Program-made: the position numbers and the translations under genes
Part shown: piece by piece, positions 1-64,000 of the stretch
Layout of the letters: each line of letters begins with the position of its first letter
How positions within the stretch are numbered: position 1 is the stretch's first letter
Assembly (NCBI RefSeq): GCF_015265475.1
Contig: NZ_CP054493.1
Span: 1,488,001 to 1,552,000, forward strand
Direction of reading: 5' to 3'
Length of the DNA: 64,000 nucleotides
Source: Candidatus Sulfurimonas marisnigri
GTDB lineage: Bacteria > Campylobacterota > Campylobacteria > Campylobacterales > Sulfurimonadaceae
The notes under the pieces: generated by a model
The model's input: the letters and a program-made list of their open reading frames with translations, nothing else
What the model was told of the DNA's origin: nothing
The model's database searches: none

Positions 1-2147
1 TCTTTAGCAAAAAGCACAATTGGTCTATACAGCTCATAGTCATATTTCCATCTCTTAAAGTACTCGGTCTTTTTAAGCATCTCTTTTTCACTTATTGTTC
101 CTGCAATAAATGCATCTAGAAATTTTTGAAATGGTTTTTGAAACATTTCCATGCCGATAGAGAGTTTTGGATTGTTTTTATACATAGCCTTAATTATCTT
201 TAGTTGATTGAGATGACTTGAGAATTCAGTATGCATTTCCCCTATAAACACAACCTTTTTATCAACTATATCTTTAAAAGTATCGCCAAGCTTTTGTTTA
301 TTTGGTTTTTGTGCAAATGAGCCGCTATTAATTGTGTATATGATTCCATTTAATGATTCCTTAGTCGTTTTTTCAACAATTACTCCACCTTTAATAACTA
401 CTGTTGAGTATTTTCCTAGATGTTTCAGTTTATATAAAAAAGTATTAGAAATTTGCTCTACATCAAACACTGCGATAACATTTGAAGTGTTTAAAGGATT
501 TTTAAACACTTCAATTTTCCCTTCACCTTCCATTTTAAAATTAATAGCAAACTTCTCTAGGAGTGAGTTTTTAGCACCAAATATTAAAATATTATTGTTT
601 TTTATCTCTTCAAATGTTATTTCATCAGCATACTTAAAACTTTTATAGGCAAATATGATTTTAGAGAATTTTTTCTCATCATCTTTATCAATCACAACAA
701 GAGTATTATCCTGAATAATTTTTGAAATAACAGGAGGAACTTCTCTTTCATCCAACTTTCTAAAAACTTCATAAGTCTCATCAATAACAATCTTTGTAGG
801 CTCAATATCTAATTCTAAACGTTGTCTTTTTTTAGTAATATCTATTGTCGTATATAAGCACTCTTCATTTGAACAGACTGATATTGGCACAGAAGTAAGC
901 TGCATGTTAGCCACTGTATCAAATTCAAGAATATATTTATCTTTTAAAAATATCAAATTAATATTATCAATTTTAATATCCAATGCCCCTTTGTTATAAA
1001 CCCAAGTTATAAAAAAATCCAAAAGTTTTAAACCTGAAACCTCTTCAAATATTTCTCTAAGGTTCTTGTATGATGCTGTCTTATAAGGGTACATTTGAAA
1101 TAGTTTTTTAACCCCTCTGTTAAATGCATCTTCACCTATTTTTTTCTCCAACATGTAAAAAAAGAAAGTAGCTTTTCCATATCCAATAGCATTGTTACTC
1201 TCTTTATTTTTATGAGTAAACTCAATAAGTGCGGTTTCATTGTTTTGATTTACGAATGAGTTATACTTCATTAATATATCTTTTCTATAGTCAGACGCTT
1301 TTGATTTTTGTTTTGCATAAAGGTAATCAGAGTAAAAAGTAGTTATCCCCTCTACCCAGTTTCCCTGATCTGGTGAATATACATAGCCACCAAACCATTG
1401 ATGTGCTATCTCATGTCCTAACGAACTATCTAAAACAAAATCTTTACTAATAATTTGTTTTCCTATAAGAGTATATGTTGGCATAGAATACCCTGCAGGA
1501 AAAGGTGTTTCTACTACTGAGAAATTTTTAAAAGGTAGAAAACCAAATATATTATTATAAAGATTAAAATATTTTTCACTTCTTTGAAGATATATATTTG
1601 ATAAATGTACGTCATAAGGATAAAGGGATGTAGAAAGAGTCAGTCCATCTTTAGTTGTTTTAGAGCTAACTACATAATTTTTTGATGCAATTAAATGAAG
1701 AGATTCCAGTGGATTTTCAAATATATAGTGTTTTGAAGTGCCATCATGAGTTACTTTAGTTGCTTCTATAACAGTTGTGATTTCAGAATTAGAAACTATG
1801 GTTTCATATTTACACATAATATCAATTTTAGGATACCAAGACTCAAGAAGTATTGCATCTGAACTGATTGGTTGAAAATTATGCGTAAACGTCATCTCTA
1901 AAGCTCTATTAACATCTTCTTTTATAAGGTAAGGGACATTTTCATTTACAGTTAGTTTTGCATTTTTAACACTCATAATATTTGCTTTTGTATCGAGCAA
2001 CTTCATAGATGGGTGGTCACTTTCTATAATAGCATGACCTTTAAGTAACCCTTTCTCAATATCTAAATCAATCTCAAGCGTATATTTACATTCATGTGCG
2101 TAAATAGTAGATAACATAATTGTTGTAAGTAATAGCAATTTTTTCAT
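1..2147 (-). CDS. M1-family metallopeptidase fused to a ChaN-like domain (3' end outside window)
   Basis: The reading frame opens at ATG 2147 and runs without a stop to the left edge, so the gene is partial. A signal peptide (MKKLLLLTTIMLSTIYA) points to export. The zinc site HEIAH is at about residues 245-249 with the third ligand Glu in NWVEG at about 266, a spacing of 16 residues instead of the usual 18 of M1 peptidases. From about residue 635 the sequence changes to the GEMHTEFSSH and GMEMFQKPFQ motifs of ChaN/DUF399, a heme- or iron-linked family. Seen: both motif sets in one frame. Inferred: a periplasmic or surface aminopeptidase joined to a metal- or heme-binding module. The catalytic role of the C-terminal part is unknown. 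Confidence 0.85.
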   Translation of the reverse strand, partial: MKKLLLLTTIMLSTIYAHECKYTLEIDLDIEKGLLKGHAIIESDHPSMKLLDTKANIMSVKNAKLTVNENVPYLIKEDVNRALEMTFTHNFQPISSDAILLESWYPKIDIMCKYETIVSNSEITTVIEATKVTHDGTSKHYIFENPLESLHLIASKNYVVSSKTTKDGLTLSTSLYPYDVHLSNIYLQRSEKYFNLYNNIFGFLPFKNFSVVETPFPAGYSMPTYTLIGKQIISKDFVLDSSLGHEIAHQWFGGYVYSPDQGNWVEGITTFYSDYLYAKQKSKASDYRKDILMKYNSFVNQNNETALIEFTHKNKESNNAIGYGKATFFFYMLEKKIGEDAFNRGVKKLFQMYPYKTASYKNLREIFEEVSGLKLLDFFITWVYNKGALDIKIDNINLIFLKDKYILEFDTVANMQLTSVPISVCSNEECLYTTIDITKKRQRLELDIEPTKIVIDETYEVFRKLDEREVPPVISKIIQDNTLVVIDKDDEKKFSKIIFAYKSFKYADEITFEEIKNNNILIFGAKNSLLEKFAINFKMEGEGKIEVFKNPLNTSNVIAVFDVEQISNTFLYKLKHLGKYSTVVIKGGVIVEKTTKESLNGIIYTINSGSFAQKPNKQKLGDTFKDIVDKKVVFIGEMHTEFSSHLNQLKIIKAMYKNNPKLSIGMEMFQKPFQKFLDAFIAGTISEKEMLKKTEYFKRWKYDYELYRPIVLFAK

Positions 2148-2211
2148 TGTGTTTTCCTTTACATGTAAGAGTTGCTATTGTAGCAATAATAAGAATACAG
2201 AAGAGTATATA

Positions 2212-2910
2212 TTAAAAATTATATATTGAATTTACATTTGTAAAATAAATTTGATATCCTATTCCTTTTACATTATTTATCAACTTTTTTGAAGTTTTTG
2301 CCCTGACTCTTCTTATGAATGTTCTAAGTCTTTCATCGCTTACATCTTCTCTCGGCCAAAGAGAAATTTTTATGTTTTCATCATTTATAACGCTATTCTT
2401 ATTTTCGAGTAAAAGTGCAAAAAAAGCACTCTCTTTTTTTGATAATGAGACAAATCTATCATTTTTATAAAGACTATTAGTACCTTTATTAAAGACAAAC
2501 CCTTCACTTAATGTCACCATTTTCGAGGCTATACTTTCAGATATGCTATCTATATAATCTAACAACTCTTCAGGGTCAAAGGGTTTTAAAAAATACTTTG
2601 TTACGCCAATATCTATGGCACTAAATAGCTTCTCTTTTTCACTAAATGCACTTAATATGATTATAGGGATAGTAGGGTTAATATCTTTTAGTTTTTTTGA
2701 CATATCAAGACCATTAAGACTAGGCATATTAATATCTGTTATGACAATATCTGGAGAGTATTTTATAAACATATCTAAGCCATCTTCACCATCTTTCGCA
2801 ATAATAAAACTTAAAAAATTATCTCCAATAGCATCTTTTAAAAGTCTTGCAATATTTTCTTCATCTTCAACAAGTAGAACTTTTATCTGTTTTAATACTC
2901 TATTTTTCAT
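2212..2910 (-). CDS. Two-component response regulator, OmpR-like
   Basis: The N-terminal half is a receiver domain with the acidic pair in LLVEDEEN, the phosphoacceptor Asp at about residue 59 in ITDINMP and the conserved Lys in YFLKPF. The C-terminal hundred residues look like a winged-helix transcription-regulator domain (RLRTFIRRVRAK, then GIGYQIYF at the end), so it probably binds DNA. Its start overlaps the end of the upstream histidine kinase gene by 11 bases, which implies translational coupling and a cognate pair. It closes a three-gene operon with the kinase and a GGDEF-EAL protein. The stimulus is not evident. Confidence 0.9.
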   Translation of the reverse strand: MKNRVLKQIKVLLVEDEENIARLLKDAIGDNFLSFIIAKDGEDGLDMFIKYSPDIVITDINMPSLNGLDMSKKLKDINPTIPIIILSAFSEKEKLFSAIDIGVTKYFLKPFDPEELLDYIDSISESIASKMVTLSEGFVFNKGTNSLYKNDRFVSLSKKESAFFALLLENKNSVINDENIKISLWPREDVSDERLRTFIRRVRAKTSKKLINNVKGIGYQIYFTNVNSIYNF

Positions 2911-4111
2911 TTTTATCCAATGGTATTTTTATAATAAAATTTGTTATACCTTTTTTGCTACTCACATCCATAAAACCGTTTAATCCCTGTTCGCAAATCA
3001 TTCTTGACATAAAAAGTCCCAGTCCAGTACCTTGACTTTTATGCTTAGTTGTAAAGTATGGCTCAAAAATTTTCTCTAAATTCTCTTTAGATATACCACC
3101 AGCATTATCTTTAACTTCTATTACCGCAAAACCATCATCTTTTTTAGTGCTAATGCTTATCTCTCTTATTAATATAGCATTATTTATAAAAGCATCTTTG
3201 GCATTGTTTATTAAGTTTATTATTACCTGTGTAAGTTCATTTTCTACTCCAAGAACTTTTATGTCAGTAAAGTCAGTTTTTACGCTTATCAAATCATCCT
3301 TAATAGAGTTCTCTAAAAGAGCTATAGATTCTCTTATGCTGTCGCTGATATTAAAATAGTGTTTCTCTTTTTTTGGTTTAAAAAAATTAGTAAAGTCATC
3401 TATAGTTTCTGACATATTTTTTATTATTTTTTTACTCTCTTTATAAAATTTTGTCAGATCATCGCTATTCTCATTTATTGCGGCTTTTTTTATGCTAAAT
3501 ATAGCTAAATTCAATTCAGTAAGTGGCTGTCTCCACTGATGAGCGATATTTGCCAACATCTGACCAAGACTTGCATGTCTAGACTGCCAAAACATTACAC
3601 GCTGTTTCTCTTCATTTTTAGCTATCTCTTCTTTCACTATCAGTTCCAATGTTTTATTTAACTCTTGAAGCTCTTTTGTTTGCTCTTGTACTCTTTTTTC
3701 AAGAGTTTTATTTAACTCTTCATACTCTATCTCTTTTTTTAAAAGTTCATCTTTTAAAATAACCTCTCTGGTTACATCATATCTAATAGCAATAAATTCA
3801 TCTATATTCCCATTCTCTTCGAGTATTGGAACTATCGTTGTATTTACATAAAATATGGAGCCATCTTTTGCTAAATTTTTAACAGTATCTTTATATATAC
3901 CCTTAGCTTTTATCGTCTCCCATAAAATTTTAAACTTTGAAGCGTCAGCATCAGGATGCCTGATAATATTATGATTTTTTCCAATAAGTTCATCTTTTGA
4001 ATAGCCACTAATTTTACAAAATTCCTCATTTACAAAAGTAATAATCCCATCAATATCAGTTTTTGAAATTATATTGCTTTTTTCTATTGCTTCTTTATAT
4101 TGCTTTATCAT
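2900..4111 (-). CDS. PAS-domain sensor histidine kinase (cytosolic)
   Basis: The N-terminus is a PAS domain (FVNEEFCKISGYSKDEL, with the PAC-type ending FIAIRYDVT), followed by a coiled coil rich in Glu and Lys. The phosphorylated His lies in NIAHQWRQPL near residue 190, a form very common in Campylobacterota kinases. The ATPase domain shows the N box (NLINNAKDAF), DNAGGI and GTGLGLFM. No membrane segment is visible, so sensing is probably cytoplasmic. The gene starts in a TAATG overlap with the end of the GGDEF-EAL gene and overlaps the response regulator downstream. The PAS ligand cannot be read from sequence. Confidence 0.9.
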   Translation of the reverse strand: MIKQYKEAIEKSNIISKTDIDGIITFVNEEFCKISGYSKDELIGKNHNIIRHPDADASKFKILWETIKAKGIYKDTVKNLAKDGSIFYVNTTIVPILEENGNIDEFIAIRYDVTREVILKDELLKKEIEYEELNKTLEKRVQEQTKELQELNKTLELIVKEEIAKNEEKQRVMFWQSRHASLGQMLANIAHQWRQPLTELNLAIFSIKKAAINENSDDLTKFYKESKKIIKNMSETIDDFTNFFKPKKEKHYFNISDSIRESIALLENSIKDDLISVKTDFTDIKVLGVENELTQVIINLINNAKDAFINNAILIREISISTKKDDGFAVIEVKDNAGGISKENLEKIFEPYFTTKHKSQGTGLGLFMSRMICEQGLNGFMDVSSKKGITNFIIKIPLDKNEK

Positions 4112-6063
4112 TATCTCATTTTGTCTTTCATGTACTCTTGTATATTAACAAAAGATATAGGTTTAGAGTAGTAATAACCCTGAATATTATTACAACCATT
4201 CTCAAGTAAGAAATCTTTTTGAGACTCTTCTTCTACTCCCTCTGCAATTAATTCAAGGTTTAAACTATGTGTTAATGCTATAACCGCTCTAACAATAGCT
4301 TTACCATCTTCATCATCTGGAATATCATCAACAAATGACTTATCAATCTTTAGTTTATTAATAGGAAGTTTTTTAAGGTAAGAGAGAGATGAATAGCCTG
4401 TACCAAAATCATCAATTGCTATTCTTACACCTAAGTCACTTATCTCCTTTAATTTAACTATCGCCTCTTCTGGTCTCTTCATAATATCACTCTCTGTAAG
4501 TTCTAACTCTAACTCTTGTGCGTCAATAGAATACATCTGCATGCTGGCTTTTAAATGTTTAATATAATTTTGTTGTTCTAAGTGTTTCATTGATAAATTA
4601 AGAGAGAGTAGCCCTGGATTATAGCCTTCATCTTTCCAAATACGAAACTGTTTCATAGCAATATTCATAACTATATTATCAATTTCAACAATCATACCTG
4701 TCTCTTCTGCTAATGGTATAAATTTAAAAGGTGAAACTAGACCATTAATCGGGTGATTCCATCTAACCAAAGCTTCCATACCAGTAAGTTTATCATTAGT
4801 TGCATCTATTTGAGGCTGATAATAAACTACAAACTCCTCATTGTTAATTGCTGATCTTAAACTGGACTCCATAACAACTCTCTCCAACGCTAACTTAGTC
4901 ATATCATCTGAATAAAACTGAATATTATTTTTTCCCTCATTTTTAGCTTTATACATTGCACTATCTGCATACTTAATAAGGTCCTCAGAATTTTTACCAT
5001 CTTGAGGATATAAGCTTATACCGATACTGCATGTGACATAAAGTGTATGTCCACTTATTACCAATGGTTCTGTTAAAACTTTAATGATTTTTTGAGCTAG
5101 AGTAGATGCCGCAGCAGAATTCTTTAAATCTTCTAAAATGACAGTGAATTCATCTCCGCCCCAACGGGCGAGTGTGTCATTTATACGCATAATACTTTTT
5201 AGTTTTAAGGTTACTTCTTTTAAGACTTTATCTCCCATCTCGTGACCTAGAGAATCATTAACAATTTTAAAATTATCTAAATCTATAAAATATAGAGCTA
5301 AAATAGTTCCATTTCTTTTTGCTTTTTGAATTCCCAATTTAAGTCTGTCGTTGAACAGAGCTCTATTTGGCAGATCAGTCAGTGAATCATGTTTGGCTTG
5401 ATAATCGAGAATGCATTTTTGCTCAATTATCTCCTCTTGAGCTTTTTCTTGCTCACAAATATGCTCTTTTGCTCTATTTTTTTCTAACACTATTTCTCTA
5501 AAGTTATCGGCATAACGACGAGAAGTTGATACTAAATAAAAGAAAACTCCAAAAATCAACAAGGCACCCATGTTATAAATATGCTCAGCATGCAATAACA
5601 TCCAAATAAATGTTACAACAAGCATTCCTGCAAGGTATGAGATATAAATAGTGAATACTTCACCAATTGTAAGAATAGCTCCTGCAGCCAACGCAACAAG
5701 CATAGATAAAATAAAAAAATGATACTCAACTTCCAAGTTTTCTAAAAAAAATAGCGTTAGTCCAAATGCCGCACCGCTAAAAAACATACATCTAGTATAT
5801 ATAAACATCCATTTTTTAATATCTATATAGCTAAAAGGCTCATCTTTTATTTTATTAAATTTAAATGTTAACATAATTCGTCTAGTTAAAATTATCATAT
5901 GAACTGCTACTCCAAAAAAGATAACAGACTGCGGTATTTTGTTCATAAATATCAAAGCCATCAATATTACGACTGCAAAGTGACCAAATATACCAATTTG
6001 AGAGTTAAGATATACTCGCTTCACAGCTTCTACGGTGACTATTTGATATTTATTTAAACTCAT
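4111..6063 (-). CDS. Membrane GGDEF-EAL cyclic-di-GMP protein
   Basis: About 200 N-terminal residues hold several hydrophobic segments, followed by a short coiled coil. A GGDEF domain with an intact RWGGDEF active site comes next, then an EAL domain with MEALVRW, a DDFGTGYSSL loop and late Glu/Lys motifs. Both catalytic signatures look intact, so synthesis and hydrolysis of c-di-GMP are both possible. It is the first gene of an operon with a histidine kinase and response regulator, so c-di-GMP output may be tied to that pair. An AAAGAG ribosome site precedes the ATG. Confidence 0.9.
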   Translation of the reverse strand: MSLNKYQIVTVEAVKRVYLNSQIGIFGHFAVVILMALIFMNKIPQSVIFFGVAVHMIILTRRIMLTFKFNKIKDEPFSYIDIKKWMFIYTRCMFFSGAAFGLTLFFLENLEVEYHFFILSMLVALAAGAILTIGEVFTIYISYLAGMLVVTFIWMLLHAEHIYNMGALLIFGVFFYLVSTSRRYADNFREIVLEKNRAKEHICEQEKAQEEIIEQKCILDYQAKHDSLTDLPNRALFNDRLKLGIQKAKRNGTILALYFIDLDNFKIVNDSLGHEMGDKVLKEVTLKLKSIMRINDTLARWGGDEFTVILEDLKNSAAASTLAQKIIKVLTEPLVISGHTLYVTCSIGISLYPQDGKNSEDLIKYADSAMYKAKNEGKNNIQFYSDDMTKLALERVVMESSLRSAINNEEFVVYYQPQIDATNDKLTGMEALVRWNHPINGLVSPFKFIPLAEETGMIVEIDNIVMNIAMKQFRIWKDEGYNPGLLSLNLSMKHLEQQNYIKHLKASMQMYSIDAQELELELTESDIMKRPEEAIVKLKEISDLGVRIAIDDFGTGYSSLSYLKKLPINKLKIDKSFVDDIPDDEDGKAIVRAVIALTHSLNLELIAEGVEEESQKDFLLENGCNNIQGYYYSKPISFVNIQEYMKDKMR

Positions 6064-6131
6064 ACAAACTCTTTATAATATTTTTTAATATAATAGTACA
6101 ACTACTATAAAAATTTTATTAACAATAAAAC

Positions 6132-8852
6132 TTATTTTAATTCACTCCAGTTGTTTCCAATGTTTATACTGGCTTTTAGAGGTATATGTAGCTCTTTAAT
6201 ATTCTCCATTATCTCTTTGAATCTATAACCTAAGATCTCTGCTTCATCTTCATATACTTCAAATATAAGTTCATCGTGAATTTGAAGAAGCATCTTTGCA
6301 TTTAATCTTTCATCTTCTATCACTTTATGTATTTTATTCATAGATAACTTTATTAGGTCAGATGCACTCCCCTGAAATAGGCTATTTACAGACTCTCTCT
6401 CGTATGCCGCTCTAAACATAGGTGTAGCATTTTCATAATCAAAATATCTACGGCGTTTTAGTAAAGTTTCCACATACCCAAACTCCTTAGAGTTGTCTAC
6501 AATAGAGCGAAAATATTTTCTAACTGTTGGGAATGAATCAAAATACTTCTCTATAATTTCTTTAGCCTCTTTAGTTGTAATACCTAAAGTCTCTGAGAGT
6601 TTTTTCTGTCCCATCCCATAAAGAAGGCCAAAATTTACTGTTTTTGCAACATTTCTTTTAGAAGCTGCTTCATCCTCACCAAAAAGTGCAATAGCAGTCT
6701 GCATATGAATATCTTTATCTTGAGTAAAAGCATCAACCAATACTCTATCTTGAGAGAAGTGTGCAAGAAGTCTAAGCTCGATTTGTGAATAATCTATACC
6801 TATAAGTTTTTTGCCGTTACCAGCTACAAAAGCTTCTCTAATTTTGCTACCGAGTCTTGTTCTAGTAGGGATATTTTGTAGATTGGGATTTTTAGAGCTA
6901 AGTCGTCCTGTTGCAGTTCCTGTTTGAACAAAAGAGGTATGAATACGGCTATCTTTATCTTCCCTACTTAACTTCAAAAGAGGTTCAATATATGTTGAAT
7001 AAAGCTTATAAACTTCTCTATACTCTAATAATTTAGGGATAATCTCATGTTTGTCTTCTAGTGAGCTTAAAACTTGTTCGTTTGTTGAGTAGCCAGTCTT
7101 TGTTTTCTTGCCAACAGGAAGTCCTAGATGTTCAAAAAGTATAACTCCTAACTGTTGAGTAGAGTTAATATTAAACTCACTGCCGGCTAATGCATATATA
7201 CTTTTTGTCAATTCACCCAAAGTCTCTTTTACATCAACCAAAAACTTCTCTAAAAATGCACTATTTACCTCTATCCCCTCTTTTTCCATCTTCAAAAGAG
7301 TTTTAATAAAAGGCACTTCTACATGTAGAGACTCCTCTATTAAATAATCTGCCCCTTGAAGCTCTAGCTTTTCTAAAAAAAGATTATAAAGTTTTAAAGT
7401 TATAAAGGCATCTTCAGCAGCATATTTACAAGCATCTTCAACTTCAACACCAGCAAAAGTCTCCCCTTTTTTCACTGTATCTTTAAAAGCCACCATGGTG
7501 TGGTTTAAAAGTTTATCTGCTAATTTATCAAGAGACAGAGCACTCTCTGGATTAATAAGCCATGCTAGTATCATAGAATCGGCATAGATATCTAAACTAT
7601 CATCTCCTAAAAATCTAGTGACAAAATGCAAATCAAACTTGACATTGTGCCCAACTACTTTAGAGTTAAATATTTTTTTAATTGCTACCTTAGCATCGTC
7701 TAAACTGATTTGTTCTGGTACACCTAGATAAAAGTGAGCAAAGGGAACATAATAGGCTTCTGTATCATTAAAACTAAAACTAAAGCCAACTAGATTGTCT
7801 TTTTCATAATCAAGACCTGTGGTTTCTGTGTCAAAAGCTACTATTGTATCTCTATCCAAGGTGCTTAATACTCTATCTAACTCTTTCTCGTCAGTTATCA
7901 AAGTGGCTTTAAAGTTCAATTTTCTAGTCTCTTGTATCTCAACTTCTACTTTTTTAACAGCCTCTTGATGTGTAAGGTTGCTAACCATATTTTTAGCATG
8001 AAGAATTCTTAAAATAGCATTTTGCTCATACTTTACAAGCTCATCATAAATATTTAAAAATGGGTGTTCAATATCCATTTTGTACTCTTCAAAATCAAAC
8101 TCGTCAAGCACATCATCTCTTAGTGTTACAAGCTCTTTTGACATGTAAGCACCCTCTTTTGACTCTATAAGCTTATTTTTAACACCTGGCGGCTTTATTT
8201 CATCAATATTTGCATATATATTATCTAAAGTTCCGTACTCAACTAAAAGTTTCTCAGCCCCTACTTTACCTATCCCTTTAACACCAGGTACATTATCGGC
8301 CGAATCACCTAATATAGACTGGTAATCTATAAACTGTTTTGGTGTTACACCGTATTTATCAAAACAGGCATCTTCATCCATGCTCTTTCTCTTAATAGCA
8401 TCTACTACTACAACCTTCCCATCATCTATAAGTTGGTAAAGATCTTTATCATGTGATACGACTCTAACATCATAGTTCTTCTCTCTTGCAAAATGCGTAA
8501 CAGTAGCTATGATATCATCAGCTTCAAACCCAACTTTACCAAGAGTTTTGTACCCCATTTTGTCTATCCACTCTATTGCAATTGGGAGTTGCATTGTAAG
8601 TTCTTCAGGTGGTGCTTTACGATTTGCTTTGTAGTTTGGGTCAATCTCATTTCTAAAAGTATTTCCCTTTGTATCAATTGCAAATATTATATAGTCACTG
8701 TCGTGCTGTTTTTGAAGCGTTGATATAAAGTTTGTAAAACCTGTTAAAAGTCCTGTAGGGAAGCCGTCTTTGTTTTTAAGGTGGGAGGGGAGTGCATAAA
8801 AACTACGAAAGAAAAATCCAAATGTGTCTATTACTGTAACTGTTTTGCTCAT
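6132..8852 (-). CDS. polA: DNA polymerase I
   Basis: At 906 residues it has the full three-domain layout. The 5' nuclease is at the N-terminus (GFEADDIIAT, SVKGIGKVGAEKL-type helix-hairpin region). The proofreading exonuclease keeps its first acidic motif (FDTETTGL, near residue 340), so 3'-5' activity is probably retained. The polymerase domain has DYSQIELRLLAH and the late HDEL motif. It fills gaps during repair and Okazaki fragment maturation. It lies 10 bases downstream of a small gene resembling an inactive piece of the replicative DnaE polymerase, and the two are probably cotranscribed. Confidence 0.97.
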   Translation of the reverse strand: MSKTVTVIDTFGFFFRSFYALPSHLKNKDGFPTGLLTGFTNFISTLQKQHDSDYIIFAIDTKGNTFRNEIDPNYKANRKAPPEELTMQLPIAIEWIDKMGYKTLGKVGFEADDIIATVTHFAREKNYDVRVVSHDKDLYQLIDDGKVVVVDAIKRKSMDEDACFDKYGVTPKQFIDYQSILGDSADNVPGVKGIGKVGAEKLLVEYGTLDNIYANIDEIKPPGVKNKLIESKEGAYMSKELVTLRDDVLDEFDFEEYKMDIEHPFLNIYDELVKYEQNAILRILHAKNMVSNLTHQEAVKKVEVEIQETRKLNFKATLITDEKELDRVLSTLDRDTIVAFDTETTGLDYEKDNLVGFSFSFNDTEAYYVPFAHFYLGVPEQISLDDAKVAIKKIFNSKVVGHNVKFDLHFVTRFLGDDSLDIYADSMILAWLINPESALSLDKLADKLLNHTMVAFKDTVKKGETFAGVEVEDACKYAAEDAFITLKLYNLFLEKLELQGADYLIEESLHVEVPFIKTLLKMEKEGIEVNSAFLEKFLVDVKETLGELTKSIYALAGSEFNINSTQQLGVILFEHLGLPVGKKTKTGYSTNEQVLSSLEDKHEIIPKLLEYREVYKLYSTYIEPLLKLSREDKDSRIHTSFVQTGTATGRLSSKNPNLQNIPTRTRLGSKIREAFVAGNGKKLIGIDYSQIELRLLAHFSQDRVLVDAFTQDKDIHMQTAIALFGEDEAASKRNVAKTVNFGLLYGMGQKKLSETLGITTKEAKEIIEKYFDSFPTVRKYFRSIVDNSKEFGYVETLLKRRRYFDYENATPMFRAAYERESVNSLFQGSASDLIKLSMNKIHKVIEDERLNAKMLLQIHDELIFEVYEDEAEILGYRFKEIMENIKELHIPLKASINIGNNWSELK

Positions 8853-8862
8853 ATATGTCCTA

Positions 8863-9375
8863 TTACTCTTGTGTTTCTTTAACTTTTATCTCAATTCCTA
8901 AATCGATAAACTTTATTATCAAGTCATCATTAAAAATAATAGTTCTTTTTTTTACTTTTTTTATTAAATCAGGATACTTATGCTTTATGTATCCAACACA
9001 GCCACCATTGGCATAACTGGAAATTAAAATATTCACTACCGGCTTTTTAGCAAATGGTGTAAAATTTTTAAAATTATTCTTATCAAACTCATAAACATCA
9101 ACAATATCTAAAACAAATGCTGTTAAAGAATTTTGAATGCTTCCAAAACAAGAGACAAAACCAGATATCTCTCTTGATACTAAAACAACATCTGCTAAAA
9201 GTAACATGTATCCATCAAATTTGATTTTTTCAAGAGTAGATATCTCTTTTTTAATTACTTTTTCATACTCTGCATAATTTTCATCCGAAGGGTCTATTTT
9301 TTCTCTTAAGCCCTGAATTGCCATTCTTTGAAGCAATCCTTCTTTGTACGCTTTATAATGATATTTATTACTCAT
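8863..9375 (-). CDS. Small protein resembling an inactive DnaE polymerase palm fragment
   Basis: No standard name applies. The 170 residues line up by eye with the start of the palm of C-family polymerases: GLREK / EKIKFDGYMLLLADV matches the EKMGF-GYFLIV-DF region, SCFGSIQNSLTAFVLDI matches GPGRGSAAGSLVAYALGI, and KPVVNILIS...GYIKHKYP matches the MPDIDTDF...DYVVRKYG block. The glycine-rich loop is eroded and the catalytic Asp-x-Asp is replaced by Val/Asn/Leu, so it cannot polymerise DNA. It sits in a tight operon between an HDOD gene (4-base ATGA overlap) and polA (10 bases away). A regulatory or structural role in replication or repair is only inferred. Confidence 0.55.
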   Translation of the reverse strand: MSNKYHYKAYKEGLLQRMAIQGLREKIDPSDENYAEYEKVIKKEISTLEKIKFDGYMLLLADVVLVSREISGFVSCFGSIQNSLTAFVLDIVDVYEFDKNNFKNFTPFAKKPVVNILISSYANGGCVGYIKHKYPDLIKKVKKRTIIFNDDLIIKFIDLGIEIKVKETQE

Positions 9376-10193
9376 GTAACTGGTTCTAAAGTGTCAATAA
9401 TATCATCTACTGAATCTTCTAATAGCTCATGGTTATAACCTGCATCAAGTGCTTTTTTAAGTCCAAAGTTTATCCCCATCTCACTTAAAGGTTTGTTGAC
9501 AGGTATGATTGTTTTTACTATATTTAAAGCTGTTGAGTACTCTCTAATTTTTTCAGGAGCAGCTGATGGGTTATCTGAATATCTAATCATCTCTACAAAT
9601 TCTTTATCAAATCCCCAATGCTCAAACACTAATGCTGTAACTTCACCACATGTAACATCTGAGTAAGATTTTTCAACCATTGCTAAATTATTTGATGTCT
9701 CCACTTCACTTGCAAAACTAATTGCTTCATCACTTTGAATTACATCACTTGCTATTAAAATCTTCCCAGTCTCTTGTAAAAATGCTGCCAAATATAGTGT
9801 TTCAGCCTTCTTTTTGTCTACTTTTTTATACCAATTGAGTATTAAAGTAGCTTGAAGCAATGAAATATCTGCAAATTTTTCTGATGTAATCCCATATGGC
9901 TTCATATCAACATTCAGAAGCTTTCTGATTGAGTTTCCTATAGCTATAGAGCGAGTCATTCCCATACCAAAAAGGCTTACAGCCTGAGAAGCACTTTTTA
10001 TCTGTCGTGCGAACCCATACAGCGGGGAGTTTGCAGCTTTAAGAAGATTCGCAATTATCATAGGGTCGTGTTCTATCACCTTTGACAGATCATTTATAGT
10101 AGAGTTTTCATCAGCATGTATTCTATTGATTTCCACTATTGTTGTTGAGAGCGGAGGGAGTGCTTTAATGCTATCAATAATTGAGCTTTTCAA
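9372..10193 (-). CDS. HDOD-domain signalling protein
   Basis: The protein is almost entirely an HDOD domain: the LPPLSTTIVEI opening, VIEHDPMIIANLLKAANSP and the AVSLFGMGMTRSIAI helix are typical. HDOD is a metal-less relative of HD phosphohydrolases, usually found in signalling proteins linked to c-di-GMP, motility or stress. No receiver or other fused domain is present. Its stop overlaps the start of the DnaE-like gene (ATGA), so it heads the polA operon. The reason for this pairing is not known. Confidence 0.85.
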   Translation of the reverse strand: MKSSIIDSIKALPPLSTTIVEINRIHADENSTINDLSKVIEHDPMIIANLLKAANSPLYGFARQIKSASQAVSLFGMGMTRSIAIGNSIRKLLNVDMKPYGITSEKFADISLLQATLILNWYKKVDKKKAETLYLAAFLQETGKILIASDVIQSDEAISFASEVETSNNLAMVEKSYSDVTCGEVTALVFEHWGFDKEFVEMIRYSDNPSAAPEKIREYSTALNIVKTIIPVNKPLSEMGINFGLKKALDAGYNHELLEDSVDDIIDTLEPVT

Positions 10194-10238
10194 AACAAGA
10201 ACCTTTTTTAGGGATATTATATCATGTAAATATAAATT

Positions 10239-10952
10239 TTATTTAGTATGGCACTCTGTTAGTGTTTTATCAGCTCTATTAATATAATCATATCCGTTGT
10301 AGAGAGTATGAATACCATAAAGAATCACAGCAAACGAGGAGAGACTCATCATCATATTTCTAAAGCTTGTTGAATTAGACAAAGATGTTAAAAAGCCAAG
10401 AGAGAACATTGCAGGTATTGTACTTAATCCAAATATAGCCATGACAAAAGCACCATATAAAGGGCTAGCAGTACTTGCAGCAGTAATTGCAAAAAAGTAA
10501 ACAAACCCGCATGGTAAAAGACCGTTGAGCATTCCCAAAATAAAAAAACTAATATTTGATTTTGAGTTTAGCACTTGCTTAAACGCATTTTTATAAAAAG
10601 GTGAGGATGAGATAGAGTGTTCAATAAGAGTTAAAAATTTTATCTTTCCCATAAGTGAAAGTCCAGCTAAAACCATTGCAATTCCGGCTACTATAAGAAG
10701 TGTTCCATTTGCTGTATTGTTAAAGGTAACAACACCTCCAAGCCCTCCAAATATAGCACCGAGAATAGAGTATGTAAAGACTCTCCCAAATGAGTAAAGA
10801 AGATGCGCTTTAGTTTTAGAAACTTTTGAGCTTTGCGGTTGTATTTTTATTGTTGAATAAGCCAATACAATACCGCCACACATCCCAATGCAGTGACCAA
10901 AAGAGCCTAAAAAAGCAATACTGATAATAGATATAATATTTACTGTTTCCAT
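10239..10952 (-). CDS. TauE/SafE-like membrane protein with GHCxGMCGG motif
   Basis: A six- to seven-helix membrane protein of 237 residues. The first helix carries SFGHCIGMCGG, the paired-Cys signature of the COG2836 branch of TauE/SafE proteins, which is often found beside copper or cytochrome-oxidase maturation genes. A second motif, GMLNGLLPCGFVYFF, is also typical of this branch. It lies 8 bases downstream of a NosL-like gene, supporting a role in copper or metal handling rather than sulfite export. The transported substrate is not proven. Confidence 0.75.
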   Translation of the reverse strand: METVNIISIISIAFLGSFGHCIGMCGGIVLAYSTIKIQPQSSKVSKTKAHLLYSFGRVFTYSILGAIFGGLGGVVTFNNTANGTLLIVAGIAMVLAGLSLMGKIKFLTLIEHSISSSPFYKNAFKQVLNSKSNISFFILGMLNGLLPCGFVYFFAITAASTASPLYGAFVMAIFGLSTIPAMFSLGFLTSLSNSTSFRNMMMSLSSFAVILYGIHTLYNGYDYINRADKTLTECHTK

Positions 10953-10960
10953 ATAAGTAG

Positions 10961-11467
10961 TTAGTTCCCTAAAAGATGTTTTTTTATACGCGGATTTTTA
11001 AGAGTCTCCCCTCTTAGCATTCTTAAACGCATTGTAGCAAAATCTACATGTAAATCTTTTTTAAACTCATAAGCACCAAATCCGTAACCCATAGGTGTAT
11101 CATCTGTAAGTGAATAAAAAGCACTTCTTGCATCTATCCACTCTTTAGTATCTCTACTCATAACCCAAATCTTTGCATCAGATTTAAACTCTTTATCTTC
11201 TATCCATTTTATCATGCCGCCGTGGTCATGAAAAAACCAACTCTTTGCACTTTTTGATACCACTTGCGATGCATCTCTTAAATCATTGATTACCATTCCA
11301 CAGTCACTATCTTGAAAGACACCTACTTTCATCTCAATTGGTGCTTGATTTGTATTTCCTTCTTTTATAACTATCATCTTATTTGTTGAAGCAAGAGATA
11401 AAAACAGTGTAACTATCATTAAAACTAAAACTACTATTACCAAAAATGGCATCATATTTTTTATCAT
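10961..11467 (-). CDS. NosL-like copper-binding protein, membrane anchored
   Basis: After one N-terminal membrane helix, the soluble part shows the DCGMVINDLRDASQVV motif typical of NosL, the copper chaperone of nitrous oxide reductase. It continues with FFHDHGGMIKWI and a WIDARSAFY stretch that matches the NosL core. The single Cys-Gly-Met is the probable copper site. It is longer at the N-terminus than a lipoprotein NosL and has no lipobox. Its TauE-like neighbour suggests a small copper-handling operon. No nosZ genes lie nearby, so its client is unknown. Confidence 0.7.
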   Translation of the reverse strand: MIKNMMPFLVIVVLVLMIVTLFLSLASTNKMIVIKEGNTNQAPIEMKVGVFQDSDCGMVINDLRDASQVVSKSAKSWFFHDHGGMIKWIEDKEFKSDAKIWVMSRDTKEWIDARSAFYSLTDDTPMGYGFGAYEFKKDLHVDFATMRLRMLRGETLKNPRIKKHLLGN

Positions 11468-11534
11468 CTGAATAAACTCCTAATTATTTGGAAAATCAAA
11501 CATAATAATAGTAAAATTTGATAAACTAAATATT

Positions 11535-12008
11535 TTATCTTCTTTTCTTGCCTTTACCCAAGTCATCATAAATCATAAACCTCTCTAAATCTGCTTTTAT
11601 ATCCTCATCAAGCGCTTCCCATATTTCTTTTTTTTCATAAAACCTGGACAAGTCCTCTTTTTCACTTTTTTGAATATCACGTATCAGGTAGTGATACCTT
11701 ACTATTTCTTTTGTATACTTATTTATAAAAGGCCAGTTCTTAATTATTTGGTAACTTCTCTCTTCATGGTCTGTAAAACTGTACTCATTATAATCAATGT
11801 CCTCTTTGTCTTTTTTATACGCAGTAGATGGCTTGCCAATATCATGTAATATTGCTGCTGCAAAAAACTTCCACTCTCCAGCTTTTAACGTATAATATGT
11901 CACTCGAAGTGTGTGAACTAATACTCCATGTTGATGCCAATTATTTTGAGTAAAAAAAAGAGATTTTAAAAATGGTACTGACAAAACGTTATTATTAACT
12001 TTGTTCAT
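11535..12008 (-). CDS. HD-domain phosphohydrolase
   Basis: A small HD-superfamily protein: HQHGVLVHTLRV, then FFAAAILHDIGKPSTA with the paired His-Asp, and a later DHEERSYQII metal ligand. I place the start at ATG 12008 and not 12035, because AAAGGA lies 8-9 bases upstream of it and the ATG forms an ATGA overlap with the stop of the recombinase gene. The layout resembles the HD part of tRNA nucleotidyltransferase or dGTPase-like enzymes, but no other domain is attached. The substrate cannot be named. Confidence 0.75.
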   Translation of the reverse strand: MNKVNNNVLSVPFLKSLFFTQNNWHQHGVLVHTLRVTYYTLKAGEWKFFAAAILHDIGKPSTAYKKDKEDIDYNEYSFTDHEERSYQIIKNWPFINKYTKEIVRYHYLIRDIQKSEKEDLSRFYEKKEIWEALDEDIKADLERFMIYDDLGKGKKRR

Positions 12009-12847
12009 ATATTTTCCTTTGCCATCGGGTGACAAACATCGACTGTTTCTTTTAAATTTTGTTTTTGAATATGTGTATAAATCTGCGTAGTTAAAAGTGA
12101 AGAGTGGCCTAAAAGCTCTTGCACTACTCTTAAATCAGCACCGCCAGTTATAAGTGCTGTAGCATAAGAGTGGCGAAGTACATGTGGAGATACTCCTAAA
12201 TACTTTTGAGTAATTTTATATGCAGAGATTCTACTTAAATTCTCACCCCTATAATTACACCAAATAAACTCATTTTCATATTTAAACTCATTCAAGTAGC
12301 TTTTAACAGCCTCAACTGCTACTTTTGCGATAGGAACTATTCTCTCTTTTTCACCCTTAGCATGTCGAATACGAAGCCACTCACCATCTATATCATCTGA
12401 TTTTAGAGACAAACACTCACTTATCCTTGCCCCAGTTGCATATAAATAGATTATAAGAGCATAATCTCGAAGACCTATCCATGAACTTCTATCTATTAAA
12501 TCTAATGAGCTTTGTATCTCTTTGTATGAAATAAATTTTGGAAGTAGTTTTGGAATTTTTGAGAGCTTAAGTTTTGTTTTTTCATCTTTAAACTGACTCT
12601 TGTAACAGAAGTCAAAAAAAGCGTTTACAGAAGATAGTTTTCTATTTAGTGTTCTCTTGTTTTTATATATACTTAATGCAGAAAAAAGAGTTTTAGAATC
12701 TATACTTATCAAAGGTTTACCAAGAGTGTCTTCAAGAGTGTTTAAATCACCTCTGTAAGCTTCTACACTTCTTTTACTAAGGGCTCTTGTAACACTTATG
12801 TACTCTACAAATGCCTCTAACTCGTTTGACATTGCAGATAGCAGCAT
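12005..12847 (-). CDS. Xer-type tyrosine recombinase
   Basis: An N-terminal SAM-like core-binding domain (FVEYISVTRALSKRSVEAYR) precedes a catalytic domain with the family residues: Arg in YATGARISECLSL, HVLRHSYAT, the LLGHSS His and Tyr in TTQIYTH. At 280 residues it matches Xer recombinases that resolve chromosome dimers. It could equally be a single-recombinase XerH-type enzyme, but no dif site was found here. The start could also be ATG 12832 (MSNELEAF); neither ATG has a strong ribosome site. It is followed by an overlapping HD gene and preceded by a BamB-like gene. Confidence 0.85.
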   Translation of the reverse strand: MLLSAMSNELEAFVEYISVTRALSKRSVEAYRGDLNTLEDTLGKPLISIDSKTLFSALSIYKNKRTLNRKLSSVNAFFDFCYKSQFKDEKTKLKLSKIPKLLPKFISYKEIQSSLDLIDRSSWIGLRDYALIIYLYATGARISECLSLKSDDIDGEWLRIRHAKGEKERIVPIAKVAVEAVKSYLNEFKYENEFIWCNYRGENLSRISAYKITQKYLGVSPHVLRHSYATALITGGADLRVVQELLGHSSLLTTQIYTHIQKQNLKETVDVCHPMAKENI

Positions 12848-12857
12848 AAGGCTATAA

Positions 12858-13853
12858 CTACTCTACAGAAATATACTCATCAACAATATAAAATATCTTA
12901 TCATTAATAAATATATATCCGTCATCTACATCTACATCATAGACTTTATATTCCAATAAATCTTTACTCATCTCAATAATATACCCAGCTTTTTCTAATA
13001 CATATAACTTTTCAGAGGTAGTAATCATCCCAAGAAAATGGGCAAAAGGAAATTTAACCTTTGCATTTTCTTTAAGATCAGGCGTTAAAGCAACCACTTC
13101 ACCCTGCTTTGTATTTAAAAAAATAGTTTCACCATCATCTACAACACTTCTGATATCATATTTTGATCTAATCTCTTTATTTGAAAAAGAGAGTATTTTA
13201 TGTCCGGTAGCAGCTATAATTTTGTTTTCAACTAAGTTAAAATAGATAATATTATTAAAATAATTTTCACTACTTACAATTATAGTTCTTAGTTTCTTTT
13301 TGAGTTTTGAATTTATAATTACAACTTTTCCATCAAGAGTTGAAAATAGAATTAAATCATCTTGAAAATATGGTTTAACAATTTTAGAGTTTACAACTAC
13401 AGCAGAGTCACCTTGTTCTTTTAAAAGTATAGATTTTTTAGATATAGAGTAAAGAGCAATCTCATTATCTATAAATAAAACTGCCAATATATCATCTTTA
13501 ATACTTGCAGTAGCAATAGTTTTTTTAAGATCAAAGTTTTCAATTGTAGCACTGTTTTCAATTGACTGCAGTGTTAAATTTCCATCAATATTTGAACTTA
13601 TAACCCAACCATCACTGTATCCAAGTAATTTATAATTTTCAGAAATTGTTATATTTAATACTTTGCCATCAACTAATACTTTTCTATCTTGAACAAGCGC
13701 AGCATCGGGCGCAATATTTTCTATCGTTACGTCACTACTCCCAGCCTTGGCCCAGCTATCTACAACAATTTCAGGTTCATATACTTCTTTAGAGCTGCAT
13801 GCACTAAAGAAAATAGCTACTGATGATATTAAAAAGAATAATAAAAGTTTCAA
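12858..13853 (-). CDS. BamB-like beta-propeller lipoprotein
   Basis: The lipobox FFSACSS after a hydrophobic leader marks a lipoprotein. The rest is a series of beta-rich repeats of about 40 residues with Asp/Gly turns (LLGYSDGWVISS, LILFSTLDGKVVII, ETIFLNTKQGEVVAL), as in PQQ-type propellers. It lies 4 bases downstream of a YfgM-like gene. In E. coli yfgM and bamB are neighbours too, which supports a role in the outer-membrane assembly (BAM) machinery. Sequence identity to BamB is clearly low, so the assignment rests on fold and context. Confidence 0.6.
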   Translation of the reverse strand: MKLLLFFLISSVAIFFSACSSKEVYEPEIVVDSWAKAGSSDVTIENIAPDAALVQDRKVLVDGKVLNITISENYKLLGYSDGWVISSNIDGNLTLQSIENSATIENFDLKKTIATASIKDDILAVLFIDNEIALYSISKKSILLKEQGDSAVVVNSKIVKPYFQDDLILFSTLDGKVVIINSKLKKKLRTIIVSSENYFNNIIYFNLVENKIIAATGHKILSFSNKEIRSKYDIRSVVDDGETIFLNTKQGEVVALTPDLKENAKVKFPFAHFLGMITTSEKLYVLEKAGYIIEMSKDLLEYKVYDVDVDDGYIFINDKIFYIVDEYISVE

Positions 13854-13857
13854 AATA

Positions 13858-14445
13858 TTACTTTACCCCGTAGTGTAGAAGGGCTTTTGCCAAATTACTC
13901 AATGAAGACTCTTGTGATATTTTCAAGAGTTTATTATGAGCTTCTTCTATTTTATTTGTATTTAGAAGGATAACAGCACTTTGAAGAAGTGCTAAATCTC
14001 TAAAAATTGCATCTTGTTTTGAAGCATATTCATTTAATGAGTCAGCATCATTAGCTAATTCATACTTCACTAAATCACTTATTATTAAAGCTTTTGAATT
14101 TTTAAGTTTTTTAATTGCTTCTAAATCTTTATCTACTACTGCTTTTGAAAATATCCAAACATCATACAAGTTAGGGCTTAAAGACTTTAATTCATTAAGA
14201 GCGTCCGAGTTACCAGCATCTTCTTGAAGCTTAATTAGCGCAACATTCGCAGCTGTTATTTTACTCTGCTCATTTGCATTATAAGCTATATTTGCGCCAA
14301 CAACTGCAATAACAGCAACTACTGTTGTTATCATAAGGTTTTTATATTTTTTAACAAATCTTTCAGTTATAACAGCTTTTTCAAAAAACTTCTCTTCTGA
14401 ATTTAGCTCCTCTTTTACCATATTAATATTCTCTTTTAAGCTCAA
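13858..14445 (-). CDS. YfgM-like membrane-anchored TPR protein
   Basis: A cytoplasmic N-terminus rich in Glu and Lys is followed by a single membrane helix (LMITTVVAVIAVVGANIAY, about residues 37-56) and a helical periplasmic region. That region has TPR-like repeats: ALIKLQEDAG, RDLALLQSAVILL and IEEAHNKLLKIS. This is the layout of YfgM, an ancillary factor of the Sec translocon and periplasmic chaperones. The next gene downstream encodes a BamB-like lipoprotein, matching the yfgM-bamB order of enterobacteria. Divergently, gatC begins 123 bases away. Confidence 0.65.
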   Translation of the reverse strand: MSLKENINMVKEELNSEEKFFEKAVITERFVKKYKNLMITTVVAVIAVVGANIAYNANEQSKITAANVALIKLQEDAGNSDALNELKSLSPNLYDVWIFSKAVVDKDLEAIKKLKNSKALIISDLVKYELANDADSLNEYASKQDAIFRDLALLQSAVILLNTNKIEEAHNKLLKISQESSLSNLAKALLHYGVK

Positions 14446-14568
14446 AAATGTTCCTTTATTTCATATAATTTTAAAAAGTTCAAAATAATATCGCATAGTT
14501 TGTTAAAGTTTCATCAAATAGATAGATTTTTTTTGTTACAATCATGTAAATTAATATATAGGATTTAC

Positions 14569-14859
14569 ATGCAAGTAGATGACGCACTATTAACAAAATT
14601 GGAAAAACTGTCTTTTTTAAAAGTTTCAGACGATAAAAGAGATGAGATTATAAGTCAACTATCTGAAATCGTAAGTTTTGTTGACAACCTAAGTGAATTA
14701 AATACTGATGGTGTTGATTCTAAATTTGCCATGAATGACGAAGCAACAATGCTTAGAGAAGATTCTCCATATTGTAACAACAAGATAAATGATGATATAC
14801 TTAAAAACGCACCTTTAAGTGGGGATCATTTTTTTATTGTTCCTAAAATAATAGAGTAG
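14569..14859 (+). CDS. gatC: Asp-tRNA(Asn)/Glu-tRNA(Gln) amidotransferase subunit C
   Basis: The 96-residue protein opens MQVDDALLTKLEKLSFL and contains ISQLSEIVSFVDNLSELNTDGV and an ending around MLREDSP and PKIIE, all characteristic of GatC. GatC stabilises the GatA-GatB complex that amidates misacylated Glu-tRNA(Gln) and Asp-tRNA(Asn). I chose ATG 14569 because AGGA lies just upstream at 14560 and the family starts here; an earlier in-frame ATG at 14500 would add 23 unrelated residues. gatA and gatB are not adjacent. Confidence 0.9.
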   Translation: MQVDDALLTKLEKLSFLKVSDDKRDEIISQLSEIVSFVDNLSELNTDGVDSKFAMNDEATMLREDSPYCNNKINDDILKNAPLSGDHFFIVPKIIE

Positions 14860-14861
14860 TT

Positions 14862-15203
14862 ATGATAAAAATTTATGGGATTAAAAACTGTGATAGTGTA
14901 AAAAAAGCACTCTCATTTTTTAAAAAACATAATTTAAAATATGAACTGCAAGATTTTAAAACAGACAAGGTTGGATATGAAAAGATATCTGATTGGCTCT
15001 TACATGTAGAAATGAAAACACTGTTTAATTCAAGAAGTACAACGTATAGAACACTTAATTTAAAAGAATTAGATCCAGATGATAACGCAAAAACAGAGTT
15101 ACTCTGCAAAGAAAACCTTCTAATAAAACGACCTGTTATAGAGTTTAATAACAAAGTTCTAGTTGGATATAATGAAACTGAATATATAAAGGAATTGTTA
15201 TGA
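14862..15203 (+). CDS. ArsC/Spx-family thioredoxin-fold protein (YffB-like)
   Basis: A 113-residue ArsC-fold protein. The N-terminal YGIKNCDSVKKA motif has the single active-site Cys of the ArsC/Spx/YffB group, and LLIKRPVIEF matches the family's loop with the conserved Arg-Pro. The spacing fits YffB/Spx-like proteins better than true detoxifying arsenate reductase, and no ars genes lie nearby. It follows gatC by 2 bases and overlaps pilT by 4 bases, so the three genes are probably cotranscribed. The thiol partner is unknown. Confidence 0.8.
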   Translation: MIKIYGIKNCDSVKKALSFFKKHNLKYELQDFKTDKVGYEKISDWLLHVEMKTLFNSRSTTYRTLNLKELDPDDNAKTELLCKENLLIKRPVIEFNNKVLVGYNETEYIKELL

Positions 15204-16276
15204 GTGAAGAAAAAACTATAGACATAAAGAAACTACTAAAAAGTGTTTTACACTTTAATTCTTCAGATTTACACCTCGTTCCAGGAAGTGAGCCTCAAAT
15301 TAGAATAGACAAGGCATTAAAACCGCTGAATCTTCCAATTTTAACTGCAAAACAAGTGGAAGAGATGGCATACTCTCTTATTGAAGATAAGCAAAAGAAA
15401 GAGTTCGAAGAAAATAATGAACTTGACTTCTCTTTTGAGCTTGATGAGATTGGTCGTTTTCGTGTAAATTATTACCGTACTATTGAAGGTATTGCCTGTG
15501 CCTTTCGTATGATTCCAATAGAAATACCACCACTTGAAAAGTTTAATAATAACCCAATATTTAAAGAGTTGATAAAAAAAGAAAAAGGCCTTATTTTAGT
15601 AACAGGGCCAACAGGTAGCGGTAAATCAACTACATTAGCTTCAATGTTGCATGAGATAAATATAACATCAAACAAGCACATTATAACCATAGAAGACCCA
15701 GTTGAGTTTGTTCATAAAAACATAAAATCACTATTTTCTCAAAGAGAGGTTGGTGAAAACACAAAATCATTTGCAACTGCTCTGAAATATGCACTAAGAC
15801 AAGATCCGGATGTAATATTAATCGGAGAGATGAGAGATAAAGAGACTATTGGAGCTGCACTAACAGCAGCTGAAACGGGTCACATAGTATTTGGGACGCT
15901 TCATACAAACTCTGCACCAGCAACAGTTAACCGTATTATTGATGTATTTGATGCAGCGGAGCAGGCACAGATAAGAGCACAGCTATCATCTTCACTAATT
16001 GCTGTAGTTTCTCAGTCTCTTATGCCGAGAACTGGCGGAGGCGTAATAGCTACACAGGAAGTTCTTATAACGAATCCAGCTATTCAAAATTTAATACGAG
16101 AAGACAAAGTTCACCAACTATACTCTCAAATGCAACTAAATCAGAATGAGACCAAAATGACTACTCAGTCTGATCAACTTGTGGATTATTTGCAAAAACG
16201 ACTTATATCAAAAGAGACTGCTATGGCAAGTTCTAACAGACCTGAAGAGCTTAGTAAAATAATAGAAAATTTATAA
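15200..16276 (+). CDS. pilT: Type IV pilus retraction ATPase PilT
   Basis: A 358-residue secretion ATPase. After a PAS-like N-terminal domain (SSDLHLVPGSEPQIRID) come Walker A in GPTGSGKSTTLAS, the Asp box in ITIEDPVEFVH, Walker B in DPDVILIGEMRD, and the His box in AAETGHIVFGTLHTNSA. The GEMRD form and the length fit PilT, which depolymerises type IV pili for twitching and DNA uptake. It overlaps the ArsC-like gene by 4 bases (ATGA). No other pilus gene is in the window. Confidence 0.95.
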   Translation: MSEEKTIDIKKLLKSVLHFNSSDLHLVPGSEPQIRIDKALKPLNLPILTAKQVEEMAYSLIEDKQKKEFEENNELDFSFELDEIGRFRVNYYRTIEGIACAFRMIPIEIPPLEKFNNNPIFKELIKKEKGLILVTGPTGSGKSTTLASMLHEINITSNKHIITIEDPVEFVHKNIKSLFSQREVGENTKSFATALKYALRQDPDVILIGEMRDKETIGAALTAAETGHIVFGTLHTNSAPATVNRIIDVFDAAEQAQIRAQLSSSLIAVVSQSLMPRTGGGVIATQEVLITNPAIQNLIREDKVHQLYSQMQLNQNETKMTTQSDQLVDYLQKRLISKETAMASSNRPEELSKIIENL

Positions 16277-16401
16277 ATTATATAACATGTAGAGTTTAAT
16301 TTTTTCTAAGCCTTACCGCTAGACAATATCATTTTGATACGACAACAGAATATACTTTTCAAGATACTCTCTGTTATATTCCAACTCCTAAGTGCTATAT
16401 T

Positions 16402-16432
16402 GCTATTATTATTAGAAACTAATAACAATAGC
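16402..16432. terminator. Hairpin between convergent pilT and the 96-aa gene
   Basis: The arms at 16402-16415 and 16419-16432 pair at 13 of 14 positions around a 3-base loop. The hairpin lies between two genes that end toward each other (16276 and 16468). It is AT-rich and not followed by a clear T run, so it may be a weak terminator or simply an inverted repeat. Confidence 0.4.
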
Positions 16433-16467
16433 TTATTCGTTTATATAAAAAATTGCTTAAGACTGAC

Positions 16468-16758
16468 TCAAGCTCCGCCACCTGTATCAGCGTCAAGGTC
16501 AAGGTAATGTTTATCATTACGAGGTATTGTTTCACTCATATTACGTGCCTCCTGAAGGGCCTTAATGACTTCATCAAGTTTATCGTAAGGTAAATGAACC
16601 TTCCAGTCGACATCCTCATCCCCTTCCCTTGAGATTCCTAAACTTACTACCGGACTGCTAAACTCACCGTATGGCTTTTCAATATGCGCGACACTTATCT
16701 CTCCACTTTTCGTATTCGGTAATCTTATTGTAGCTACTGCCAATATCTTTTTAGACAT
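16468..16758 (-). CDS. Hypothetical 96-residue protein, possibly acquired
   Basis: I do not recognise the family. The protein begins MSKKILAVATIRLP, is mixed alpha/beta with a KVHLPYDKLDEVIKALQEA helix, and ends in an unusual DLDADTGGGA tail. It has no signal peptide or membrane segment. An AGGAGAA ribosome site lies 5-8 bases before the ATG, so it is probably expressed. Its codons are richer in G and C (for example a run around 16610-16640) than those of the neighbours, and it is surrounded by non-coding DNA on both sides, which suggests recent arrival. Confidence 0.5.
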   Translation of the reverse strand: MSKKILAVATIRLPNTKSGEISVAHIEKPYGEFSSPVVSLGISREGDEDVDWKVHLPYDKLDEVIKALQEARNMSETIPRNDKHYLDLDADTGGGA

Positions 16759-17247
16759 ATTTTCTCCTGAATATATATTTCACTCAAACGGTAATCAATA
16801 AATGAATTCCTCCGAATGGCTTATCATAATATTTTACCATATAAGGCTGAAATTATTTTCATAATTTATATATAATTTCTGGGTAACAGCAAAATAAAGT
16901 AGAAATCATTAGATTTTATATATTAGATTTAATAATATTATAATCTACTCAATTATACTTGGAAATATAATGAAGGAAATGGGCACCAAAAACTATTTAT
17001 AGAATACGTAATAATGGGAATAAACCTATGGAATGATTCTGATTATTTATTCAATTAACATCTACTTATTTGAAGCTCTAACATTACATCTTTTTTTTAA
17101 TATTACGGTACTTAGAAGATAAACGAAGGTTATGATGGCCTGAATTAAGACATATTTTAACAAGATTTATAATTTATGTAGCATTGTTAAGATTATAAAA
17201 TGCCTTTAAGCCATTAAACAAGAAGTAGTAAGGCATTTTAAGAAGTT
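16759..17247. other. 489-base stretch without a recognisable gene
   Basis: No open frame of convincing length, tRNA or insertion sequence could be seen on either strand. The stretch is very AT-rich and holds one clear inverted repeat near its right end (17197-17239). The atypical 96-residue gene beside it suggests the remains of an insertion, but no terminal repeats or decayed coding sequence were identified. Confidence 0.5.
17197..17239 (-). terminator. Inverted repeat downstream of the MidA-like gene
   Basis: Arms AAAATGCCTT (17197-17206) and AAGGCATTTT (17230-17239) are perfectly complementary around a 23-base loop. It starts 8 bases past the stop of the leftward methyltransferase gene, where a terminator is expected. 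The long loop and lack of a good T run make termination likely but unproven. Confidence 0.45.
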
Positions 17248-18252
17248 TTAGTTTTTTCTAAACCTTACCATTTTAAAACGCTCGCCTAAAAAGTTTGGTA
17301 ATATAAGCATTTTTGCTTTTTCCAACTCTTGTCTGTATATTTTTTCTTCCACGTTTGCCTCTAACATCTCTAGAAGCTCTAAAATACCCATATCTACTAG
17401 TGCTACCATTTGAGCTTTTATTTCTACAAATTCTACACCAGCATCTTCGTAAGCATCTTTAACATGTGCGAATGTAACATCATAAGTTATATCTGACTTT
17501 GCAAATAGTTCATCTCTTTTTATATTTTCATTAAAAAATGGAATAACTTCATGTTTAGCGTAAACTCTAAGTGAAAAATCTGGTCGTGCGGACATCTCTC
17601 CATAGTCAAATGTCATAAATTCAAATTTGTTACATGTAGAAGCCATCTCTTTAGCGAACTCCTCATAACCAACTGCTATTTCACCTCTGTCTTTATGATA
17701 TTTTTCAGCCTTAGACTTTACCCACTCATTACCTTCATCAAACTCTATATTATGTCCATCTACTCTAGCAGTTTTGCCTTTATAGTAAAGCTCACAAGGG
17801 AAAGCATCAAATATCTCATTTGCAATAAAAAAAGCATTTTCACACTCTAATTCACTTAAAGATTTATAGTGAGTAAGTGAAACAACATCTCCGAATGACT
17901 CTTCAAAGTAACTCTTTTGAAACTCCTGCAGGTCATCAAAACGCTCGATAATAACAAATTTCAATGTAGATAATAGTTTTGGTCTGAGAGTATAAATAAA
18001 CTCTATTACATCAGCTAAAAAGTAGCCATGATGAGCCCCTATCTCACAAACTGTGCCATTCTCAGATAAGAAGCCCTCATCAACCAATGAAATGATGTGT
18101 TTAGCTATGGTTCCACCAAAAAATTTACTTGTACTTACTGCCGTATAAAAATCACCACTTTTGCCTATATTTTTATAAGTTGTGTAATAACCATATTCTC
18201 CATAAAGCCACTCGGCCATATACTCACTAAATTTCATTTTTATACATCTCAT
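17248..18252 (-). CDS. SAM-dependent methyltransferase, MidA/NDUFAF7 family
   Basis: The opening region with YTTYKNIGKSGDFYTAVSTS is the hallmark of the MidA/NDUFAF7 (DUF185) group. VCEIGAHHGYFLADVIEF is the SAM-binding glycine loop, and NEIFDAFPCELYY is the family's conserved NE-DA-P motif. In eukaryotes the family methylates an Arg of complex I; the bacterial target is not known. Length is near normal. ATG 18237 (MKFSEYMAEW) is an alternative start that would shorten the overlap with the upstream tolC gene. The two genes overlap, so they are probably cotranscribed. Confidence 0.8.
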   Translation of the reverse strand: MRCIKMKFSEYMAEWLYGEYGYYTTYKNIGKSGDFYTAVSTSKFFGGTIAKHIISLVDEGFLSENGTVCEIGAHHGYFLADVIEFIYTLRPKLLSTLKFVIIERFDDLQEFQKSYFEESFGDVVSLTHYKSLSELECENAFFIANEIFDAFPCELYYKGKTARVDGHNIEFDEGNEWVKSKAEKYHKDRGEIAVGYEEFAKEMASTCNKFEFMTFDYGEMSARPDFSLRVYAKHEVIPFFNENIKRDELFAKSDITYDVTFAHVKDAYEDAGVEFVEIKAQMVALVDMGILELLEMLEANVEEKIYRQELEKAKMLILPNFLGERFKMVRFRKN

Positions 18253-19438
18253 AAAGTGTTAAAAGCTCAAGCTGTTTATCTAGTTCAAATATTTTAATGT
18301 CAGTTTCTTGAATATTTACAGAGTTTTGTAAAAGTTCTACATCATACAATGTCTTATATCCTGCTACATGTAGCTCATTAGTTTGTGAGAGCAATCTAAT
18401 GTAAATATCTTTATTCTCTAAACTAAGTTGTTTTTTCTTCTCAAAATTTTCTATGTTTTGCATAACTTGTTCAAAAATCGCTTTCAATTCTCTTCTTCTA
18501 TCTTCAATAACAACTTTAGACTTTAAGTAATCAACTCTTGCGGCTTCTATATCTTTAAAAGTGTTAATATCCAATGGCATATACGCTTTAACTCCATAGT
18601 TATAATAGTCTGTTGCAGGAGTTGTAGTATTTGTCCCAAAGACTGAACTTGATTGCCAAGTATAGCCTGCTGTCAAACTAACTTTAGGAAGATATTTTGC
18701 TACTGTTACATTTTTAGAATATCTATTTTTTTCTATCTCACTATTGGACATATTTAAAATTATGTTGTACTCTAAAAACTGCTCTAAACTTAAAAGTTTT
18801 AAGTCTGGAATATATGCATCCAAATAGTTCATATCACTAATAGCATTAAATTTTGAAATAATTCTCTCTTTGTTGGTTTGTATATCATAAAGTGACTGTA
18901 TAGCAATATTTCTCTCAATAATAGCATTATCTAAAAATCCAGAATCAAGTTGTCCATTTAGATAGTCCTCTTTTTTTTGTGCAAGATTTATTTCAGAATT
19001 TTTTATTACAATATTTTGCTTACTCTCTTTTAAATCAATCTGCTGAATCTGCATTAAAAGTGATACTGCATCTTTGGCTAATTTTCTTTTTGCAACATCA
19101 ATAGAGTAATTTGAATATATTCTAGATGCCTCTGCAAACTTAATTCCATAGTAAATTCCACCACTTTGAAAAATTGCCTGATCCATCGAAAGTCCAGCTT
19201 TTTCTTGTGTTTGCTCGTTATCATAAGGATTACTTTTAGAATAGCTATAGTTTAGATTTAAAGGAGCTATCCAAGAGTCACGAAGTTTAGAGCTTTGTAC
19301 CTCATTTTTCTTATAATCATAATCAAACTGCACTTTTTTATTATCAGATATATACTCTTCTAGCTTCTTCTCGTCCGCTAAAAGAGAACTGTTACATAGA
19401 ACTGATAGCGCGATTAAGAGATTTAAAACCTTCATCAA
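18227..19438 (-). CDS. TolC-family outer membrane efflux protein
   Basis: A signal peptide (LNLLIALSVLCNSSLLA) leads into about 380 residues of long amphipathic helices interrupted by beta segments (LNLNYSYSKSNPY, VSLTAGYTWQSSS), the pattern of TolC-type trimeric tunnels. It would form the outer membrane exit of an efflux or type I secretion pump. The first 47 bases overlap the end of the argD-like gene, which is unusual but keeps an intact signal peptide (MMK or MK start). No inner-membrane pump gene is directly attached. Confidence 0.8.
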   Translation of the reverse strand: MMKVLNLLIALSVLCNSSLLADEKKLEEYISDNKKVQFDYDYKKNEVQSSKLRDSWIAPLNLNYSYSKSNPYDNEQTQEKAGLSMDQAIFQSGGIYYGIKFAEASRIYSNYSIDVAKRKLAKDAVSLLMQIQQIDLKESKQNIVIKNSEINLAQKKEDYLNGQLDSGFLDNAIIERNIAIQSLYDIQTNKERIISKFNAISDMNYLDAYIPDLKLLSLEQFLEYNIILNMSNSEIEKNRYSKNVTVAKYLPKVSLTAGYTWQSSSVFGTNTTTPATDYYNYGVKAYMPLDINTFKDIEAARVDYLKSKVVIEDRRRELKAIFEQVMQNIENFEKKKQLSLENKDIYIRLLSQTNELHVAGYKTLYDVELLQNSVNIQETDIKIFELDKQLELLTLYEMYKNEI

Positions 19439-20573
19439 TTTCCTCTTTTGTAATTGTTAGCGGTGGTAAAAATCTTAAAGTATTTTTTCCGGCTTTTAAA
19501 ACCATAACACCATTTTCTTTTGCACTTTGTATTATCTTACCTAATGTATCAGCATCTTTTACCCGAAGACCACACATCATCCCTATTCCGACTTTTGAAG
19601 TAAACAAATTTTTATTTTCGGAGTAAAATTTTTCAAGTGCTTGATTAAAGAATATAGAAGTAATCTCTAAATCCCCGCTTTTTTTATACTCACTTAAGAT
19701 ATCAATAACTTCGCATGCAGCAGTTGCGCTTAAAAAGTTTCCACCAAAAGTAGAGCCATGGTCTCCATATGTAAAAACTTCTTTTAAACCTGTCATGACA
19801 ACACCTATTGGAACTCCACCGCCAACACCTTTTGCTAAAGTCACAATGTCTGGTGTGATTTCATAAACATTTGAAGCTAAGAACTCACCAGTTCTATATG
19901 CCCCCGTCTGTACTTCATCAACGATAAGTAAAATATTTTTAGACTTCAGAAGTTTTTCCAAGGACTGAACTTCCTCTTTATTTTGTGGTTGAACTCCACC
20001 CTCGCCTTGAACAAGTTCTATCATTACAGCACATGTATGGTCATCAAGTAAACTCTCAACCTGAGCTATATTGTCAGCATAAACAAAACCATCAGGAAAT
20101 GGCCCAAAATAGTTGTGCATTGACTCTTGACCTGTTGCTTTTACTGTTGTAATAGTTCGACCGTGAAATGAGTGTTGAAGAGTAATTATTTTATATCTTT
20201 TTATCTCCCCGTCTCTCTCACCAAACTTTCTAGCTATTTTAATAGCACCCTCGTTTGCCTCAGCACCACTATTTCCAAAAAAACACATCATATCGTAGCC
20301 ACTTGCTTCAACTATCTTTTGTGCTGCAAGAGCTTGAGGTGCTGTATAATATAGATTTGACATGTGTGTAATATTTGAAAGTTGCTTACATATAGCACTG
20401 TTAACTCTCTCGTTCGCATGCCCAACACTCACAACTCCAATGCCTGAAGTAAAATCAATATATTTTTTGCCGTTAGAGTCAACTAATCTTGCATTTTTTC
20501 CACTTACAAACTCTACATCAGCCCTTGCATATGTAGGTAAAACATATTTTTTATCTAACTCAACTGTATCCAT
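19392..20573 (-). CDS. argD: Acetylornithine aminotransferase-type PLP enzyme
   Basis: A class III aminotransferase of 393 residues: NSGAEANEGAIKIARK, HSFHGRTITTVKATGQ, IVDEVQTGAYRTGEF and the PLP lysine in DIVTLAKGVGGGVPIG. Size and motifs match ArgD, which makes N-acetylornithine in arginine synthesis and can also act in lysine synthesis. A related omega-aminotransferase cannot be fully excluded, since no other arg gene is nearby. It is followed by an overlapping tolC gene. Confidence 0.85.
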   Translation of the reverse strand: MDTVELDKKYVLPTYARADVEFVSGKNARLVDSNGKKYIDFTSGIGVVSVGHANERVNSAICKQLSNITHMSNLYYTAPQALAAQKIVEASGYDMMCFFGNSGAEANEGAIKIARKFGERDGEIKRYKIITLQHSFHGRTITTVKATGQESMHNYFGPFPDGFVYADNIAQVESLLDDHTCAVMIELVQGEGGVQPQNKEEVQSLEKLLKSKNILLIVDEVQTGAYRTGEFLASNVYEITPDIVTLAKGVGGGVPIGVVMTGLKEVFTYGDHGSTFGGNFLSATAACEVIDILSEYKKSGDLEITSIFFNQALEKFYSENKNLFTSKVGIGMMCGLRVKDADTLGKIIQSAKENGVMVLKAGKNTLRFLPPLTITKEEIDEGFKSLNRAISSM

Positions 20574-20687
20574 CTTCTCACCTCTATATTCTTAAATATA
20601 CACATATTTTTATTATTTAATTTATAACAATATAATAGCACAATTATATAAACTTCTGCCAGTTTAAATAAGAAGAAAAGCACAATG

Positions 20688-22004
20688 TCAAGTAAGTAAA
20701 TTCTTCAATTTTTTTTCTCCATACCACCATAAAAATAGTGCTGATGAGAAAATAATTATATCTAGTCCTACCCACATGGCAAATATACCAAGTCCTAAAG
20801 ATGATAAAATTGTAAATACAATTATAGGTGCAATAACCTGTCTAAAGACGCTAACAGGAAAAATAGCATATGGTTTTGATATCCCTTGAAGCATTGCTAT
20901 ATAAATAAATATAACTACAAAGCCATAAGAAGCAAGTCCAGAAATACGTAGATATAGTGCTGTCTGTTTTATAACTTCATAATCTGATGTAAGAAGTGAA
21001 GCAAAATACTCTGCAAAAAGTAAAAAAGAGACAACACCTACTGTACTCATAACCCATCCATAGCTTACAGCTATCTTTACAGTTGGAGATATTCGTTCAT
21101 AAGTTCTAGCACCGTTGTTTTGAGAGATAATTGCAAGTGTGGCAATATTGAGTCCTATTACTGGCATAAGAAAAATTTGCTCTATTCTCATTCCAATACC
21201 AAATGCGGCAACTGCTTCCTTGCCAAATGGCGCTACAAAATAAGTGATAACATACATGCCAAATGCCATCATAAACATGTTCACACTTGGTGGAAAACCC
21301 TGCTTAATAAGCTCAATCATTATTATTTTATCATATCTAAAAGCTTTAAATCCACACCATAGAGTAGTTTTTCTTACCATATAAAACAGATAAAACATAG
21401 TAATTGCTTCAGAAATGACTGTTGCTAATGCTATGCCAGCAACTCCCATATTAAAGTGTTTTATGAATATATAGTTTAATAATATATTTAAAAAAGCGGT
21501 TACAATTAGTATATTTCTAAATGACTTTGTATCACCGGTAGCATTTAGAATCGAATTAAAAAAGAAAGCTCCTATAAAAAAAAGAGCTCCATACAAAATA
21601 AGATTTATATACTCAATTGTTTCTACATAATATGATGGGTCACTCAAAGCCTCAACAAAATACGGAACACTGAGTACACCCAATAAACTCAAAAGTATAG
21701 ATAGCAACAGCGCAAAAGCTATAGAGTTAAGCGCAATATTTTGTGCTTTAGGCATATCTTTCTCTCCTAAAGCATTTCCAACCAATGAAGTAACCGCTTC
21801 ACTCATGCCGATAGCTATTGCTAACACCATGAAGAATACAGAAGCCGATAAAGAGAGTGCTGCAAGAGCTTGTGTGGAAATTATTCCAGCAAAAAATGTA
21901 TCTGTAACATTAAATATTGTGTGGAAAAGATATCCTACAACAGCCGGTAGTGCAAGTTTCAAAATATGTTGTTTAATAACACCTTGAGATAGGTCTATAT
22001 GCAT
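20688..22004 (-). CDS. MATE-family multidrug/Na+ antiporter
   Basis: A 438-residue membrane protein with about twelve helices in two homologous halves, typical of MATE pumps. Motifs include PAVVGYLFHTIFNVTDTFFAG near the start, where an Asp lies in the first helix, and FGIGMRIEQIFLMPVIGLN in the second half. MATE proteins export cationic drugs in exchange for Na+ or H+. It lies downstream of a tolC-hlyD-ABC set in the same direction, though MATE pumps do not normally use TolC. The substrate is unknown. Confidence 0.85.
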   Translation of the reverse strand: MHIDLSQGVIKQHILKLALPAVVGYLFHTIFNVTDTFFAGIISTQALAALSLSASVFFMVLAIAIGMSEAVTSLVGNALGEKDMPKAQNIALNSIAFALLLSILLSLLGVLSVPYFVEALSDPSYYVETIEYINLILYGALFFIGAFFFNSILNATGDTKSFRNILIVTAFLNILLNYIFIKHFNMGVAGIALATVISEAITMFYLFYMVRKTTLWCGFKAFRYDKIIMIELIKQGFPPSVNMFMMAFGMYVITYFVAPFGKEAVAAFGIGMRIEQIFLMPVIGLNIATLAIISQNNGARTYERISPTVKIAVSYGWVMSTVGVVSFLLFAEYFASLLTSDYEVIKQTALYLRISGLASYGFVVIFIYIAMLQGISKPYAIFPVSVFRQVIAPIIVFTILSSLGLGIFAMWVGLDIIIFSSALFLWWYGEKKLKNLLT

Positions 22005-22038
22005 TTTAACTTCTTTTTTATAATTAATTATTTTGTAT

Positions 22039-23412
22039 TTAACTACCTATAGGATATAAGTTAACCTCTTTTGTATATTGTTGATGAAGCAGTAAATAAT
22101 CAAGTTTATATTTTAATAGTTTATTTTGTGTCTCAATTGTCTGTATCTCTCTTTGATTGAGTATAAATAGAGTGCTCGAACCTAACTCATATTTTCTTCT
22201 CTCTAAATTTTCAAGTTTCTTTATAAGCTCTACCTCGTTGATAGAGTTTAATATATTTTTTTCCAAAGCATACAAAGAGGTAATAATATTTTTTAAATTA
22301 GTACTTAAAACAAGCAATAGCTTATTTTTGTTAGCATACAAAAGAGCAGCATTATGCTTATTTTTCAGTTTATTTGCACTGTACTTTCTCTGTTCAATTG
22401 GGAAAGTCATGTTAACGCTCACTTTATAACCCATTTGATCATAAGAATCTGAATCATTTTTAAGGTCATAAACACCGTATAAACCTACATTTAAATCTGG
22501 ATATTTTAAAAGCTCTATATATTTTTTACTTAAAACAAGTTTCTTAATTTCATTGTTAAACATCTTAAAATCATATCTATTTTCCATAGCTATCTTCATA
22601 GCTTCTGTAAAATTAATGTTAGTTGTTTCTAATATTGGCAAATCAGGCAACATATATTTTTCATCAAAATCTTCTTTTGATATATTTAAAAATTTTAAAA
22701 AATTCAAAAACTGATTATCATATTTTACACATGCCGACAGTACTATCTGTTCTCTGTTTATTACCTGTTGCTTTACTTCAATCAATTGCATTTCAGAGAG
22801 AAGACCTTTTTTAACCCTTTGCTCTAAAAAAGTATATCTTTTTTCCACTTTTAAAAGCAGCTCTTTTGATACATCAAGCAAACTCTTTGTATAGAGGAGT
22901 CTATAGTAATTTGTCATAATTTCATAATAAAGATTTCTCATACTCTCTTTGTATTGAAAATCTGTTTTTGACACATCAATAGATGCTAGTCCAACATCTA
23001 ATCTACGTTTATCTATCTGATTTAAAACACTTATAACAGGAACTTTTACACCTAAAAGAACTTCTCCATCCTCGGATGTTTTTATATTGTTATACTCCTG
23101 CGTTCCTTCAGCATACCTATATGAAACACTCATGTCAACCCCATTTTCCAATGGTTTTTCTAAGCCAAGAGTGTAGTATTTACCATAAGTTACAGGATAC
23201 TCTTTCTCCTCATATTTTGCAACAGCCTTAGTATCATAATCTCCTAAAGCATAGTTTAATTTTTCTTCATATACATACTTTTTTCCCAAAGAAACATATA
23301 CGTACGGGTTATCCTTTGTCAAATATTGCCCAATTGAATCTACCTCAAATAACTCTTGTGAAAAAACAGATTTAAATCCAATACATGTAAATATGAAAAT
23401 TATACGAAACAT
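22039..23412 (-). CDS. TolC-family outer membrane protein of a secretion operon
   Basis: An N-terminal leader (IIFIFTCIGFKSVFS) is followed by long helical repeats: RRLDVGLASIDVSKTDF, KRYTFLEQRVKKGLLSEMQL and RRKYELGSSTLFILNQRE. The last matches the TolC-type L-N-x-x-x-x repeat. At 457 residues it is a normal-size outer membrane tunnel. Its start shares one base with the end of the HlyD gene, so these two act together. The operon also contains an ABC membrane protein. Confidence 0.8.
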   Translation of the reverse strand: MFRIIFIFTCIGFKSVFSQELFEVDSIGQYLTKDNPYVYVSLGKKYVYEEKLNYALGDYDTKAVAKYEEKEYPVTYGKYYTLGLEKPLENGVDMSVSYRYAEGTQEYNNIKTSEDGEVLLGVKVPVISVLNQIDKRRLDVGLASIDVSKTDFQYKESMRNLYYEIMTNYYRLLYTKSLLDVSKELLLKVEKRYTFLEQRVKKGLLSEMQLIEVKQQVINREQIVLSACVKYDNQFLNFLKFLNISKEDFDEKYMLPDLPILETTNINFTEAMKIAMENRYDFKMFNNEIKKLVLSKKYIELLKYPDLNVGLYGVYDLKNDSDSYDQMGYKVSVNMTFPIEQRKYSANKLKNKHNAALLYANKNKLLLVLSTNLKNIITSLYALEKNILNSINEVELIKKLENLERRKYELGSSTLFILNQREIQTIETQNKLLKYKLDYLLLHQQYTKEVNLYPIGS

Positions 23413-24680
23413 TACTTATAATTCTCGCCATTATTAATCATAATTGGAGGTTGTGCATTATGCATTCTCCACATCTCATAACCTATAGAAACAGTAGACA
23501 ATCTTACCCATCCGGTTGCCTCTGTTCCTATTTTTAATACTTCAGAACTTGGCCATGGCTCTAATGGATCTTCTACAATATAAGCATAAAAAACACCTTT
23601 TTCATGTGCAATATAATCGATTTTATCTACAACTCCACCAAAAGTACCAAACTTAATTTTTGGCCAACCAGAGACCTGCAGAGATGGCCAACCGTGAAAC
23701 TGCACTCTTACCTGTAAACCTTTCTTGATTAATGGCATGTCAAGCAGTCTTACTTTAAGAAGCAGAGCTCTTTTATTAGCTTGAGGTGCAAAATGAACAA
23801 CAGGCTCCCCTTTTTTCACATAAAGATTAGTATCATTTTTCAATATTCTCAAAGGGTAGCCATCTTTCGATGCGACTACCTTAGAGGTATTGTTTCGTGA
23901 AAGGTCAATTGATATTTTTTTAATCTCTTGCTCAAAATATTTTAATTTATTTTCAGAAGAAATTATACTGTTTTCTAAAAGCTTGATATCATTCTCTTGC
24001 TCTTTAATAAAACGCTCTTTCTTTTTTTTTCTAATCTCAAGACTTTTAGTTTTTATTTCTATATCTATTGTAATATTATCAAATATAACACCCTCTTTTA
24101 TATACTCATTTTTTACAACTTCGTAAGTTCTTTTAGATTCAATACCTTCTAAATGCAAAAGCTTCACTCTCTCATAATTTGAAGTTGCAATTTCAAAATT
24201 ATTTTTTTGTGAAATTTTTTTGCCATTTAAGCTTTTTAATAACTCTTCAATTTGCATAATTTCTTTATTATATATTTCCAAACTAGTCTTTAAATTTGAA
24301 AAGAGATTTTGTTTACGCCCGTGAGAAATTTCCAGACTGCTTTGAACATTTTTATGCTGAACTTTAATATCATCAATAATAGATTTTACTTTTTCTAAAT
24401 ATTGTGCATCTAAATCTATCATATCAAAAAGAGAATCTCCTTTTATTACAAACTTGTTCTCTTCTATATAATATTTTTTTATAAATCCAGATATCGGAGC
24501 CAAAACATTATATTCTCGTTGTGATGGCTCGTATGCAATAAGAGTACCTGTTCCTTTTGTAGTTTGTTGCCATGGAAGAAAAAGAAAAGCTATTAAGATT
24601 ATAATAATGCCTGTTGTAGTTATTCTAGCTTGTCTAACAAAAGGGGACAGTTCTGTCTGTTTAAATGCTTTAAACTTCAC
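23412..24680 (-). CDS. HlyD-family membrane fusion protein
   Basis: One N-terminal membrane helix (TGIIIILIAFLFLPW) is followed by a barrel-sandwich (biotinyl-lipoyl-like) half (NVLAPISGFIKKYYIEEN), a long coiled coil rich in Lys and Glu, then VVASKDGYPLRILKNDTNL and a beta-barrel domain. It would bridge the inner membrane transporter to the TolC-like tunnel encoded next. It overlaps the ABC gene by 11 bases and the tolC gene by one, a strongly coupled operon. The cargo is unknown. Confidence 0.85.
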   Translation of the reverse strand: MKFKAFKQTELSPFVRQARITTTGIIIILIAFLFLPWQQTTKGTGTLIAYEPSQREYNVLAPISGFIKKYYIEENKFVIKGDSLFDMIDLDAQYLEKVKSIIDDIKVQHKNVQSSLEISHGRKQNLFSNLKTSLEIYNKEIMQIEELLKSLNGKKISQKNNFEIATSNYERVKLLHLEGIESKRTYEVVKNEYIKEGVIFDNITIDIEIKTKSLEIRKKKKERFIKEQENDIKLLENSIISSENKLKYFEQEIKKISIDLSRNNTSKVVASKDGYPLRILKNDTNLYVKKGEPVVHFAPQANKRALLLKVRLLDMPLIKKGLQVRVQFHGWPSLQVSGWPKIKFGTFGGVVDKIDYIAHEKGVFYAYIVEDPLEPWPSSEVLKIGTEATGWVRLSTVSIGYEMWRMHNAQPPIMINNGENYK

Positions 24681-25638
24681 TATTTTTCTCCTCTATGTCC
24701 AAAGAAGCAGATAATTTACCTATTTTATAATACCCTTCAATACCATCATATATATAGTCCAGCTGTTTTATGAATCCATTCAAAGCATAAATCAAAGATA
24801 CAATAAGAATCTCTGCTGCAATAAATTCTCCAACTGGCAACTCTCCATTAATCACCAAATAACCTCCGAAAATGAAAAAGCTACTTATGATTACACCCTG
24901 AACAATGTAACTTAGTGCCAATTGCTTGAACACAACTTTAAAGTGATTTTTTCTAGCATTTACATAACCACCCATAATCTCATCAACTTTTTCTAATGTT
25001 TTTTCTTTTGAATCTGTTGTAGTAGGTATTTTTTGCAAAAAATAGATGGCATTATGCTTCATATCTGAACGTTTTATAGCGTAATCAATCCCGTTATTTC
25101 CTAGAAGAATAAGCATTGTAAAGTAAATAACTAAAATCGCGAGTGCGCCATAAAACAAAAAGGCACTAAAGATAAAAAGTAGTATTAAACTTACTAAAAT
25201 TTGCATAATCAACCCTGCTCCGTTAAGGATAAAAACAGGAAATATTTTTTGAATTGTTGTTATATCAAAAAAATAGTTCATCAGTTTGTCTATAGGATAT
25301 TTTGTACTAATATTTTTCTCTTTTAAAGCATACGCTTTTTGAGCGACCTCAAAGCCTTTATCAACAAATACCCTTTGCTCAAACTTTTCTATTATATATT
25401 CTTGCATAAGTTTCAAGAAAGTTATAGACATGAAAATAAATAAAATAATCGAACCTAAAACAACTACAGATATTGAGGCATGTGCTATAAGACTGTTAAT
25501 TATAAATGACGATGTCAATGGAAGGGAGAGTGCTAATATACTCTCCAATAAACTATAATAAAGTATATAATACATACTTCTTTTATCAGACTTTATCGTA
25601 TTTAAAAAACCTTCTAAAACAGCACTCTTAATTCCCAT
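24670..25638 (-). CDS. ABC exporter membrane domain lacking the ATPase domain
   Basis: The 322 residues hold six predicted membrane helices and coupling segments of a type I (ABC_membrane) exporter: SLTSSFIINSLIA-like first helix, LILLFIFSAFLFYGALAI, and GELPVGEFIAAEILIVSLIYAL. The protein ends (KLSASLDIEEKNSEV) just where the linker to the nucleotide-binding domain should begin. No Walker A, Walker B or LSGGQ motif is present in the gene or its neighbours. It overlaps the HlyD gene. Either an ATPase is supplied elsewhere or the protein has lost active transport. Confidence 0.75.
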   Translation of the reverse strand: MGIKSAVLEGFLNTIKSDKRSMYYILYYSLLESILALSLPLTSSFIINSLIAHASISVVVLGSIILFIFMSITFLKLMQEYIIEKFEQRVFVDKGFEVAQKAYALKEKNISTKYPIDKLMNYFFDITTIQKIFPVFILNGAGLIMQILVSLILLFIFSAFLFYGALAILVIYFTMLILLGNNGIDYAIKRSDMKHNAIYFLQKIPTTTDSKEKTLEKVDEIMGGYVNARKNHFKVVFKQLALSYIVQGVIISSFFIFGGYLVINGELPVGEFIAAEILIVSLIYALNGFIKQLDYIYDGIEGYYKIGKLSASLDIEEKNSEV

Positions 25639-25665
25639 ATACTTTTTTCCATTATTAAATTAATT

Positions 25666-27402
25666 CTAATATCCACCCAATTCTACCATGTTTTCTTGAT
25701 AAATTGCACACTTGCCATCAAAGGAGTGTTGTGAACTTGTAAGATTATTAACCCCTTTAGTTCCACTATAAATAAGCACACAATCGGTACGAAGGTCGTT
25801 ATTATATTTAACTTTTAGTTTAAGACTTCCACATGTAGAAGTTACTGAAATTATTTCATCTTCATAAAAGCCTAATGAGCTGTGGATGTAGATACTCTTT
25901 TCACGCTTAAACTGAGAGTTAAGACTTGTTGTGCTTTTTGGAGTAATAAGATAGAATTTATTATCATCTGCTGTTTTAGCTTCATACTCTTCTAAAAATG
26001 CAAACTCACTATCATCAGTGTTAAAACCATCTTTATATGGAATTTCTTCTCTATTTTCTACATGTAAAGAGCCATCTAAGTTCTTAGTAGCAAAACTTTT
26101 AAAATGTTTGATATAAAACTCTTCTGCTTGTATCTCTATGTCAAACTCTTCACAAAGATAGGCACTCAAATCATATTCACTTATTCCGATTTCACTATCT
26201 ATAACCTTAGGCATTAGACTCATTACATTGTGCGAGTATGATGTTCTAATATCACTCTTATGTAAAAAACTCTTAGCAGGTATAACTAAGTCTGCAACTT
26301 CGCTTGTCTCATTTTCATAAAGCCCAAAATAAACAATATTTTCCACTTTTCCGATAGACTCTTTTACTCTCAGTGAGTCAGGCATTTGAGATAGAGGATT
26401 TGCTCCTTGGATAAAAACAGTTTTAAAATTGCTAAACTCAGTATTTACTTTTGAGACCTTTTTACTTTTAGAGTTAAATGGTGAAGTTATGCACTCTTTT
26501 GAATTACCTAGGTAAGAAACACCGCATCCATCTTTGCCAAATAGTCCAAGCATAACTGCAAATGCGTCTATAGCCCTCATAATATCTGCACCATCACTAT
26601 ACTTTTGAACACCTACTCCACAAACTATAGCAACTTTTTTTTTCCTTACAAGCTCTAAAATCTTGCCTATTTGTCCAAGAGTTACATCAATTTTATCTAA
26701 TGTAGCTTTTATTCTTATAGTTTGTGTCAACTCATAGTAATCTTCATATTCACTTGCAAATTCTTCTAAAAACTCAGTATCACAACCACCTTCAATATGT
26801 AAAAAACGGCTAAGGAGAATTGCTAAGTATAAATCACTATGTGGCTTTATCTGTACATGTAAGTCAGCAACTTTTGCTATTTTAGTTTTTATAGGGTCAA
26901 TAACAATAATAGTTTTATCTTTTATAAGTGGCAAGAGATGAGAAGAGGTTACATGTGGATTTCTACCCCAAAAAATAACTACATCTGACTTAGCTATCTC
27001 TGAGAGTGGCATATTCTTATTACTTCCACGACCCTCAATTATACCAGCTTCGCCAGCTCCATCACAGAGACTGCCATCTGTTAAGATAGCCCCAAAAGAG
27101 GCGAAAAAGTGGTCTGTAACCTCTTGCATCAAAGCAAAACTTCCACTACCCCGATAGTGCAAAATTTCATCTTTTTGATAAGCACCTATTATCTCTTTTA
27201 ATTTAGATAGTGCCTCATTAATAGTTATCTCTTTGCCTTTATATCTAGGCGTTACAATAGTTTCATATTTACCATAGTGGTTTAGATGTGAGCATAAAAA
27301 ACCATGTGTATGCCTATCTTTAAGTCCACTCAACTTTTCATTTTTATACTCAACTTCACACGCATCATAGCAGTCTAGTGGACATGCTGTAATATTACTC
27401 AC
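25666..27402 (-). CDS. Molybdopterin-dependent oxidoreductase with Fe-S cluster
   Basis: The N-terminus has Cys residues in CPLDCYDACEV and GFLCSH for a [4Fe-4S] cluster, followed by the molybdopterin fold of the DMSO reductase family: EILHYRGSGSFALMQ, VVIFWGRNPHVTSSH, VFIQGANPLSQMP. At 578 residues it is short and has a reduced C-terminal domain. There is no twin-Arg signal, so it is cytoplasmic. No electron-transfer or membrane subunits lie beside it. It sits between two HlyD-type genes and overlaps the upstream one by 8 bases. The substrate cannot be named. Confidence 0.8.
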   Translation of the reverse strand: MSNITACPLDCYDACEVEYKNEKLSGLKDRHTHGFLCSHLNHYGKYETIVTPRYKGKEITINEALSKLKEIIGAYQKDEILHYRGSGSFALMQEVTDHFFASFGAILTDGSLCDGAGEAGIIEGRGSNKNMPLSEIAKSDVVIFWGRNPHVTSSHLLPLIKDKTIIVIDPIKTKIAKVADLHVQIKPHSDLYLAILLSRFLHIEGGCDTEFLEEFASEYEDYYELTQTIRIKATLDKIDVTLGQIGKILELVRKKKVAIVCGVGVQKYSDGADIMRAIDAFAVMLGLFGKDGCGVSYLGNSKECITSPFNSKSKKVSKVNTEFSNFKTVFIQGANPLSQMPDSLRVKESIGKVENIVYFGLYENETSEVADLVIPAKSFLHKSDIRTSYSHNVMSLMPKVIDSEIGISEYDLSAYLCEEFDIEIQAEEFYIKHFKSFATKNLDGSLHVENREEIPYKDGFNTDDSEFAFLEEYEAKTADDNKFYLITPKSTTSLNSQFKREKSIYIHSSLGFYEDEIISVTSTCGSLKLKVKYNNDLRTDCVLIYSGTKGVNNLTSSQHSFDGKCAIYQENMVELGGY

Positions 27403-28192
27403 TTTTTAGTTCAACCTTAACAAGCTTAGAGAATAGTTCTGGAGGTTTAATTACAATTTGAGCCATATATTTTGATATATTTTTACTGTCTGCAATATTT
27501 AAAAGTCTCGATATTTTGTATGAAGTTTTTTCACCATCCATATAAAGTATTTTTTCTTTTGCATTTAAAATATCTGGCTCATCAAGATATATAGTAAGTA
27601 TTGCCTTTGAAGTATCTGCTACTTTTGCAAGAGGAGTTGAAATGCCTACAACCTGACCAGGTTTAACAAGCATCTCATAAAGAATAAAACCATCAGCACC
27701 TAAATTTTTATCTTTTATGCTTCTTTCAAGCTGAGCCTTTCTTAGTTTAATATCTGTTATTTGAACTTTTAGATTGTTTATCTCTTTTTGAGTATTTAAA
27801 TTAAGATTCTCACTTGCTGTTAAGTCATAAAATTCTCTGTCTTTATCAACTGATGATTTAAATTTTAAAGATATAACTTTGTTATAATTTTCTCTTTTTT
27901 TATCTGAAATTTTAATAAGATTATTTAATATACTTTCATTAACTTTTATAATCTCTCTCAAAGACCATAGTTTATCTTCAAGATAATTCAACTCTTTAAC
28001 ATTTAGTTCATCATCTATAACTATATATGGCTTTGATGACAATTTAGAGCCTACAAGAGCTTCATTAGCATACAAGACAAGCCCAGATACATTAGATGAT
28101 ATATTTCTTATCTCAAATGGTTCAACCTTTGCATAATAAACTTTAGCAAACAAAATATCAAACACTAGAAACATAATTATTAAAATTTTCAC
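27395..28192 (-). CDS. HlyD-like periplasmic adaptor protein
   Basis: An N-terminal signal or anchor (ILIIMFLVFDILFA) leads into a half-lipoyl motif (NISSNVSGLVLYANE), a coiled coil of about 110 residues and a second half (GFILYEMLVKPGQVVGIS). It is the layout of a small membrane fusion protein. At 265 residues it is shorter than the HlyD at 23412-24680. It is the first gene of the leftward operon that goes on to the molybdopterin enzyme, the ABC membrane protein, HlyD and TolC. Confidence 0.7.
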   Translation of the reverse strand: MKILIIMFLVFDILFAKVYYAKVEPFEIRNISSNVSGLVLYANEALVGSKLSSKPYIVIDDELNVKELNYLEDKLWSLREIIKVNESILNNLIKISDKKRENYNKVISLKFKSSVDKDREFYDLTASENLNLNTQKEINNLKVQITDIKLRKAQLERSIKDKNLGADGFILYEMLVKPGQVVGISTPLAKVADTSKAILTIYLDEPDILNAKEKILYMDGEKTSYKISRLLNIADSKNISKYMAQIVIKPPELFSKLVKVELKSE

Positions 28193-28315
28193 TTATATTG
28201 CCTTTAACTAACTTATCTAATTTATTACTATCATTCTACCATTTCATTATTAACATTCAAGCATATTTCATTTAATTTAGGGTACTATTTACGTACTATA
28301 ATTAAAAGGGTGTTT

Positions 28316-29272
28316 ATGTCTGTATTGGATAAAGTTGATGCGGTTACGAATTTAGCAAAAAACAATGAGGTTCAGCTTTTAGTATTTAGAGTGAGTGGTA
28401 GTATAGACTCAGCGTTTTATGCAATTAATGTTTTTAAAACACGTGAAGTAGTAGAATCAAAAAATCATTTTATGACTCAAATTCCATCTGCACATCATTT
28501 ATTAGAGGGAACAATTGTTCTTCGCGGACTTCAAATACCTATATTAAATCTTCCTTTATGGCTCAATATAAATCTCACAAAAGAAGAAATACAAAAATCA
28601 AATATTCTTATTTGTGACTTTAATGGGATAGTAATTGGACTTAGAATAATGTCTGCATTTAGAGTTATTAAGAAAAACTGGAATGAAATGCATGCACCAG
28701 ACAGCTATAGAGTTGGTGAAGACAATGTAGTTATTAATGATACCAGACTAGAAGACGGTAGTCTATGTCTTGTATTAGACTATGAAAAACTATTAGCTGA
28801 TGTTGTGCCACAAGCCATGGTTAATGTTTTAGAGTCACCTACTAATCTTCAAGATTTAGATATACCTGCTAAACTTCTAAATGGAACTGTATTAATTGCT
28901 GAAGACTCTAAAACTGCACAAAAACATCTATCTCAAATATTTAATAATGCAAATATAGATATAAAATTATTTAATAATGGAAAACTGCTTATAGACTATA
29001 TAGACTCGCTCGAAGAAGAAGATGTTTCAAAAATTCCAGCAATAATAACAGATATAGAGATGCCTGAAATGTCTGGATTTACAGTTGTTAAGCTTTTAAA
29101 AAGTAATAAACTGACAAAAAATATTACTGTAATAGTAAATAGCTCTATGACTGGACAAAATAATAAAAGAGAAGCAGAAGTACTAGGTGCTGATGGCTTT
29201 ATTGACAAAACAAAGAGTCATAATGTTATACCAATAATAATAGAATCTATGATTGCAAGTGGAAATATATAG
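28316..29272 (+). CDS. cheV: Chemotaxis coupling protein CheV (CheW-receiver)
   Basis: The first 170 residues form a CheW domain (QLLVFRVSGS, FYAINVFKTREVV, GLRIMSAFRVI) and the rest a receiver domain with LIAEDSKTAQ, phosphoacceptor Asp in ITDIEMPEMSG and Lys in FIDKTKSH. CheV couples chemoreceptors to CheA and can be tuned by phosphorylation. I chose ATG 28316 because AAAAGGG lies 6-12 bases upstream; a GTG six bases earlier is less likely. It is monocistronic, with a hairpin just downstream. Confidence 0.9.
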   Translation: MSVLDKVDAVTNLAKNNEVQLLVFRVSGSIDSAFYAINVFKTREVVESKNHFMTQIPSAHHLLEGTIVLRGLQIPILNLPLWLNINLTKEEIQKSNILICDFNGIVIGLRIMSAFRVIKKNWNEMHAPDSYRVGEDNVVINDTRLEDGSLCLVLDYEKLLADVVPQAMVNVLESPTNLQDLDIPAKLLNGTVLIAEDSKTAQKHLSQIFNNANIDIKLFNNGKLLIDYIDSLEEEDVSKIPAIITDIEMPEMSGFTVVKLLKSNKLTKNITVIVNSSMTGQNNKREAEVLGADGFIDKTKSHNVIPIIIESMIASGNI

Positions 29273-29282
29273 ATATAATTTC

Positions 29283-29312
29283 TTTACATGTAGATAATTT
29301 TCTACATGTAAA
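29283..29312. terminator. Perfect hairpin built from two TACATGTA sites
   Basis: TTTACATGTAGA (29283-29294) and TCTACATGTAAA (29301-29312) form a 12-base perfect stem with a 6-base loop, 10 bases after the cheV stop. Position suggests a cheV terminator, but no T run follows. It is also the only place where two copies of the window's over-represented palindrome face each other. Confidence 0.5.
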
Positions 29313-29329
29313 AGTATATGAAAGTAAGA

Positions 29330-29354
29330 CTTTCAGTAAATAACTTACTGAAAG
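29330..29354 (-). terminator. Inverted repeat over the oadB stop codon
   Basis: CTTTCAGTAA (29330-29339) and TTACTGAAAG (29345-29354) are perfectly complementary around a 5-base loop. The right arm includes the oadB stop codon. It may terminate the leftward oad operon; no long T run follows, so strength is uncertain. Confidence 0.4.
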
Positions 29355-30670
29355 AGTGAGATAAGAACACCAGCTGCAACAGCTGAACCGATAACACCTG
29401 CAACATTTGGACCCATTGCATGCATTAACAACATGTTTGAGCGGTCATACTCCATACCAACTTTATTTGATACACGAGCAGCCATAGGAACAGCAGATAC
29501 CCCAGCTGAACCAATAAGAGGGTTAATCTTATGTCCAGGGAAAAGGTTCATAATTTTAGCCATAATTACACCAGAAGCAGTACCTACAGAGAATGCAATA
29601 ATACCAAGAGCCATAATAAACATAGTATCTGGAACTAAGAACTGGTCAGCTGCTAGTTTAGAACCAACACCAAGACCTAAGAAAATAGTTACAGTATTTA
29701 TAAGTGAGTTTTGAAGAGTATCGTTAAGACGCTCAACAACACCTGATTCTTTTAAGAAGTTACCAAACATAAATGCACCAATAAGTGGTGTTGATTCTGG
29801 AAGAACTAAGATTGCTAAAACTAGCACCATTACTGGAAAAACCAATTTTTCTAAGCGTGATACATGACGAAGTGTAGTCATCTTGATTCTTCTTTCAGCA
29901 TCATTTGTTAAGGCTTTCATAATTGGAGGCTGAATAATTGGTACCATTGCCATATATGAATATGATGCAACTGCAATAGCTCCAAGAAGCTCTGGTGCAA
30001 GTTTTGTTGCAATAAAGATTGATGTTGGACCATCTGCCCCACCAATAATAGATATTGCAGAAGCTTGCTGAAGTGTAAAGTCAACGAAACCGGCTTGAGA
30101 CAGTGCAACTGCTCCAACCAGTGTTCCAAAAATACCAAATTGTGCAGCTCCACCTAAAAGTGCTGTTTTAGGGTTTGATAACAATGGACCAAAGTCTGTC
30201 ATTGCTCCAACACCCATAAATATAAGTATTGGGAACATCTCATTGGCTAATCCCATATTATAGATAACGCCCAAGAAACCGTGAGCACCTGCTATATTTG
30301 CAACAGGTATATTGGCTAGCAGTCCACCAAATGCAATTGGAAGTAGTAAAAGAGGTTCAAAACCTTTTTTAATTGCCAAATAAAAGAGTAAAAATGTTAC
30401 AAAAATCATTATAACACGACCCCATGACTTATGAAAATCACTCATTTTTTCACCATTTGAGTTTAATTCATTAGGATCAGGATTAACAAGTGCAACAATA
30501 CCTGTTGACATTAAAAAACCTCCAACCATCTCTGAAAAAGGCTTTGATTCATAATTCTCATCTTTATGCATTGAAGATGCTCCATCAGATGGAGCTTGAG
30601 AACTAGCATAAGCATTACTAAAGCCCAAAAGCATTAATAGTGTAAGTAGTTTTAACACAAAAAACTTCAT
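29345..30670 (-). CDS. oadB: Oxaloacetate decarboxylase beta subunit, Na+ pump
   Basis: A 441-residue membrane protein with about nine to ten helices. It carries the family's conserved blocks: [29 protein letters not shown] with the functional Asp, and [18 protein letters not shown]. It couples decarboxylation of carboxybiotin to Na+ export. An N-terminal extension with a leader-like helix ([15 protein letters not shown]) precedes the conserved core. It lies 4 bases downstream of oadA in a GAB-order operon. In autotrophic Campylobacterota this set may serve anaplerosis rather than citrate fermentation; that is inference. Confidence 0.92.
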
Positions 30671-30674
30671 ATTA

Positions 30675-32468
30675 CTATCCTACTACCGCTAATAGTTGAC
30701 CTTCAACTACTTTGTCATTTGTATTAACATTAATAGTTTTTACAACTCCATCACAAGGAGCAATTACATCTATTTCCATTTTCATAGACTCTAGTATCAT
30801 AATAACACTGTCTTTAGTTACAGTATCGCCCGGATTAGAAACAATTTTCCAAACGTTACCTGGAAGAAGTGCTTTTACATCTTCTCCATCACCTAAGCTT
30901 ACTGGTACTGATTTTGCTTGAGCAGAACTTTCGCCATTTACTGCTGTTACTTGAATATCTGCATCACCCTCTGCAACTTGAACACTAAACTTTTGACCAT
31001 CAACTACTACTGTATAATTACCGTTACCCATATCTGTACTTCCTTTTTCTTTTTTCATATTTGATACTTTACGAACATTAAGTTCACCTTCGCCTTTTAA
31101 GAATGCGATACCTTTCTCTTGACAAGCTGCTGCGATAAATATATTCTCTTCAGTTATCTCAAGGTTTTCTTCTTTTAACTTGTTTATCCAGTTAGCTAAT
31201 GATTTAGTTTCATCAGCATTTGCCAAATCTAAAGCTTTCTCTGTTGTTGGCTCAAGACCTAATTTTTCTGAAGCAATTCTTACAATTTCTGGATCTGGAG
31301 CAACTGGAGTTTTACCAAAATATCCAAGAACCATTCTCCCATAACCTGGAGCTATTGCATTCCATGGACCTTGCATTACATTGTTTAGTGCTTGTTGAAA
31401 GTAAAACTGAGAAACTGGTGTTACGGATGTTCCATAGCCTCCCTTTTCTACAACTTCTGTCATTGCAGCGATAACTTCAGGGAATTTATCCAAAATGCCA
31501 TTATCACGCATCATTTGAGTATTTGCAGTAAGTGCACCACCCGGCATTGGAGAAAATGGTATCATCGGAGAAACCATTGTAGCTTCAGGTGGCATAAAAT
31601 AATCTGATAAACAGTGCTGAAGCTCTTTTTCATAAGTAAGAATTTTATCAATCTCTAAGCCACCAAGATCATAGTCCATACCTTTAGTAGCATGAAGCAT
31701 AGTTAATATATCAGGTTGACTTGTTCCGCCACTTACAGGTGCTGCGGCCATATCAATACCATCTACTCCAGCTTCTAAAGCAGCCATATAAGCGGAAACA
31801 GAAACACCAGCAGTCTCATGTGTATGAAGACGAAGATGAGTACCTTCAGGAACTAAACCTCTAGCCATTTTAATCGTGTCAAAAACTTTTTGTGGATTAG
31901 AAGTTCCAGATGCATCTTTAAAACATATACTACTATATGGAATACCACTGTCTAGTATTTCACGAAGAGTTTTTTCATAAAATTCAGTAGTATGTGCTCC
32001 ATGACATCCTGGAGGTAAGTCCATCATAGTAACTACTATTTCATGCTTTAATCCATGATGAGTAATTCTTTCACCTGAGTATTTAAGGTTTTCAACATCA
32101 TTAAGTGCATCAAAGTTGCGGATTGTTGTTGTTCCATGTTTTTTAAACAGCTTTGCGTGTAAATCAATAAGTTCTTTAGAGCCAGTATCAAGCATAACTG
32201 TATTTACACCACGAGCAAGCGTCTGAAGATTTGCATCAGGACCAACTATTTCACGAAATTTGTCCATCATTTCAAACGCATCTTCTCTTAAGTAAAAATA
32301 TAGAGATTGAAATCTAGCACCACCACCAAATTCAAAGTGGTTTATTCCAGCTGTTTTTGCCGCTGCTACTGCTGGAAAAAAATCTTCCATAAGTACACGA
32401 CCGCCAAAAACTGATTGGAATCCATCTCTAAAGGTTGTATCCATTACATCTATAAATTTTTTAGCCAT
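30675..32468 (-). CDS. oadA: Oxaloacetate decarboxylase alpha subunit / pyruvate carboxylase subunit B
   Basis: The N-terminal carboxyltransferase barrel has [29 protein letters not shown] and the metal-binding [10 protein letters not shown]. The C-terminus is a biotinyl domain with the biotin-accepting Lys in [11 protein letters not shown]. At 597 residues it matches the family. With the OadB and OadG proteins it would form a Na+-translocating decarboxylase. A pyruvate carboxylase subunit B role is possible, because the two are hard to separate by sequence, but the oadB and oadG neighbours favour the pump. Confidence 0.92.
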
Positions 32469-32476
32469 ATTAATCC

Positions 32477-32716
32477 TTAACCTCTATGATGTTTAATCGC
32501 TGCTGTTATCGCTGCAGCAATTTTTTTAGTTTTATTTTGAGCATTTACTGCAGTCGCTGCTGCTACTTTATCACTTACTTGAATTTCAGGGAAAAATCTT
32601 GTTACAATTTTAGCCATTAAATTCATCGCAAATATCATAATAATCAGAAACGAAAAGACAGTTCCCATTCCAAGTCCCATAAATTTAAAGCCTTCTATTA
32701 CGAGGTTGGTCTCCAT
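32477..32716 (-). CDS. oadG: Oxaloacetate decarboxylase gamma subunit
   Basis: A 79-residue protein with one membrane helix (GMGTVFSFLIIMIFAMNLMA) and a charged, Ala/Lys-rich tail ending KHHRG. The gamma subunit anchors the alpha subunit to the membrane and often binds Zn2+ through a His-rich tail. It is the first gene of the operon, 8 bases upstream of oadA. Assignment rests mainly on context and layout. Confidence 0.8.
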   Translation of the reverse strand: METNLVIEGFKFMGLGMGTVFSFLIIMIFAMNLMAKIVTRFFPEIQVSDKVAAATAVNAQNKTKKIAAAITAAIKHHRG

Positions 32717-32862
32717 AAATACACCTTTATATTAATAATTTGTGCGTATTATATTATAAATATGTTTACAAAACCTTTGTGCCCATTTGATATATCTTCA
32801 CGAATGGCCAAATTGTTACTTTTAGGTTATATAATTCGTAAAATTAATAAGGTTAAACAATC

Positions 32863-33153
32863 ATGATAAAAGAAAATGTTAAAAGATTTGGATTAATTAA
32901 TATCATAGAGGGCTACTCATATATTATCTTAGTTTTCATTGCAATGCCTATGAAATATCTACTTGGGCTTCCTGTGGCCGTGAAAGTAGCTGGAATGACT
33001 CACGGAATTCTATTTATAATATTTTGTATATTTCTTTTAAAAGCAGCAAAAGAAGCACAATGGCCTTTTATGAACAGTGTTATATTCTTTATAGCTTCAC
33101 TCATACCATTTGGAACATTTTTAACAAAGAGTAAAATTAAAACTTATGAATAA
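32863..33153 (+). CDS. DUF3817 small membrane protein
   Basis: A 96-residue protein with three predicted membrane helices and the DUF3817 signature: LINIIEGYSYIILVFIAMP, VKVAGMTHGILFIIF, and a basic end (FLTKSKIKTYE). The family's function is not known to me. It is the first of three small rightward membrane genes. A start at ATG 32863 follows a weak ribosome site (AAGG at about 32850). Confidence 0.75.
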   Translation: MIKENVKRFGLINIIEGYSYIILVFIAMPMKYLLGLPVAVKVAGMTHGILFIIFCIFLLKAAKEAQWPFMNSVIFFIASLIPFGTFLTKSKIKTYE

Positions 33154-33208
33154 AGAAGTTTAATTTGGATAAAATTGTTTTTCTATTAACTACAAGGATT
33201 TTATTTTT

Positions 33209-33505
33209 ATGATAGCTGGAATGTATGAACAAGATTTTATAGCATATATAATTTTTGGACTCACTTTGAACTTTGCCTTTTCAATATTTTTTGGTATCTA
33301 CCTTAGCAAAAACATAGGTATGCAGGAGATGATACAATCAAAGGGGGATAAAGAACAATCACTTTTAGTAAGTTTCAGTCTTTTTATACCATTTGCCAAG
33401 ATGATTATCACTCTTTATAGAGTTACAATTTTGCAACTATACTTTTTAAATAAAGGCTATTCGCACAAAGAATTTTGGGTCTATATGACAACAAAGAATG
33501 CTTAA
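33209..33505 (+). CDS. Hypothetical 98-residue membrane protein
   Basis: Two hydrophobic stretches are visible, FIAYIIFGLTLNFAFSIFFG near the start and LLVSFSLFIPFAKMIITLYR in the second half, followed by a charged tail. I do not recognise the family. An AAGGA ribosome site lies at 33193-33197. It lies 55 bases after the DUF3817 gene and 10 bases before another small membrane gene, so the three may form an operon. Confidence 0.6.
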   Translation: MIAGMYEQDFIAYIIFGLTLNFAFSIFFGIYLSKNIGMQEMIQSKGDKEQSLLVSFSLFIPFAKMIITLYRVTILQLYFLNKGYSHKEFWVYMTTKNA

Positions 33506-33515
33506 GTAGTTTAAA

Positions 33516-33680
33516 ATGAATAACTTTAAATTAAAACTCATACTTACAATACTAAGTAGTATAATATTTTCATTTATTTTTATACTACTAGCTCTTGTTC
33601 TTCCAACGACTAGTGAAAAAACATTTAATACTAAACCAAAAGGTCTCCTGCAAGCCGTTTCACAATCAATTAAAGAGTAG
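33516..33680 (+). CDS. Hypothetical 54-residue membrane peptide
   Basis: The frame encodes MNNFKLKLILTILSS, one membrane helix with a Phe/Ile/Leu core, then a polar tail ending AVSQSIKE. It begins 10 bases after the preceding small membrane gene and ends three bases before the convergent gene. I do not recognise it and no clear ribosome site precedes it, so coding status is moderate. The positively charged N-terminus followed by a helix could also be an uncleaved signal anchor. Confidence 0.5.
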   Translation: MNNFKLKLILTILSSIIFSFIFILLALVLPTTSEKTFNTKPKGLLQAVSQSIKE

Positions 33681-33682
33681 AT

Positions 33683-34189
33683 TTATAAAGTGTTCTTAAC
33701 TTCGATTAGTTTTAGAGCCTCATAGGCACATAACGGGTTTAATTTTACTGCAGTAATTTCTAAGGCTTTAACACATGTTCTCAAATAATCCAAATCATCT
33801 TTAACCATTAGATCTTCTAATATTTTTGCAGAATCTTTTATACGAAGATTTCTGGCTACACCAAAATTTTTATGAGCTAAGTTTCTAAGGTTTGTATAGT
33901 CTAAAGTTTTATTCTCAAAACCATCTTTTTTAAGTTCTTGTATATATTTATAAAATGTTATTTTTGATTTTAATATTTGTAATATGTAGTCTTCTATCAG
34001 AATATCAACTGTCTCTTCGTCTAAACCCAATTCAATAACTGCTTCATTTACTGAATAATTATAATTTGATATATCAAATTCTTTAAAGTATTTTTCTAAA
34101 AACAGACTGCCATCTGAAATAAGCTTTTGTATTGAACGACGAAGCTCTATATTTTGATTTAGTCTTTTTTCCATAACTGCTTTCTTCAT
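33683..34189 (-). CDS. Hypothetical helical protein
   Basis: The 168 residues are rich in Leu, Lys, Glu and Asp and look all-helical, with no membrane segment or Cys cluster. Segments such as RRSIQKLISDGSLFLEKYF and ARNLRIKDSAKILEDLM could form a helical bundle. I do not recognise a family. A second ATG at 34174 (MEKRLNQ) is an equally possible start. It is separated by about 97 bases from htpG, which reads in the same direction but ends upstream of it. Confidence 0.6.
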   Translation of the reverse strand: MKKAVMEKRLNQNIELRRSIQKLISDGSLFLEKYFKEFDISNYNYSVNEAVIELGLDEETVDILIEDYILQILKSKITFYKYIQELKKDGFENKTLDYTNLRNLAHKNFGVARNLRIKDSAKILEDLMVKDDLDYLRTCVKALEITAVKLNPLCAYEALKLIEVKNTL

Positions 34190-34286
34190 TAGAATAAAAT
34201 ATCATAACTAAATAATATTTAGCATTAAAAATGATTATCAAACAATATTGTGTAAATGAGTGCTACAAATGCACTCATTTAAATTT

Positions 34287-36179
34287 CTATATTGCTTTGG
34301 CGATAATTCTATTTAGTCTTGAGATAAAATCAGCTGTATCAGACAGCTCTTGACCATCAAAAAGTTTTGCTTGATCTAGTAGTACATGAGCAGCATCATT
34401 AATTAAGTTTTGATCTGCAGAATCTTTTAATTTTATTAAAAGCTCATGCTTGGGATTTATAAGTAAAATAGGAGCAGGAGCTGGTACATCACCGCCTTGA
34501 CCCATCTGTTTCATCATTTGAGCCATCATATAAGATGGGTCTTCTTTATCTATTTTTATTGCAACAGGTGAGTCAGTCAAATCAGAAGTAGTCTCAACTG
34601 ATTTTACCATATCGCCTAGTGCATCTTTAAACTCTTTAGCTAAACCTTCATAAGTTTTTGCTACTTCTTCTTCTTCTTTTTTCTCCTCTTCACTCTCTTC
34701 AAATTTTGCATCTGAAACAGGAACAAGTTTATACTCTTTATAATCAGTTACCATTGGGAAAATAATAGTATCAACCTCTTCATTTAACACTAGAACATCA
34801 ATATTACGAGACTTAAATCTCTCTAAAGCTGGAGAATTTTTCAACATAGACAAAGAAGTTTTACCAGTAATATAGTAAATCTCTTTTTTTGTTTCATCTA
34901 CGTTTTTAATGAAATCCTCTATCATCACAGTTTCTTCAGAATTTATAGTGTTAAACTTCATAAGCTCTAGAATCTTCTCTCGGTTACCCATATCACTGTA
35001 AAGACCCTCTTTTAAAACATTACCAAACTCAGCATAGAATGCTTCATACTTCTGTGCATCTTTTTTAGACATTTTAGCAAGTTCTGAAAGTACTTTTTTA
35101 ACAGATGAATTTTTAATTTTTGCCATCACAGCATTTGATTGTAAAATCTCTCGAGATACATTAAGTGGTAAATCCTTAGAGTCAATTACACCACGTAAGA
35201 ATCTTAAATAAGTTGGCATTAACTCTTTTTCATCATCTGTAATAAATACACGGTTAATATAGAGTTTTATCCCTGTTTGATAATCAACTCTATACATATC
35301 CATTGGTGCTTTAGAAGGGATATAAAAAAGTGTCGTGTACTCTATAGCACCTTCAGCTTTGTTGTGCATCCATGTAAGTGGCTCTTCTGATGAATGAGCA
35401 ATTGAGCTATAAAAATCTTTATATTCATCATCTTTAATCTCAGATTTAGAGATAGTCCAAAGTGCATTAGCACGGTTGATTTGAACATTTTCAATATCTG
35501 TTCTTGAAGGTTCAATCTCTTTATCATCATCATCTTTAACTGCAGGTATAAATTTCTCTTTGTCCATAAAAATTGCAAATGGAATGTGATTAGAATATTT
35601 TTTGATAATTGTTTCAATTCTATGTGACTCTAAAAACTCATCCTCATCATCCTTAAGGTGCATTACTATTGTAGTACCATGACCATCCATAGTTGTATTT
35701 TCTATATCAAATTCACCATCTCCTGCACTTCTCCATAAAAATGCTTGTGTCTCACCAGCTTTTTTTGTTGTAACTTCTACTTTATCAGCAACCATAAAAC
35801 AAGCGTAAAAACCAACACCAAACTGACCAATAAGGTTAGAGTCCGCTTTTTGATCACCTGTAAGATTTTCTAAAAATGCTTTAGTACCAGACTTTGCAAT
35901 AGTTCCAAGATGACTCATTAAGTCCTCTTCGTTCATACCAATACCAGAATCTTTAATAGTTAAAGTTTTAGCTTCTTTATTTGCAACTATATCAATACGA
36001 GGTGAAAAAGTAACTTCCTTATATTTTTCATCTGTTAAAACTAACATATTTAATTTGTCAAGTGCATCCGAAGCATTTGAAACAAGCTCACGTATAAAAA
36101 TTTCTTTATTTGAATAGAGTGAGTGAATCATTAAGTTTAATATTTGATTTGCTTCTGTTTGAAATTGATGTTTTGCCAT
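34287..36179 (-). CDS. htpG: Hsp90-type chaperone HtpG
   Basis: A full-length 630-residue Hsp90. The GHKL ATP site is intact: NKEIFIRELVSNASDAL, the DSGIGMNEED metal/ATP motif, and GQFGVGFYACFMVADKV. The middle and C-terminal domains (LPLNVSREILQ, AHVLLDQAKLFDGQE) follow. HtpG folds and remodels client proteins in the cytosol. It has its own intergenic region and probably its own stress-linked promoter, though no heat-shock element is evident. Confidence 0.97.
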   Translation of the reverse strand: MAKHQFQTEANQILNLMIHSLYSNKEIFIRELVSNASDALDKLNMLVLTDEKYKEVTFSPRIDIVANKEAKTLTIKDSGIGMNEEDLMSHLGTIAKSGTKAFLENLTGDQKADSNLIGQFGVGFYACFMVADKVEVTTKKAGETQAFLWRSAGDGEFDIENTTMDGHGTTIVMHLKDDEDEFLESHRIETIIKKYSNHIPFAIFMDKEKFIPAVKDDDDKEIEPSRTDIENVQINRANALWTISKSEIKDDEYKDFYSSIAHSSEEPLTWMHNKAEGAIEYTTLFYIPSKAPMDMYRVDYQTGIKLYINRVFITDDEKELMPTYLRFLRGVIDSKDLPLNVSREILQSNAVMAKIKNSSVKKVLSELAKMSKKDAQKYEAFYAEFGNVLKEGLYSDMGNREKILELMKFNTINSEETVMIEDFIKNVDETKKEIYYITGKTSLSMLKNSPALERFKSRNIDVLVLNEEVDTIIFPMVTDYKEYKLVPVSDAKFEESEEEKKEEEEVAKTYEGLAKEFKDALGDMVKSVETTSDLTDSPVAIKIDKEDPSYMMAQMMKQMGQGGDVPAPAPILLINPKHELLIKLKDSADQNLINDAAHVLLDQAKLFDGQELSDTADFISRLNRIIAKAI

Positions 36180-36341
36180 TTTTAAATTTCCTTGAAATAA
36201 TTTTTGAAATTATATCTAAAAAAGGTTAATGACTCAATATGCTATCAACTAAGCTTAGCTATAATGACTAAAGTTTATTTAGTCAAAAATTGTTTAAGTT
36301 ATGTTTTGATATAATTTTTACCATAAATAAGGATAATAAAT

Positions 36342-36677
36342 ATGTCTAACAATTTTATAGAGATGATAGAGCCTACCCCAAAAATAAACTCTAAGAAGTG
36401 CAAAGTAGTCTCATTTTTACTTTGGATATTTTTGCAATTCTCCACATATATCACAACTTTAACTGCTTGGTATATATATGATTATTTTATAGCTTTTTTT
36501 GTACTAATTCTTAGTTATATAGTCATAGGAATTATTAGAGCTAAACTCAGAAACAGCGTTATACCACTTAAGCAAAGAGAGTATCAATATAACGATAAAG
36601 GCATAGCTGACTGGTACACTGCAAGAGAGCTCTGCATAGAAGTCAAAGATGATTGTGATGTCATCACCTTGCAGTAG
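36342..36677 (+). CDS. Hypothetical 111-residue membrane protein
   Basis: Two adjacent hydrophobic segments (VVSFLLWIFLQFSTYITTL and IAFFVLILSYIVIGIIRA) form a helical hairpin with polar ends. The C-terminal 45 residues are soluble and contain a Cys in RELCIEVKDDCD. I do not recognise the family. A ribosome site AAGGAT lies at 36328-36333. It is isolated between htpG and a NYN-domain gene. Confidence 0.6.
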   Translation: MSNNFIEMIEPTPKINSKKCKVVSFLLWIFLQFSTYITTLTAWYIYDYFIAFFVLILSYIVIGIIRAKLRNSVIPLKQREYQYNDKGIADWYTARELCIEVKDDCDVITLQ

Positions 36678-36868
36678 AGTATATTTAGCCCATAGGGTAA
36701 ATTATCCATTTTTTTTATTTGTTAAAATTTATTCTATACTCAGGTAATTAACAATAATTTAATTAAGTAATATTTTGTGTACAATAGCGCCTAAACATAA
36801 TAATTTAAAAGAAGATGTTCTATTATCTGAGTAGTAATATCTAAAAATTAGTTAAACTAGGAATTAAG

Positions 36869-37642
36869 ATGAAAAAACAGCACAACCACAACATCGCAAT
36901 GTTTATAGATTGTGATAATGTGAGTTCAAAGTATATAGAAAGTATATTTGAAGATTTATCACAGTACGGAACCGTAAATATTAGAAGAGCCTACGGAGAC
37001 TGGAAAGACAAAAAACTTTTTGGGTGGGAAAATGTTTTACAAGATTACAATATTAAACCTATTCAGCAATTTGCTTACACAAAAGGGAAGAACGCAACAG
37101 ATATAGCTATGATAATTGATATTATGGATATCTTATACTCTAAAGACCTCGAAGCTATCGTTTTAATAACAAGTGACAGTGATTTTACTCCTATTGTTAC
37201 AAGAATATTATCTGATGGATTAACAGTTTATGGATATGGAGAGTCAAAAACTCCAATGCCTTTTGTAAATGCATGTTCTCAATTCATTTATGTAGAAAAA
37301 TTAAGTGGTTTACAGAATGATAAAACAGTATATGATAGTGCTAAAAATCACAATGATAACAATATTACTAACTATGTTGGAAGCAACTATGATATACGAA
37401 AAGACTATAAGCTCATTAATTTAATTAAACAAGGTGTTGAAATAACAGCAGATGAACAGGGGTGGGCAGATGTTAAAGACATCTCTATGTATATAAGAAA
37501 AAACTCTTCTTTCTCACAAATTAACTATGGGTTTAAAAAGATGGGCGACCTTATCAAGGCGTTGGACTTGTTTGATATGGAATACTTTGGAGAAAGAAAA
37601 ACTCAACTTATGATAAGAATAAGAGACAAGTGGAATAAATAA
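36869..37642 (+). CDS. NYN-domain ribonuclease-like protein with LOTUS/OST-HTH domain
   Basis: Residues 1-150 form a NYN/LabA-type PIN-like nuclease with its acidic residues: FIDCDNVSS at the start, KNATDIAMIIDIMD, and ITSDSDFTPIV. The C-terminal part, with GWADVKDISMYIRKNSSF and FKKMGDLIKALDLFDM, matches an OST-HTH/LOTUS RNA-binding domain. The pair suggests an RNA-processing or RNA-decay enzyme. It is monocistronic with a 191-base upstream gap that holds no other gene. Confidence 0.85.
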   Translation: MKKQHNHNIAMFIDCDNVSSKYIESIFEDLSQYGTVNIRRAYGDWKDKKLFGWENVLQDYNIKPIQQFAYTKGKNATDIAMIIDIMDILYSKDLEAIVLITSDSDFTPIVTRILSDGLTVYGYGESKTPMPFVNACSQFIYVEKLSGLQNDKTVYDSAKNHNDNNITNYVGSNYDIRKDYKLINLIKQGVEITADEQGWADVKDISMYIRKNSSFSQINYGFKKMGDLIKALDLFDMEYFGERKTQLMIRIRDKWNK

Positions 37643-37683
37643 TTTGTACGGTGTGGAAATCTTGAAGTTTTAATGATTGCAAA

Positions 37684-37980
37684 TTATCTTGCCAATTCTA
37701 AAATAATATCCCTGATTTCATTTTTATCAAAAAAGATATTTCTTGATAATTCATCACTGAACTTTTTAAGTAGAGAAGTCTTTTTAGCTATTTTTGCATC
37801 TTTGTTGCTGCTAAGAGGATCAAGAGATTCTTGAAGTTCTAATTTATACGCAGCCACTATCTCAGCTCTTTTTTGTTCTTTCGTTTTTGGTTCTTGACTG
37901 CTTTTACCACGGAGTGCTCCCATAATTACAAATATTAACGTTATGATGCCAACAATAGAGTAGATTATTTCATCATCCAT
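37684..37980 (-). CDS. Hypothetical small membrane-anchored protein
   Basis: The N-terminus is a membrane helix (IIYSIVGIITLIFVIMGAL) followed by a charged, helical cytoplasmic tail with EPKTKEQKRAEIVAAYK. I do not recognise the family. It lies 6 bases downstream of a membrane-anchored J-domain gene, so the two may act together at the membrane. Confidence 0.6.
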   Translation of the reverse strand: MDDEIIYSIVGIITLIFVIMGALRGKSSQEPKTKEQKRAEIVAAYKLELQESLDPLSSNKDAKIAKKTSLLKKFSDELSRNIFFDKNEIRDIILELAR

Positions 37981-37986
37981 AACAGC

Positions 37987-38448
37987 TTACCCTCTAGCAT
38001 CTTTTATAGCAGCATATGCTTCATTGATACTTTGTGTTTTTTCTTCTGCAAACTTTAGCATATCTTTTGAAAGATCTTTGCTTACGAGAGAATCATAATG
38101 ATATTCTTTCATTAATCTTCTATAGTTTGCTTTTATTACATCGAAACTATCTGTTTTTTGAGATTCTAAAATTTTATAATATTTATCTAGATTGCTTTGT
38201 GGCTGAGTATAGTTTGTTTGGCCTTGAGAATATCTCTGATACTGAAACTTAGAAGAGCGACTATACTTATTTGGATTTATTATTGAAAGACCAAGTATAA
38301 GAAAAAATGTGAATGGGAAAAAAAGTATTCTTGGTGCAAATATAAGTAATAGTATACCTATTATAATACTTCCAAAACAAAACCCCAACCACAAAAATTC
38401 AAGAAAAACACCTAAAGCAATTATTGCGAGACCTAAGATCATTTTCAT
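37987..38448 (-). CDS. Membrane-anchored J-domain protein with HYD instead of HPD
   Basis: Two N-terminal membrane helices (LGLAIIALGVFLEFLWLG and GIILLIFAPRILFFPFTF) are followed by a C-terminal J-domain of the DjlA type: KYYKILESQKTDSFDVIKANYRR, then the loop before AEEKTQSINEAYAAIKD. The loop reads EYHYD, so the canonical HPD that activates DnaK ATPase is changed. I placed the start at ATG 38448 (MKMILGL) because the longer frame begins with TTG at 38490 and has no ribosome site. Function as a DnaK co-chaperone is therefore uncertain. Confidence 0.65.
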   Translation of the reverse strand: MKMILGLAIIALGVFLEFLWLGFCFGSIIIGILLLIFAPRILFFPFTFFLILGLSIINPNKYSRSSKFQYQRYSQGQTNYTQPQSNLDKYYKILESQKTDSFDVIKANYRRLMKEYHYDSLVSKDLSKDMLKFAEEKTQSINEAYAAIKDARG

Positions 38449-38490
38449 ATTATTATAAAACCTTTTTATTTCTATAAACGGATTATACAA

Positions 38491-38506
38491 TGTTATTGTA
38501 ATTACA
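38491..38506 (+). promoter_or_regulatory. NifA-type upstream activator site TGT-N10-ACA
   Basis: TGT (38491-38493) and ACA (38504-38506) are separated by exactly 10 bases. The centre lies about 87 bases upstream of the GG of the sigma-54-like element at 38583, a normal distance for a NifA enhancer site. A nifA gene is encoded in the window. Confidence 0.65.
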
Positions 38507-38582
38507 CAACCGTAATAGACACTTATTAATTAAATAAAAATCTAATTTTATGAAGCTTATATATCAATATCTACTAAATCAA

Positions 38583-38599
38583 AAGGAACACTATATGTA
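38583..38599 (+). promoter_or_regulatory. Sigma-54-like promoter of the ferredoxin-nifB unit
   Basis: AAGGAACACTATATGTA; the GG to GT spacing is N10. The same 17 bases occur upstream of nifH on the other strand. The -12 half reads GT rather than the usual GC. It ends about 35 bases before the start codon at 38634. Confidence 0.7.
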
Positions 38600-38633
38600 T
38601 ATCAAACTTTTAAGTTAATTAAAGGAGTTTGAT

Positions 38634-39020
38634 ATGGCAGTTAAAATCACAGATGAATGTATATCTTGCGAAGCTTGTACGCCAGAGTGTCCAGTTTCAG
38701 CAATTTTAGATGAGGGTAATGAAAAAAATCCACAAGATGGTTTTTTTTATGTTAAACCTGAGAGTTGTGTAGAGTGTGTCGGTCATGCTGATGAGCCTAG
38801 ATGTGTTGAAGCTTGTCCAACAGAAGGTGCAATTGTATGGGATATGCCATACACAGTAGAATTCAATGATTACTTCAATAGTGGACATGATGCTGGAGAA
38901 TACAACATTCGTGTTCACAAGAAAAAAGGCTTAATGCTACCAGATCAAAAAGAGCAGCCCTTTATTTCAGAGATATCTATGGGTGAGCGTGAATCTAAAG
39001 CAAATATTGCTCGTTGGTAA
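38634..39020 (+). CDS. nif-associated 2[4Fe-4S] ferredoxin
   Basis: Two Cys clusters, CISCEACTPECP and CVECVGHADEPRCVEACP, with an insert in the second, form the 2[4Fe-4S] fold of the FdxN/nif-associated ferredoxins. The long C-terminal tail (about 55 residues, VEFNDYFNSGHDAGEYNIRVHKKKG) is shared with the next gene. It probably supplies electrons or clusters for NifB or nitrogenase. It is the first gene of the unit and has a strong AAAGGAG ribosome site. Confidence 0.9.
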   Translation: MAVKITDECISCEACTPECPVSAILDEGNEKNPQDGFFYVKPESCVECVGHADEPRCVEACPTEGAIVWDMPYTVEFNDYFNSGHDAGEYNIRVHKKKGLMLPDQKEQPFISEISMGERESKANIARW

Positions 39021-39027
39021 TAACAAC

Positions 39028-39405
39028 ATGTCAGTAATCATTACAGACTCATGTATAAATTGTGACGCTTGTGTAGATGAGTGTCCAGCTACTGCTATTG
39101 TTAGTGTGGATGATGCTCCAGTAGATACTGAGTACACTTACGTTAAACCTGAAAAGTGCATAGAGTGTGTTGATTGTACTGTTCCCAAGTGTGCTTATGT
39201 ATGCCCTAGTGAGGGCGCAATAATTTGGGATATGCCATACATAGAAGAATTTAACGATTATTTTATGTATGGTGATGCTGATGGAAAATACAAAATTCGT
39301 GTACACAAGAAAAATGGTGTTTTCTCTCCATTAAATCAACCCCGCCCTTTTAGAGAAACTATCTCAATAGAACAAAGACAAAACAAAATGGTTGTAGAAA
39401 TATAA
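39028..39405 (+). CDS. Second nif-associated 2[4Fe-4S] ferredoxin
   Basis: A tandem paralogue of the preceding gene: CINCDACVDECP, CIECVDCTVPKCAYVCP, then the same tail pattern around IWDMPYIEEFNDYF and IRVHKKNG. The start is at ATG 39028, eight bases after the first ferredoxin's stop. An upstream ATG at 38983 would add 15 residues that do not belong to the family. Retaining two such proteins side by side suggests separate partners, for example NifB and NifEN. Confidence 0.9.
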   Translation: MSVIITDSCINCDACVDECPATAIVSVDDAPVDTEYTYVKPEKCIECVDCTVPKCAYVCPSEGAIIWDMPYIEEFNDYFMYGDADGKYKIRVHKKNGVFSPLNQPRPFRETISIEQRQNKMVVEI

Positions 39406-39410
39406 TCCTC

Positions 39411-39430
39411 CAAGGAACACTTTATGAATA
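39411..39430 (+). promoter_or_regulatory. Sigma-54-like promoter of nifB
   Basis: CAAGGAACACTTTATGAATA matches the nifH and ferredoxin elements at most positions; the GG to GA spacing is N10. It begins six bases after the second ferredoxin stop and gives nifB its own start besides read-through. Confidence 0.6.
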
Positions 39431-39467
39431 ACTATCTATAAGAAATATAGAAGTTAAGGATAAACAA

Positions 39468-40895
39468 ATGAGCTGTTCCTCATCACATGATTCAACTAAT
39501 CTAAGTAAAGAAATTATAGATAAAATAAATGCACACCCTTGCTATAGTGAAGGTGCTCATCAACACTACGCCAGAATTCATCTAGCAGTTGCTCCAGCGT
39601 GTAATATTCAATGTAACTATTGTAATAGAAAATATGATTGTTCAAATGAATCACGCCCTGGTGTTACAAGTGCTAAACTATCTGTTGAGGATGCAGTAAA
39701 AAAAGTTCTTTATGTTGGATCTGATATCTCGCAACTCTCAGTTGTTGGTATTGCCGGTCCAGGTGATGCACTTGCAAATCCTAAAAAAACTTTTGAAACA
39801 TTTAGACTATTACAAGAAAAAACACCTGACTTGAAACTTTGTCTCTCAACAAACGGTTTAAGAATCGCTGATTATATAGATGAAATAGTTAAATACAATA
39901 TAGACCACGTAACTGTAACTATAAATACTATTGATGAGAGTGGTGAAATTGGTAGTAAAATCTATCCTTGGGTTCATTACAATCATAAAAAAGTTTGGGG
40001 CAAAGAGGGAGCAAGACTTCTTTTACAAAAGCAACTAGAAGGCATTAAAATGCTTACAGACAGAGGTATTTTAGTAAAAGCGAACTCTGTATTGATTCAA
40101 GACATAAATGGCAAGGATCTTCCAAATGTTGCTAAAAAGTTAAAAGAGTTAAATGTGTTTATTCATAATATTATGCCTTTACTATCAAGTCCAGAATTTG
40201 GAACTAAATTTGGTCTTGATGGTGTACCAACAACAACTGATCAAGAGGTTATGGAAGCACAAAAAGCATGTGGAGTTGATATGAAACTTATGAGCCATTG
40301 TCGCCAGTGTCGTGCTGATGCAGTTGGGCTTATCGGAGAAGATAGAGGAGATGAGTTTTTAAAAGACAGTTTCATAGATATGAGTTTTGAAGAGCTAGAG
40401 GTAAGCTATGACTTGGAGGGAAGGAAACAAAAACATAAAACTATTGAAAACTGGAGAAAGCATTTAGAACTAGCTAACAATAGGATAAAACTTGAGAAGG
40501 CCAGTAAAAAAGAACTGAGTTCAAATGGAAAAACCAAACTTGTAGCTGTAACAACTGCTGGAGAAGGCATGATAAACATGCACTTTGGTTCAGCACAAGA
40601 ATTTTTAATCTACGAAGCTGGAAATAAAGCTATCAAATTTGTAATGCATAGAAAAATTGAGAGTTCATACTCAGGTGCTGATTATGGTGTAGACTATGAC
40701 CCTATTGAAGAGATAAAAAACTCTCTAAAAGATTGTGATATTCTTCTTACTGAAAAAATTGGTGAATGCCCTATGAGTGACTTAAATGAGATAGGGCTTA
40801 TATGTGATGAAAATTATGCAAATGAGCCAATAGAAAAATCAGTCTTTGACTCCGTACAAAAGCATTTTTACCAAAAGACAAAAGAGATTGGTTAA
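39468..40895 (+). CDS. nifB: Nitrogenase cofactor biosynthesis protein NifB
   Basis: A radical-SAM enzyme with the cluster motif in PACNIQCNYCNRKYDC. It continues with the NifB core (AGPGDALANPKKTFETFRLL, GVDMKLMSHCRQCRADAVG). Residues from about 350 on form a NifX-like domain (VAVTTAGEGMINMHFGSAQEF). NifB makes NifB-co, the Fe-S-carbide core of FeMo-co. It lies 62 bases after the ferredoxins and 2 bases before nifV. Confidence 0.97.
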   Translation: MSCSSSHDSTNLSKEIIDKINAHPCYSEGAHQHYARIHLAVAPACNIQCNYCNRKYDCSNESRPGVTSAKLSVEDAVKKVLYVGSDISQLSVVGIAGPGDALANPKKTFETFRLLQEKTPDLKLCLSTNGLRIADYIDEIVKYNIDHVTVTINTIDESGEIGSKIYPWVHYNHKKVWGKEGARLLLQKQLEGIKMLTDRGILVKANSVLIQDINGKDLPNVAKKLKELNVFIHNIMPLLSSPEFGTKFGLDGVPTTTDQEVMEAQKACGVDMKLMSHCRQCRADAVGLIGEDRGDEFLKDSFIDMSFEELEVSYDLEGRKQKHKTIENWRKHLELANNRIKLEKASKKELSSNGKTKLVAVTTAGEGMINMHFGSAQEFLIYEAGNKAIKFVMHRKIESSYSGADYGVDYDPIEEIKNSLKDCDILLTEKIGECPMSDLNEIGLICDENYANEPIEKSVFDSVQKHFYQKTKEIG

Positions 40896-40897
40896 AA

Positions 40898-42004
40898 ATG
40901 TCTATCATAAATGACACCACTCTAAGAGATGGTGAACAAGCTCCTTTTGTAGCATTCAATACACAAGAAAAGCTAAAAATTGCCCAGCTTCTTTATGAAT
41001 CTGGAGCAGATGAACTTGAAGTTGGTATACCTGCAATGGGTAAAAAAGAGCAAAATGACATTAAAGAGATACTTGCTCTTAACCTTCCAATACCGATTAT
41101 GACTTGGAACCGTGCTACTATGAGTGACTTGGAAAGTTCTTTAGAGTGTGGAGCTAAAGCTGTTGATTTATCAATACCTGTTTCACAAACACTAATAGAT
41201 GTTAAGTTCAATGGTAATAAAGATAAGCTTTTTAAAAACCTAGAAGATGTCATAAAACTAGCGAAAGATGAGGGTCTTTTTGTTTGTATCGGAGGGGAAG
41301 ATTCTAGTCGCGCTGATAGTGAGTTTTTAAAAGAGGTTTTAAGCATTGGCAAATCTTTAGGGGCTGATAGATTTAGGTACTGTGATACAATTGGCATACT
41401 AACTCCTATGAAAACTTATGAAAATATTTCATATTTATCATCGTTGAATCTAATAGATATAGAGATGCATACTCATAATGACTTTGGTATGGCTACTGCA
41501 AACTCTATAGCTGGTATAGAAGCCGGAGCAGTTAGTGCAAACACAACTGTCATTGGACTTGGTGAGAGAGCTGGAAATGCTTCGTTTGAGCAAGTATTGA
41601 TGAGTTTAAAACATCAATTTAATGAAGATAGAAACATAAATGCTTCCAAACTTCAAGAGTTGGTTCAATGTGTCTCTGTTGCTGCAAATAAACCAATTGG
41701 TAGTTCTCGTCCCATTGTTGGAGAAAATATATTTTCTCATGAATCTGGCATACATGTAAATGGTATGTTGAAAAACAAAAGTGCTTACGAAGCATTTCAA
41801 CCAGAGCTTGTTGGCCTTCATAGATTCTTTCCAATTGGTAAACACTCTGGGACATCAACCCTGCTCTACCATCTAAAACAAAGTGGCATAAAACCAATAA
41901 CTGCTAAAGTTCAAAATATGCTTCCCTTAGTAAGAGAGATGGTTACAAATAGAAAAAAAGTTTTAAATCCCCAAGAACTTAAAGAGTTATACCTATGTTC
42001 ATAG
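40898..42004 (+). CDS. nifV: Homocitrate synthase
   Basis: The first strand has INDTTLRDGEQAPFVAF, a later block IEMHTHNDFGMATANSI, and the ending ANKPIGSSRPIVGENIFSHE is typical of NifV. It condenses acetyl-CoA and 2-oxoglutarate into homocitrate, the organic ligand of FeMo-co. It is a member of the LeuA/HCS family, but context in the nif unit points to NifV. It ends in a 10-base overlap with the next gene. Confidence 0.95.
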   Translation: MSIINDTTLRDGEQAPFVAFNTQEKLKIAQLLYESGADELEVGIPAMGKKEQNDIKEILALNLPIPIMTWNRATMSDLESSLECGAKAVDLSIPVSQTLIDVKFNGNKDKLFKNLEDVIKLAKDEGLFVCIGGEDSSRADSEFLKEVLSIGKSLGADRFRYCDTIGILTPMKTYENISYLSSLNLIDIEMHTHNDFGMATANSIAGIEAGAVSANTTVIGLGERAGNASFEQVLMSLKHQFNEDRNINASKLQELVQCVSVAANKPIGSSRPIVGENIFSHESGIHVNGMLKNKSAYEAFQPELVGLHRFFPIGKHSGTSTLLYHLKQSGIKPITAKVQNMLPLVREMVTNRKKVLNPQELKELYLCS

Positions 42005-42807
42005 GTTGGATTAGAAAAAATAGTTTTTCTATAGACTTAGAGGAGTTTAGCTCACATGTATTTATAGATAAGACATTAGTTACAAAAACGTTTGAACAAA
42101 ACAACTCTTTATGTTTTGGAGCGTATGAGCAAAACAAGTTAGTTGCTTTTATATCCGCTACTGAACTTGAGCAAACTATACTAATCAACAATTTTTACTA
42201 CACAAATGAAATAGATGATGATATAAAAAAGAGAATAATTAAACTACTTCTAAACAATCTTGATACAGCAATAAAACCTATTCTTGTTATGTCAACAAAA
42301 GATGAAAAAGAGATACTAATAGAGTTTGACTTTAATGAATATGCAAAATTTAAAAAAGCAATGTATACCGGTGGAGCTGTATTTAACTTCTCAAATGCTA
42401 CTGCAAAAAGCATCAGTAACGAAAACTTTATACCAATTTTGACTTCTATTGATCATAAAGCATTTAATGAAAACAGAGTTGAATATATAAAAAATAATCT
42501 ACTAAAACAATCTTCACTTATTTTGTCAACAGAATTTGGATATCAACATTCATATGCAATAAATAAGTCTTACATAAAAATTTCACCATGGGTTATGCAA
42601 AGTGGCGCATTTAGCGATGCTGAAAAAATATTAAGAGGCATTATCTACCATAGAGGACTTAAAAAGATTTTTGCTTTTATTCCAAGCGATGTAGAGGAGA
42701 TAACAAATTTGTATGAGTCTTACAAATTTGACTTGAGCAATGAATATTCACTAATGTATTTAAATTCAAAACCATCAATAGATTTGGATATGGTTTATGC
42801 CTTTTGA
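41995..42807 (+). CDS. Two-domain GNAT-like acyltransferase in the nif unit
   Basis: The 270 residues look like two linked GNAT folds: an N-terminal one with LCFGAYEQNKLVAFISATE and a C-terminal one with DHKAFNENRVEYIKNNL, FGYQHSYAI and AEKILRGIIYHRGLKKIFA, similar to the YitH/Acetyltransf_18 group. The acceptor is unknown. It overlaps nifV by 10 bases and the following cysteine-rich gene by 11 bases. In some nif clusters a serine acetyltransferase (CysE) follows nifV; this is a different fold, but the position is notable. Confidence 0.55.
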   Translation: MFIGWIRKNSFSIDLEEFSSHVFIDKTLVTKTFEQNNSLCFGAYEQNKLVAFISATELEQTILINNFYYTNEIDDDIKKRIIKLLLNNLDTAIKPILVMSTKDEKEILIEFDFNEYAKFKKAMYTGGAVFNFSNATAKSISNENFIPILTSIDHKAFNENRVEYIKNNLLKQSSLILSTEFGYQHSYAINKSYIKISPWVMQSGAFSDAEKILRGIIYHRGLKKIFAFIPSDVEEITNLYESYKFDLSNEYSLMYLNSKPSIDLDMVYAF

Positions 42808-43027
42808 AGAAAAAATTATTTGTGATTGCGGTTTAAAAACAATCTCGCAAGCAGTTGAAATTTTCAAAGAGACGACTCTTCCATATAAAAAGGCTAAAAA
42901 ACTTGTTACAGAGTGCAATAAAACTTGCTGCAGAAGGCCATTGATGGTTCTTTACAACATGGTTCAATTTGGCGAGATTGACTATGAAGAGATAGATTTC
43001 TTGATTGATCAAAGAAACGATAGGTAA
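42797..43027 (+). CDS. BFD-like small cysteine-rich protein
   Basis: The 76 residues place Cys at positions 9, 11, 40, 44 and 45: CDC, then a helix of about 28 residues, then CNKTCC. This resembles the bacterioferritin-associated ferredoxin (BFD) [2Fe-2S] fold, although the second pair is spaced CxxxC rather than CxxC. A role in Fe-S delivery or repair for nitrogenase is inferred from the location. It overlaps the acyltransferase gene. Confidence 0.5.
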   Translation: MPFEEKIICDCGLKTISQAVEIFKETTLPYKKAKKLVTECNKTCCRRPLMVLYNMVQFGEIDYEEIDFLIDQRNDR

Positions 43028-43036
43028 AGGTAGATA

Positions 43037-44029
43037 ATGAACACTAAACTAAAAGATTTTTCAAGATGGATGAATAGCAAAGGACTTGGTTCAAAAATAC
43101 CTTCTGATATAGAAAAACTAGAGAGTTTATCTGTTTTAGATTTAACAAAATGTAAACTAATAGAACTTCCTGAGAGCATCAGCAATCTTGAAAACTTAAC
43201 AGTATTAAAACTCTCTGGAAATAGATTAACTCAACTTCCTAAAGAGATTGGTAAACTTAAAAAACTTAGAAATCTGCAGTGTGAAAATAATCTTTTAGAA
43301 GAACTTCCTAAAAGTATAGGTGAACTTGAATCACTTGTTATTTTAAATCTTAATGGAAATAGACTTACATGTATTGTAGATGAGCTGTTTAATCTAACAA
43401 AATTGACAAGACTAACAATCGCAGCAAATTCTCTACATGTTGTTTCGCCAAAATTGAAAAATCTGAAAAATTTACTATATTTTTCACTTGATACAAACAG
43501 CTTAAAAGAGTTGCCAGATGCCTTTAAATCTATGTCCTCGCTATACTATTTAGACCTTTCTTACAATCACTTTACTAAACTTCCAGAGTCCATAGGAAGC
43601 ATTAAAGAATTGGAGACACTTTTACTTGAGGGAAACAACATTAGTGACTTACCATCTCTTGAGTCTCACGATATGCTGATTAAACTAAATCTAAATGACA
43701 ACAACCTAAGCAAAATAGATTTTGACATAAGTAAACTAGAAGATTTGCAACTGCTAAGTCTTGATAACAACAATCTAGAATATCTGCCAGATTCTATATG
43801 TAAACTGAAAAAACTAAACTACTTAAGTGTAAGTGCGAACAAACTCAAAGAGTTACCATCTTGCATAGGAGAGTTAAAAAACTTACTTGAACTTGATATT
43901 GATGAAAATGAGATAAAAGAGTTTCCAGAATCTTTTTATGAACTAACTAAACTAAAAAATCTTTATATTGACGACAACCAAGATTTAGAGAAACCAGATT
44001 TGCTAAGTTTGGAGTTTTGTGATGTTTAA
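43037..44029 (+). CDS. Leucine-rich repeat protein in the nif unit
   Basis: About thirteen repeats of 22-23 residues, such as LTVLKLSGNRLTQLPKEIGK and LYYLDLSYNHFTKLPESIGS, form a curved LRR solenoid with LP turns. There is no signal peptide or membrane helix, so it is cytoplasmic, unlike typical secreted LRR proteins. It is the last gene of the nifB unit, 9 bases after the BFD-like gene. Azotobacter also carries a leucine-rich (variant) repeat protein in its nif region. Its stop overlaps the convergent gene. Confidence 0.85.
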   Translation: MNTKLKDFSRWMNSKGLGSKIPSDIEKLESLSVLDLTKCKLIELPESISNLENLTVLKLSGNRLTQLPKEIGKLKKLRNLQCENNLLEELPKSIGELESLVILNLNGNRLTCIVDELFNLTKLTRLTIAANSLHVVSPKLKNLKNLLYFSLDTNSLKELPDAFKSMSSLYYLDLSYNHFTKLPESIGSIKELETLLLEGNNISDLPSLESHDMLIKLNLNDNNLSKIDFDISKLEDLQLLSLDNNNLEYLPDSICKLKKLNYLSVSANKLKELPSCIGELKNLLELDIDENEIKEFPESFYELTKLKNLYIDDNQDLEKPDLLSLEFCDV

Positions 44030-44376
44030 GAAGAAACACTCCAGACTAAGTTTTTAAACGCTTTCATTATAGGCTTTTGCATATCTTTCATCATTGTTAT
44101 TCTTAGTTCACCTATCATATCTTTGTATACAGGACTCGCTTTTATGGGGTCGTCTGCTCTTGCTAGGTTTATAATGCTATGAACACTAAGGTTAAACGGT
44201 GAAGGAACTTGATCATTTATGCCATCATATACAGACATAAAAAGGTTGTAGTTATCGTAATCCATCTTGCATTCATCATCTAAAATTTTAAGTGCTAAAA
44301 TAGTAGCGTATTGAATCTGCTCGTCACTAAACTTATTTGTTTTTGCCCACTCATATACTGTAGCTTGATCATCCAT
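44026..44376 (-). CDS. Hypothetical protein ending the nifA operon
   Basis: A 116-residue helical protein (DEQIQYATILALKILDDECK, MIGELRITMMKDMQKPIMKAF) with no known motif. It shares a base with the end of the ClpX-like gene and its stop overlaps the convergent LRR gene. As the last member of a strongly coupled five-gene operon headed by nifA, it is probably a nif accessory factor, for example an adaptor for the ClpX-like protein. That is only inferred. Confidence 0.6.
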   Translation of the reverse strand: MDDQATVYEWAKTNKFSDEQIQYATILALKILDDECKMDYDNYNLFMSVYDGINDQVPSPFNLSVHSIINLARADDPIKASPVYKDMIGELRITMMKDMQKPIMKAFKNLVWSVSS

Positions 44377-45587
44377 TAGTTTTTCTCCTTAGGTAGATAA
44401 ATTAACTCTACTTCTGAGTTTCCATCTATATAATCTTTAGTTATTTTACACCCTTGGACATTCTCTTTAGCGGGTAGTTCATACTGAAGTGGCAACATGA
44501 TTTTTTCTATGATTCCTCTAAGTCCGCGTGCTCCAACACCTTTTTCATCTGCCATCTCAGCAATCTTTTGTAGTGCATCATCACTAAACTCTAAATCAAC
44601 TCCATCTAGTTCAAATAATGCTTGATACTGTTTTATAATTGCATTTTTAGGTTCTGTTAGTACCTTAACCAAATCATCTATTGTCAATGGATTAAGAGTA
44701 GTTATTACAGGTATTCTTCCTATAAACTCAGGTATAAGGCCAAAGTTTATTAAATCTTTTGACTCTATTTCTTTAGAACTTGCAACTACTTCTTTGCTTG
44801 TTAAAAAACCCATCTCTTTAGTTTTATTTTTCTTTTTAGTATCTTCATCATCAACCAGTCCAACAAAGGCACCACCACAAATAAATAGTACATGCGTAGT
44901 GTCAAAAAGAACTGTTTCTGCAGATGAACTTTTTCTGCTGCCTTTGAGAGGAACATAAACATCTCCACCCTCTAAGATTTTAAGAAGACCCTGTTGCACA
45001 CCCTCACCGCTTACATCCCTGCCACTTGTAGCACTCTCACTTTTATTTGCGATTTTATCTATCTCATCTATGTAGATTATACCTTTTTGAGCTTTTTCAA
45101 GGTCAAAATCAGCTGATGCCAAAAGACGGGACAAGATTGACTCAACATCTTCGCCAACATACCCTGCCTCGGTGAGTGCTGTTGCATCTGCAACTGCGAA
45201 AGGAACATCCATAATCTTCGCTAAGCTTTTTGCGAGAAGTGTTTTTCCACTACCTGTTGGGCCCACTAGTAAAATATTGCTTTTTTCAATTTCTATATTG
45301 TTATGTACAGGTTTATCTATTCTTTTATAGTGTGAATATAAAGCAACACTAAGAACTTTTTTTGCCTCATTTTGACCTATGACATAGTTATCAAGATGCT
45401 CTTTGAGTTTTGTTGGTATAGAGAGTCCTTTTTGAAACTCACTTTTAGCTTTTTGTAGTTGTGACTTATGTAAAACCAACGAGCATGTCTCTACACACTC
45501 GTTACATATATGAGATTTTTCAGCACTAAATATCTTCTCTACCTCATCAGAGTTTTTGCCACAAAAATCACATGTAAATTTTTCCAT
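44376..45587 (-). CDS. ClpX-type AAA+ unfoldase, nif-linked paralogue
   Basis: The N-terminal zinc finger has four Cys in CDFCGKN and [10 protein letters not shown]. The AAA+ core keeps [28 protein letters not shown] and the GAGALR-type sensor region ([14 protein letters not shown]). The length (403) and the pore region match ClpX. It lies in the nifA operon, overlapping genes on both sides. In Azotobacter a second ClpX in the nif region controls NifB and NifEN levels, so this copy is likely a dedicated nif proteolysis factor. The main chromosomal clpX is presumably elsewhere. Confidence 0.9.
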
Positions 45588-46417
45588 TATAAAGCCTTTA
45601 AAAACTCATCTGTACTATTTTGTATGAGTTGTAAATTGTGTGCAGATATAAAATTTTTCTCTTTTTTTGAGTACTCTTCTTTGTTTGATACTACATAACC
45701 ATCTTTTAAATTTAGAGTAAGTTCATTTGCAACCATTCTGTAAGTATCACGAGAGAAATCAACACCTAAAAATAGATAGCTTTTATCTTTTTTATACTCT
45801 TTTAAAAATGTCGGCATTGCAAACCCACCCATAGCTTCTGTAAGCCAGTCAACAAAGTCTGCATCGCTTATGATGAAATTCCTATCCGGGAGCATACAGC
45901 CCATAGGTTTAAAAAGAATTGGTAAAGAATCATTTAAATCTTCTTTATCAATCTCACTATATTTTTTGCTATCTAAGTCATACTTATAGACTACAAATCT
46001 ATCATTTGCTGCCATTATTCTCGATATACCTGTAATCATAAAATGCTCTACATCATCATAGACTTTGCATCCACTATCATCAAGATTTAAATCAATCATA
46101 TACTTCGGTTGAATACTCTTAAAATAGTTATATGTAAATGGCAACTCATACTCTTTTGAAGCATATATATGATTTGTCATTTGCACAATAAAGTCACGAC
46201 CTCTTCTATGTTCTAAACTCATAGCAGCTCTTGAGTACTCATACATAAGTCTTGAACTCATTGCACGACCACTGTTTAGTGAAAGAATCATACTATCACT
46301 ATCATACGGGAGCGTGCTTCCATCTGTTGCTTTTGTATTTTCAAACACTCTCATACCAACAAATGGTACTAAACTTCCATCTTTAAGGCTTTGTACTAAA
46401 TTATCCATGACATCCAA
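45587..46417 (-). CDS. SIR2-like fold protein with lost catalytic residues
   Basis: The N-terminal LVPFVGMRVF corresponds to the FxGAGxS NAD loop of SIR2 proteins. The second half (LPILFKPMGCMLPDRNFIIS and LFLGVDFSRDTYRM) matches the SIR2_2 pattern. The Gly-Ala-Gly is changed and the LHG His is replaced by KPMG, so NAD hydrolysis is unlikely. It overlaps the ClpX gene by one base and the peroxiredoxin-like gene by 17. An alternative start is ATG 46408 (MDNLVQ). Its role in nitrogen fixation is unknown. Confidence 0.6.
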   Translation of the reverse strand: MDVMDNLVQSLKDGSLVPFVGMRVFENTKATDGSTLPYDSDSMILSLNSGRAMSSRLMYEYSRAAMSLEHRRGRDFIVQMTNHIYASKEYELPFTYNYFKSIQPKYMIDLNLDDSGCKVYDDVEHFMITGISRIMAANDRFVVYKYDLDSKKYSEIDKEDLNDSLPILFKPMGCMLPDRNFIISDADFVDWLTEAMGGFAMPTFLKEYKKDKSYLFLGVDFSRDTYRMVANELTLNLKDGYVVSNKEEYSKKEKNFISAHNLQLIQNSTDEFLKAL

Positions 46418-46940
46418 CTCCTGTATAACTAAGATAAGCTTTATTTAACTCAACTCTCAAACGTTCTAAATCCAACTCTTTACTTAAATCATTTGGCATA
46501 TCAATGTAAAAAACTGAACCGTCTTTACCAATGAGAAATAAAGACTTGGTAAGCTTGTCTTTTAAGCTACCACTTACTAGTTTTGTACCGTACATATCTC
46601 CAAATTCATCTTCACTATCTAAAACTACCTCAAATTTTTTGAGTCTATTTTTTAAAATATTTTGTGATTCATACTCTTTATCAAAAATCATATAACACTT
46701 TATGGGAACTTGTATATCACTTATAAACTCATCTATCTTGATTATCTCATCAATAGAGCTATCATCTACATGTGTAAACGAGACCAATAGTGTCATAGAT
46801 TTGTCCGGATGGCTTCTTTTTATCTCTACTCTTTTGCCATTTATATCTTGAACTTCTATATTCTCAGCCATATAACCAACATCTATAAAATCTTCACATA
46901 ACTCTATAAGCTCATCATTGTATATTATTTTAGATTCCAT
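46401..46940 (-). CDS. Peroxiredoxin-fold protein without the catalytic Cys
   Basis: The 179 residues resemble a thiol peroxidase (Tpx/AhpC fold): a core strand MTLLVSFTHVDDSSIDEI, where the peroxidatic Cys should appear after the Thr/Asp loop, VVLDSEDEFGDMYGTKLV, and SLFLIGKDGSVFYID. Asp or Ser occupies the Cys position. The only Cys residues are at about 15, in the middle, and near the end in GVGCHG. Peroxide reduction by the classical route is therefore doubtful. It overlaps nifA by 11 bases. Confidence 0.55.
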   Translation of the reverse strand: MESKIIYNDELIELCEDFIDVGYMAENIEVQDINGKRVEIKRSHPDKSMTLLVSFTHVDDSSIDEIIKIDEFISDIQVPIKCYMIFDKEYESQNILKNRLKKFEVVLDSEDEFGDMYGTKLVSGSLKDKLTKSLFLIGKDGSVFYIDMPNDLSKELDLERLRVELNKAYLSYTGVGCHG

Positions 46941-48453
46941 ACTTTTTCACCTTATAGCCTATTTGCCTTTGTGTAATACCAAGAACTTTTGCAGCTTCAG
47001 CTTGATTGTATTCAGTCTTTTTTAAAGCACTTATCAAAGCCTCTTCTTCTACCTCATCAAGAGTCTTATTATCTAAGGAAAATGAATCACTAGAAGTAAC
47101 CACTCTATCATTGCCAAGTGCTGGTAAAAGTAAGCTCATCTCTGAAGCTGTAATTCCATCTTCGCTTCCCATAAGTACGATTCTCTCTATTGTATTTTCT
47201 AGTTCCCTAACATTTCCTGGCCAAGGGTAAGCCATAAGGTTTGCCATTGCTTCATCAGTTATTACAACATTTTTTTTATGATTTTGCATTGAACGCTGTA
47301 AAAAGAAATTAACTAAAAGCTTTATGTCATTACCTCTTTTTCTAAGGGGTGGAAGGTCTATTGGTATAACATTTAGTCTGTAGTATAAGTCTTCTCTAAA
47401 CTCTCCGTCTTTTACCATCTGCTCCAAATCTCTGTTGGTCGCAGCCACTAATCTTACATTTACATGTATAGTCTTAGACCCACCAACTCTCTCAAACTCT
47501 CTCTCTTGAAGTACACGTAAAAGTTTTACCTGCGCTGATGCACTAATATCTCCAATCTCATCTAAAAAGAGTGTACCGCCGTCTGCTAACTCAAACCTAC
47601 CTTTTCTTGTCTCTTTAGCATCAGTAAATGCACCCTTTTCATGTCCGAATAGTTCACTCTCTAGAAGACTATCTGTAATAGCCGCACAATTTAGTTTTAT
47701 AAATGGTTCTTCTTCTCTTTTACTTCTTTTATGTATAGCTGAGGCTACCAACTCTTTACCGGTTCCTGTTTCGCCTCGCACTAAAATAGTTACATCACTT
47801 CCGGCAATTCGGTCTATAACTTTATACATATTTTGCATCTCTTTTGAGTCGCCAATAATGTCACCAAAATTATGTACCTTAGAGTCCCACTCCATTTTAT
47901 AATATTGTTTTAAATCTTTGAGTCTCTCTTTTTCTAACTCAACAGCCATATTTGAGCTAATATATTGAGCAAATAACGAACTTACAATAGATAAAGCTCT
48001 TACCGTTGCATCAAAATCAATCCGTGTGTTTTTTGTTAAGTTAGCGCCTATAACACCAACAATATTGTTTTCTGCTATTAAGGGTACTGCTATATACGAA
48101 ATTGTCTCACTGTTTTTATTTCCTGACTTATTTAAAAAAATAATATCATTATGAATATTCTCTATTACAACAGGTTCCATACTTTTTGCTGCAAGACCTG
48201 TAGCACCTTCACCTAGTTTATACTCAGATATAGCTTTTTGATGTTTGTTAAAACCTATGGATGCGAAAATATGAAGCATCTCGTCCTCAAGTTTATATAT
48301 TACACAGTTACCTAGGTCCAAAGAGTTCTTAAGTGCCATTAGAGATTTCTCTAATGATTTTTGTATATCTCTTGAATCTGAAATCAAAGATGCGATATCA
48401 TATATTACTAATAGTTCTTTATGTGTTAAGCATGTCTCACAACTTTTTTTCAT
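46930..48453 (-). CDS. nifA: Nitrogenase transcriptional activator NifA
   Basis: A GAF domain (about residues 20-170) is followed by the sigma-54 AAA+ domain with GETGTGKELVASAIHK, ESELFGHEKGAFTDA, the GAFTGA-type loop and DEIGDISASAQVKLLRVLQE. It ends in a Fis-type HTH (NQAEAAKVLGITQRQIGYKV). There is no Cys-rich linker after the AAA+ domain, unlike oxygen-sensitive alphaproteobacterial NifA, but a CETC motif sits at the N-terminus. It heads a five-gene operon and probably activates the sigma-54-like promoters described here. Confidence 0.93.
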   Translation of the reverse strand: MKKSCETCLTHKELLVIYDIASLISDSRDIQKSLEKSLMALKNSLDLGNCVIYKLEDEMLHIFASIGFNKHQKAISEYKLGEGATGLAAKSMEPVVIENIHNDIIFLNKSGNKNSETISYIAVPLIAENNIVGVIGANLTKNTRIDFDATVRALSIVSSLFAQYISSNMAVELEKERLKDLKQYYKMEWDSKVHNFGDIIGDSKEMQNMYKVIDRIAGSDVTILVRGETGTGKELVASAIHKRSKREEEPFIKLNCAAITDSLLESELFGHEKGAFTDAKETRKGRFELADGGTLFLDEIGDISASAQVKLLRVLQEREFERVGGSKTIHVNVRLVAATNRDLEQMVKDGEFREDLYYRLNVIPIDLPPLRKRGNDIKLLVNFFLQRSMQNHKKNVVITDEAMANLMAYPWPGNVRELENTIERIVLMGSEDGITASEMSLLLPALGNDRVVTSSDSFSLDNKTLDEVEEEALISALKKTEYNQAEAAKVLGITQRQIGYKVKKYGI

Positions 48454-48531
48454 ATCTCTCTTCTTTATTTAATATGCTATATTATATATTTAAGTGTAAA
48501 TTAAATATACAATATGGTGTTCATATATTAA

Positions 48532-48741
48532 TCAGTCTGCGATTTTTTTACAAACGGTCTCTTGTGGTAGATTTTTAGGCTCTGGTTTTATCCACCAAGT
48601 TTCACCATTACTAAGTTCAACCTCACCACCCCATTTCTCATCACTATCAAACTCTATGCTTTCTATAGTCTCTTCCATATCTTTCTTAGCTATGTAGAAA
48701 TATATAGCATCTCCACTCTCTCTTAACATTACTTTTGCCAT
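48532..48741 (-). CDS. nifT: NifT/FixU family protein
   Basis: At 69 residues it shows the NifT pattern: MAKVMLRESGDAIYFYIAKK at the start, KWGGEVELSNGETWWIKP in the middle. The function is not established, but the family is found only with nif genes. It lies 15 bases downstream of the flavoprotein gene and 78 bases upstream of nifA in the same direction, so a transcript from the aldo/keto reductase promoter could run into nifA. Confidence 0.88.
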   Translation of the reverse strand: MAKVMLRESGDAIYFYIAKKDMEETIESIEFDSDEKWGGEVELSNGETWWIKPEPKNLPQETVCKKIAD

Positions 48742-48756
48742 TTTTATATCCTTTTA

Positions 48757-50397
48757 TTAATTTGTAAATATTTTCTGTAGTATTAACATAAACTTATTAT
48801 CTTCATACCAGACTTTAAAATATCCCTTTTTTGGCTCATTGATTAAAATTGATTTTCTTAATTTCAAATTCTCATCAGCAAAATCATCACGATTATGAGC
48901 TCCTCTACTCTCTTGCCTTTTGAGCGCACTTAAAACCACAGTTTCTGAAACTTCGAGTGCATTTTTTAACTCTAAAATAGAGCTAAGTTCAACATTGTTT
49001 TGCCTGCTTTTGTCTATGCAGTGCAAGGTTGCAGTTTCTCGCCGTAAATATTTTAAATAGTCAAATGCCTTTGTTAAGCTCTCTTCGCTTCTATGAATCC
49101 CAGCCAAATCAAACATTGTTTTGCCCATGCTAATTCGCATAGAGTTAAAGTTTTTTGAGCTCTCTTTATCAAATATCCAGTCAACCATTTTTTGATCTTT
49201 TGCAACAATATTGTAATCAATAGGCAGATACTCTTTACTTTTAGAAAATTTCAAGGCATTTATACCAGCCAGCTCTCCAAACACTGCACCATCAAGTAAA
49301 GAATTACCGCCGAGTCTGTTTGCTCCGTGAACTCCGCTTACTGCACACTCTCCGCAGACAAAAAGACCTTTTAACTTTGCTTTAGTCATATCAGACTCTA
49401 TACCGCCCATACTGTAGTGTGCGACTGGCTTAACGGGCAACAACTCTTTTGATATATCTATGCCTGCTTGCATAAAAGCTGTTTTATATAGAGATGGCAG
49501 CTTTGCCTCTATGTGCTCAAGAGTAAGATGCCTTAAGTCTACAAAAACTTTTCTGCCTGATTCTATCTGTTTTGATATAGCTAAACTAACTACACTTCTA
49601 GTATCTAACTCATCTACAAATCTCTCATTTTCATTATTGACAAGATAGCCACATTCGCCACGCGCAGCCTCACTTACTAGATAATTTGTTTTTATCATTC
49701 CAGTTGGATGAAACTGTACAAACTCCATATCTTTTAGATTTAATCCTGCACGAAGAGCTATAGCCTGCATGTCACCAGAGTAATCCTGTGCATTAGTACT
49801 AAAACCTCTGTATAATCCAGCATATCCGCCACCAGCTAAGATAACTGACTTTGAAGGATAGACCATAACAGATGAATCAAACTTTCTTAAAACTACTACT
49901 CCACTTACTCTGTTGTTTAAGGTAGTAAGGTTCATAACAAAATTGTTGACTAAAAATGTAACACCAAGTGTTTTTGCTTTTTTTATAAGCACTTGCATTA
50001 TCGCAGAACCAGTTTTGTCACCTACGTAACAAGTTCTTTTTGAACTACCACCTCCAAAACTTCTTTGAGCTATAGAGCCATCTTCGTTTTTGTCAAACTC
50101 CACACCATACTCAACTAGCTTTTCTATGATATTTGGAGCTTTATTGCACATGTATGAAATTGCGTTTTTATTTTCTAATCCAAAACATGCTTTTATAGTG
50201 TCTTTTATATGACTTTGTATCTCTTCTTCGTTACTTGAATCTAGGACAGCATTTATGCCACCGCTTGCTAAAGAACTGTTTGACTTAAACAGGTTTCCTT
50301 TTGTAATAACTGCTACTTTATTGTTAGATTTTTTTGCCTCAATTGCTGCCATTAGTCCAGCTATACCGCCGCCAACAACTATGATGTCATATATCAA
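48757..50397 (-). CDS. FAD-dependent fumarate reductase/aspartate oxidase-like flavoprotein
   Basis: The N-terminal IIVVGGGIAGLMAAIEAKK is an FAD-binding Rossmann motif. Conserved blocks follow: SSLASGGINAVLDSS, the active-site HPTG in EFVQFHPTGM, GGIESD, and HGANRLGGNSLLDGAVFGE, all of the FrdA/SdhA/NadB family. The late SRGAHNRDDF fits FrdA. No iron-sulfur or membrane partner lies nearby, which is odd for FrdA. It may oxidise aspartate, or move electrons in nitrogen-fixing cells. It lies between an aldo/keto reductase and nifT. Confidence 0.8.
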   Translation of the reverse strand: MIYDIIVVGGGIAGLMAAIEAKKSNNKVAVITKGNLFKSNSSLASGGINAVLDSSNEEEIQSHIKDTIKACFGLENKNAISYMCNKAPNIIEKLVEYGVEFDKNEDGSIAQRSFGGGSSKRTCYVGDKTGSAIMQVLIKKAKTLGVTFLVNNFVMNLTTLNNRVSGVVVLRKFDSSVMVYPSKSVILAGGGYAGLYRGFSTNAQDYSGDMQAIALRAGLNLKDMEFVQFHPTGMIKTNYLVSEAARGECGYLVNNENERFVDELDTRSVVSLAISKQIESGRKVFVDLRHLTLEHIEAKLPSLYKTAFMQAGIDISKELLPVKPVAHYSMGGIESDMTKAKLKGLFVCGECAVSGVHGANRLGGNSLLDGAVFGELAGINALKFSKSKEYLPIDYNIVAKDQKMVDWIFDKESSKNFNSMRISMGKTMFDLAGIHRSEESLTKAFDYLKYLRRETATLHCIDKSRQNNVELSSILELKNALEVSETVVLSALKRQESRGAHNRDDFADENLKLRKSILINEPKKGYFKVWYEDNKFMLILQKIFTN

Positions 50398-50399
50398 AA

Positions 50400-51506
50400 C
50401 TACAACCTGTAAAGTAAGTCATATCTTTTTCTATCTACTGACTTTACTTTTGATATCGAACAATTTTCTTTTACATGTACCGGCACTTTTGAGGCAAATA
50501 AGCTACTTATAATCCCAGGAGTAGAACGCACAAACTGGAGTGCGAGTTGTATATCGCTAGTTAGCGTCATAGTGTCATCTAGAACAGCACCTGTTTCTGC
50601 CGAGAATGATTTTTTAAATAGCTTCATTTGAAGCAAAGATGATGAGCTAATAACCCCAATATTTAATCTGTGTGCGGCTTGAATGATTGTACACTCTTCC
50701 TTATTCACCACTTGTGTTGGAGTTGTATAGGCATTTGTCTTTGCCATATTAAAGGGCAGTTGAATATATTTGAATCGATGGTTTTCTCCACCAACTTTAA
50801 CAGCAATCTTTAAAAGCTTTTCTAAACTTATTAGCTCTTGATTCTCAGCCGTAAATCCATTCCAGACGCATACACCATAAGAGTTAAACAAACCCTCATC
50901 TGCAAGCTTTTCAAACCTTGCAAACACTTTCTCAACCATCTTGTAAAACTCTTTTTCACCAAGTTTTAGCAGTTGCATCTCTGGATTATGTAGATAATAT
51001 ATGTCTAATGCATCAACACCTAAGTTTTCTATACTTCTCCTGCATGAATACTCTAAAAAATCAGGTGTCATACAATGTTGATCTAACTCTATGTCTTCTG
51101 ATTTTGCTAAATTTTTATCTATTATATTTTCTTCTATCCAAGTGTAAGGATTTTCAGGAAATGGATAATCAAGCTGTATAAAGCCACCTTTTGAACAGAT
51201 TATCAACTCTTCTCTTTTGCTAATACCCTCTTCAAAAAGCTCTTTTAATGCTTCACCTATCTCTTTTTCACTCTGCCCATATCTATAATTACTTGCTGTA
51301 TCTACTAAGTTTATACCATTTTTTACAGCTTCTTTAACACCCTCAATATAGTGAAAAACATAGTTTTCCTCTTTATAAGGCTCTGCATTAAAAGTTCCAA
51401 GACCTAATTTTGAAAATATTAAATCATTGTGCTTTATATAAAAATCTTTATAGTTTGAAAACTTCTTAGCAAAGTTATTTGTGTCTTTTAGTGTAGCAAA
51501 CCCCAT
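50400..51506 (-). CDS. Aldo/keto reductase-family protein, nif-linked
   Basis: The catalytic tetrad of the family is visible: Asp and Tyr in DTASNYRYGQSEKE, Lys in IICSKGG, and His in YYLHNPE. The fold is a TIM barrel with an unusually long 368 residues. It is the first large gene of an operon with the flavoprotein and nifT, 2 bases upstream of the flavoprotein. A sigma-54-like element lies 135 bases upstream. The substrate is unknown, and I do not know a described nif role for such an enzyme. Confidence 0.85.
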   Translation of the reverse strand: MGFATLKDTNNFAKKFSNYKDFYIKHNDLIFSKLGLGTFNAEPYKEENYVFHYIEGVKEAVKNGINLVDTASNYRYGQSEKEIGEALKELFEEGISKREELIICSKGGFIQLDYPFPENPYTWIEENIIDKNLAKSEDIELDQHCMTPDFLEYSCRRSIENLGVDALDIYYLHNPEMQLLKLGEKEFYKMVEKVFARFEKLADEGLFNSYGVCVWNGFTAENQELISLEKLLKIAVKVGGENHRFKYIQLPFNMAKTNAYTTPTQVVNKEECTIIQAAHRLNIGVISSSSLLQMKLFKKSFSAETGAVLDDTMTLTSDIQLALQFVRSTPGIISSLFASKVPVHVKENCSISKVKSVDRKRYDLLYRL

Positions 51507-51595
51507 TATGCACTCTTTTTAGATATTTTTTTTGCGTATAGAATTATTGAAATAATATAAATTAAAATTGACGCTGGTAGTATAAAATTTTCCAT
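51506..51595 (-). CDS. Putative 29-residue membrane peptide leading the operon
   Basis: MENFILPASILIYIISIILY followed by a basic AKKISKKSA tail makes a single membrane helix with positive end. Its TAA stop overlaps the ATG of the aldo/keto reductase (TAATG), which suggests translational coupling. A weak AAAGA ribosome site precedes it and a sigma-54-like element lies 30 bases upstream. It is very short and could be chance, but the coupling argues for a real gene. Confidence 0.5.
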   Translation of the reverse strand: MENFILPASILIYIISIILYAKKISKKSA

Positions 51596-51624
51596 AGATA
51601 ATCTTTCATGTAATATAACTTTAT

Positions 51625-51644
51625 ACATTCAAGAAGTGTTCCGT
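51625..51644 (-). promoter_or_regulatory. Sigma-54-like element upstream of the aldo/keto reductase unit
   Basis: Read on the minus strand, ACGGAACACTTCTTGAATG has GG and GA separated by 10 bases, closely matching the nifB element. It lies about 30 bases before the 29-residue peptide start and 120 before the aldo/keto reductase. Confidence 0.55.
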
Positions 51645-51722
51645 TAGCTACATGTAGAAAATGCCGGTTACCGATGTCTGTTTTTATTTAGTAATATCTA
51701 TGTGAATTAAGTCTTAGCTCAC

Positions 51723-51728
51723 TATAAT
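51723..51728 (+). promoter_or_regulatory. -10 box for the accessory cassette
   Basis: TATAAT at 51723-51728 lies 48 bases before the ATG at 51776. The -35 half is poor. It points to a sigma-70 promoter that differs from the surrounding nif promoters. Confidence 0.4.
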
Positions 51729-51775
51729 GGGTATTAATAAATTGTAACATCATTCTTCAGACTTAAAGGAAAAAA

Positions 51776-52099
51776 ATGCAAATATTAGTTCTTAAAGCAA
51801 ATAGTGGTCATCCACTTAATAAAAATACAATTATGAATGGAATGAAAGGAGTTGTTGCAGGTTATAAAGCTTATGGAAAAGTACATTTAAATGATAAAAT
51901 AAGAATTTTAACTGACAATAATCGAGTTATACATGCAGTTGTTAATAAAGTAGAAAAGATGTTAATTAACGATGATAAAGTTGCAATATTCTACACTCAA
52001 GAAAATCAAAAAGTTTGGGATCAAGGTTGGCAAGCCTATGTCAATAAAAAAATAATGACAGGTATGATACTAATTAATGAAAATGATCTTCCAGCATGA
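51776..52099 (+). CDS. Hypothetical 107-residue protein paired with a nuclease-helicase
   Basis: A mixed alpha/beta protein (MQILVLKANSGHPLNKN, IRILTDNNRVIHAVVNKVEK) with no motif I recognise. A strong AAAGGA ribosome site precedes it. It ends 12 bases before the nuclease-helicase gene, so they are cotranscribed. Small partner proteins of this kind often act as cofactor or antitoxin in defence cassettes, but nothing in the sequence proves that here. Confidence 0.65.
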   Translation: MQILVLKANSGHPLNKNTIMNGMKGVVAGYKAYGKVHLNDKIRILTDNNRVIHAVVNKVEKMLINDDKVAIFYTQENQKVWDQGWQAYVNKKIMTGMILINENDLPA

Positions 52100-52111
52100 A
52101 AGGTAATTAAA

Positions 52112-54085
52112 TTGCAAAGATCTTACTACTCAAATAGTCTTAATAAATTTATTCAAGATGATACAAACAAAATACTTGGAGAACTTGCAAGACATCATAC
52201 TCATGCTTTAGAAGATCTACAAAAAAATGCTTGGATAAAACAAATTGATATATTAAAACAAGCATTTTGCAACTATGAACATGGCCATATCTTTTTTGAA
52301 TTTGCAATTCCAAGAATGGGAAAACGTGTAGACAATATCATTATTATTAATGATTCAATATTCATTATTGAGTTTAAAGTTGGATCAATCACATATGATA
52401 ATAGCGCAATTGAGCAAGTTATTGATTACTCACAAGATTTAAAAAATTTTCATGAAGGTAGTCATACTCAAAAGTTGTTTCCTATACTAATTTCAACAGA
52501 AGCAAATAGTTTTAAAAATACCATCGAGTGCCTACATGAAAATTTATACAAGCCTCTTTTTGCAAATAAAAATTCTTTTCTAAATGTAATAGAAGAATGC
52601 TTAAGTATAGGGAAAGAACATGTTATATGTCCTTTATCGTGGCAAAGCTCCATATATAAGCCAACTCCAACAATTATTGAAGCAGCCCAAGCATTGTATA
52701 AGGGGCATAATGTTCAAGAAATTTCCAGGTCAGATTCTGGAGCTATAAATTTATCTATCACAACAGATAAAGTCAACAAAATAATTAATAGTTCAAAATC
52801 AACAAATAAAAAATCAATTTGTTTTATTACGGGTGTTCCGGGAGCAGGAAAAACACTTGCTGGCTTAAATATTGCAAATGAAAGAATGAATATTGATGAA
52901 GGCGAACACGCAGTTTTTTTATCAGGAAATGGTCCATTAGTTGATGTTTTAAGAGAAGCATTAACACGAGATGAAGTTAACAACGCAAAAGAATTAGGAA
53001 ATAAACTTACAAAAAAAGAAGCTGCAATTAAGACACATGCCTTTATTCAAAATATTCATCATTTTCGAGATGATTCATTAGTGACAGATAAAGCACCAAT
53101 TGAAAAAGTTGTTGTATTTGATGAAGCACAAAGAGCATGGAATCAAGAGCAAACTAGCTCCTTTATGAAGAGAAAAAAAGGACAGGATGATTTTGAATCA
53201 TCAGAGCCAAGATTCTTAATTGATGTAATGAATCGCCATGAAGGATGGTGTACAGTTATTTGTTTAATTGGTGGTGGACAAGAGATAAATACTGGTGAAG
53301 CTGGATTAGAAGAATGGATTAACTCACTAAAAAACCACTTTCCTAATTGGAATATTTATTTTTCTAATTCAATAGTTGAAGATAAAAACTACTTAAGAGA
53401 CTATTCTTTAAAAGAGTGGCTACGAATCAATGCTAATATTGATGAAAACTTACACTTATCTGTTTCAGTTAGGTCCTATAGATCTGAAAAACTGTCAGAC
53501 TTTATTCAATCAGTTTTAGATGTTGATACTTCAATGGCTAAAAACTTATATAAAAACTTTTTAAAAGATGTTTACCCTATATTCGTTACAAGAGATTTTG
53601 AGAAAGCAAAAGAGTGGTTAAAATCAAAATCAATTGGAAGTGAAAGAACTGGTGTAGTTGCTTCGTCAGGAGCATATCGCTTAAGACCATTTGGAATAAA
53701 TGTAAAAAATCAGATTGATGCTCCCGTTTGGTTTTTAAACAATAAAGATGACATTAGATCTTCATATTTTAATGAAGAAGTTGCTACTGAGTTTGATATT
53801 CAAGGACTAGAACTTGATTGGACATGTGTGTGTTGGGATGGAGATTTTTATTTCAATAATAACACATGGATGTTTAGAAAATTCAAGGGCACAAAATGGC
53901 AAAATATTAATAAGGACATTATAAAAAATTATTTATTAAATGCTTATAGAGTATTACTTACAAGAGCTAGACAGGGTATGATCTTATTTATACCTTATGG
54001 AGCAAAAGATGATAAAACGAGATTGCCAGAGTTTTATGATAAAACTTTTGAATACATGAAAGAAATTGGCATACAAGAGGTTTAA
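52112..54085 (+). CDS. PD-(D/E)XK nuclease fused to a DUF2075 superfamily I helicase
   Basis: The N-terminal 200 residues contain GKRVDNIIIINDSIFIIEFK, where D and E-x-K fit a PD-(D/E)XK nuclease. The central and C-terminal part is a DUF2075 helicase: Walker A in GVPGAGKTLAGL, Walker B DEAQ in VVFDEAQRAW, and NAYRVLLTRARQGM late. The start codon is TTG 52112, with AAAGG upstream. This nuclease-helicase arrangement is typical of phage-defence proteins. It lies within the nif locus, which it interrupts, on its own rightward transcript. Confidence 0.8.
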   Translation: MQRSYYSNSLNKFIQDDTNKILGELARHHTHALEDLQKNAWIKQIDILKQAFCNYEHGHIFFEFAIPRMGKRVDNIIIINDSIFIIEFKVGSITYDNSAIEQVIDYSQDLKNFHEGSHTQKLFPILISTEANSFKNTIECLHENLYKPLFANKNSFLNVIEECLSIGKEHVICPLSWQSSIYKPTPTIIEAAQALYKGHNVQEISRSDSGAINLSITTDKVNKIINSSKSTNKKSICFITGVPGAGKTLAGLNIANERMNIDEGEHAVFLSGNGPLVDVLREALTRDEVNNAKELGNKLTKKEAAIKTHAFIQNIHHFRDDSLVTDKAPIEKVVVFDEAQRAWNQEQTSSFMKRKKGQDDFESSEPRFLIDVMNRHEGWCTVICLIGGGQEINTGEAGLEEWINSLKNHFPNWNIYFSNSIVEDKNYLRDYSLKEWLRINANIDENLHLSVSVRSYRSEKLSDFIQSVLDVDTSMAKNLYKNFLKDVYPIFVTRDFEKAKEWLKSKSIGSERTGVVASSGAYRLRPFGINVKNQIDAPVWFLNNKDDIRSSYFNEEVATEFDIQGLELDWTCVCWDGDFYFNNNTWMFRKFKGTKWQNINKDIIKNYLLNAYRVLLTRARQGMILFIPYGAKDDKTRLPEFYDKTFEYMKEIGIQEV

Positions 54086-54169
54086 TAAAGCCTAGTGCTG
54101 AGCGATGTCGCGTAACTGAAGTAAACATTAGTTCAATTAAAATATATCCTGAAAAACACAAGGTTAAAA

Positions 54170-54622
54170 ATGGAAATCATAAAAGCAACATTAGAAGATA
54201 TTCCTCAGTTATGTCAATTGTTAAATTCTCTTTTTCAACAAGAAACAGAATTTTTACCAGATGAGAATGCACAAATAAGAGGACTTACAACTATACTTTG
54301 CAAATCAGAGGTTGGTCATATAATAGTTGCTAAAGAATCAAACAAGATTATCGCTATGGTGAACATCTTATATACTGTCTCAACAGCACTTGGAGAGAGA
54401 GTTGGTATATTAGAAGATATGGTTGTTTCTCAAGATTATCGTAACCAAGGAGTTGGTTCAAAACTTATAAAATTTGCAATAAAATTTGCTAAGGGAAGTG
54501 GCTGTAAAAGGTTAACATTATTAACTGATGAAGATAACAATATTGCTCATAAATTTTATATTAAAGAAGGGTTCAGTCGTTCAACGATGGTGCCATTTCG
54601 TATTATGCTAAATGACGATTAA
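54170..54622 (+). CDS. GNAT-family N-acetyltransferase
   Basis: A single 150-residue GNAT domain: LEDMVVSQDYRNQGVGSKLI is the acetyl-CoA-binding motif A with R/Q-x-x-G-x-G, and LTLLTDEDNNIAHKFYIKEGF is motif B. A plain GNAT enzyme of unknown acceptor. It lies 84 bases after the nuclease-helicase gene in the same direction and ends next to nifK, so it may be part of the same inserted cassette. It could acetylate a small molecule or antibiotic. Confidence 0.85.
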   Translation: MEIIKATLEDIPQLCQLLNSLFQQETEFLPDENAQIRGLTTILCKSEVGHIIVAKESNKIIAMVNILYTVSTALGERVGILEDMVVSQDYRNQGVGSKLIKFAIKFAKGSGCKRLTLLTDEDNNIAHKFYIKEGFSRSTMVPFRIMLNDD

Positions 54623-54633
54623 AAAAACAACTC

Positions 54634-54656
54634 ATTCCACCTAGCAAAGGTGGAAT
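54634..54656 (-). terminator. Rho-independent terminator of nifHDK
   Basis: Perfect arms ATTCCACCT (54634-54642) and AGGTGGAAT (54648-54656) around AGCAA, followed on the minus strand by a seven-T run (54622-54628, complement). It lies 15 bases past the nifK stop and is the clearest intrinsic terminator in the window. Confidence 0.85.
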
Positions 54657-54670
54657 AAGAAAGGAAAAAA

Positions 54671-56218
54671 CTATCTTACAGAATCAAAGAAATAATCAGT
54701 TTTTCCAGTATCTTTAGTCTCTTCATCAAGATGATCAAGAATAGAGTTTGTAATCCAAGTTAATAGATTTAACGCACCCTTATAACCGCTAATAGAATAT
54801 CTATGTAGGTGATGTCTATCAAAGATAGGGAAACCAATACGGATTAGTGGTGTATTTGTATCTCTATAAAGCTCTTTACCATAAACATTACCAATCATAA
54901 AGTCAACCGGCTCAGTAAACAGTAGACTTCTTAAGTGCCATAAATCTTTACCTGGCCAAATTTGACATTCATTAGCCCAGTCAGACTTGTCAACGATTGC
55001 TTGCATATCTGCTTCCCAACCCTTTTTAGGAGCGTTGTTACAAAGAATATGAGTTGGAATACCACCCATTTCTACTATAAATGAAACAAGACCTAGTAAA
55101 AAGTCAGGGTCACCATAGATTGCAAACTTTTTACCATGCATGTACGGGTAAGAATCTTGCATTGCATCAACAAGTTGAGCACGTTGAAGCTTTAACTCAT
55201 CACTAACTTCTTTACCAGTTAACTCTGCTAATTTCACTACAAAAGCATCAGTTCCAGATAAACCGATTGGATTACAAGTTTCATATCCTTGCTTCCATTT
55301 GTTTTTAATAGTCTTAGAAGTTTGTATAGTTGAATACTTCTGTAAAGATATAGTTGAACTAGCATTGATAGCTGTTCTTGCTTCTTCTAAAGTTGTACCA
55401 CCAGCATACAGTTCATACTCACCAGCACCAGTATTCCACTGATCTTCATGGTCACCAATCATAACGATTTTATCGCTAAATGATGCAGCTATCTCTTTTA
55501 CTTCTTTTAATGAACCAAGGTATGGTTCAAATCCAGGGATAATATTAATTCTCTCTTCATCAAGTACTTTTTCAGATTTTGGAGGATTTAACTGCTCTAA
55601 AATCGCTTTAATCATGTTGTCATAACCAGTAATATGGCTACCAACAAAAGATGGAGTATGTGCATAAGTTACAGCAGTATTATCTAGCTCACCCTCAGCA
55701 TCATCAATTGCACCTTGAACAAAAGCATTCAAGTCATCACCAATAACTTCTGCCATACATGTAGTACTAACAGCAATCATTTCAGGTTTATACATAGCGT
55801 TACAATTTCGTAAGCCATCTTTCATATTTGCAAGTCCACCAAAAACAGCTGATGATTCACTCATACTATCTGATACACATGGAGTTGGCTCTTTAAAGTG
55901 TCTTGTAAAATATGTTCTAAAGTAAGAGACACAACCGTGAGATCCATGAACATAAGGCATAGTGTTCTCAAAACCTAGAGCAGCCATTACAGCACCTAGA
56001 GGTTGACAAGCTTTAGCAGGGTTAACAGTAATTGCTTCTCTACTTAAGTTCTTTTCTCTATAGTCCCAAGACTTTGTCCACTCAGCGATTTCTTCTACTT
56101 TAGCAGGGTTCACTGAACCCATGTTACTTTCAAACTCTTGTTTATTTTTAAAAACTTCTTGATACTCTTCTTTTAAAAATAGTTTCTGTCCGTTTACAAT
56201 ATTTTCTACGTCTTGCAT
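54671..56218 (-). CDS. nifK: Mo-nitrogenase MoFe protein beta chain
   Basis: The N-terminal PAKACQPLGAVMAALGFEN and YVHGSHGCVSYFRTYFTRHF blocks include the P-cluster Cys residues, followed by DSMSESSAVFGGLANM. The length of 515 residues is normal. NifK pairs with NifD to form the MoFe protein. It starts one base after the nifD stop and ends the nifH-x-D-K operon before a strong terminator. Confidence 0.98.
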   Translation of the reverse strand: MQDVENIVNGQKLFLKEEYQEVFKNKQEFESNMGSVNPAKVEEIAEWTKSWDYREKNLSREAITVNPAKACQPLGAVMAALGFENTMPYVHGSHGCVSYFRTYFTRHFKEPTPCVSDSMSESSAVFGGLANMKDGLRNCNAMYKPEMIAVSTTCMAEVIGDDLNAFVQGAIDDAEGELDNTAVTYAHTPSFVGSHITGYDNMIKAILEQLNPPKSEKVLDEERINIIPGFEPYLGSLKEVKEIAASFSDKIVMIGDHEDQWNTGAGEYELYAGGTTLEEARTAINASSTISLQKYSTIQTSKTIKNKWKQGYETCNPIGLSGTDAFVVKLAELTGKEVSDELKLQRAQLVDAMQDSYPYMHGKKFAIYGDPDFLLGLVSFIVEMGGIPTHILCNNAPKKGWEADMQAIVDKSDWANECQIWPGKDLWHLRSLLFTEPVDFMIGNVYGKELYRDTNTPLIRIGFPIFDRHHLHRYSISGYKGALNLLTWITNSILDHLDEETKDTGKTDYFFDSVR

Positions 56219-56219
56219 A

Positions 56220-57683
56220 TTAAGCTCCTACTTCTTGTTTGTCCCATGGTGCTTTAGTATGAGACCAAACTGGTGAATTCATAGCTAAATCCATGTCTTT
56301 AGCAAAAATTGCGAATGCATCATAACCATGGTATGGTCCTGAATAATCCCAAGAGTGCATCTGTCTAAATGGTAATCCCATTTTTTGGAATACATACTTT
56401 TCTTTAACACCAGCAGCAACTAAATCTGGTCTTAATTTTTTAACAAATTGCTCTAACTCATACTCATTTGCATCATCATAAATAAGTGTACTTCTGCTTA
56501 AGTCTTCTTTTGTTCTTTTGTAATCATCACCATGACCAAACTCATAACCAGTACCAATAATCTCCATACCTAAGTCTTCATAAGCGCCAATAACGTGACG
56601 AGGTCTTAACCCACCAATATAAAGCATTACTTTTTTGCCTTCAAGTTTTGACTTATATTTAGCAATAACTTCATCTGTCATTTTTGTATACTTAGCGATT
56701 ACAGCTTCAGTATTTGCTACAATCTCACCACCAAAAAACTCAGCAATTTTTCTTAAACTTGCAGTCGTATTACTTGGACCAAAAAAGTTGTATTCCATCC
56801 AAGGAATCTCAAACTCTTGTTCCATGTGACGAGAGATATAGTTCATAGAACGGTAACAATGAAGTAAGTTTAGTTTTGACTTTGGAGCGATTGCCATCTC
56901 TTTATAAGTAGCATCACCAGTCCACTGAGCGATAACTCTTAGACCCATCTCTTCAAGTAAGATTCTTGTTGCCCAAGCATCTCCACCAATATTATAATCA
57001 CCAATGATAGCAACATCATATGGAGTTGATTGAAAATCTGATCTTGCACTTGTATCAGTCATAACTTCATCACGTATAGCGTCATTTGCAAGGTGATGAC
57101 CAAGAGACTGAGAAACCCCACGGAAACCTTCACATGAAACAGCGATAGTTGGTTTTGAACTCTCAGATTTATGCTTTTTAGCAACTGCTTGGATATCATC
57201 TCCAATTAGACCAATTGGACACTCTGACTGAATAGATATACCGTTATTTAGTGGAAATAATTCATCAATCTCACTAAGAGCTTTTTTAAGTCTTGTATCT
57301 CCACCAAATACAATATCTTTTTCACTAAAATCAGTTGAAAAGTTCATTGTTCCAAATGTATCTATACCTGTAGTACCTGTATAGTAATTTCTTCTACCGC
57401 CACGAGAATATTGACCACAGCCAATAGGTCCATGAGAGATATGAATCATATCTTTAATCGGTCCCCAAACAACACCTTTAGAACCAGCATAAGCACAACC
57501 ACGTTGACTCATTACACCTGGTACGGTTTGTTTATTACTTCTTGTAGTGTCACAAGCACCCTTAACACCTTCTGGTGAATCAACACCTAAATGTTTTGCT
57601 CTACTTTTTGCAGCTTTCGCAGGATAAACTTCTAGTACTTCTTTTATCGCTTCAAGCTGTAGTTCTTCTAACATTTCACTCAT
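56220..57683 (-). CDS. nifD: Mo-nitrogenase MoFe protein alpha chain
   Basis: [20 protein letters not shown] and [18 protein letters not shown] carry the P-cluster ligands. The FeMo-co region has [26 protein letters not shown] and the His ligand in [19 protein letters not shown]. The start is ATG 57683, preceded by a strong AAAGGAG; a longer ATG at 57704 would sit inside the ribosome-site region. The residues match Mo-type, not V- or Fe-only nitrogenase. Confidence 0.97.
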
Positions 57684-57709
57684 AATTTCTCCTTTGAGGG
57701 TCAAGTAGC

Positions 57710-58063
57710 TTACGCTACTTTAACTCTATATAGATTCATATCATCTAGTTTTTTACATAACTCTTTAGTAACTTCACCATCTACTGATTTAGAGATTTCA
57801 CTAATTTGATATTTATTAGTGTAATAAATCATCTTAAATTCACCCTCAGCTTCAGTATTTGTAAAGTAATCAACAAATGCAGTATGAGCAAAAGTTCCCG
57901 CTGGAACTGTTAGCTCTTCTAACTTAGCACCTTCTCTAGTCTCACTTGTCAATGTAACAGTTTTACCTGATGCATCAATACCTTCATTTACTTTTTCTAT
58001 TACCTTGTCAAAAGACACATCGTTTCCTTCACTTGCTGGAAAATGATAACCACATATAAACAT
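57710..58063 (-). CDS. Hypothetical protein between nifH and nifD
   Basis: A 117-residue mixed alpha/beta protein that opens [20 protein letters not shown]. It has Cys residues only at about 4 and 102 and no known motif. In methanogens two PII-like proteins sit between nifH and nifD; this one lacks the PII pattern and cannot be one of them. The tight spacing to both structural genes suggests equal expression with nitrogenase, so it may be an assembly or regulatory factor. Confidence 0.65.
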
Positions 58064-58109
58064 AATAATTCCTTTTTAATTTTCTTATTTTTATTTTTTA
58101 TAAAGAAAC

Positions 58110-59054
<945 letters not shown>

Positions 59055-59062
59055 CTAATAAC

Positions 59063-59082
59063 ATTACATATAGTGTTCCTTA
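59063..59082 (-). promoter_or_regulatory. Sigma-54-like promoter of nifH
   Basis: Minus-strand reading TAAGGAACACTATATGTAAT, with GG at 59079-59078 and GT ten bases further. The core of 17 bases is identical to the element upstream of the first ferredoxin. It lies about 42 bases before the nifH ATG. Confidence 0.75.
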
Positions 59083-59164
59083 GACAAAAATATTCGTTTA
59101 TAAATTTGTAAATTTCGCACAAAACCCTATTTAAAGGGCTTTAAAGATATTTTAGTAAGAAATT

Positions 59165-59180
59165 TGTGTATTTTTAGAAA
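59165..59180 (-). promoter_or_regulatory. Possible imperfect NifA site upstream of nifH
   Basis: TGT-N10-AAA differs from the TGT-N10-ACA consensus at one base. Its centre is about 93 bases upstream of the nifH promoter GG, the same distance as the exact site upstream of the ferredoxin gene. Weak on its own. Confidence 0.35.
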
Positions 59181-59260
59181 GTGAATTTGGGAAAAAGAAG
59201 TTTACATTTTTGAATAATTGCTATAACAAAAATGTTTTTTATATTGGTATTACTCTTATT

Positions 59261-59590
59261 TTACACTCTACATGTAAAACAGTTCACCTGATCTTTACAT
59301 GTAGCACAAGCTGGAGCTACTTCGTCTATACTGTCATATATAAACTTCTTCCAAAGCTTATCTTGAGGTTTTATCTCTGAAAGTGATGGAAAGTGTTTTT
59401 TCATAAAAACTCCCATCTCAAATCTGTTTTTAAAACCCAAGTCTTGATAGAGATGGTTCATCATAAGTGATACTCTTGAGAGATATGGAGCAACCTCATT
59501 TTTACTATGTTCATCAATTGCATAAGACTGCAAAAACTGCGTTACTTTCTCTTCTAGTATTTTGTTGTTAGTTTTAAATGCCGTAGTCAT
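59261..59590 (-). CDS. nifQ: NifQ-like molybdenum donor protein
   Basis: The C-terminal half is typical of NifQ: MNHLYQDLGFKNRFEMGVF, MKKHFPSLSEIKPQDKLWKK, then PACATCKDQVNCFTC, the Cys cluster for a Mo-Fe-S centre. At 109 residues it is shorter than enterobacterial NifQ. I use ATG 59590, which forms an ATGA overlap with the upstream nifX stop. NifQ delivers Mo to NifEN/NifH in FeMo-co synthesis. It ends the NifX-cowN operon. Confidence 0.85.
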   Translation of the reverse strand: MTTAFKTNNKILEEKVTQFLQSYAIDEHSKNEVAPYLSRVSLMMNHLYQDLGFKNRFEMGVFMKKHFPSLSEIKPQDKLWKKFIYDSIDEVAPACATCKDQVNCFTCRV

Positions 59591-59952
59591 TTTAAAAGTA
59601 TCCTCTTCAACCACAAAGGAGGATTGTCTTTCATTAGTTTTTGTATTGATTGCAAAACTTCTTCTATTTTCTCATCTTCTTTTGATGACTTCATAGGAAA
59701 AGAGCCTGAGAGTTTCACCATGCTTGCTGCTTTTGGGCCTATTTTAGTTACATAGACTATATCACTACCATCAACACACATGATTTTATACTCTAGCTTA
59801 TCAGCTTCTTGCTCATACTTTAGTGATGAGTCAACTTCATTTATAAGTTCATAGTTCTCTTCATTAACACCATATATATAAAATTTTTCACACCAGCCAA
59901 AGTGCTCATTTACATGTAAGCCATCTTTTGAGGCAAAAGCTATCTTAATCAT
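59587..59952 (-). CDS. nifX: NifX-type cofactor-binding protein
   Basis: The protein opens IKIAFASKDGLHVNEHFGWC, the standard start of the NifX/NafY/NifB-C domain that binds NifB-co or FeMo-co precursors. VYVTKIGPKAASMVKLSGSF is the second conserved strand. A tail of about 25 residues follows (LMKDNPPLWLKRILLK). It overlaps the Sel1-NifU gene upstream by 4 bases and nifQ downstream by 4. It probably carries cofactor intermediates between NifB and NifEN. Confidence 0.88.
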   Translation of the reverse strand: MIKIAFASKDGLHVNEHFGWCEKFYIYGVNEENYELINEVDSSLKYEQEADKLEYKIMCVDGSDIVYVTKIGPKAASMVKLSGSFPMKSSKEDEKIEEVLQSIQKLMKDNPPLWLKRILLK

Positions 59953-60686
59953 ATTACATATACCAAAATATTTTCATCTATAACTTTTGATAAAGTATCA
60001 TAAATTAAACCATAAGTACTAGTTGAGGCCATTGAACAACCGGCACAATTACCTTGGTAAGCAAGTCTAATCTCAATATCTGGTTTATTTACATAATCTA
60101 GAATCATAATATTTCCACCGTCTTTTACAAGTATGGGTCTAATATATCTCTCAATTGCATCGTTTAAAATTTCAAGCTGTTTTTCATCAGTGCTAGTTCT
60201 ATATGTTATATTTAACTTAGCCCAGAGATTTGGCTTAGTGTCTAAACCACCTACCATTGATATAGCCATTGGATGGTTAGATTTTGCAGCACTTAAGATA
60301 CACTCAAAACCCTCTTTTACAGACTCTTCATTTGTTCTATCTTTTAAAAGAAGGTAACCAAGTCTAAAGTTAGCATTTTGATGGTTTTTTGCTACTGCTT
60401 TTCTAAAGTAAGCTATACTTTTTTCCATATCTTCTTCAACGCCGAGTTTTGTCTGATAGATTAATGCTAGATTATAGTTTGCAGAGTCATTGTCATATTC
60501 ACTTGCTTTTAAAAACCACTCTCTAGCTCTTGTGAAGTCTTTATCAACACCATCACCTTTTAGGTACATCAAACCAATATTTGTCATCGCTTGGTCGTTT
60601 TTTTTACTAGATTCTTCTTCCCAAATAGTGTAGGCTTTATCAAAATCTTTTTCTCTATATGCTTGTAATGCTTCTTTGTGACTCAT
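59949..60686 (-). CDS. Sel1-repeat protein fused to a NifU C-terminal-like domain
   Basis: The first 160 residues are Sel1/TPR repeats (MTNIGLMYLKGDGVDKDFTR, NYNLALIYQTKLGVEEDMEK, FRLGYLLLKDR). The last 75 match the Nfu/NifU C-terminal Fe-S scaffold: IRPILVKDGGNIMILDYV and QGNCAGCSMASTSTYG with the CxxC pair. I place the start at ATG 60686 (MSHKEALQAY), preceded by AAAAAAGGA; a longer ATG at 60728 overlaps cowN. Such a fusion may bring Fe-S cluster delivery to a protein partner. Confidence 0.85.
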   Translation of the reverse strand: MSHKEALQAYREKDFDKAYTIWEEESSKKNDQAMTNIGLMYLKGDGVDKDFTRAREWFLKASEYDNDSANYNLALIYQTKLGVEEDMEKSIAYFRKAVAKNHQNANFRLGYLLLKDRTNEESVKEGFECILSAAKSNHPMAISMVGGLDTKPNLWAKLNITYRTSTDEKQLEILNDAIERYIRPILVKDGGNIMILDYVNKPDIEIRLAYQGNCAGCSMASTSTYGLIYDTLSKVIDENILVYVI

Positions 60687-60699
60687 AATTAATCCTTTT

Positions 60700-61008
60700 T
60701 TAGCAACACTCGAACTCAACCTGTTCAAGTACTTCTATACCTGCTTCGAAATCGTACTCTTCAAAAAGATCAGATATGTAAAATACATTTGCGCAGACTA
60801 GGTAGAGAGTGTCTTTATTACCATCTTTTTCAAAAACTTCTCTATAGTTTTGTGGTATTTTATTCATAAAGTTATTCCAAAGTCTGTTTTTTGACTCTGG
60901 TTTTAACTTAAATAGTTCAATCATAGCGTCTATGACTAGTGCTGAATTTTCATAACAATCAATATTGTCAAAAGTTATATACCTATCCTTTTCTGAACTC
61001 ATGCCCAT
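60700..61008 (-). CDS. cowN: CowN: CO-protection protein of nitrogenase
   Basis: The 102 residues match CowN along their length: KDRYITFDNIDCYENSALV near the start, NRLWNNFMNKIP, TLYLVCANVFYISDLFEEYD, and the typical VLEQVEFECC end. CowN lets nitrogenase work in the presence of carbon monoxide. An MGMSSE or MSSE start is possible. It overlaps the NifX-like gene by one base. Confidence 0.88.
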   Translation of the reverse strand: MGMSSEKDRYITFDNIDCYENSALVIDAMIELFKLKPESKNRLWNNFMNKIPQNYREVFEKDGNKDTLYLVCANVFYISDLFEEYDFEAGIEVLEQVEFECC

Positions 61009-61400
61009 TATGCATTCTCACAACCACATCTACATGTACTACCATCACCACCCGGATCAAGTTTGTCTTTATAGTTGCTTTTATTAACTATCTGAAGTTT
61101 TTTGTTTAAAAAACCTTTTAATATTTCATCAATAGACATCTTTGTATGTTCTACGCTGTAAACACTCATCTCATTTTTTGCAAATGATTTGTAAACTCCT
61201 TCACCCATATGGTAAAAGATTGTTGATGTAGCACCATTTTCTTTTAAAAATCCCGCACTCTTTGGACCTTCACCTTCTGCTTCATTTTTTATAACTACCA
61301 AGTCACCACACGTAGTGTCTAGTATCCCAAAAAATGGGGCTTTTCCATAAAGTTCTGATATTGTCGATGACTCTTGCTTATCTAAAGGTATAGCTAACAT
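61008..61400 (-). CDS. NifX/NifB-C-domain protein with a Cys-rich tail
   Basis: A NifX-family fold: MLAIPLDKQESSTISELYGK, FFGILDTTCGDLVVIKNEA, GATSTIFYHMGEGVYKSFAK. The end carries TCRCGCENA, a Cys-rich tail that NifX lacks. It is a third NifX-type domain in the window, with NifB and the nifX gene. It is the first gene of the operon with its own sigma-54-like element. It probably handles a FeMo-co intermediate; the tail could bind an Fe-S cluster. Confidence 0.8.
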   Translation of the reverse strand: MLAIPLDKQESSTISELYGKAPFFGILDTTCGDLVVIKNEAEGEGPKSAGFLKENGATSTIFYHMGEGVYKSFAKNEMSVYSVEHTKMSIDEILKGFLNKKLQIVNKSNYKDKLDPGGDGSTCRCGCENA

Positions 61401-61433
61401 ATTCTCTCCTTAATTAATACTATTAACCTTTAC

Positions 61434-61453
61434 TATACAAGTTATGTTCCCTT
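61434..61453 (-). promoter_or_regulatory. Sigma-54-like promoter of the NifX-like/cowN unit
   Basis: Read on the minus strand it gives AAGGGAACATAACTTGTATA; GG (61450-61449) and GT are N10 apart. It lies about 35 bases before the ATG of the NifX-like gene and is back to back with the nifE element. Confidence 0.6.
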
Positions 61454-61461
61454 GAGACTCC

Positions 61462-61481
61462 AAAGGAATAATTTATGTATA
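61462..61481 (+). promoter_or_regulatory. Sigma-54-like promoter of nifE
   Basis: AAAGGAATAATTTATGTATA; GG at 61465-61466 approximately, GT ten bases on. It shares the GGAA and TATGTATA parts with the ferredoxin and nifH elements and lies about 22 bases before the nifE ATG. Confidence 0.6.
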
Positions 61482-61502
61482 AATAACAATAAGGATAATA
61501 TT

Positions 61503-62843
61503 ATGGTAAATAAAAAATTAATTCGTGAACTGTTAAATGAGTCTGCATGTTCACATAATGATAAAAAAAAGAGTAGTTGTGATAAACCAAAACCAGGTGC
61601 GACAACTGGTGGATGTGCTTTTGAAGGTGCTCAAATTGCCCTATTTCCATACGCTGATGCGGTTCATCTTGTTCATGGACCTTCTACATGTCAAGGAGCT
61701 TCTTGGGAGACAAGAGAGACTCCAACAAGCTATGAAGGTGAAAACAACACTCTAACGGGTTACTATACAGATGTAACAACCAATGACATTATCTTTGGAA
61801 GTGATAAAAAACTTATAACATCCATTGAGTATCTTATAGAGCATAAAAAACCAAAGGCGATTTTTGTTTATGAAACTTGTGTAACTGCTATGATTGGTGA
61901 TGATATAGACACTACATGTAAGAATTTAGAGAACAAACACAATATTAAAATAGTTGTCGTTCATGCTCCAGGGTTTGTCGGAAGTAAAAACTTAGGCTCT
62001 CGTCTTGGCGGAGAAGCTGTTTTAAATCAACTTATTGGAACACGTGAGCCTGAGGAGATTCACCCCTTTGGAATTAACCTCATTGGTGAGTACAACGTGA
62101 CAGGCGACATGTGGCAATACACTCCTATACTTGAGAAGATTGGTATCAAAATAGTCTCAACTCTAGCCGGCGATGGAAGAGTTGAGAAAATCCAAACTGC
62201 TCACAGGGCAAAACTAAATGTGATTGTATGTGCAAAATCTTTAGTAACACTCACTAGAAAAATGCAAGAGAGATATGGCATACCTTACATCTCTGTATCG
62301 TTTTACGGAAAAAGAGACACATCAAACGCAATTATGTCAATCGTAAATGCTTTTGGCGATGAAGAGTTAACAAGAAAAGCAAAAATCATTATTGAAGAAG
62401 AAGAAGCTGCTTTGGAAGAACGTCTGATTCCATATAGAAAAATCCTAAATGGTAAAAAAGCCATACTCAACACTGGCGGAAACAAGTCATGGTCAATAGC
62501 TTCAGCGCTTCAAGATATAGGGATAGAAGTTGTTGCAACAAGTGTTAGAAAATCGACACTTGAAGATATCGAAATAGCAAAGCAATATGTAAAAATACTT
62601 ATGAAAGTTCCAGCCAACGAACAGGCAAAACTAATAGATGAGCATAATGTAGATATTTTACTAGCGGGTGGAAGAAGTCTATACACTGCCATAAAGAAAA
62701 AAGTAGCCTTTGTAGATGTTAACCAAGAGAAAAAACTAAGTTACGGAGCGTATGGTGGACTTGAAAACTTGGCAAAAGATGTTTGTGCAGCTGTAAACAA
62801 CCCAGTTTTTAAAATAGTTGGAGAAGCTGCTCCTTGGGAGTAG
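61503..62843 (+). CDS. nifE: Nitrogenase cofactor scaffold subunit NifE
   Basis: GGCAFEGAQIALFPYADAVH, HGPSTCQGASWETRE, HAPGFVGSKNLGSRLGGEA, INLIGEYNVTGDMWQ and HRAKLNVIVCAKSLV together are NifE-specific. The 446-residue length is normal. NifE and NifN form the scaffold on which NifB-co becomes FeMo-co. I use ATG 61503, preceded by AAGGAT; an earlier in-frame ATG at 61452 falls before the promoter element. It is expected to be followed by nifN, but is not. Confidence 0.95.
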   Translation: MVNKKLIRELLNESACSHNDKKKSSCDKPKPGATTGGCAFEGAQIALFPYADAVHLVHGPSTCQGASWETRETPTSYEGENNTLTGYYTDVTTNDIIFGSDKKLITSIEYLIEHKKPKAIFVYETCVTAMIGDDIDTTCKNLENKHNIKIVVVHAPGFVGSKNLGSRLGGEAVLNQLIGTREPEEIHPFGINLIGEYNVTGDMWQYTPILEKIGIKIVSTLAGDGRVEKIQTAHRAKLNVIVCAKSLVTLTRKMQERYGIPYISVSFYGKRDTSNAIMSIVNAFGDEELTRKAKIIIEEEEAALEERLIPYRKILNGKKAILNTGGNKSWSIASALQDIGIEVVATSVRKSTLEDIEIAKQYVKILMKVPANEQAKLIDEHNVDILLAGGRSLYTAIKKKVAFVDVNQEKKLSYGAYGGLENLAKDVCAAVNNPVFKIVGEAAPWE

Positions 62844-62901
62844 ACATTTGTACATGTAGATATTAAGCTCGAACCTTCCATATAAAAAAATCATAAGTTG
62901 T

Positions 62902-62933
62902 AAAAAAGCTAAGTTACGGAGAGTAAGGTGTAC
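62902..62933 (+). repeat. Near-copy of the nifE tail after the nifE stop
   Basis: The core CTAAGTTACGGAG occurs at 62736-62748 inside nifE (KLSYGAYGG codons) and again at 62909-62921 past its stop. With its flanks, 27 of 30 bases agree with one inserted G. It is not in an open frame. It looks like a scar of duplication or recombination. Confidence 0.6.
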
Positions 62934-62959
62934 TACGATTTATTATAAACTTAATATAC

Positions 62960-63076
62960 TTATTTTCTGTGAGCTATCCTAATTACGGATATAACTAAAA
63001 GGTTGTTTTCTTTTAAATAGATAATGCGATAATTACCAGCTCGTTTTCTAAATTTACCTTTGTGTGGAATGTCCCC
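62960..63076 (-). pseudogene. Remnant of a RelE/ParE-type toxin (C-terminal part)
   Basis: The minus-strand frame encodes 38 residues with HKGKFRKRAGNYRIIYL and VISVIRIAHRK followed by a stop. It is the C-terminal half of RelE-type toxins, which keep Arg residues in this region. The N-terminal half is missing: the frame is preceded by the Fic stop codon. No antitoxin gene is present. It is probably a dead fragment. Confidence 0.75.
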
Positions 63077-63079
63077 TAT

Positions 63080-64000
63080 TTAATAGACAATATCATATCT
63101 GATATTTCTTCCTTGAGTACCTTCAATCTGATGTAAACAACCCAATTTCACAAGCTCTTGTATATCTCTTTTTGCTGTTGCCAAAGATGTTTTGGTCATT
63201 GCAACATATTTTTTTGTAGTAAGCCCGCCTTGAAATTCTCCTTCGTTATACTCTAATAACTTGCTCAGCACTTTTAATTGGCGCTGATTTAAAGTAATTT
63301 GACGCACCTTATCCCAAAACTTTGTTTTTTGTATAACTCTGTTGATCGCATCAAGTGTCTCTTGAAGTGAGTCGTTAAATCTATCTAAATACCATAATAC
63401 CCAAGCTGTACAATCTAAATCTGGATTGTCTATCAAGTTTTGAGACATCTCTAGTTTGTCATAATAATTTTTACGATCTTTTGCTATTGCACTAGAGATA
63501 GAAAAATATTTATATTCTATCCCAAAATCTTTTGAGATTATGTAATCACTTATGATTCTTGCCATTCTGCCATTGCCGTCATCATAAGGGTGAGTAGTTA
63601 CAAACCATAAATGTGCTATCGCGCTTTTAATATAGATATCGTCATCGCTTGTATTAATATACTTCAACAAAGCATCCACATCATTATCTATTCTCTTAGC
63701 AGGCACTCCTACGAAATGTACTTTTTCTTTGCCAATTACGCCTGAGACAATTTGCATGTCATCATAATCACGAAACACTCCCAGTTTGATTTTAGTAAAA
63801 CGGCTTGGAGTCTGGGAAAGAAGTGAAATATGCCATTTATGTAAACGCTCTAATTCTAGTGGCGTTGTGTTGAGTATGGTATCCATTAAAATATCCGCGA
63901 GAGAGTCAGTGTGATGGGTAGACTTGTCATATACTTTGTCAAATGTTGCATCTAGTTTTTTTCTTATTGAAGATCTTACACTCTCTCTTTGAAGATGTTC
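63080..64000 (-). CDS. Fic-family adenylyltransferase (5' end outside window)
   Basis: The active site THPYDDGNGRMARI is the HPFx(D/E)GNGR motif of Fic enzymes, which transfer AMP or another nucleotide part to target proteins. An upstream part (VRSSIRKKLDATFDKVY) and KLGVFRDYDDMQIVSG fit the DUF4172-type Fic proteins. A winged helix (GGLTTKKYVAMTKTSLATAK) ends it. The frame is open to the window edge, so the start and any inhibitory helix are outside. It lies beside a RelE remnant at the end of the nif locus. Confidence 0.9.
   Translation of the reverse strand, partial: EHLQRESVRSSIRKKLDATFDKVYDKSTHHTDSLADILMDTILNTTPLELERLHKWHISLLSQTPSRFTKIKLGVFRDYDDMQIVSGVIGKEKVHFVGVPAKRIDNDVDALLKYINTSDDDIYIKSAIAHLWFVTTHPYDDGNGRMARIISDYIISKDFGIEYKYFSISSAIAKDRKNYYDKLEMSQNLIDNPDLDCTAWVLWYLDRFNDSLQETLDAINRVIQKTKFWDKVRQITLNQRQLKVLSKLLEYNEGEFQGGLTTKKYVAMTKTSLATAKRDIQELVKLGCLHQIEGTQGRNIRYDIVY

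Follow-up and report, generated by a model that had tools for sequence, protein, structure and literature searches.

Few enzymes have been studied as intensively as nitrogenase, whose minimal gene set steers efforts to transfer it into other organisms. NifW and NifZ are known helpers of its MoFe protein, NifDK. The closest described systems by gene position are the P-II proteins NifI1 and NifI2: passages in the respective papers place pairs of glnB-like/nifI genes in the nifH–nifD gap, for Bacteroidetes in one paper (PMC4356463) and for clostridia and methanogens in two others (PMC4246453; PMC3961195). We compared the same gap outside Campylobacterota in six plasmid records. In four of them it measures only 35–102 bp (Methylococcus, Pseudanabaena, Sinorhizobium and Chlorohelix, the last with the gene after the gap annotated simply as ‘nitrogenase component 1’), in a Nitratidesulfovibrio record two P-II genes fill it, and in a Paraburkholderia record, which stops after nifH, it lies beyond the end. 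An earlier note on the DNA analysed here had stated that nifH usually adjoins nifD unless P-II-like regulators come between them, which agrees with five of these records and with the passages in PMC4356463 and PMC4246453.

In the window (the whole 64,000-nucleotide stretch that was analysed), the gap is occupied by a single open reading frame encoding 117 residues, hereafter the ORF (57710..58063, minus strand), which starts with ATG behind the ribosome-binding site AAAAAGGA. It is flanked on the same strand by nifH (58110..59021; Fer4_NifH PF00142, 398 bits), nifD (56220..57683; TIGR01282, 805 bits against a cut-off of 653.55) and nifK (54671..56218; TIGR01286, 738 bits against a cut-off of 427.3), encoding the Fe protein and the alpha and beta chains of the MoFe protein. 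These curated models identify the neighbours as molybdenum nitrogenase genes and, together with the position of the ORF, bear out the earlier note’s description of an uncharacterised gene in the nifH–nifD gap. The ATG of nifD at 57683 is preceded by AAAGGAG, and the TTG at 57704 chosen by the automated call is probably too early. The nifD ribosome-binding site falls in the 26-bp ORF–nifD spacer (57684..57709, minus strand), and the 46-bp nifH–ORF spacer (58064..58109, minus strand) is AT-rich and lacks a strong hairpin. A consensus scan of the minus strand found a terminator-like hairpin directly 3′ of nifK (54631..54659), which is the likely operon end, two overlapping weak sites within the nifH coding sequence, and none in either spacer. 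From this layout nifH–ORF–nifD–nifK is apparently one operon, and the ORF is likely co-transcribed with the nif genes; the layout does not extend to the stoichiometric expression that the earlier note read from the gene’s location.

Across 97 rows, which include duplicate genomes and two broken clusters, the median spacers are 76 bp for nifH–ORF and 31 bp for ORF–nifD. Their median folding energies are −8.0 and −3.1 kcal/mol, respectively, a comparison made without a shuffled control and in which the nifH–ORF spacer is the longer. A more strongly folding nifH–ORF spacer would suit expression of the ORF at the level of NifDK rather than NifH; the window’s own 46-bp spacer departs from this median trend in having no such hairpin. 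Upstream of nifH, the nifQ–nifH spacer (59022–59260, minus strand) contains no sigma-54 (−24/−12) site at up to two mismatches, and nif control here may therefore depart from the NifA/RpoN pattern. The same pattern (TGGCAC-N5-TTGCW, up to two mismatches) matches 30 times in the window against 24.3 expected.

The ORF belongs to a conserved protein family that has no name in any family library searched. Members have no match over a curated cut-off in Pfam, NCBIfam, PHROGs or PADLOC, in keeping with the earlier note’s view that no known family accounts for the gene, and sequence searches of the PDB returned nothing better than E 0.12. The note was also right that the protein is not P-II-like: a P-II identity is ruled out by profile, with no PF00543 row in Pfam at E ≤ 1, whereas the two P-II proteins encoded in another Campylobacterota nif cluster (G073, locus L097) reach 63.8 and 79 bits. 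Mso1_Sec1_bdg, the top Pfam row across the family (E 0.00012, in 2 of 33 members), was taken as chance. Judging by titles and abstract starts, none of the literature retrieved on the gene and its setting appeared to describe the ORF, in a search whose coverage excluded most subscription journals.

We quantified the distribution in 397 Campylobacterota genomes, scoring nifD by the TIGR01282 cut-off and the ORF by its family profile. Each was found in 73 genomes, and 72 of the 73 genomes with an over-cut-off nifD carry the ORF. In all 72 it lies on the same contig and strand as nifD and precedes the nifD match by 54–366 bp, with a median of 74 bp; in the sole exception (G452) the nifD match stops 89 bp from a contig end. 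Among the other 324 genomes the ORF occurs in one (G296), within a damaged nif cluster with no over-cut-off nifD. The nifH, nifD, nifK and nifE-like genes of that cluster (L098, 6832–11754) have broken reading frames, owing either to decay or to sequencing error. Because nifD lies directly downstream in 72 of the 73 profile-positive genomes, the link is far beyond chance (Fisher’s test on 72/1/1/323, p about 2e-77, for genomes that are related and not independent). The same 72/73 shows the strict genetic linkage to nifD that would mark a NifDK-binding accessory protein.

Two further samples gave a similar picture. The ORF was present in 18 of 99 relatives (the window’s own genome included), and a scan of genome contigs yielded 51 loci; in these 69 loci, some of which represent the same genome twice, nifD is present in 69 and nifH in 67, the other two (L018 and L067) starting near a contig end. 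The titles of the 51 contigs name Campylobacterota groups, save one ‘Proteobacteria’ and two plain ‘bacterium’, in a scan that relied on exact peptides of one sequence, recovered no locus below 56% identity and would miss even the subfamily, 38–45% identical, that occurs among the relatives. Searches with tblastn at E ≤ 0.1 found no ORF match on plasmids, even though a nifH-like gene is present in 246 of the plasmid records, and viral contigs likewise held no match. These results describe essentially Campylobacterota. The earlier note, which had called the gene inserted and proposed a search of other nifH–nifD gaps, was correct about the extra gene and understated its standing: the family recurs in other nif loci, and nifH–ORF–nifD is the standard layout among sampled Campylobacterota, not a one-genome oddity.

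To relate the evolution of the ORF to that of its neighbours, we compared its distances over 30 genomes with those of nifD, nifH and the species marker gyrB, obtaining Pearson correlations of 0.893, 0.834 and 0.421, respectively. The partial correlation given gyrB is 0.869 with nifD and 0.813 with nifH (0/999 permutations as high in either case), and that with gyrB is −0.047 given nifD (764/999) and 0.294 given nifH (0/999). Genomes of the window’s genus at gyrB distances of 0.12–0.18 from genome G000 fall into two classes, one with ORF distances of 0.15–0.25 and nifD distances of 0.11–0.16, and the other with 1.04–1.14 and 0.33–0.36. Because genomes so close in gyrB split into matched ORF and nifD classes, the ORF travels with the nif cluster, and the pattern indicates that whole clusters, ORF included, are exchanged between species of this genus. 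Comparison of G000 with G016, G040, G055, G260, G362 and G424 displays two clearly different nif types, with the ORF type differing along with the nif type, in genomes that are close in gyrB. The ORF evolves faster than its neighbours, with a mean distance of 0.822 against 0.220 for nifD and 0.165 for nifH. Its median dN/dS is 0.193 (125 of 133 pairs, the rest being saturated), compared with 0.090 for nifD, 0.086 for nifH and 0.097 for gyrB (115 of 133 pairs); the ratios are rough, with synonymous distances near 1, and point clearly to purifying selection on the ORF.

Conservation among 82 distinct family sequences (113–125 residues) is concentrated in two segments. In residues 1–14, M1, F2, G5, F8, P9 and G13 are found in 82/82, A10 and N14 in 81/82 and H7 in 75/82; in residues 81–95, N83, Y85, Q86 and D95 are found in 82/82, S91 in 81/82, K92 in 80/82 and E89 in 79/82. 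An AlphaFold2 model of the ORF product from 33 sequences (mean pLDDT 92.2, pTM 0.86) has four main helices and a small sheet. The model of another member, which shares 37% identity (pLDDT 88.9, pTM 0.85), is not fully independent of the first, as their alignments share many rows. Foldseek against the PDB placed DapD of P. aeruginosa (3r5a-d), a tetrahydrodipicolinate N-succinyltransferase of lysine biosynthesis, at ranks 1–10 for both models, with best E values of 2.3e-3 and 1.6e-2 and none below 0.001. The top VIA-align match of both was C. jejuni DapD (2rij), at Z 5.5 and rmsd 4.3 over 100 residues for the first model and Z 6.8 and rmsd 3.8 over 106 residues for the second (chain residues 1–130), against Z 4.0 and 2.7 for the best unrelated rows, on a scale where values below 8 may reflect merely a common arrangement. 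The matched region is the N-terminal distal subdomain, which a passage in PMC3281039 describes as an antiparallel sheet of four strands flanked on either face by helices, and the predicted ORF fold likely resembles it.

The similarity to DapD is confined to this predicted fold. None of 33 family members has a row for the corresponding domain (THDPS_N, PF14790) at E ≤ 0.1. Sequence homology was also sought by profile–profile comparison with DapD N-termini from 20 of 27 loci (7 were left out because a longer neighbouring ORF had been picked) and was not found: the probabilities of 0.13 and 0.24 were equalled or exceeded by 48 of 100 column-shuffled controls. The left-handed beta-helix catalytic domain and the C-terminal domain of DapD are absent from the 117-residue model, whereas the ORF has an additional conserved segment, residues 1–14, that lies outside the structural alignments, and its gene always sits beside nifD. 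NafY, VnfG and FeSII folds were not among the fold-search matches listed, which proves nothing, and a viral fold library gave no match at E ≤ 0.001.

Because the ORF is inherited with NifDK, resembles a non-catalytic domain and has two conserved segments, we favour a protein dedicated to binding NifDK, where it would serve assembly, stability or control. Our best reading, with a probability of roughly 45%, is that it is a small non-catalytic protein of Campylobacterota, restricted to molybdenum nitrogenase, that most likely binds NifDK and stabilises or completes it. The product is probably a dedicated helper of nitrogenase; we infer that it is non-enzymatic and that it binds NifDK, acting in assembly or stability. 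Made from a nifH–ORF–nifD–nifK transcript, it would bind the MoFe protein, possibly with NifH as well, through the near-invariant N-terminal segment and the conserved helix 81–95, and once bound would stabilise NifDK or aid its completion. The position right before nifD, with a contig end as the single miss, distances that follow nifD given gyrB, the low dN/dS, the conserved segments and the short median nifD spacer all support this reading. Against it, the ORF evolves faster than a tightly locked core subunit should, and its link to nifD would suit a regulator or protective factor equally. Furthermore, all 26 of the ORF-bearing genomes that were tested have NifW and NifZ genes distinct from the ORF, leaving no helper role visibly vacant, and the ORF would therefore be an addition to the usual helpers. 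Like NifW, NifZ, NifQ, NifX and CowN, the ORF product is small, dedicated to nif and encoded near nif genes, but it matches none of their models, and the window carries separate CowN, NifQ and NifX-like proteins.

Within the apparent core operon, the sampled diazotrophs of a whole phylum thus share an additional, strictly linked gene that is nameless in the searched family libraries. The gene is a marker for Campylobacterota diazotrophs and, given the predicted fold, a testable case of enzyme domain reuse in nitrogen fixation. If its product does partner NifDK, Campylobacterota nitrogenase handled without it would be incomplete.

A possible though unlikely alternative is a post-translational switch with the role of NifI1/NifI2, which would bind NifDK or NifH upon a change in nitrogen or energy status and stop turnover. 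The ORF fills the slot that P-II pairs hold in the groups cited above, in the Nitratidesulfovibrio plasmid and, within the same phylum, in G073. That genome lacks the ORF, and its nifD scores 645 bits, just under the cut-off of 653.55. Its locus (L097, 6240–9463), in which nifH, two P-II genes and a 544-residue NifD follow one another, is unlike the other nif loci seen, and the cluster was possibly acquired from another lineage. The ORF product is also similar in size to the L097 P-II proteins (117 against 125 and 123 residues), but it has no P-II profile match or recognised ligand-binding motif and is encoded by a single gene where the P-II genes are paired; shared position, moreover, need not mean shared role. 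No P-II structure was seen among the fold-search matches listed for both models, where a missing row excludes nothing. DraT gave no match in 78 genomes, which would leave room for another switch, except that the search controls were silent too, so its absence is not implied.

Rather unlikely is a bolder scenario drawing on both the predicted fold and the position, in which a DapD domain was freed in a Campylobacterota ancestor and recruited, in the slot of the P-II genes, as an obligatory nitrogenase subunit or activity regulator, making the enzyme NifDK plus a third protein.

We consider it quite unlikely that the ORF protects nitrogenase against oxygen, CO or sulfide stress, akin to FeSII or CowN elsewhere. 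By contig titles its hosts often belong to lineages that we take to be microaerophilic or sulfidic, and the nif region of the window includes a cowN gene (94.4 bits); the same gene means that CowN is already present. The family also lacks an Fe–S cysteine pattern: C103 occurs in 80/82 sequences and C4 in just 60/82, with leucine in its place in 21, which makes C4 an unlikely anchor for an essential metal site.

A role in folding or maturing NifH, in place of NifM, is improbable. The ORF adjoins nifH, its distances follow those of nifH given gyrB, and NifM is over its cut-off in 0 of 26 genomes. However, sub-cut-off NifM matches, presumably generic prolyl isomerases, occur in 25 of the 26 genomes and in 7 of 14 control genomes, and with 25 of 26 holding such matches there may be a divergent NifM among them. 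NifM is absent from many diazotrophs, and the ORF is tied to nifD by its spacer on that side, which is usually the shorter one. That the ORF derives from DapD and still serves lysine/diaminopimelate metabolism, tying it to nitrogen supply, is very improbable: the DapD subdomain is the top fold match of both models, but no sequence homology was found, the protein lacks the active-site domains, its gene is linked to nif alone, and an ordinary DapD with its N-terminal domain is kept in 27 of 27 genomes checked.

Two other features of the window’s nif region were observed on the minus strand. The cowN gene (60700–61008) adjoins a gene for a second Nitro_FeMo-Co domain protein (61008–61400; 40.9 bits), and the genes for the NifX-like protein and NifQ lie downstream of this pair. 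A 259-residue protein (59949–60728) combines Sel1 repeats (PF08238, 65.8 bits) with a C-terminal NifU-like domain (PF01106, 49.3 bits) and has relatives, identified by tblastn, in several other Campylobacterota nif clusters.
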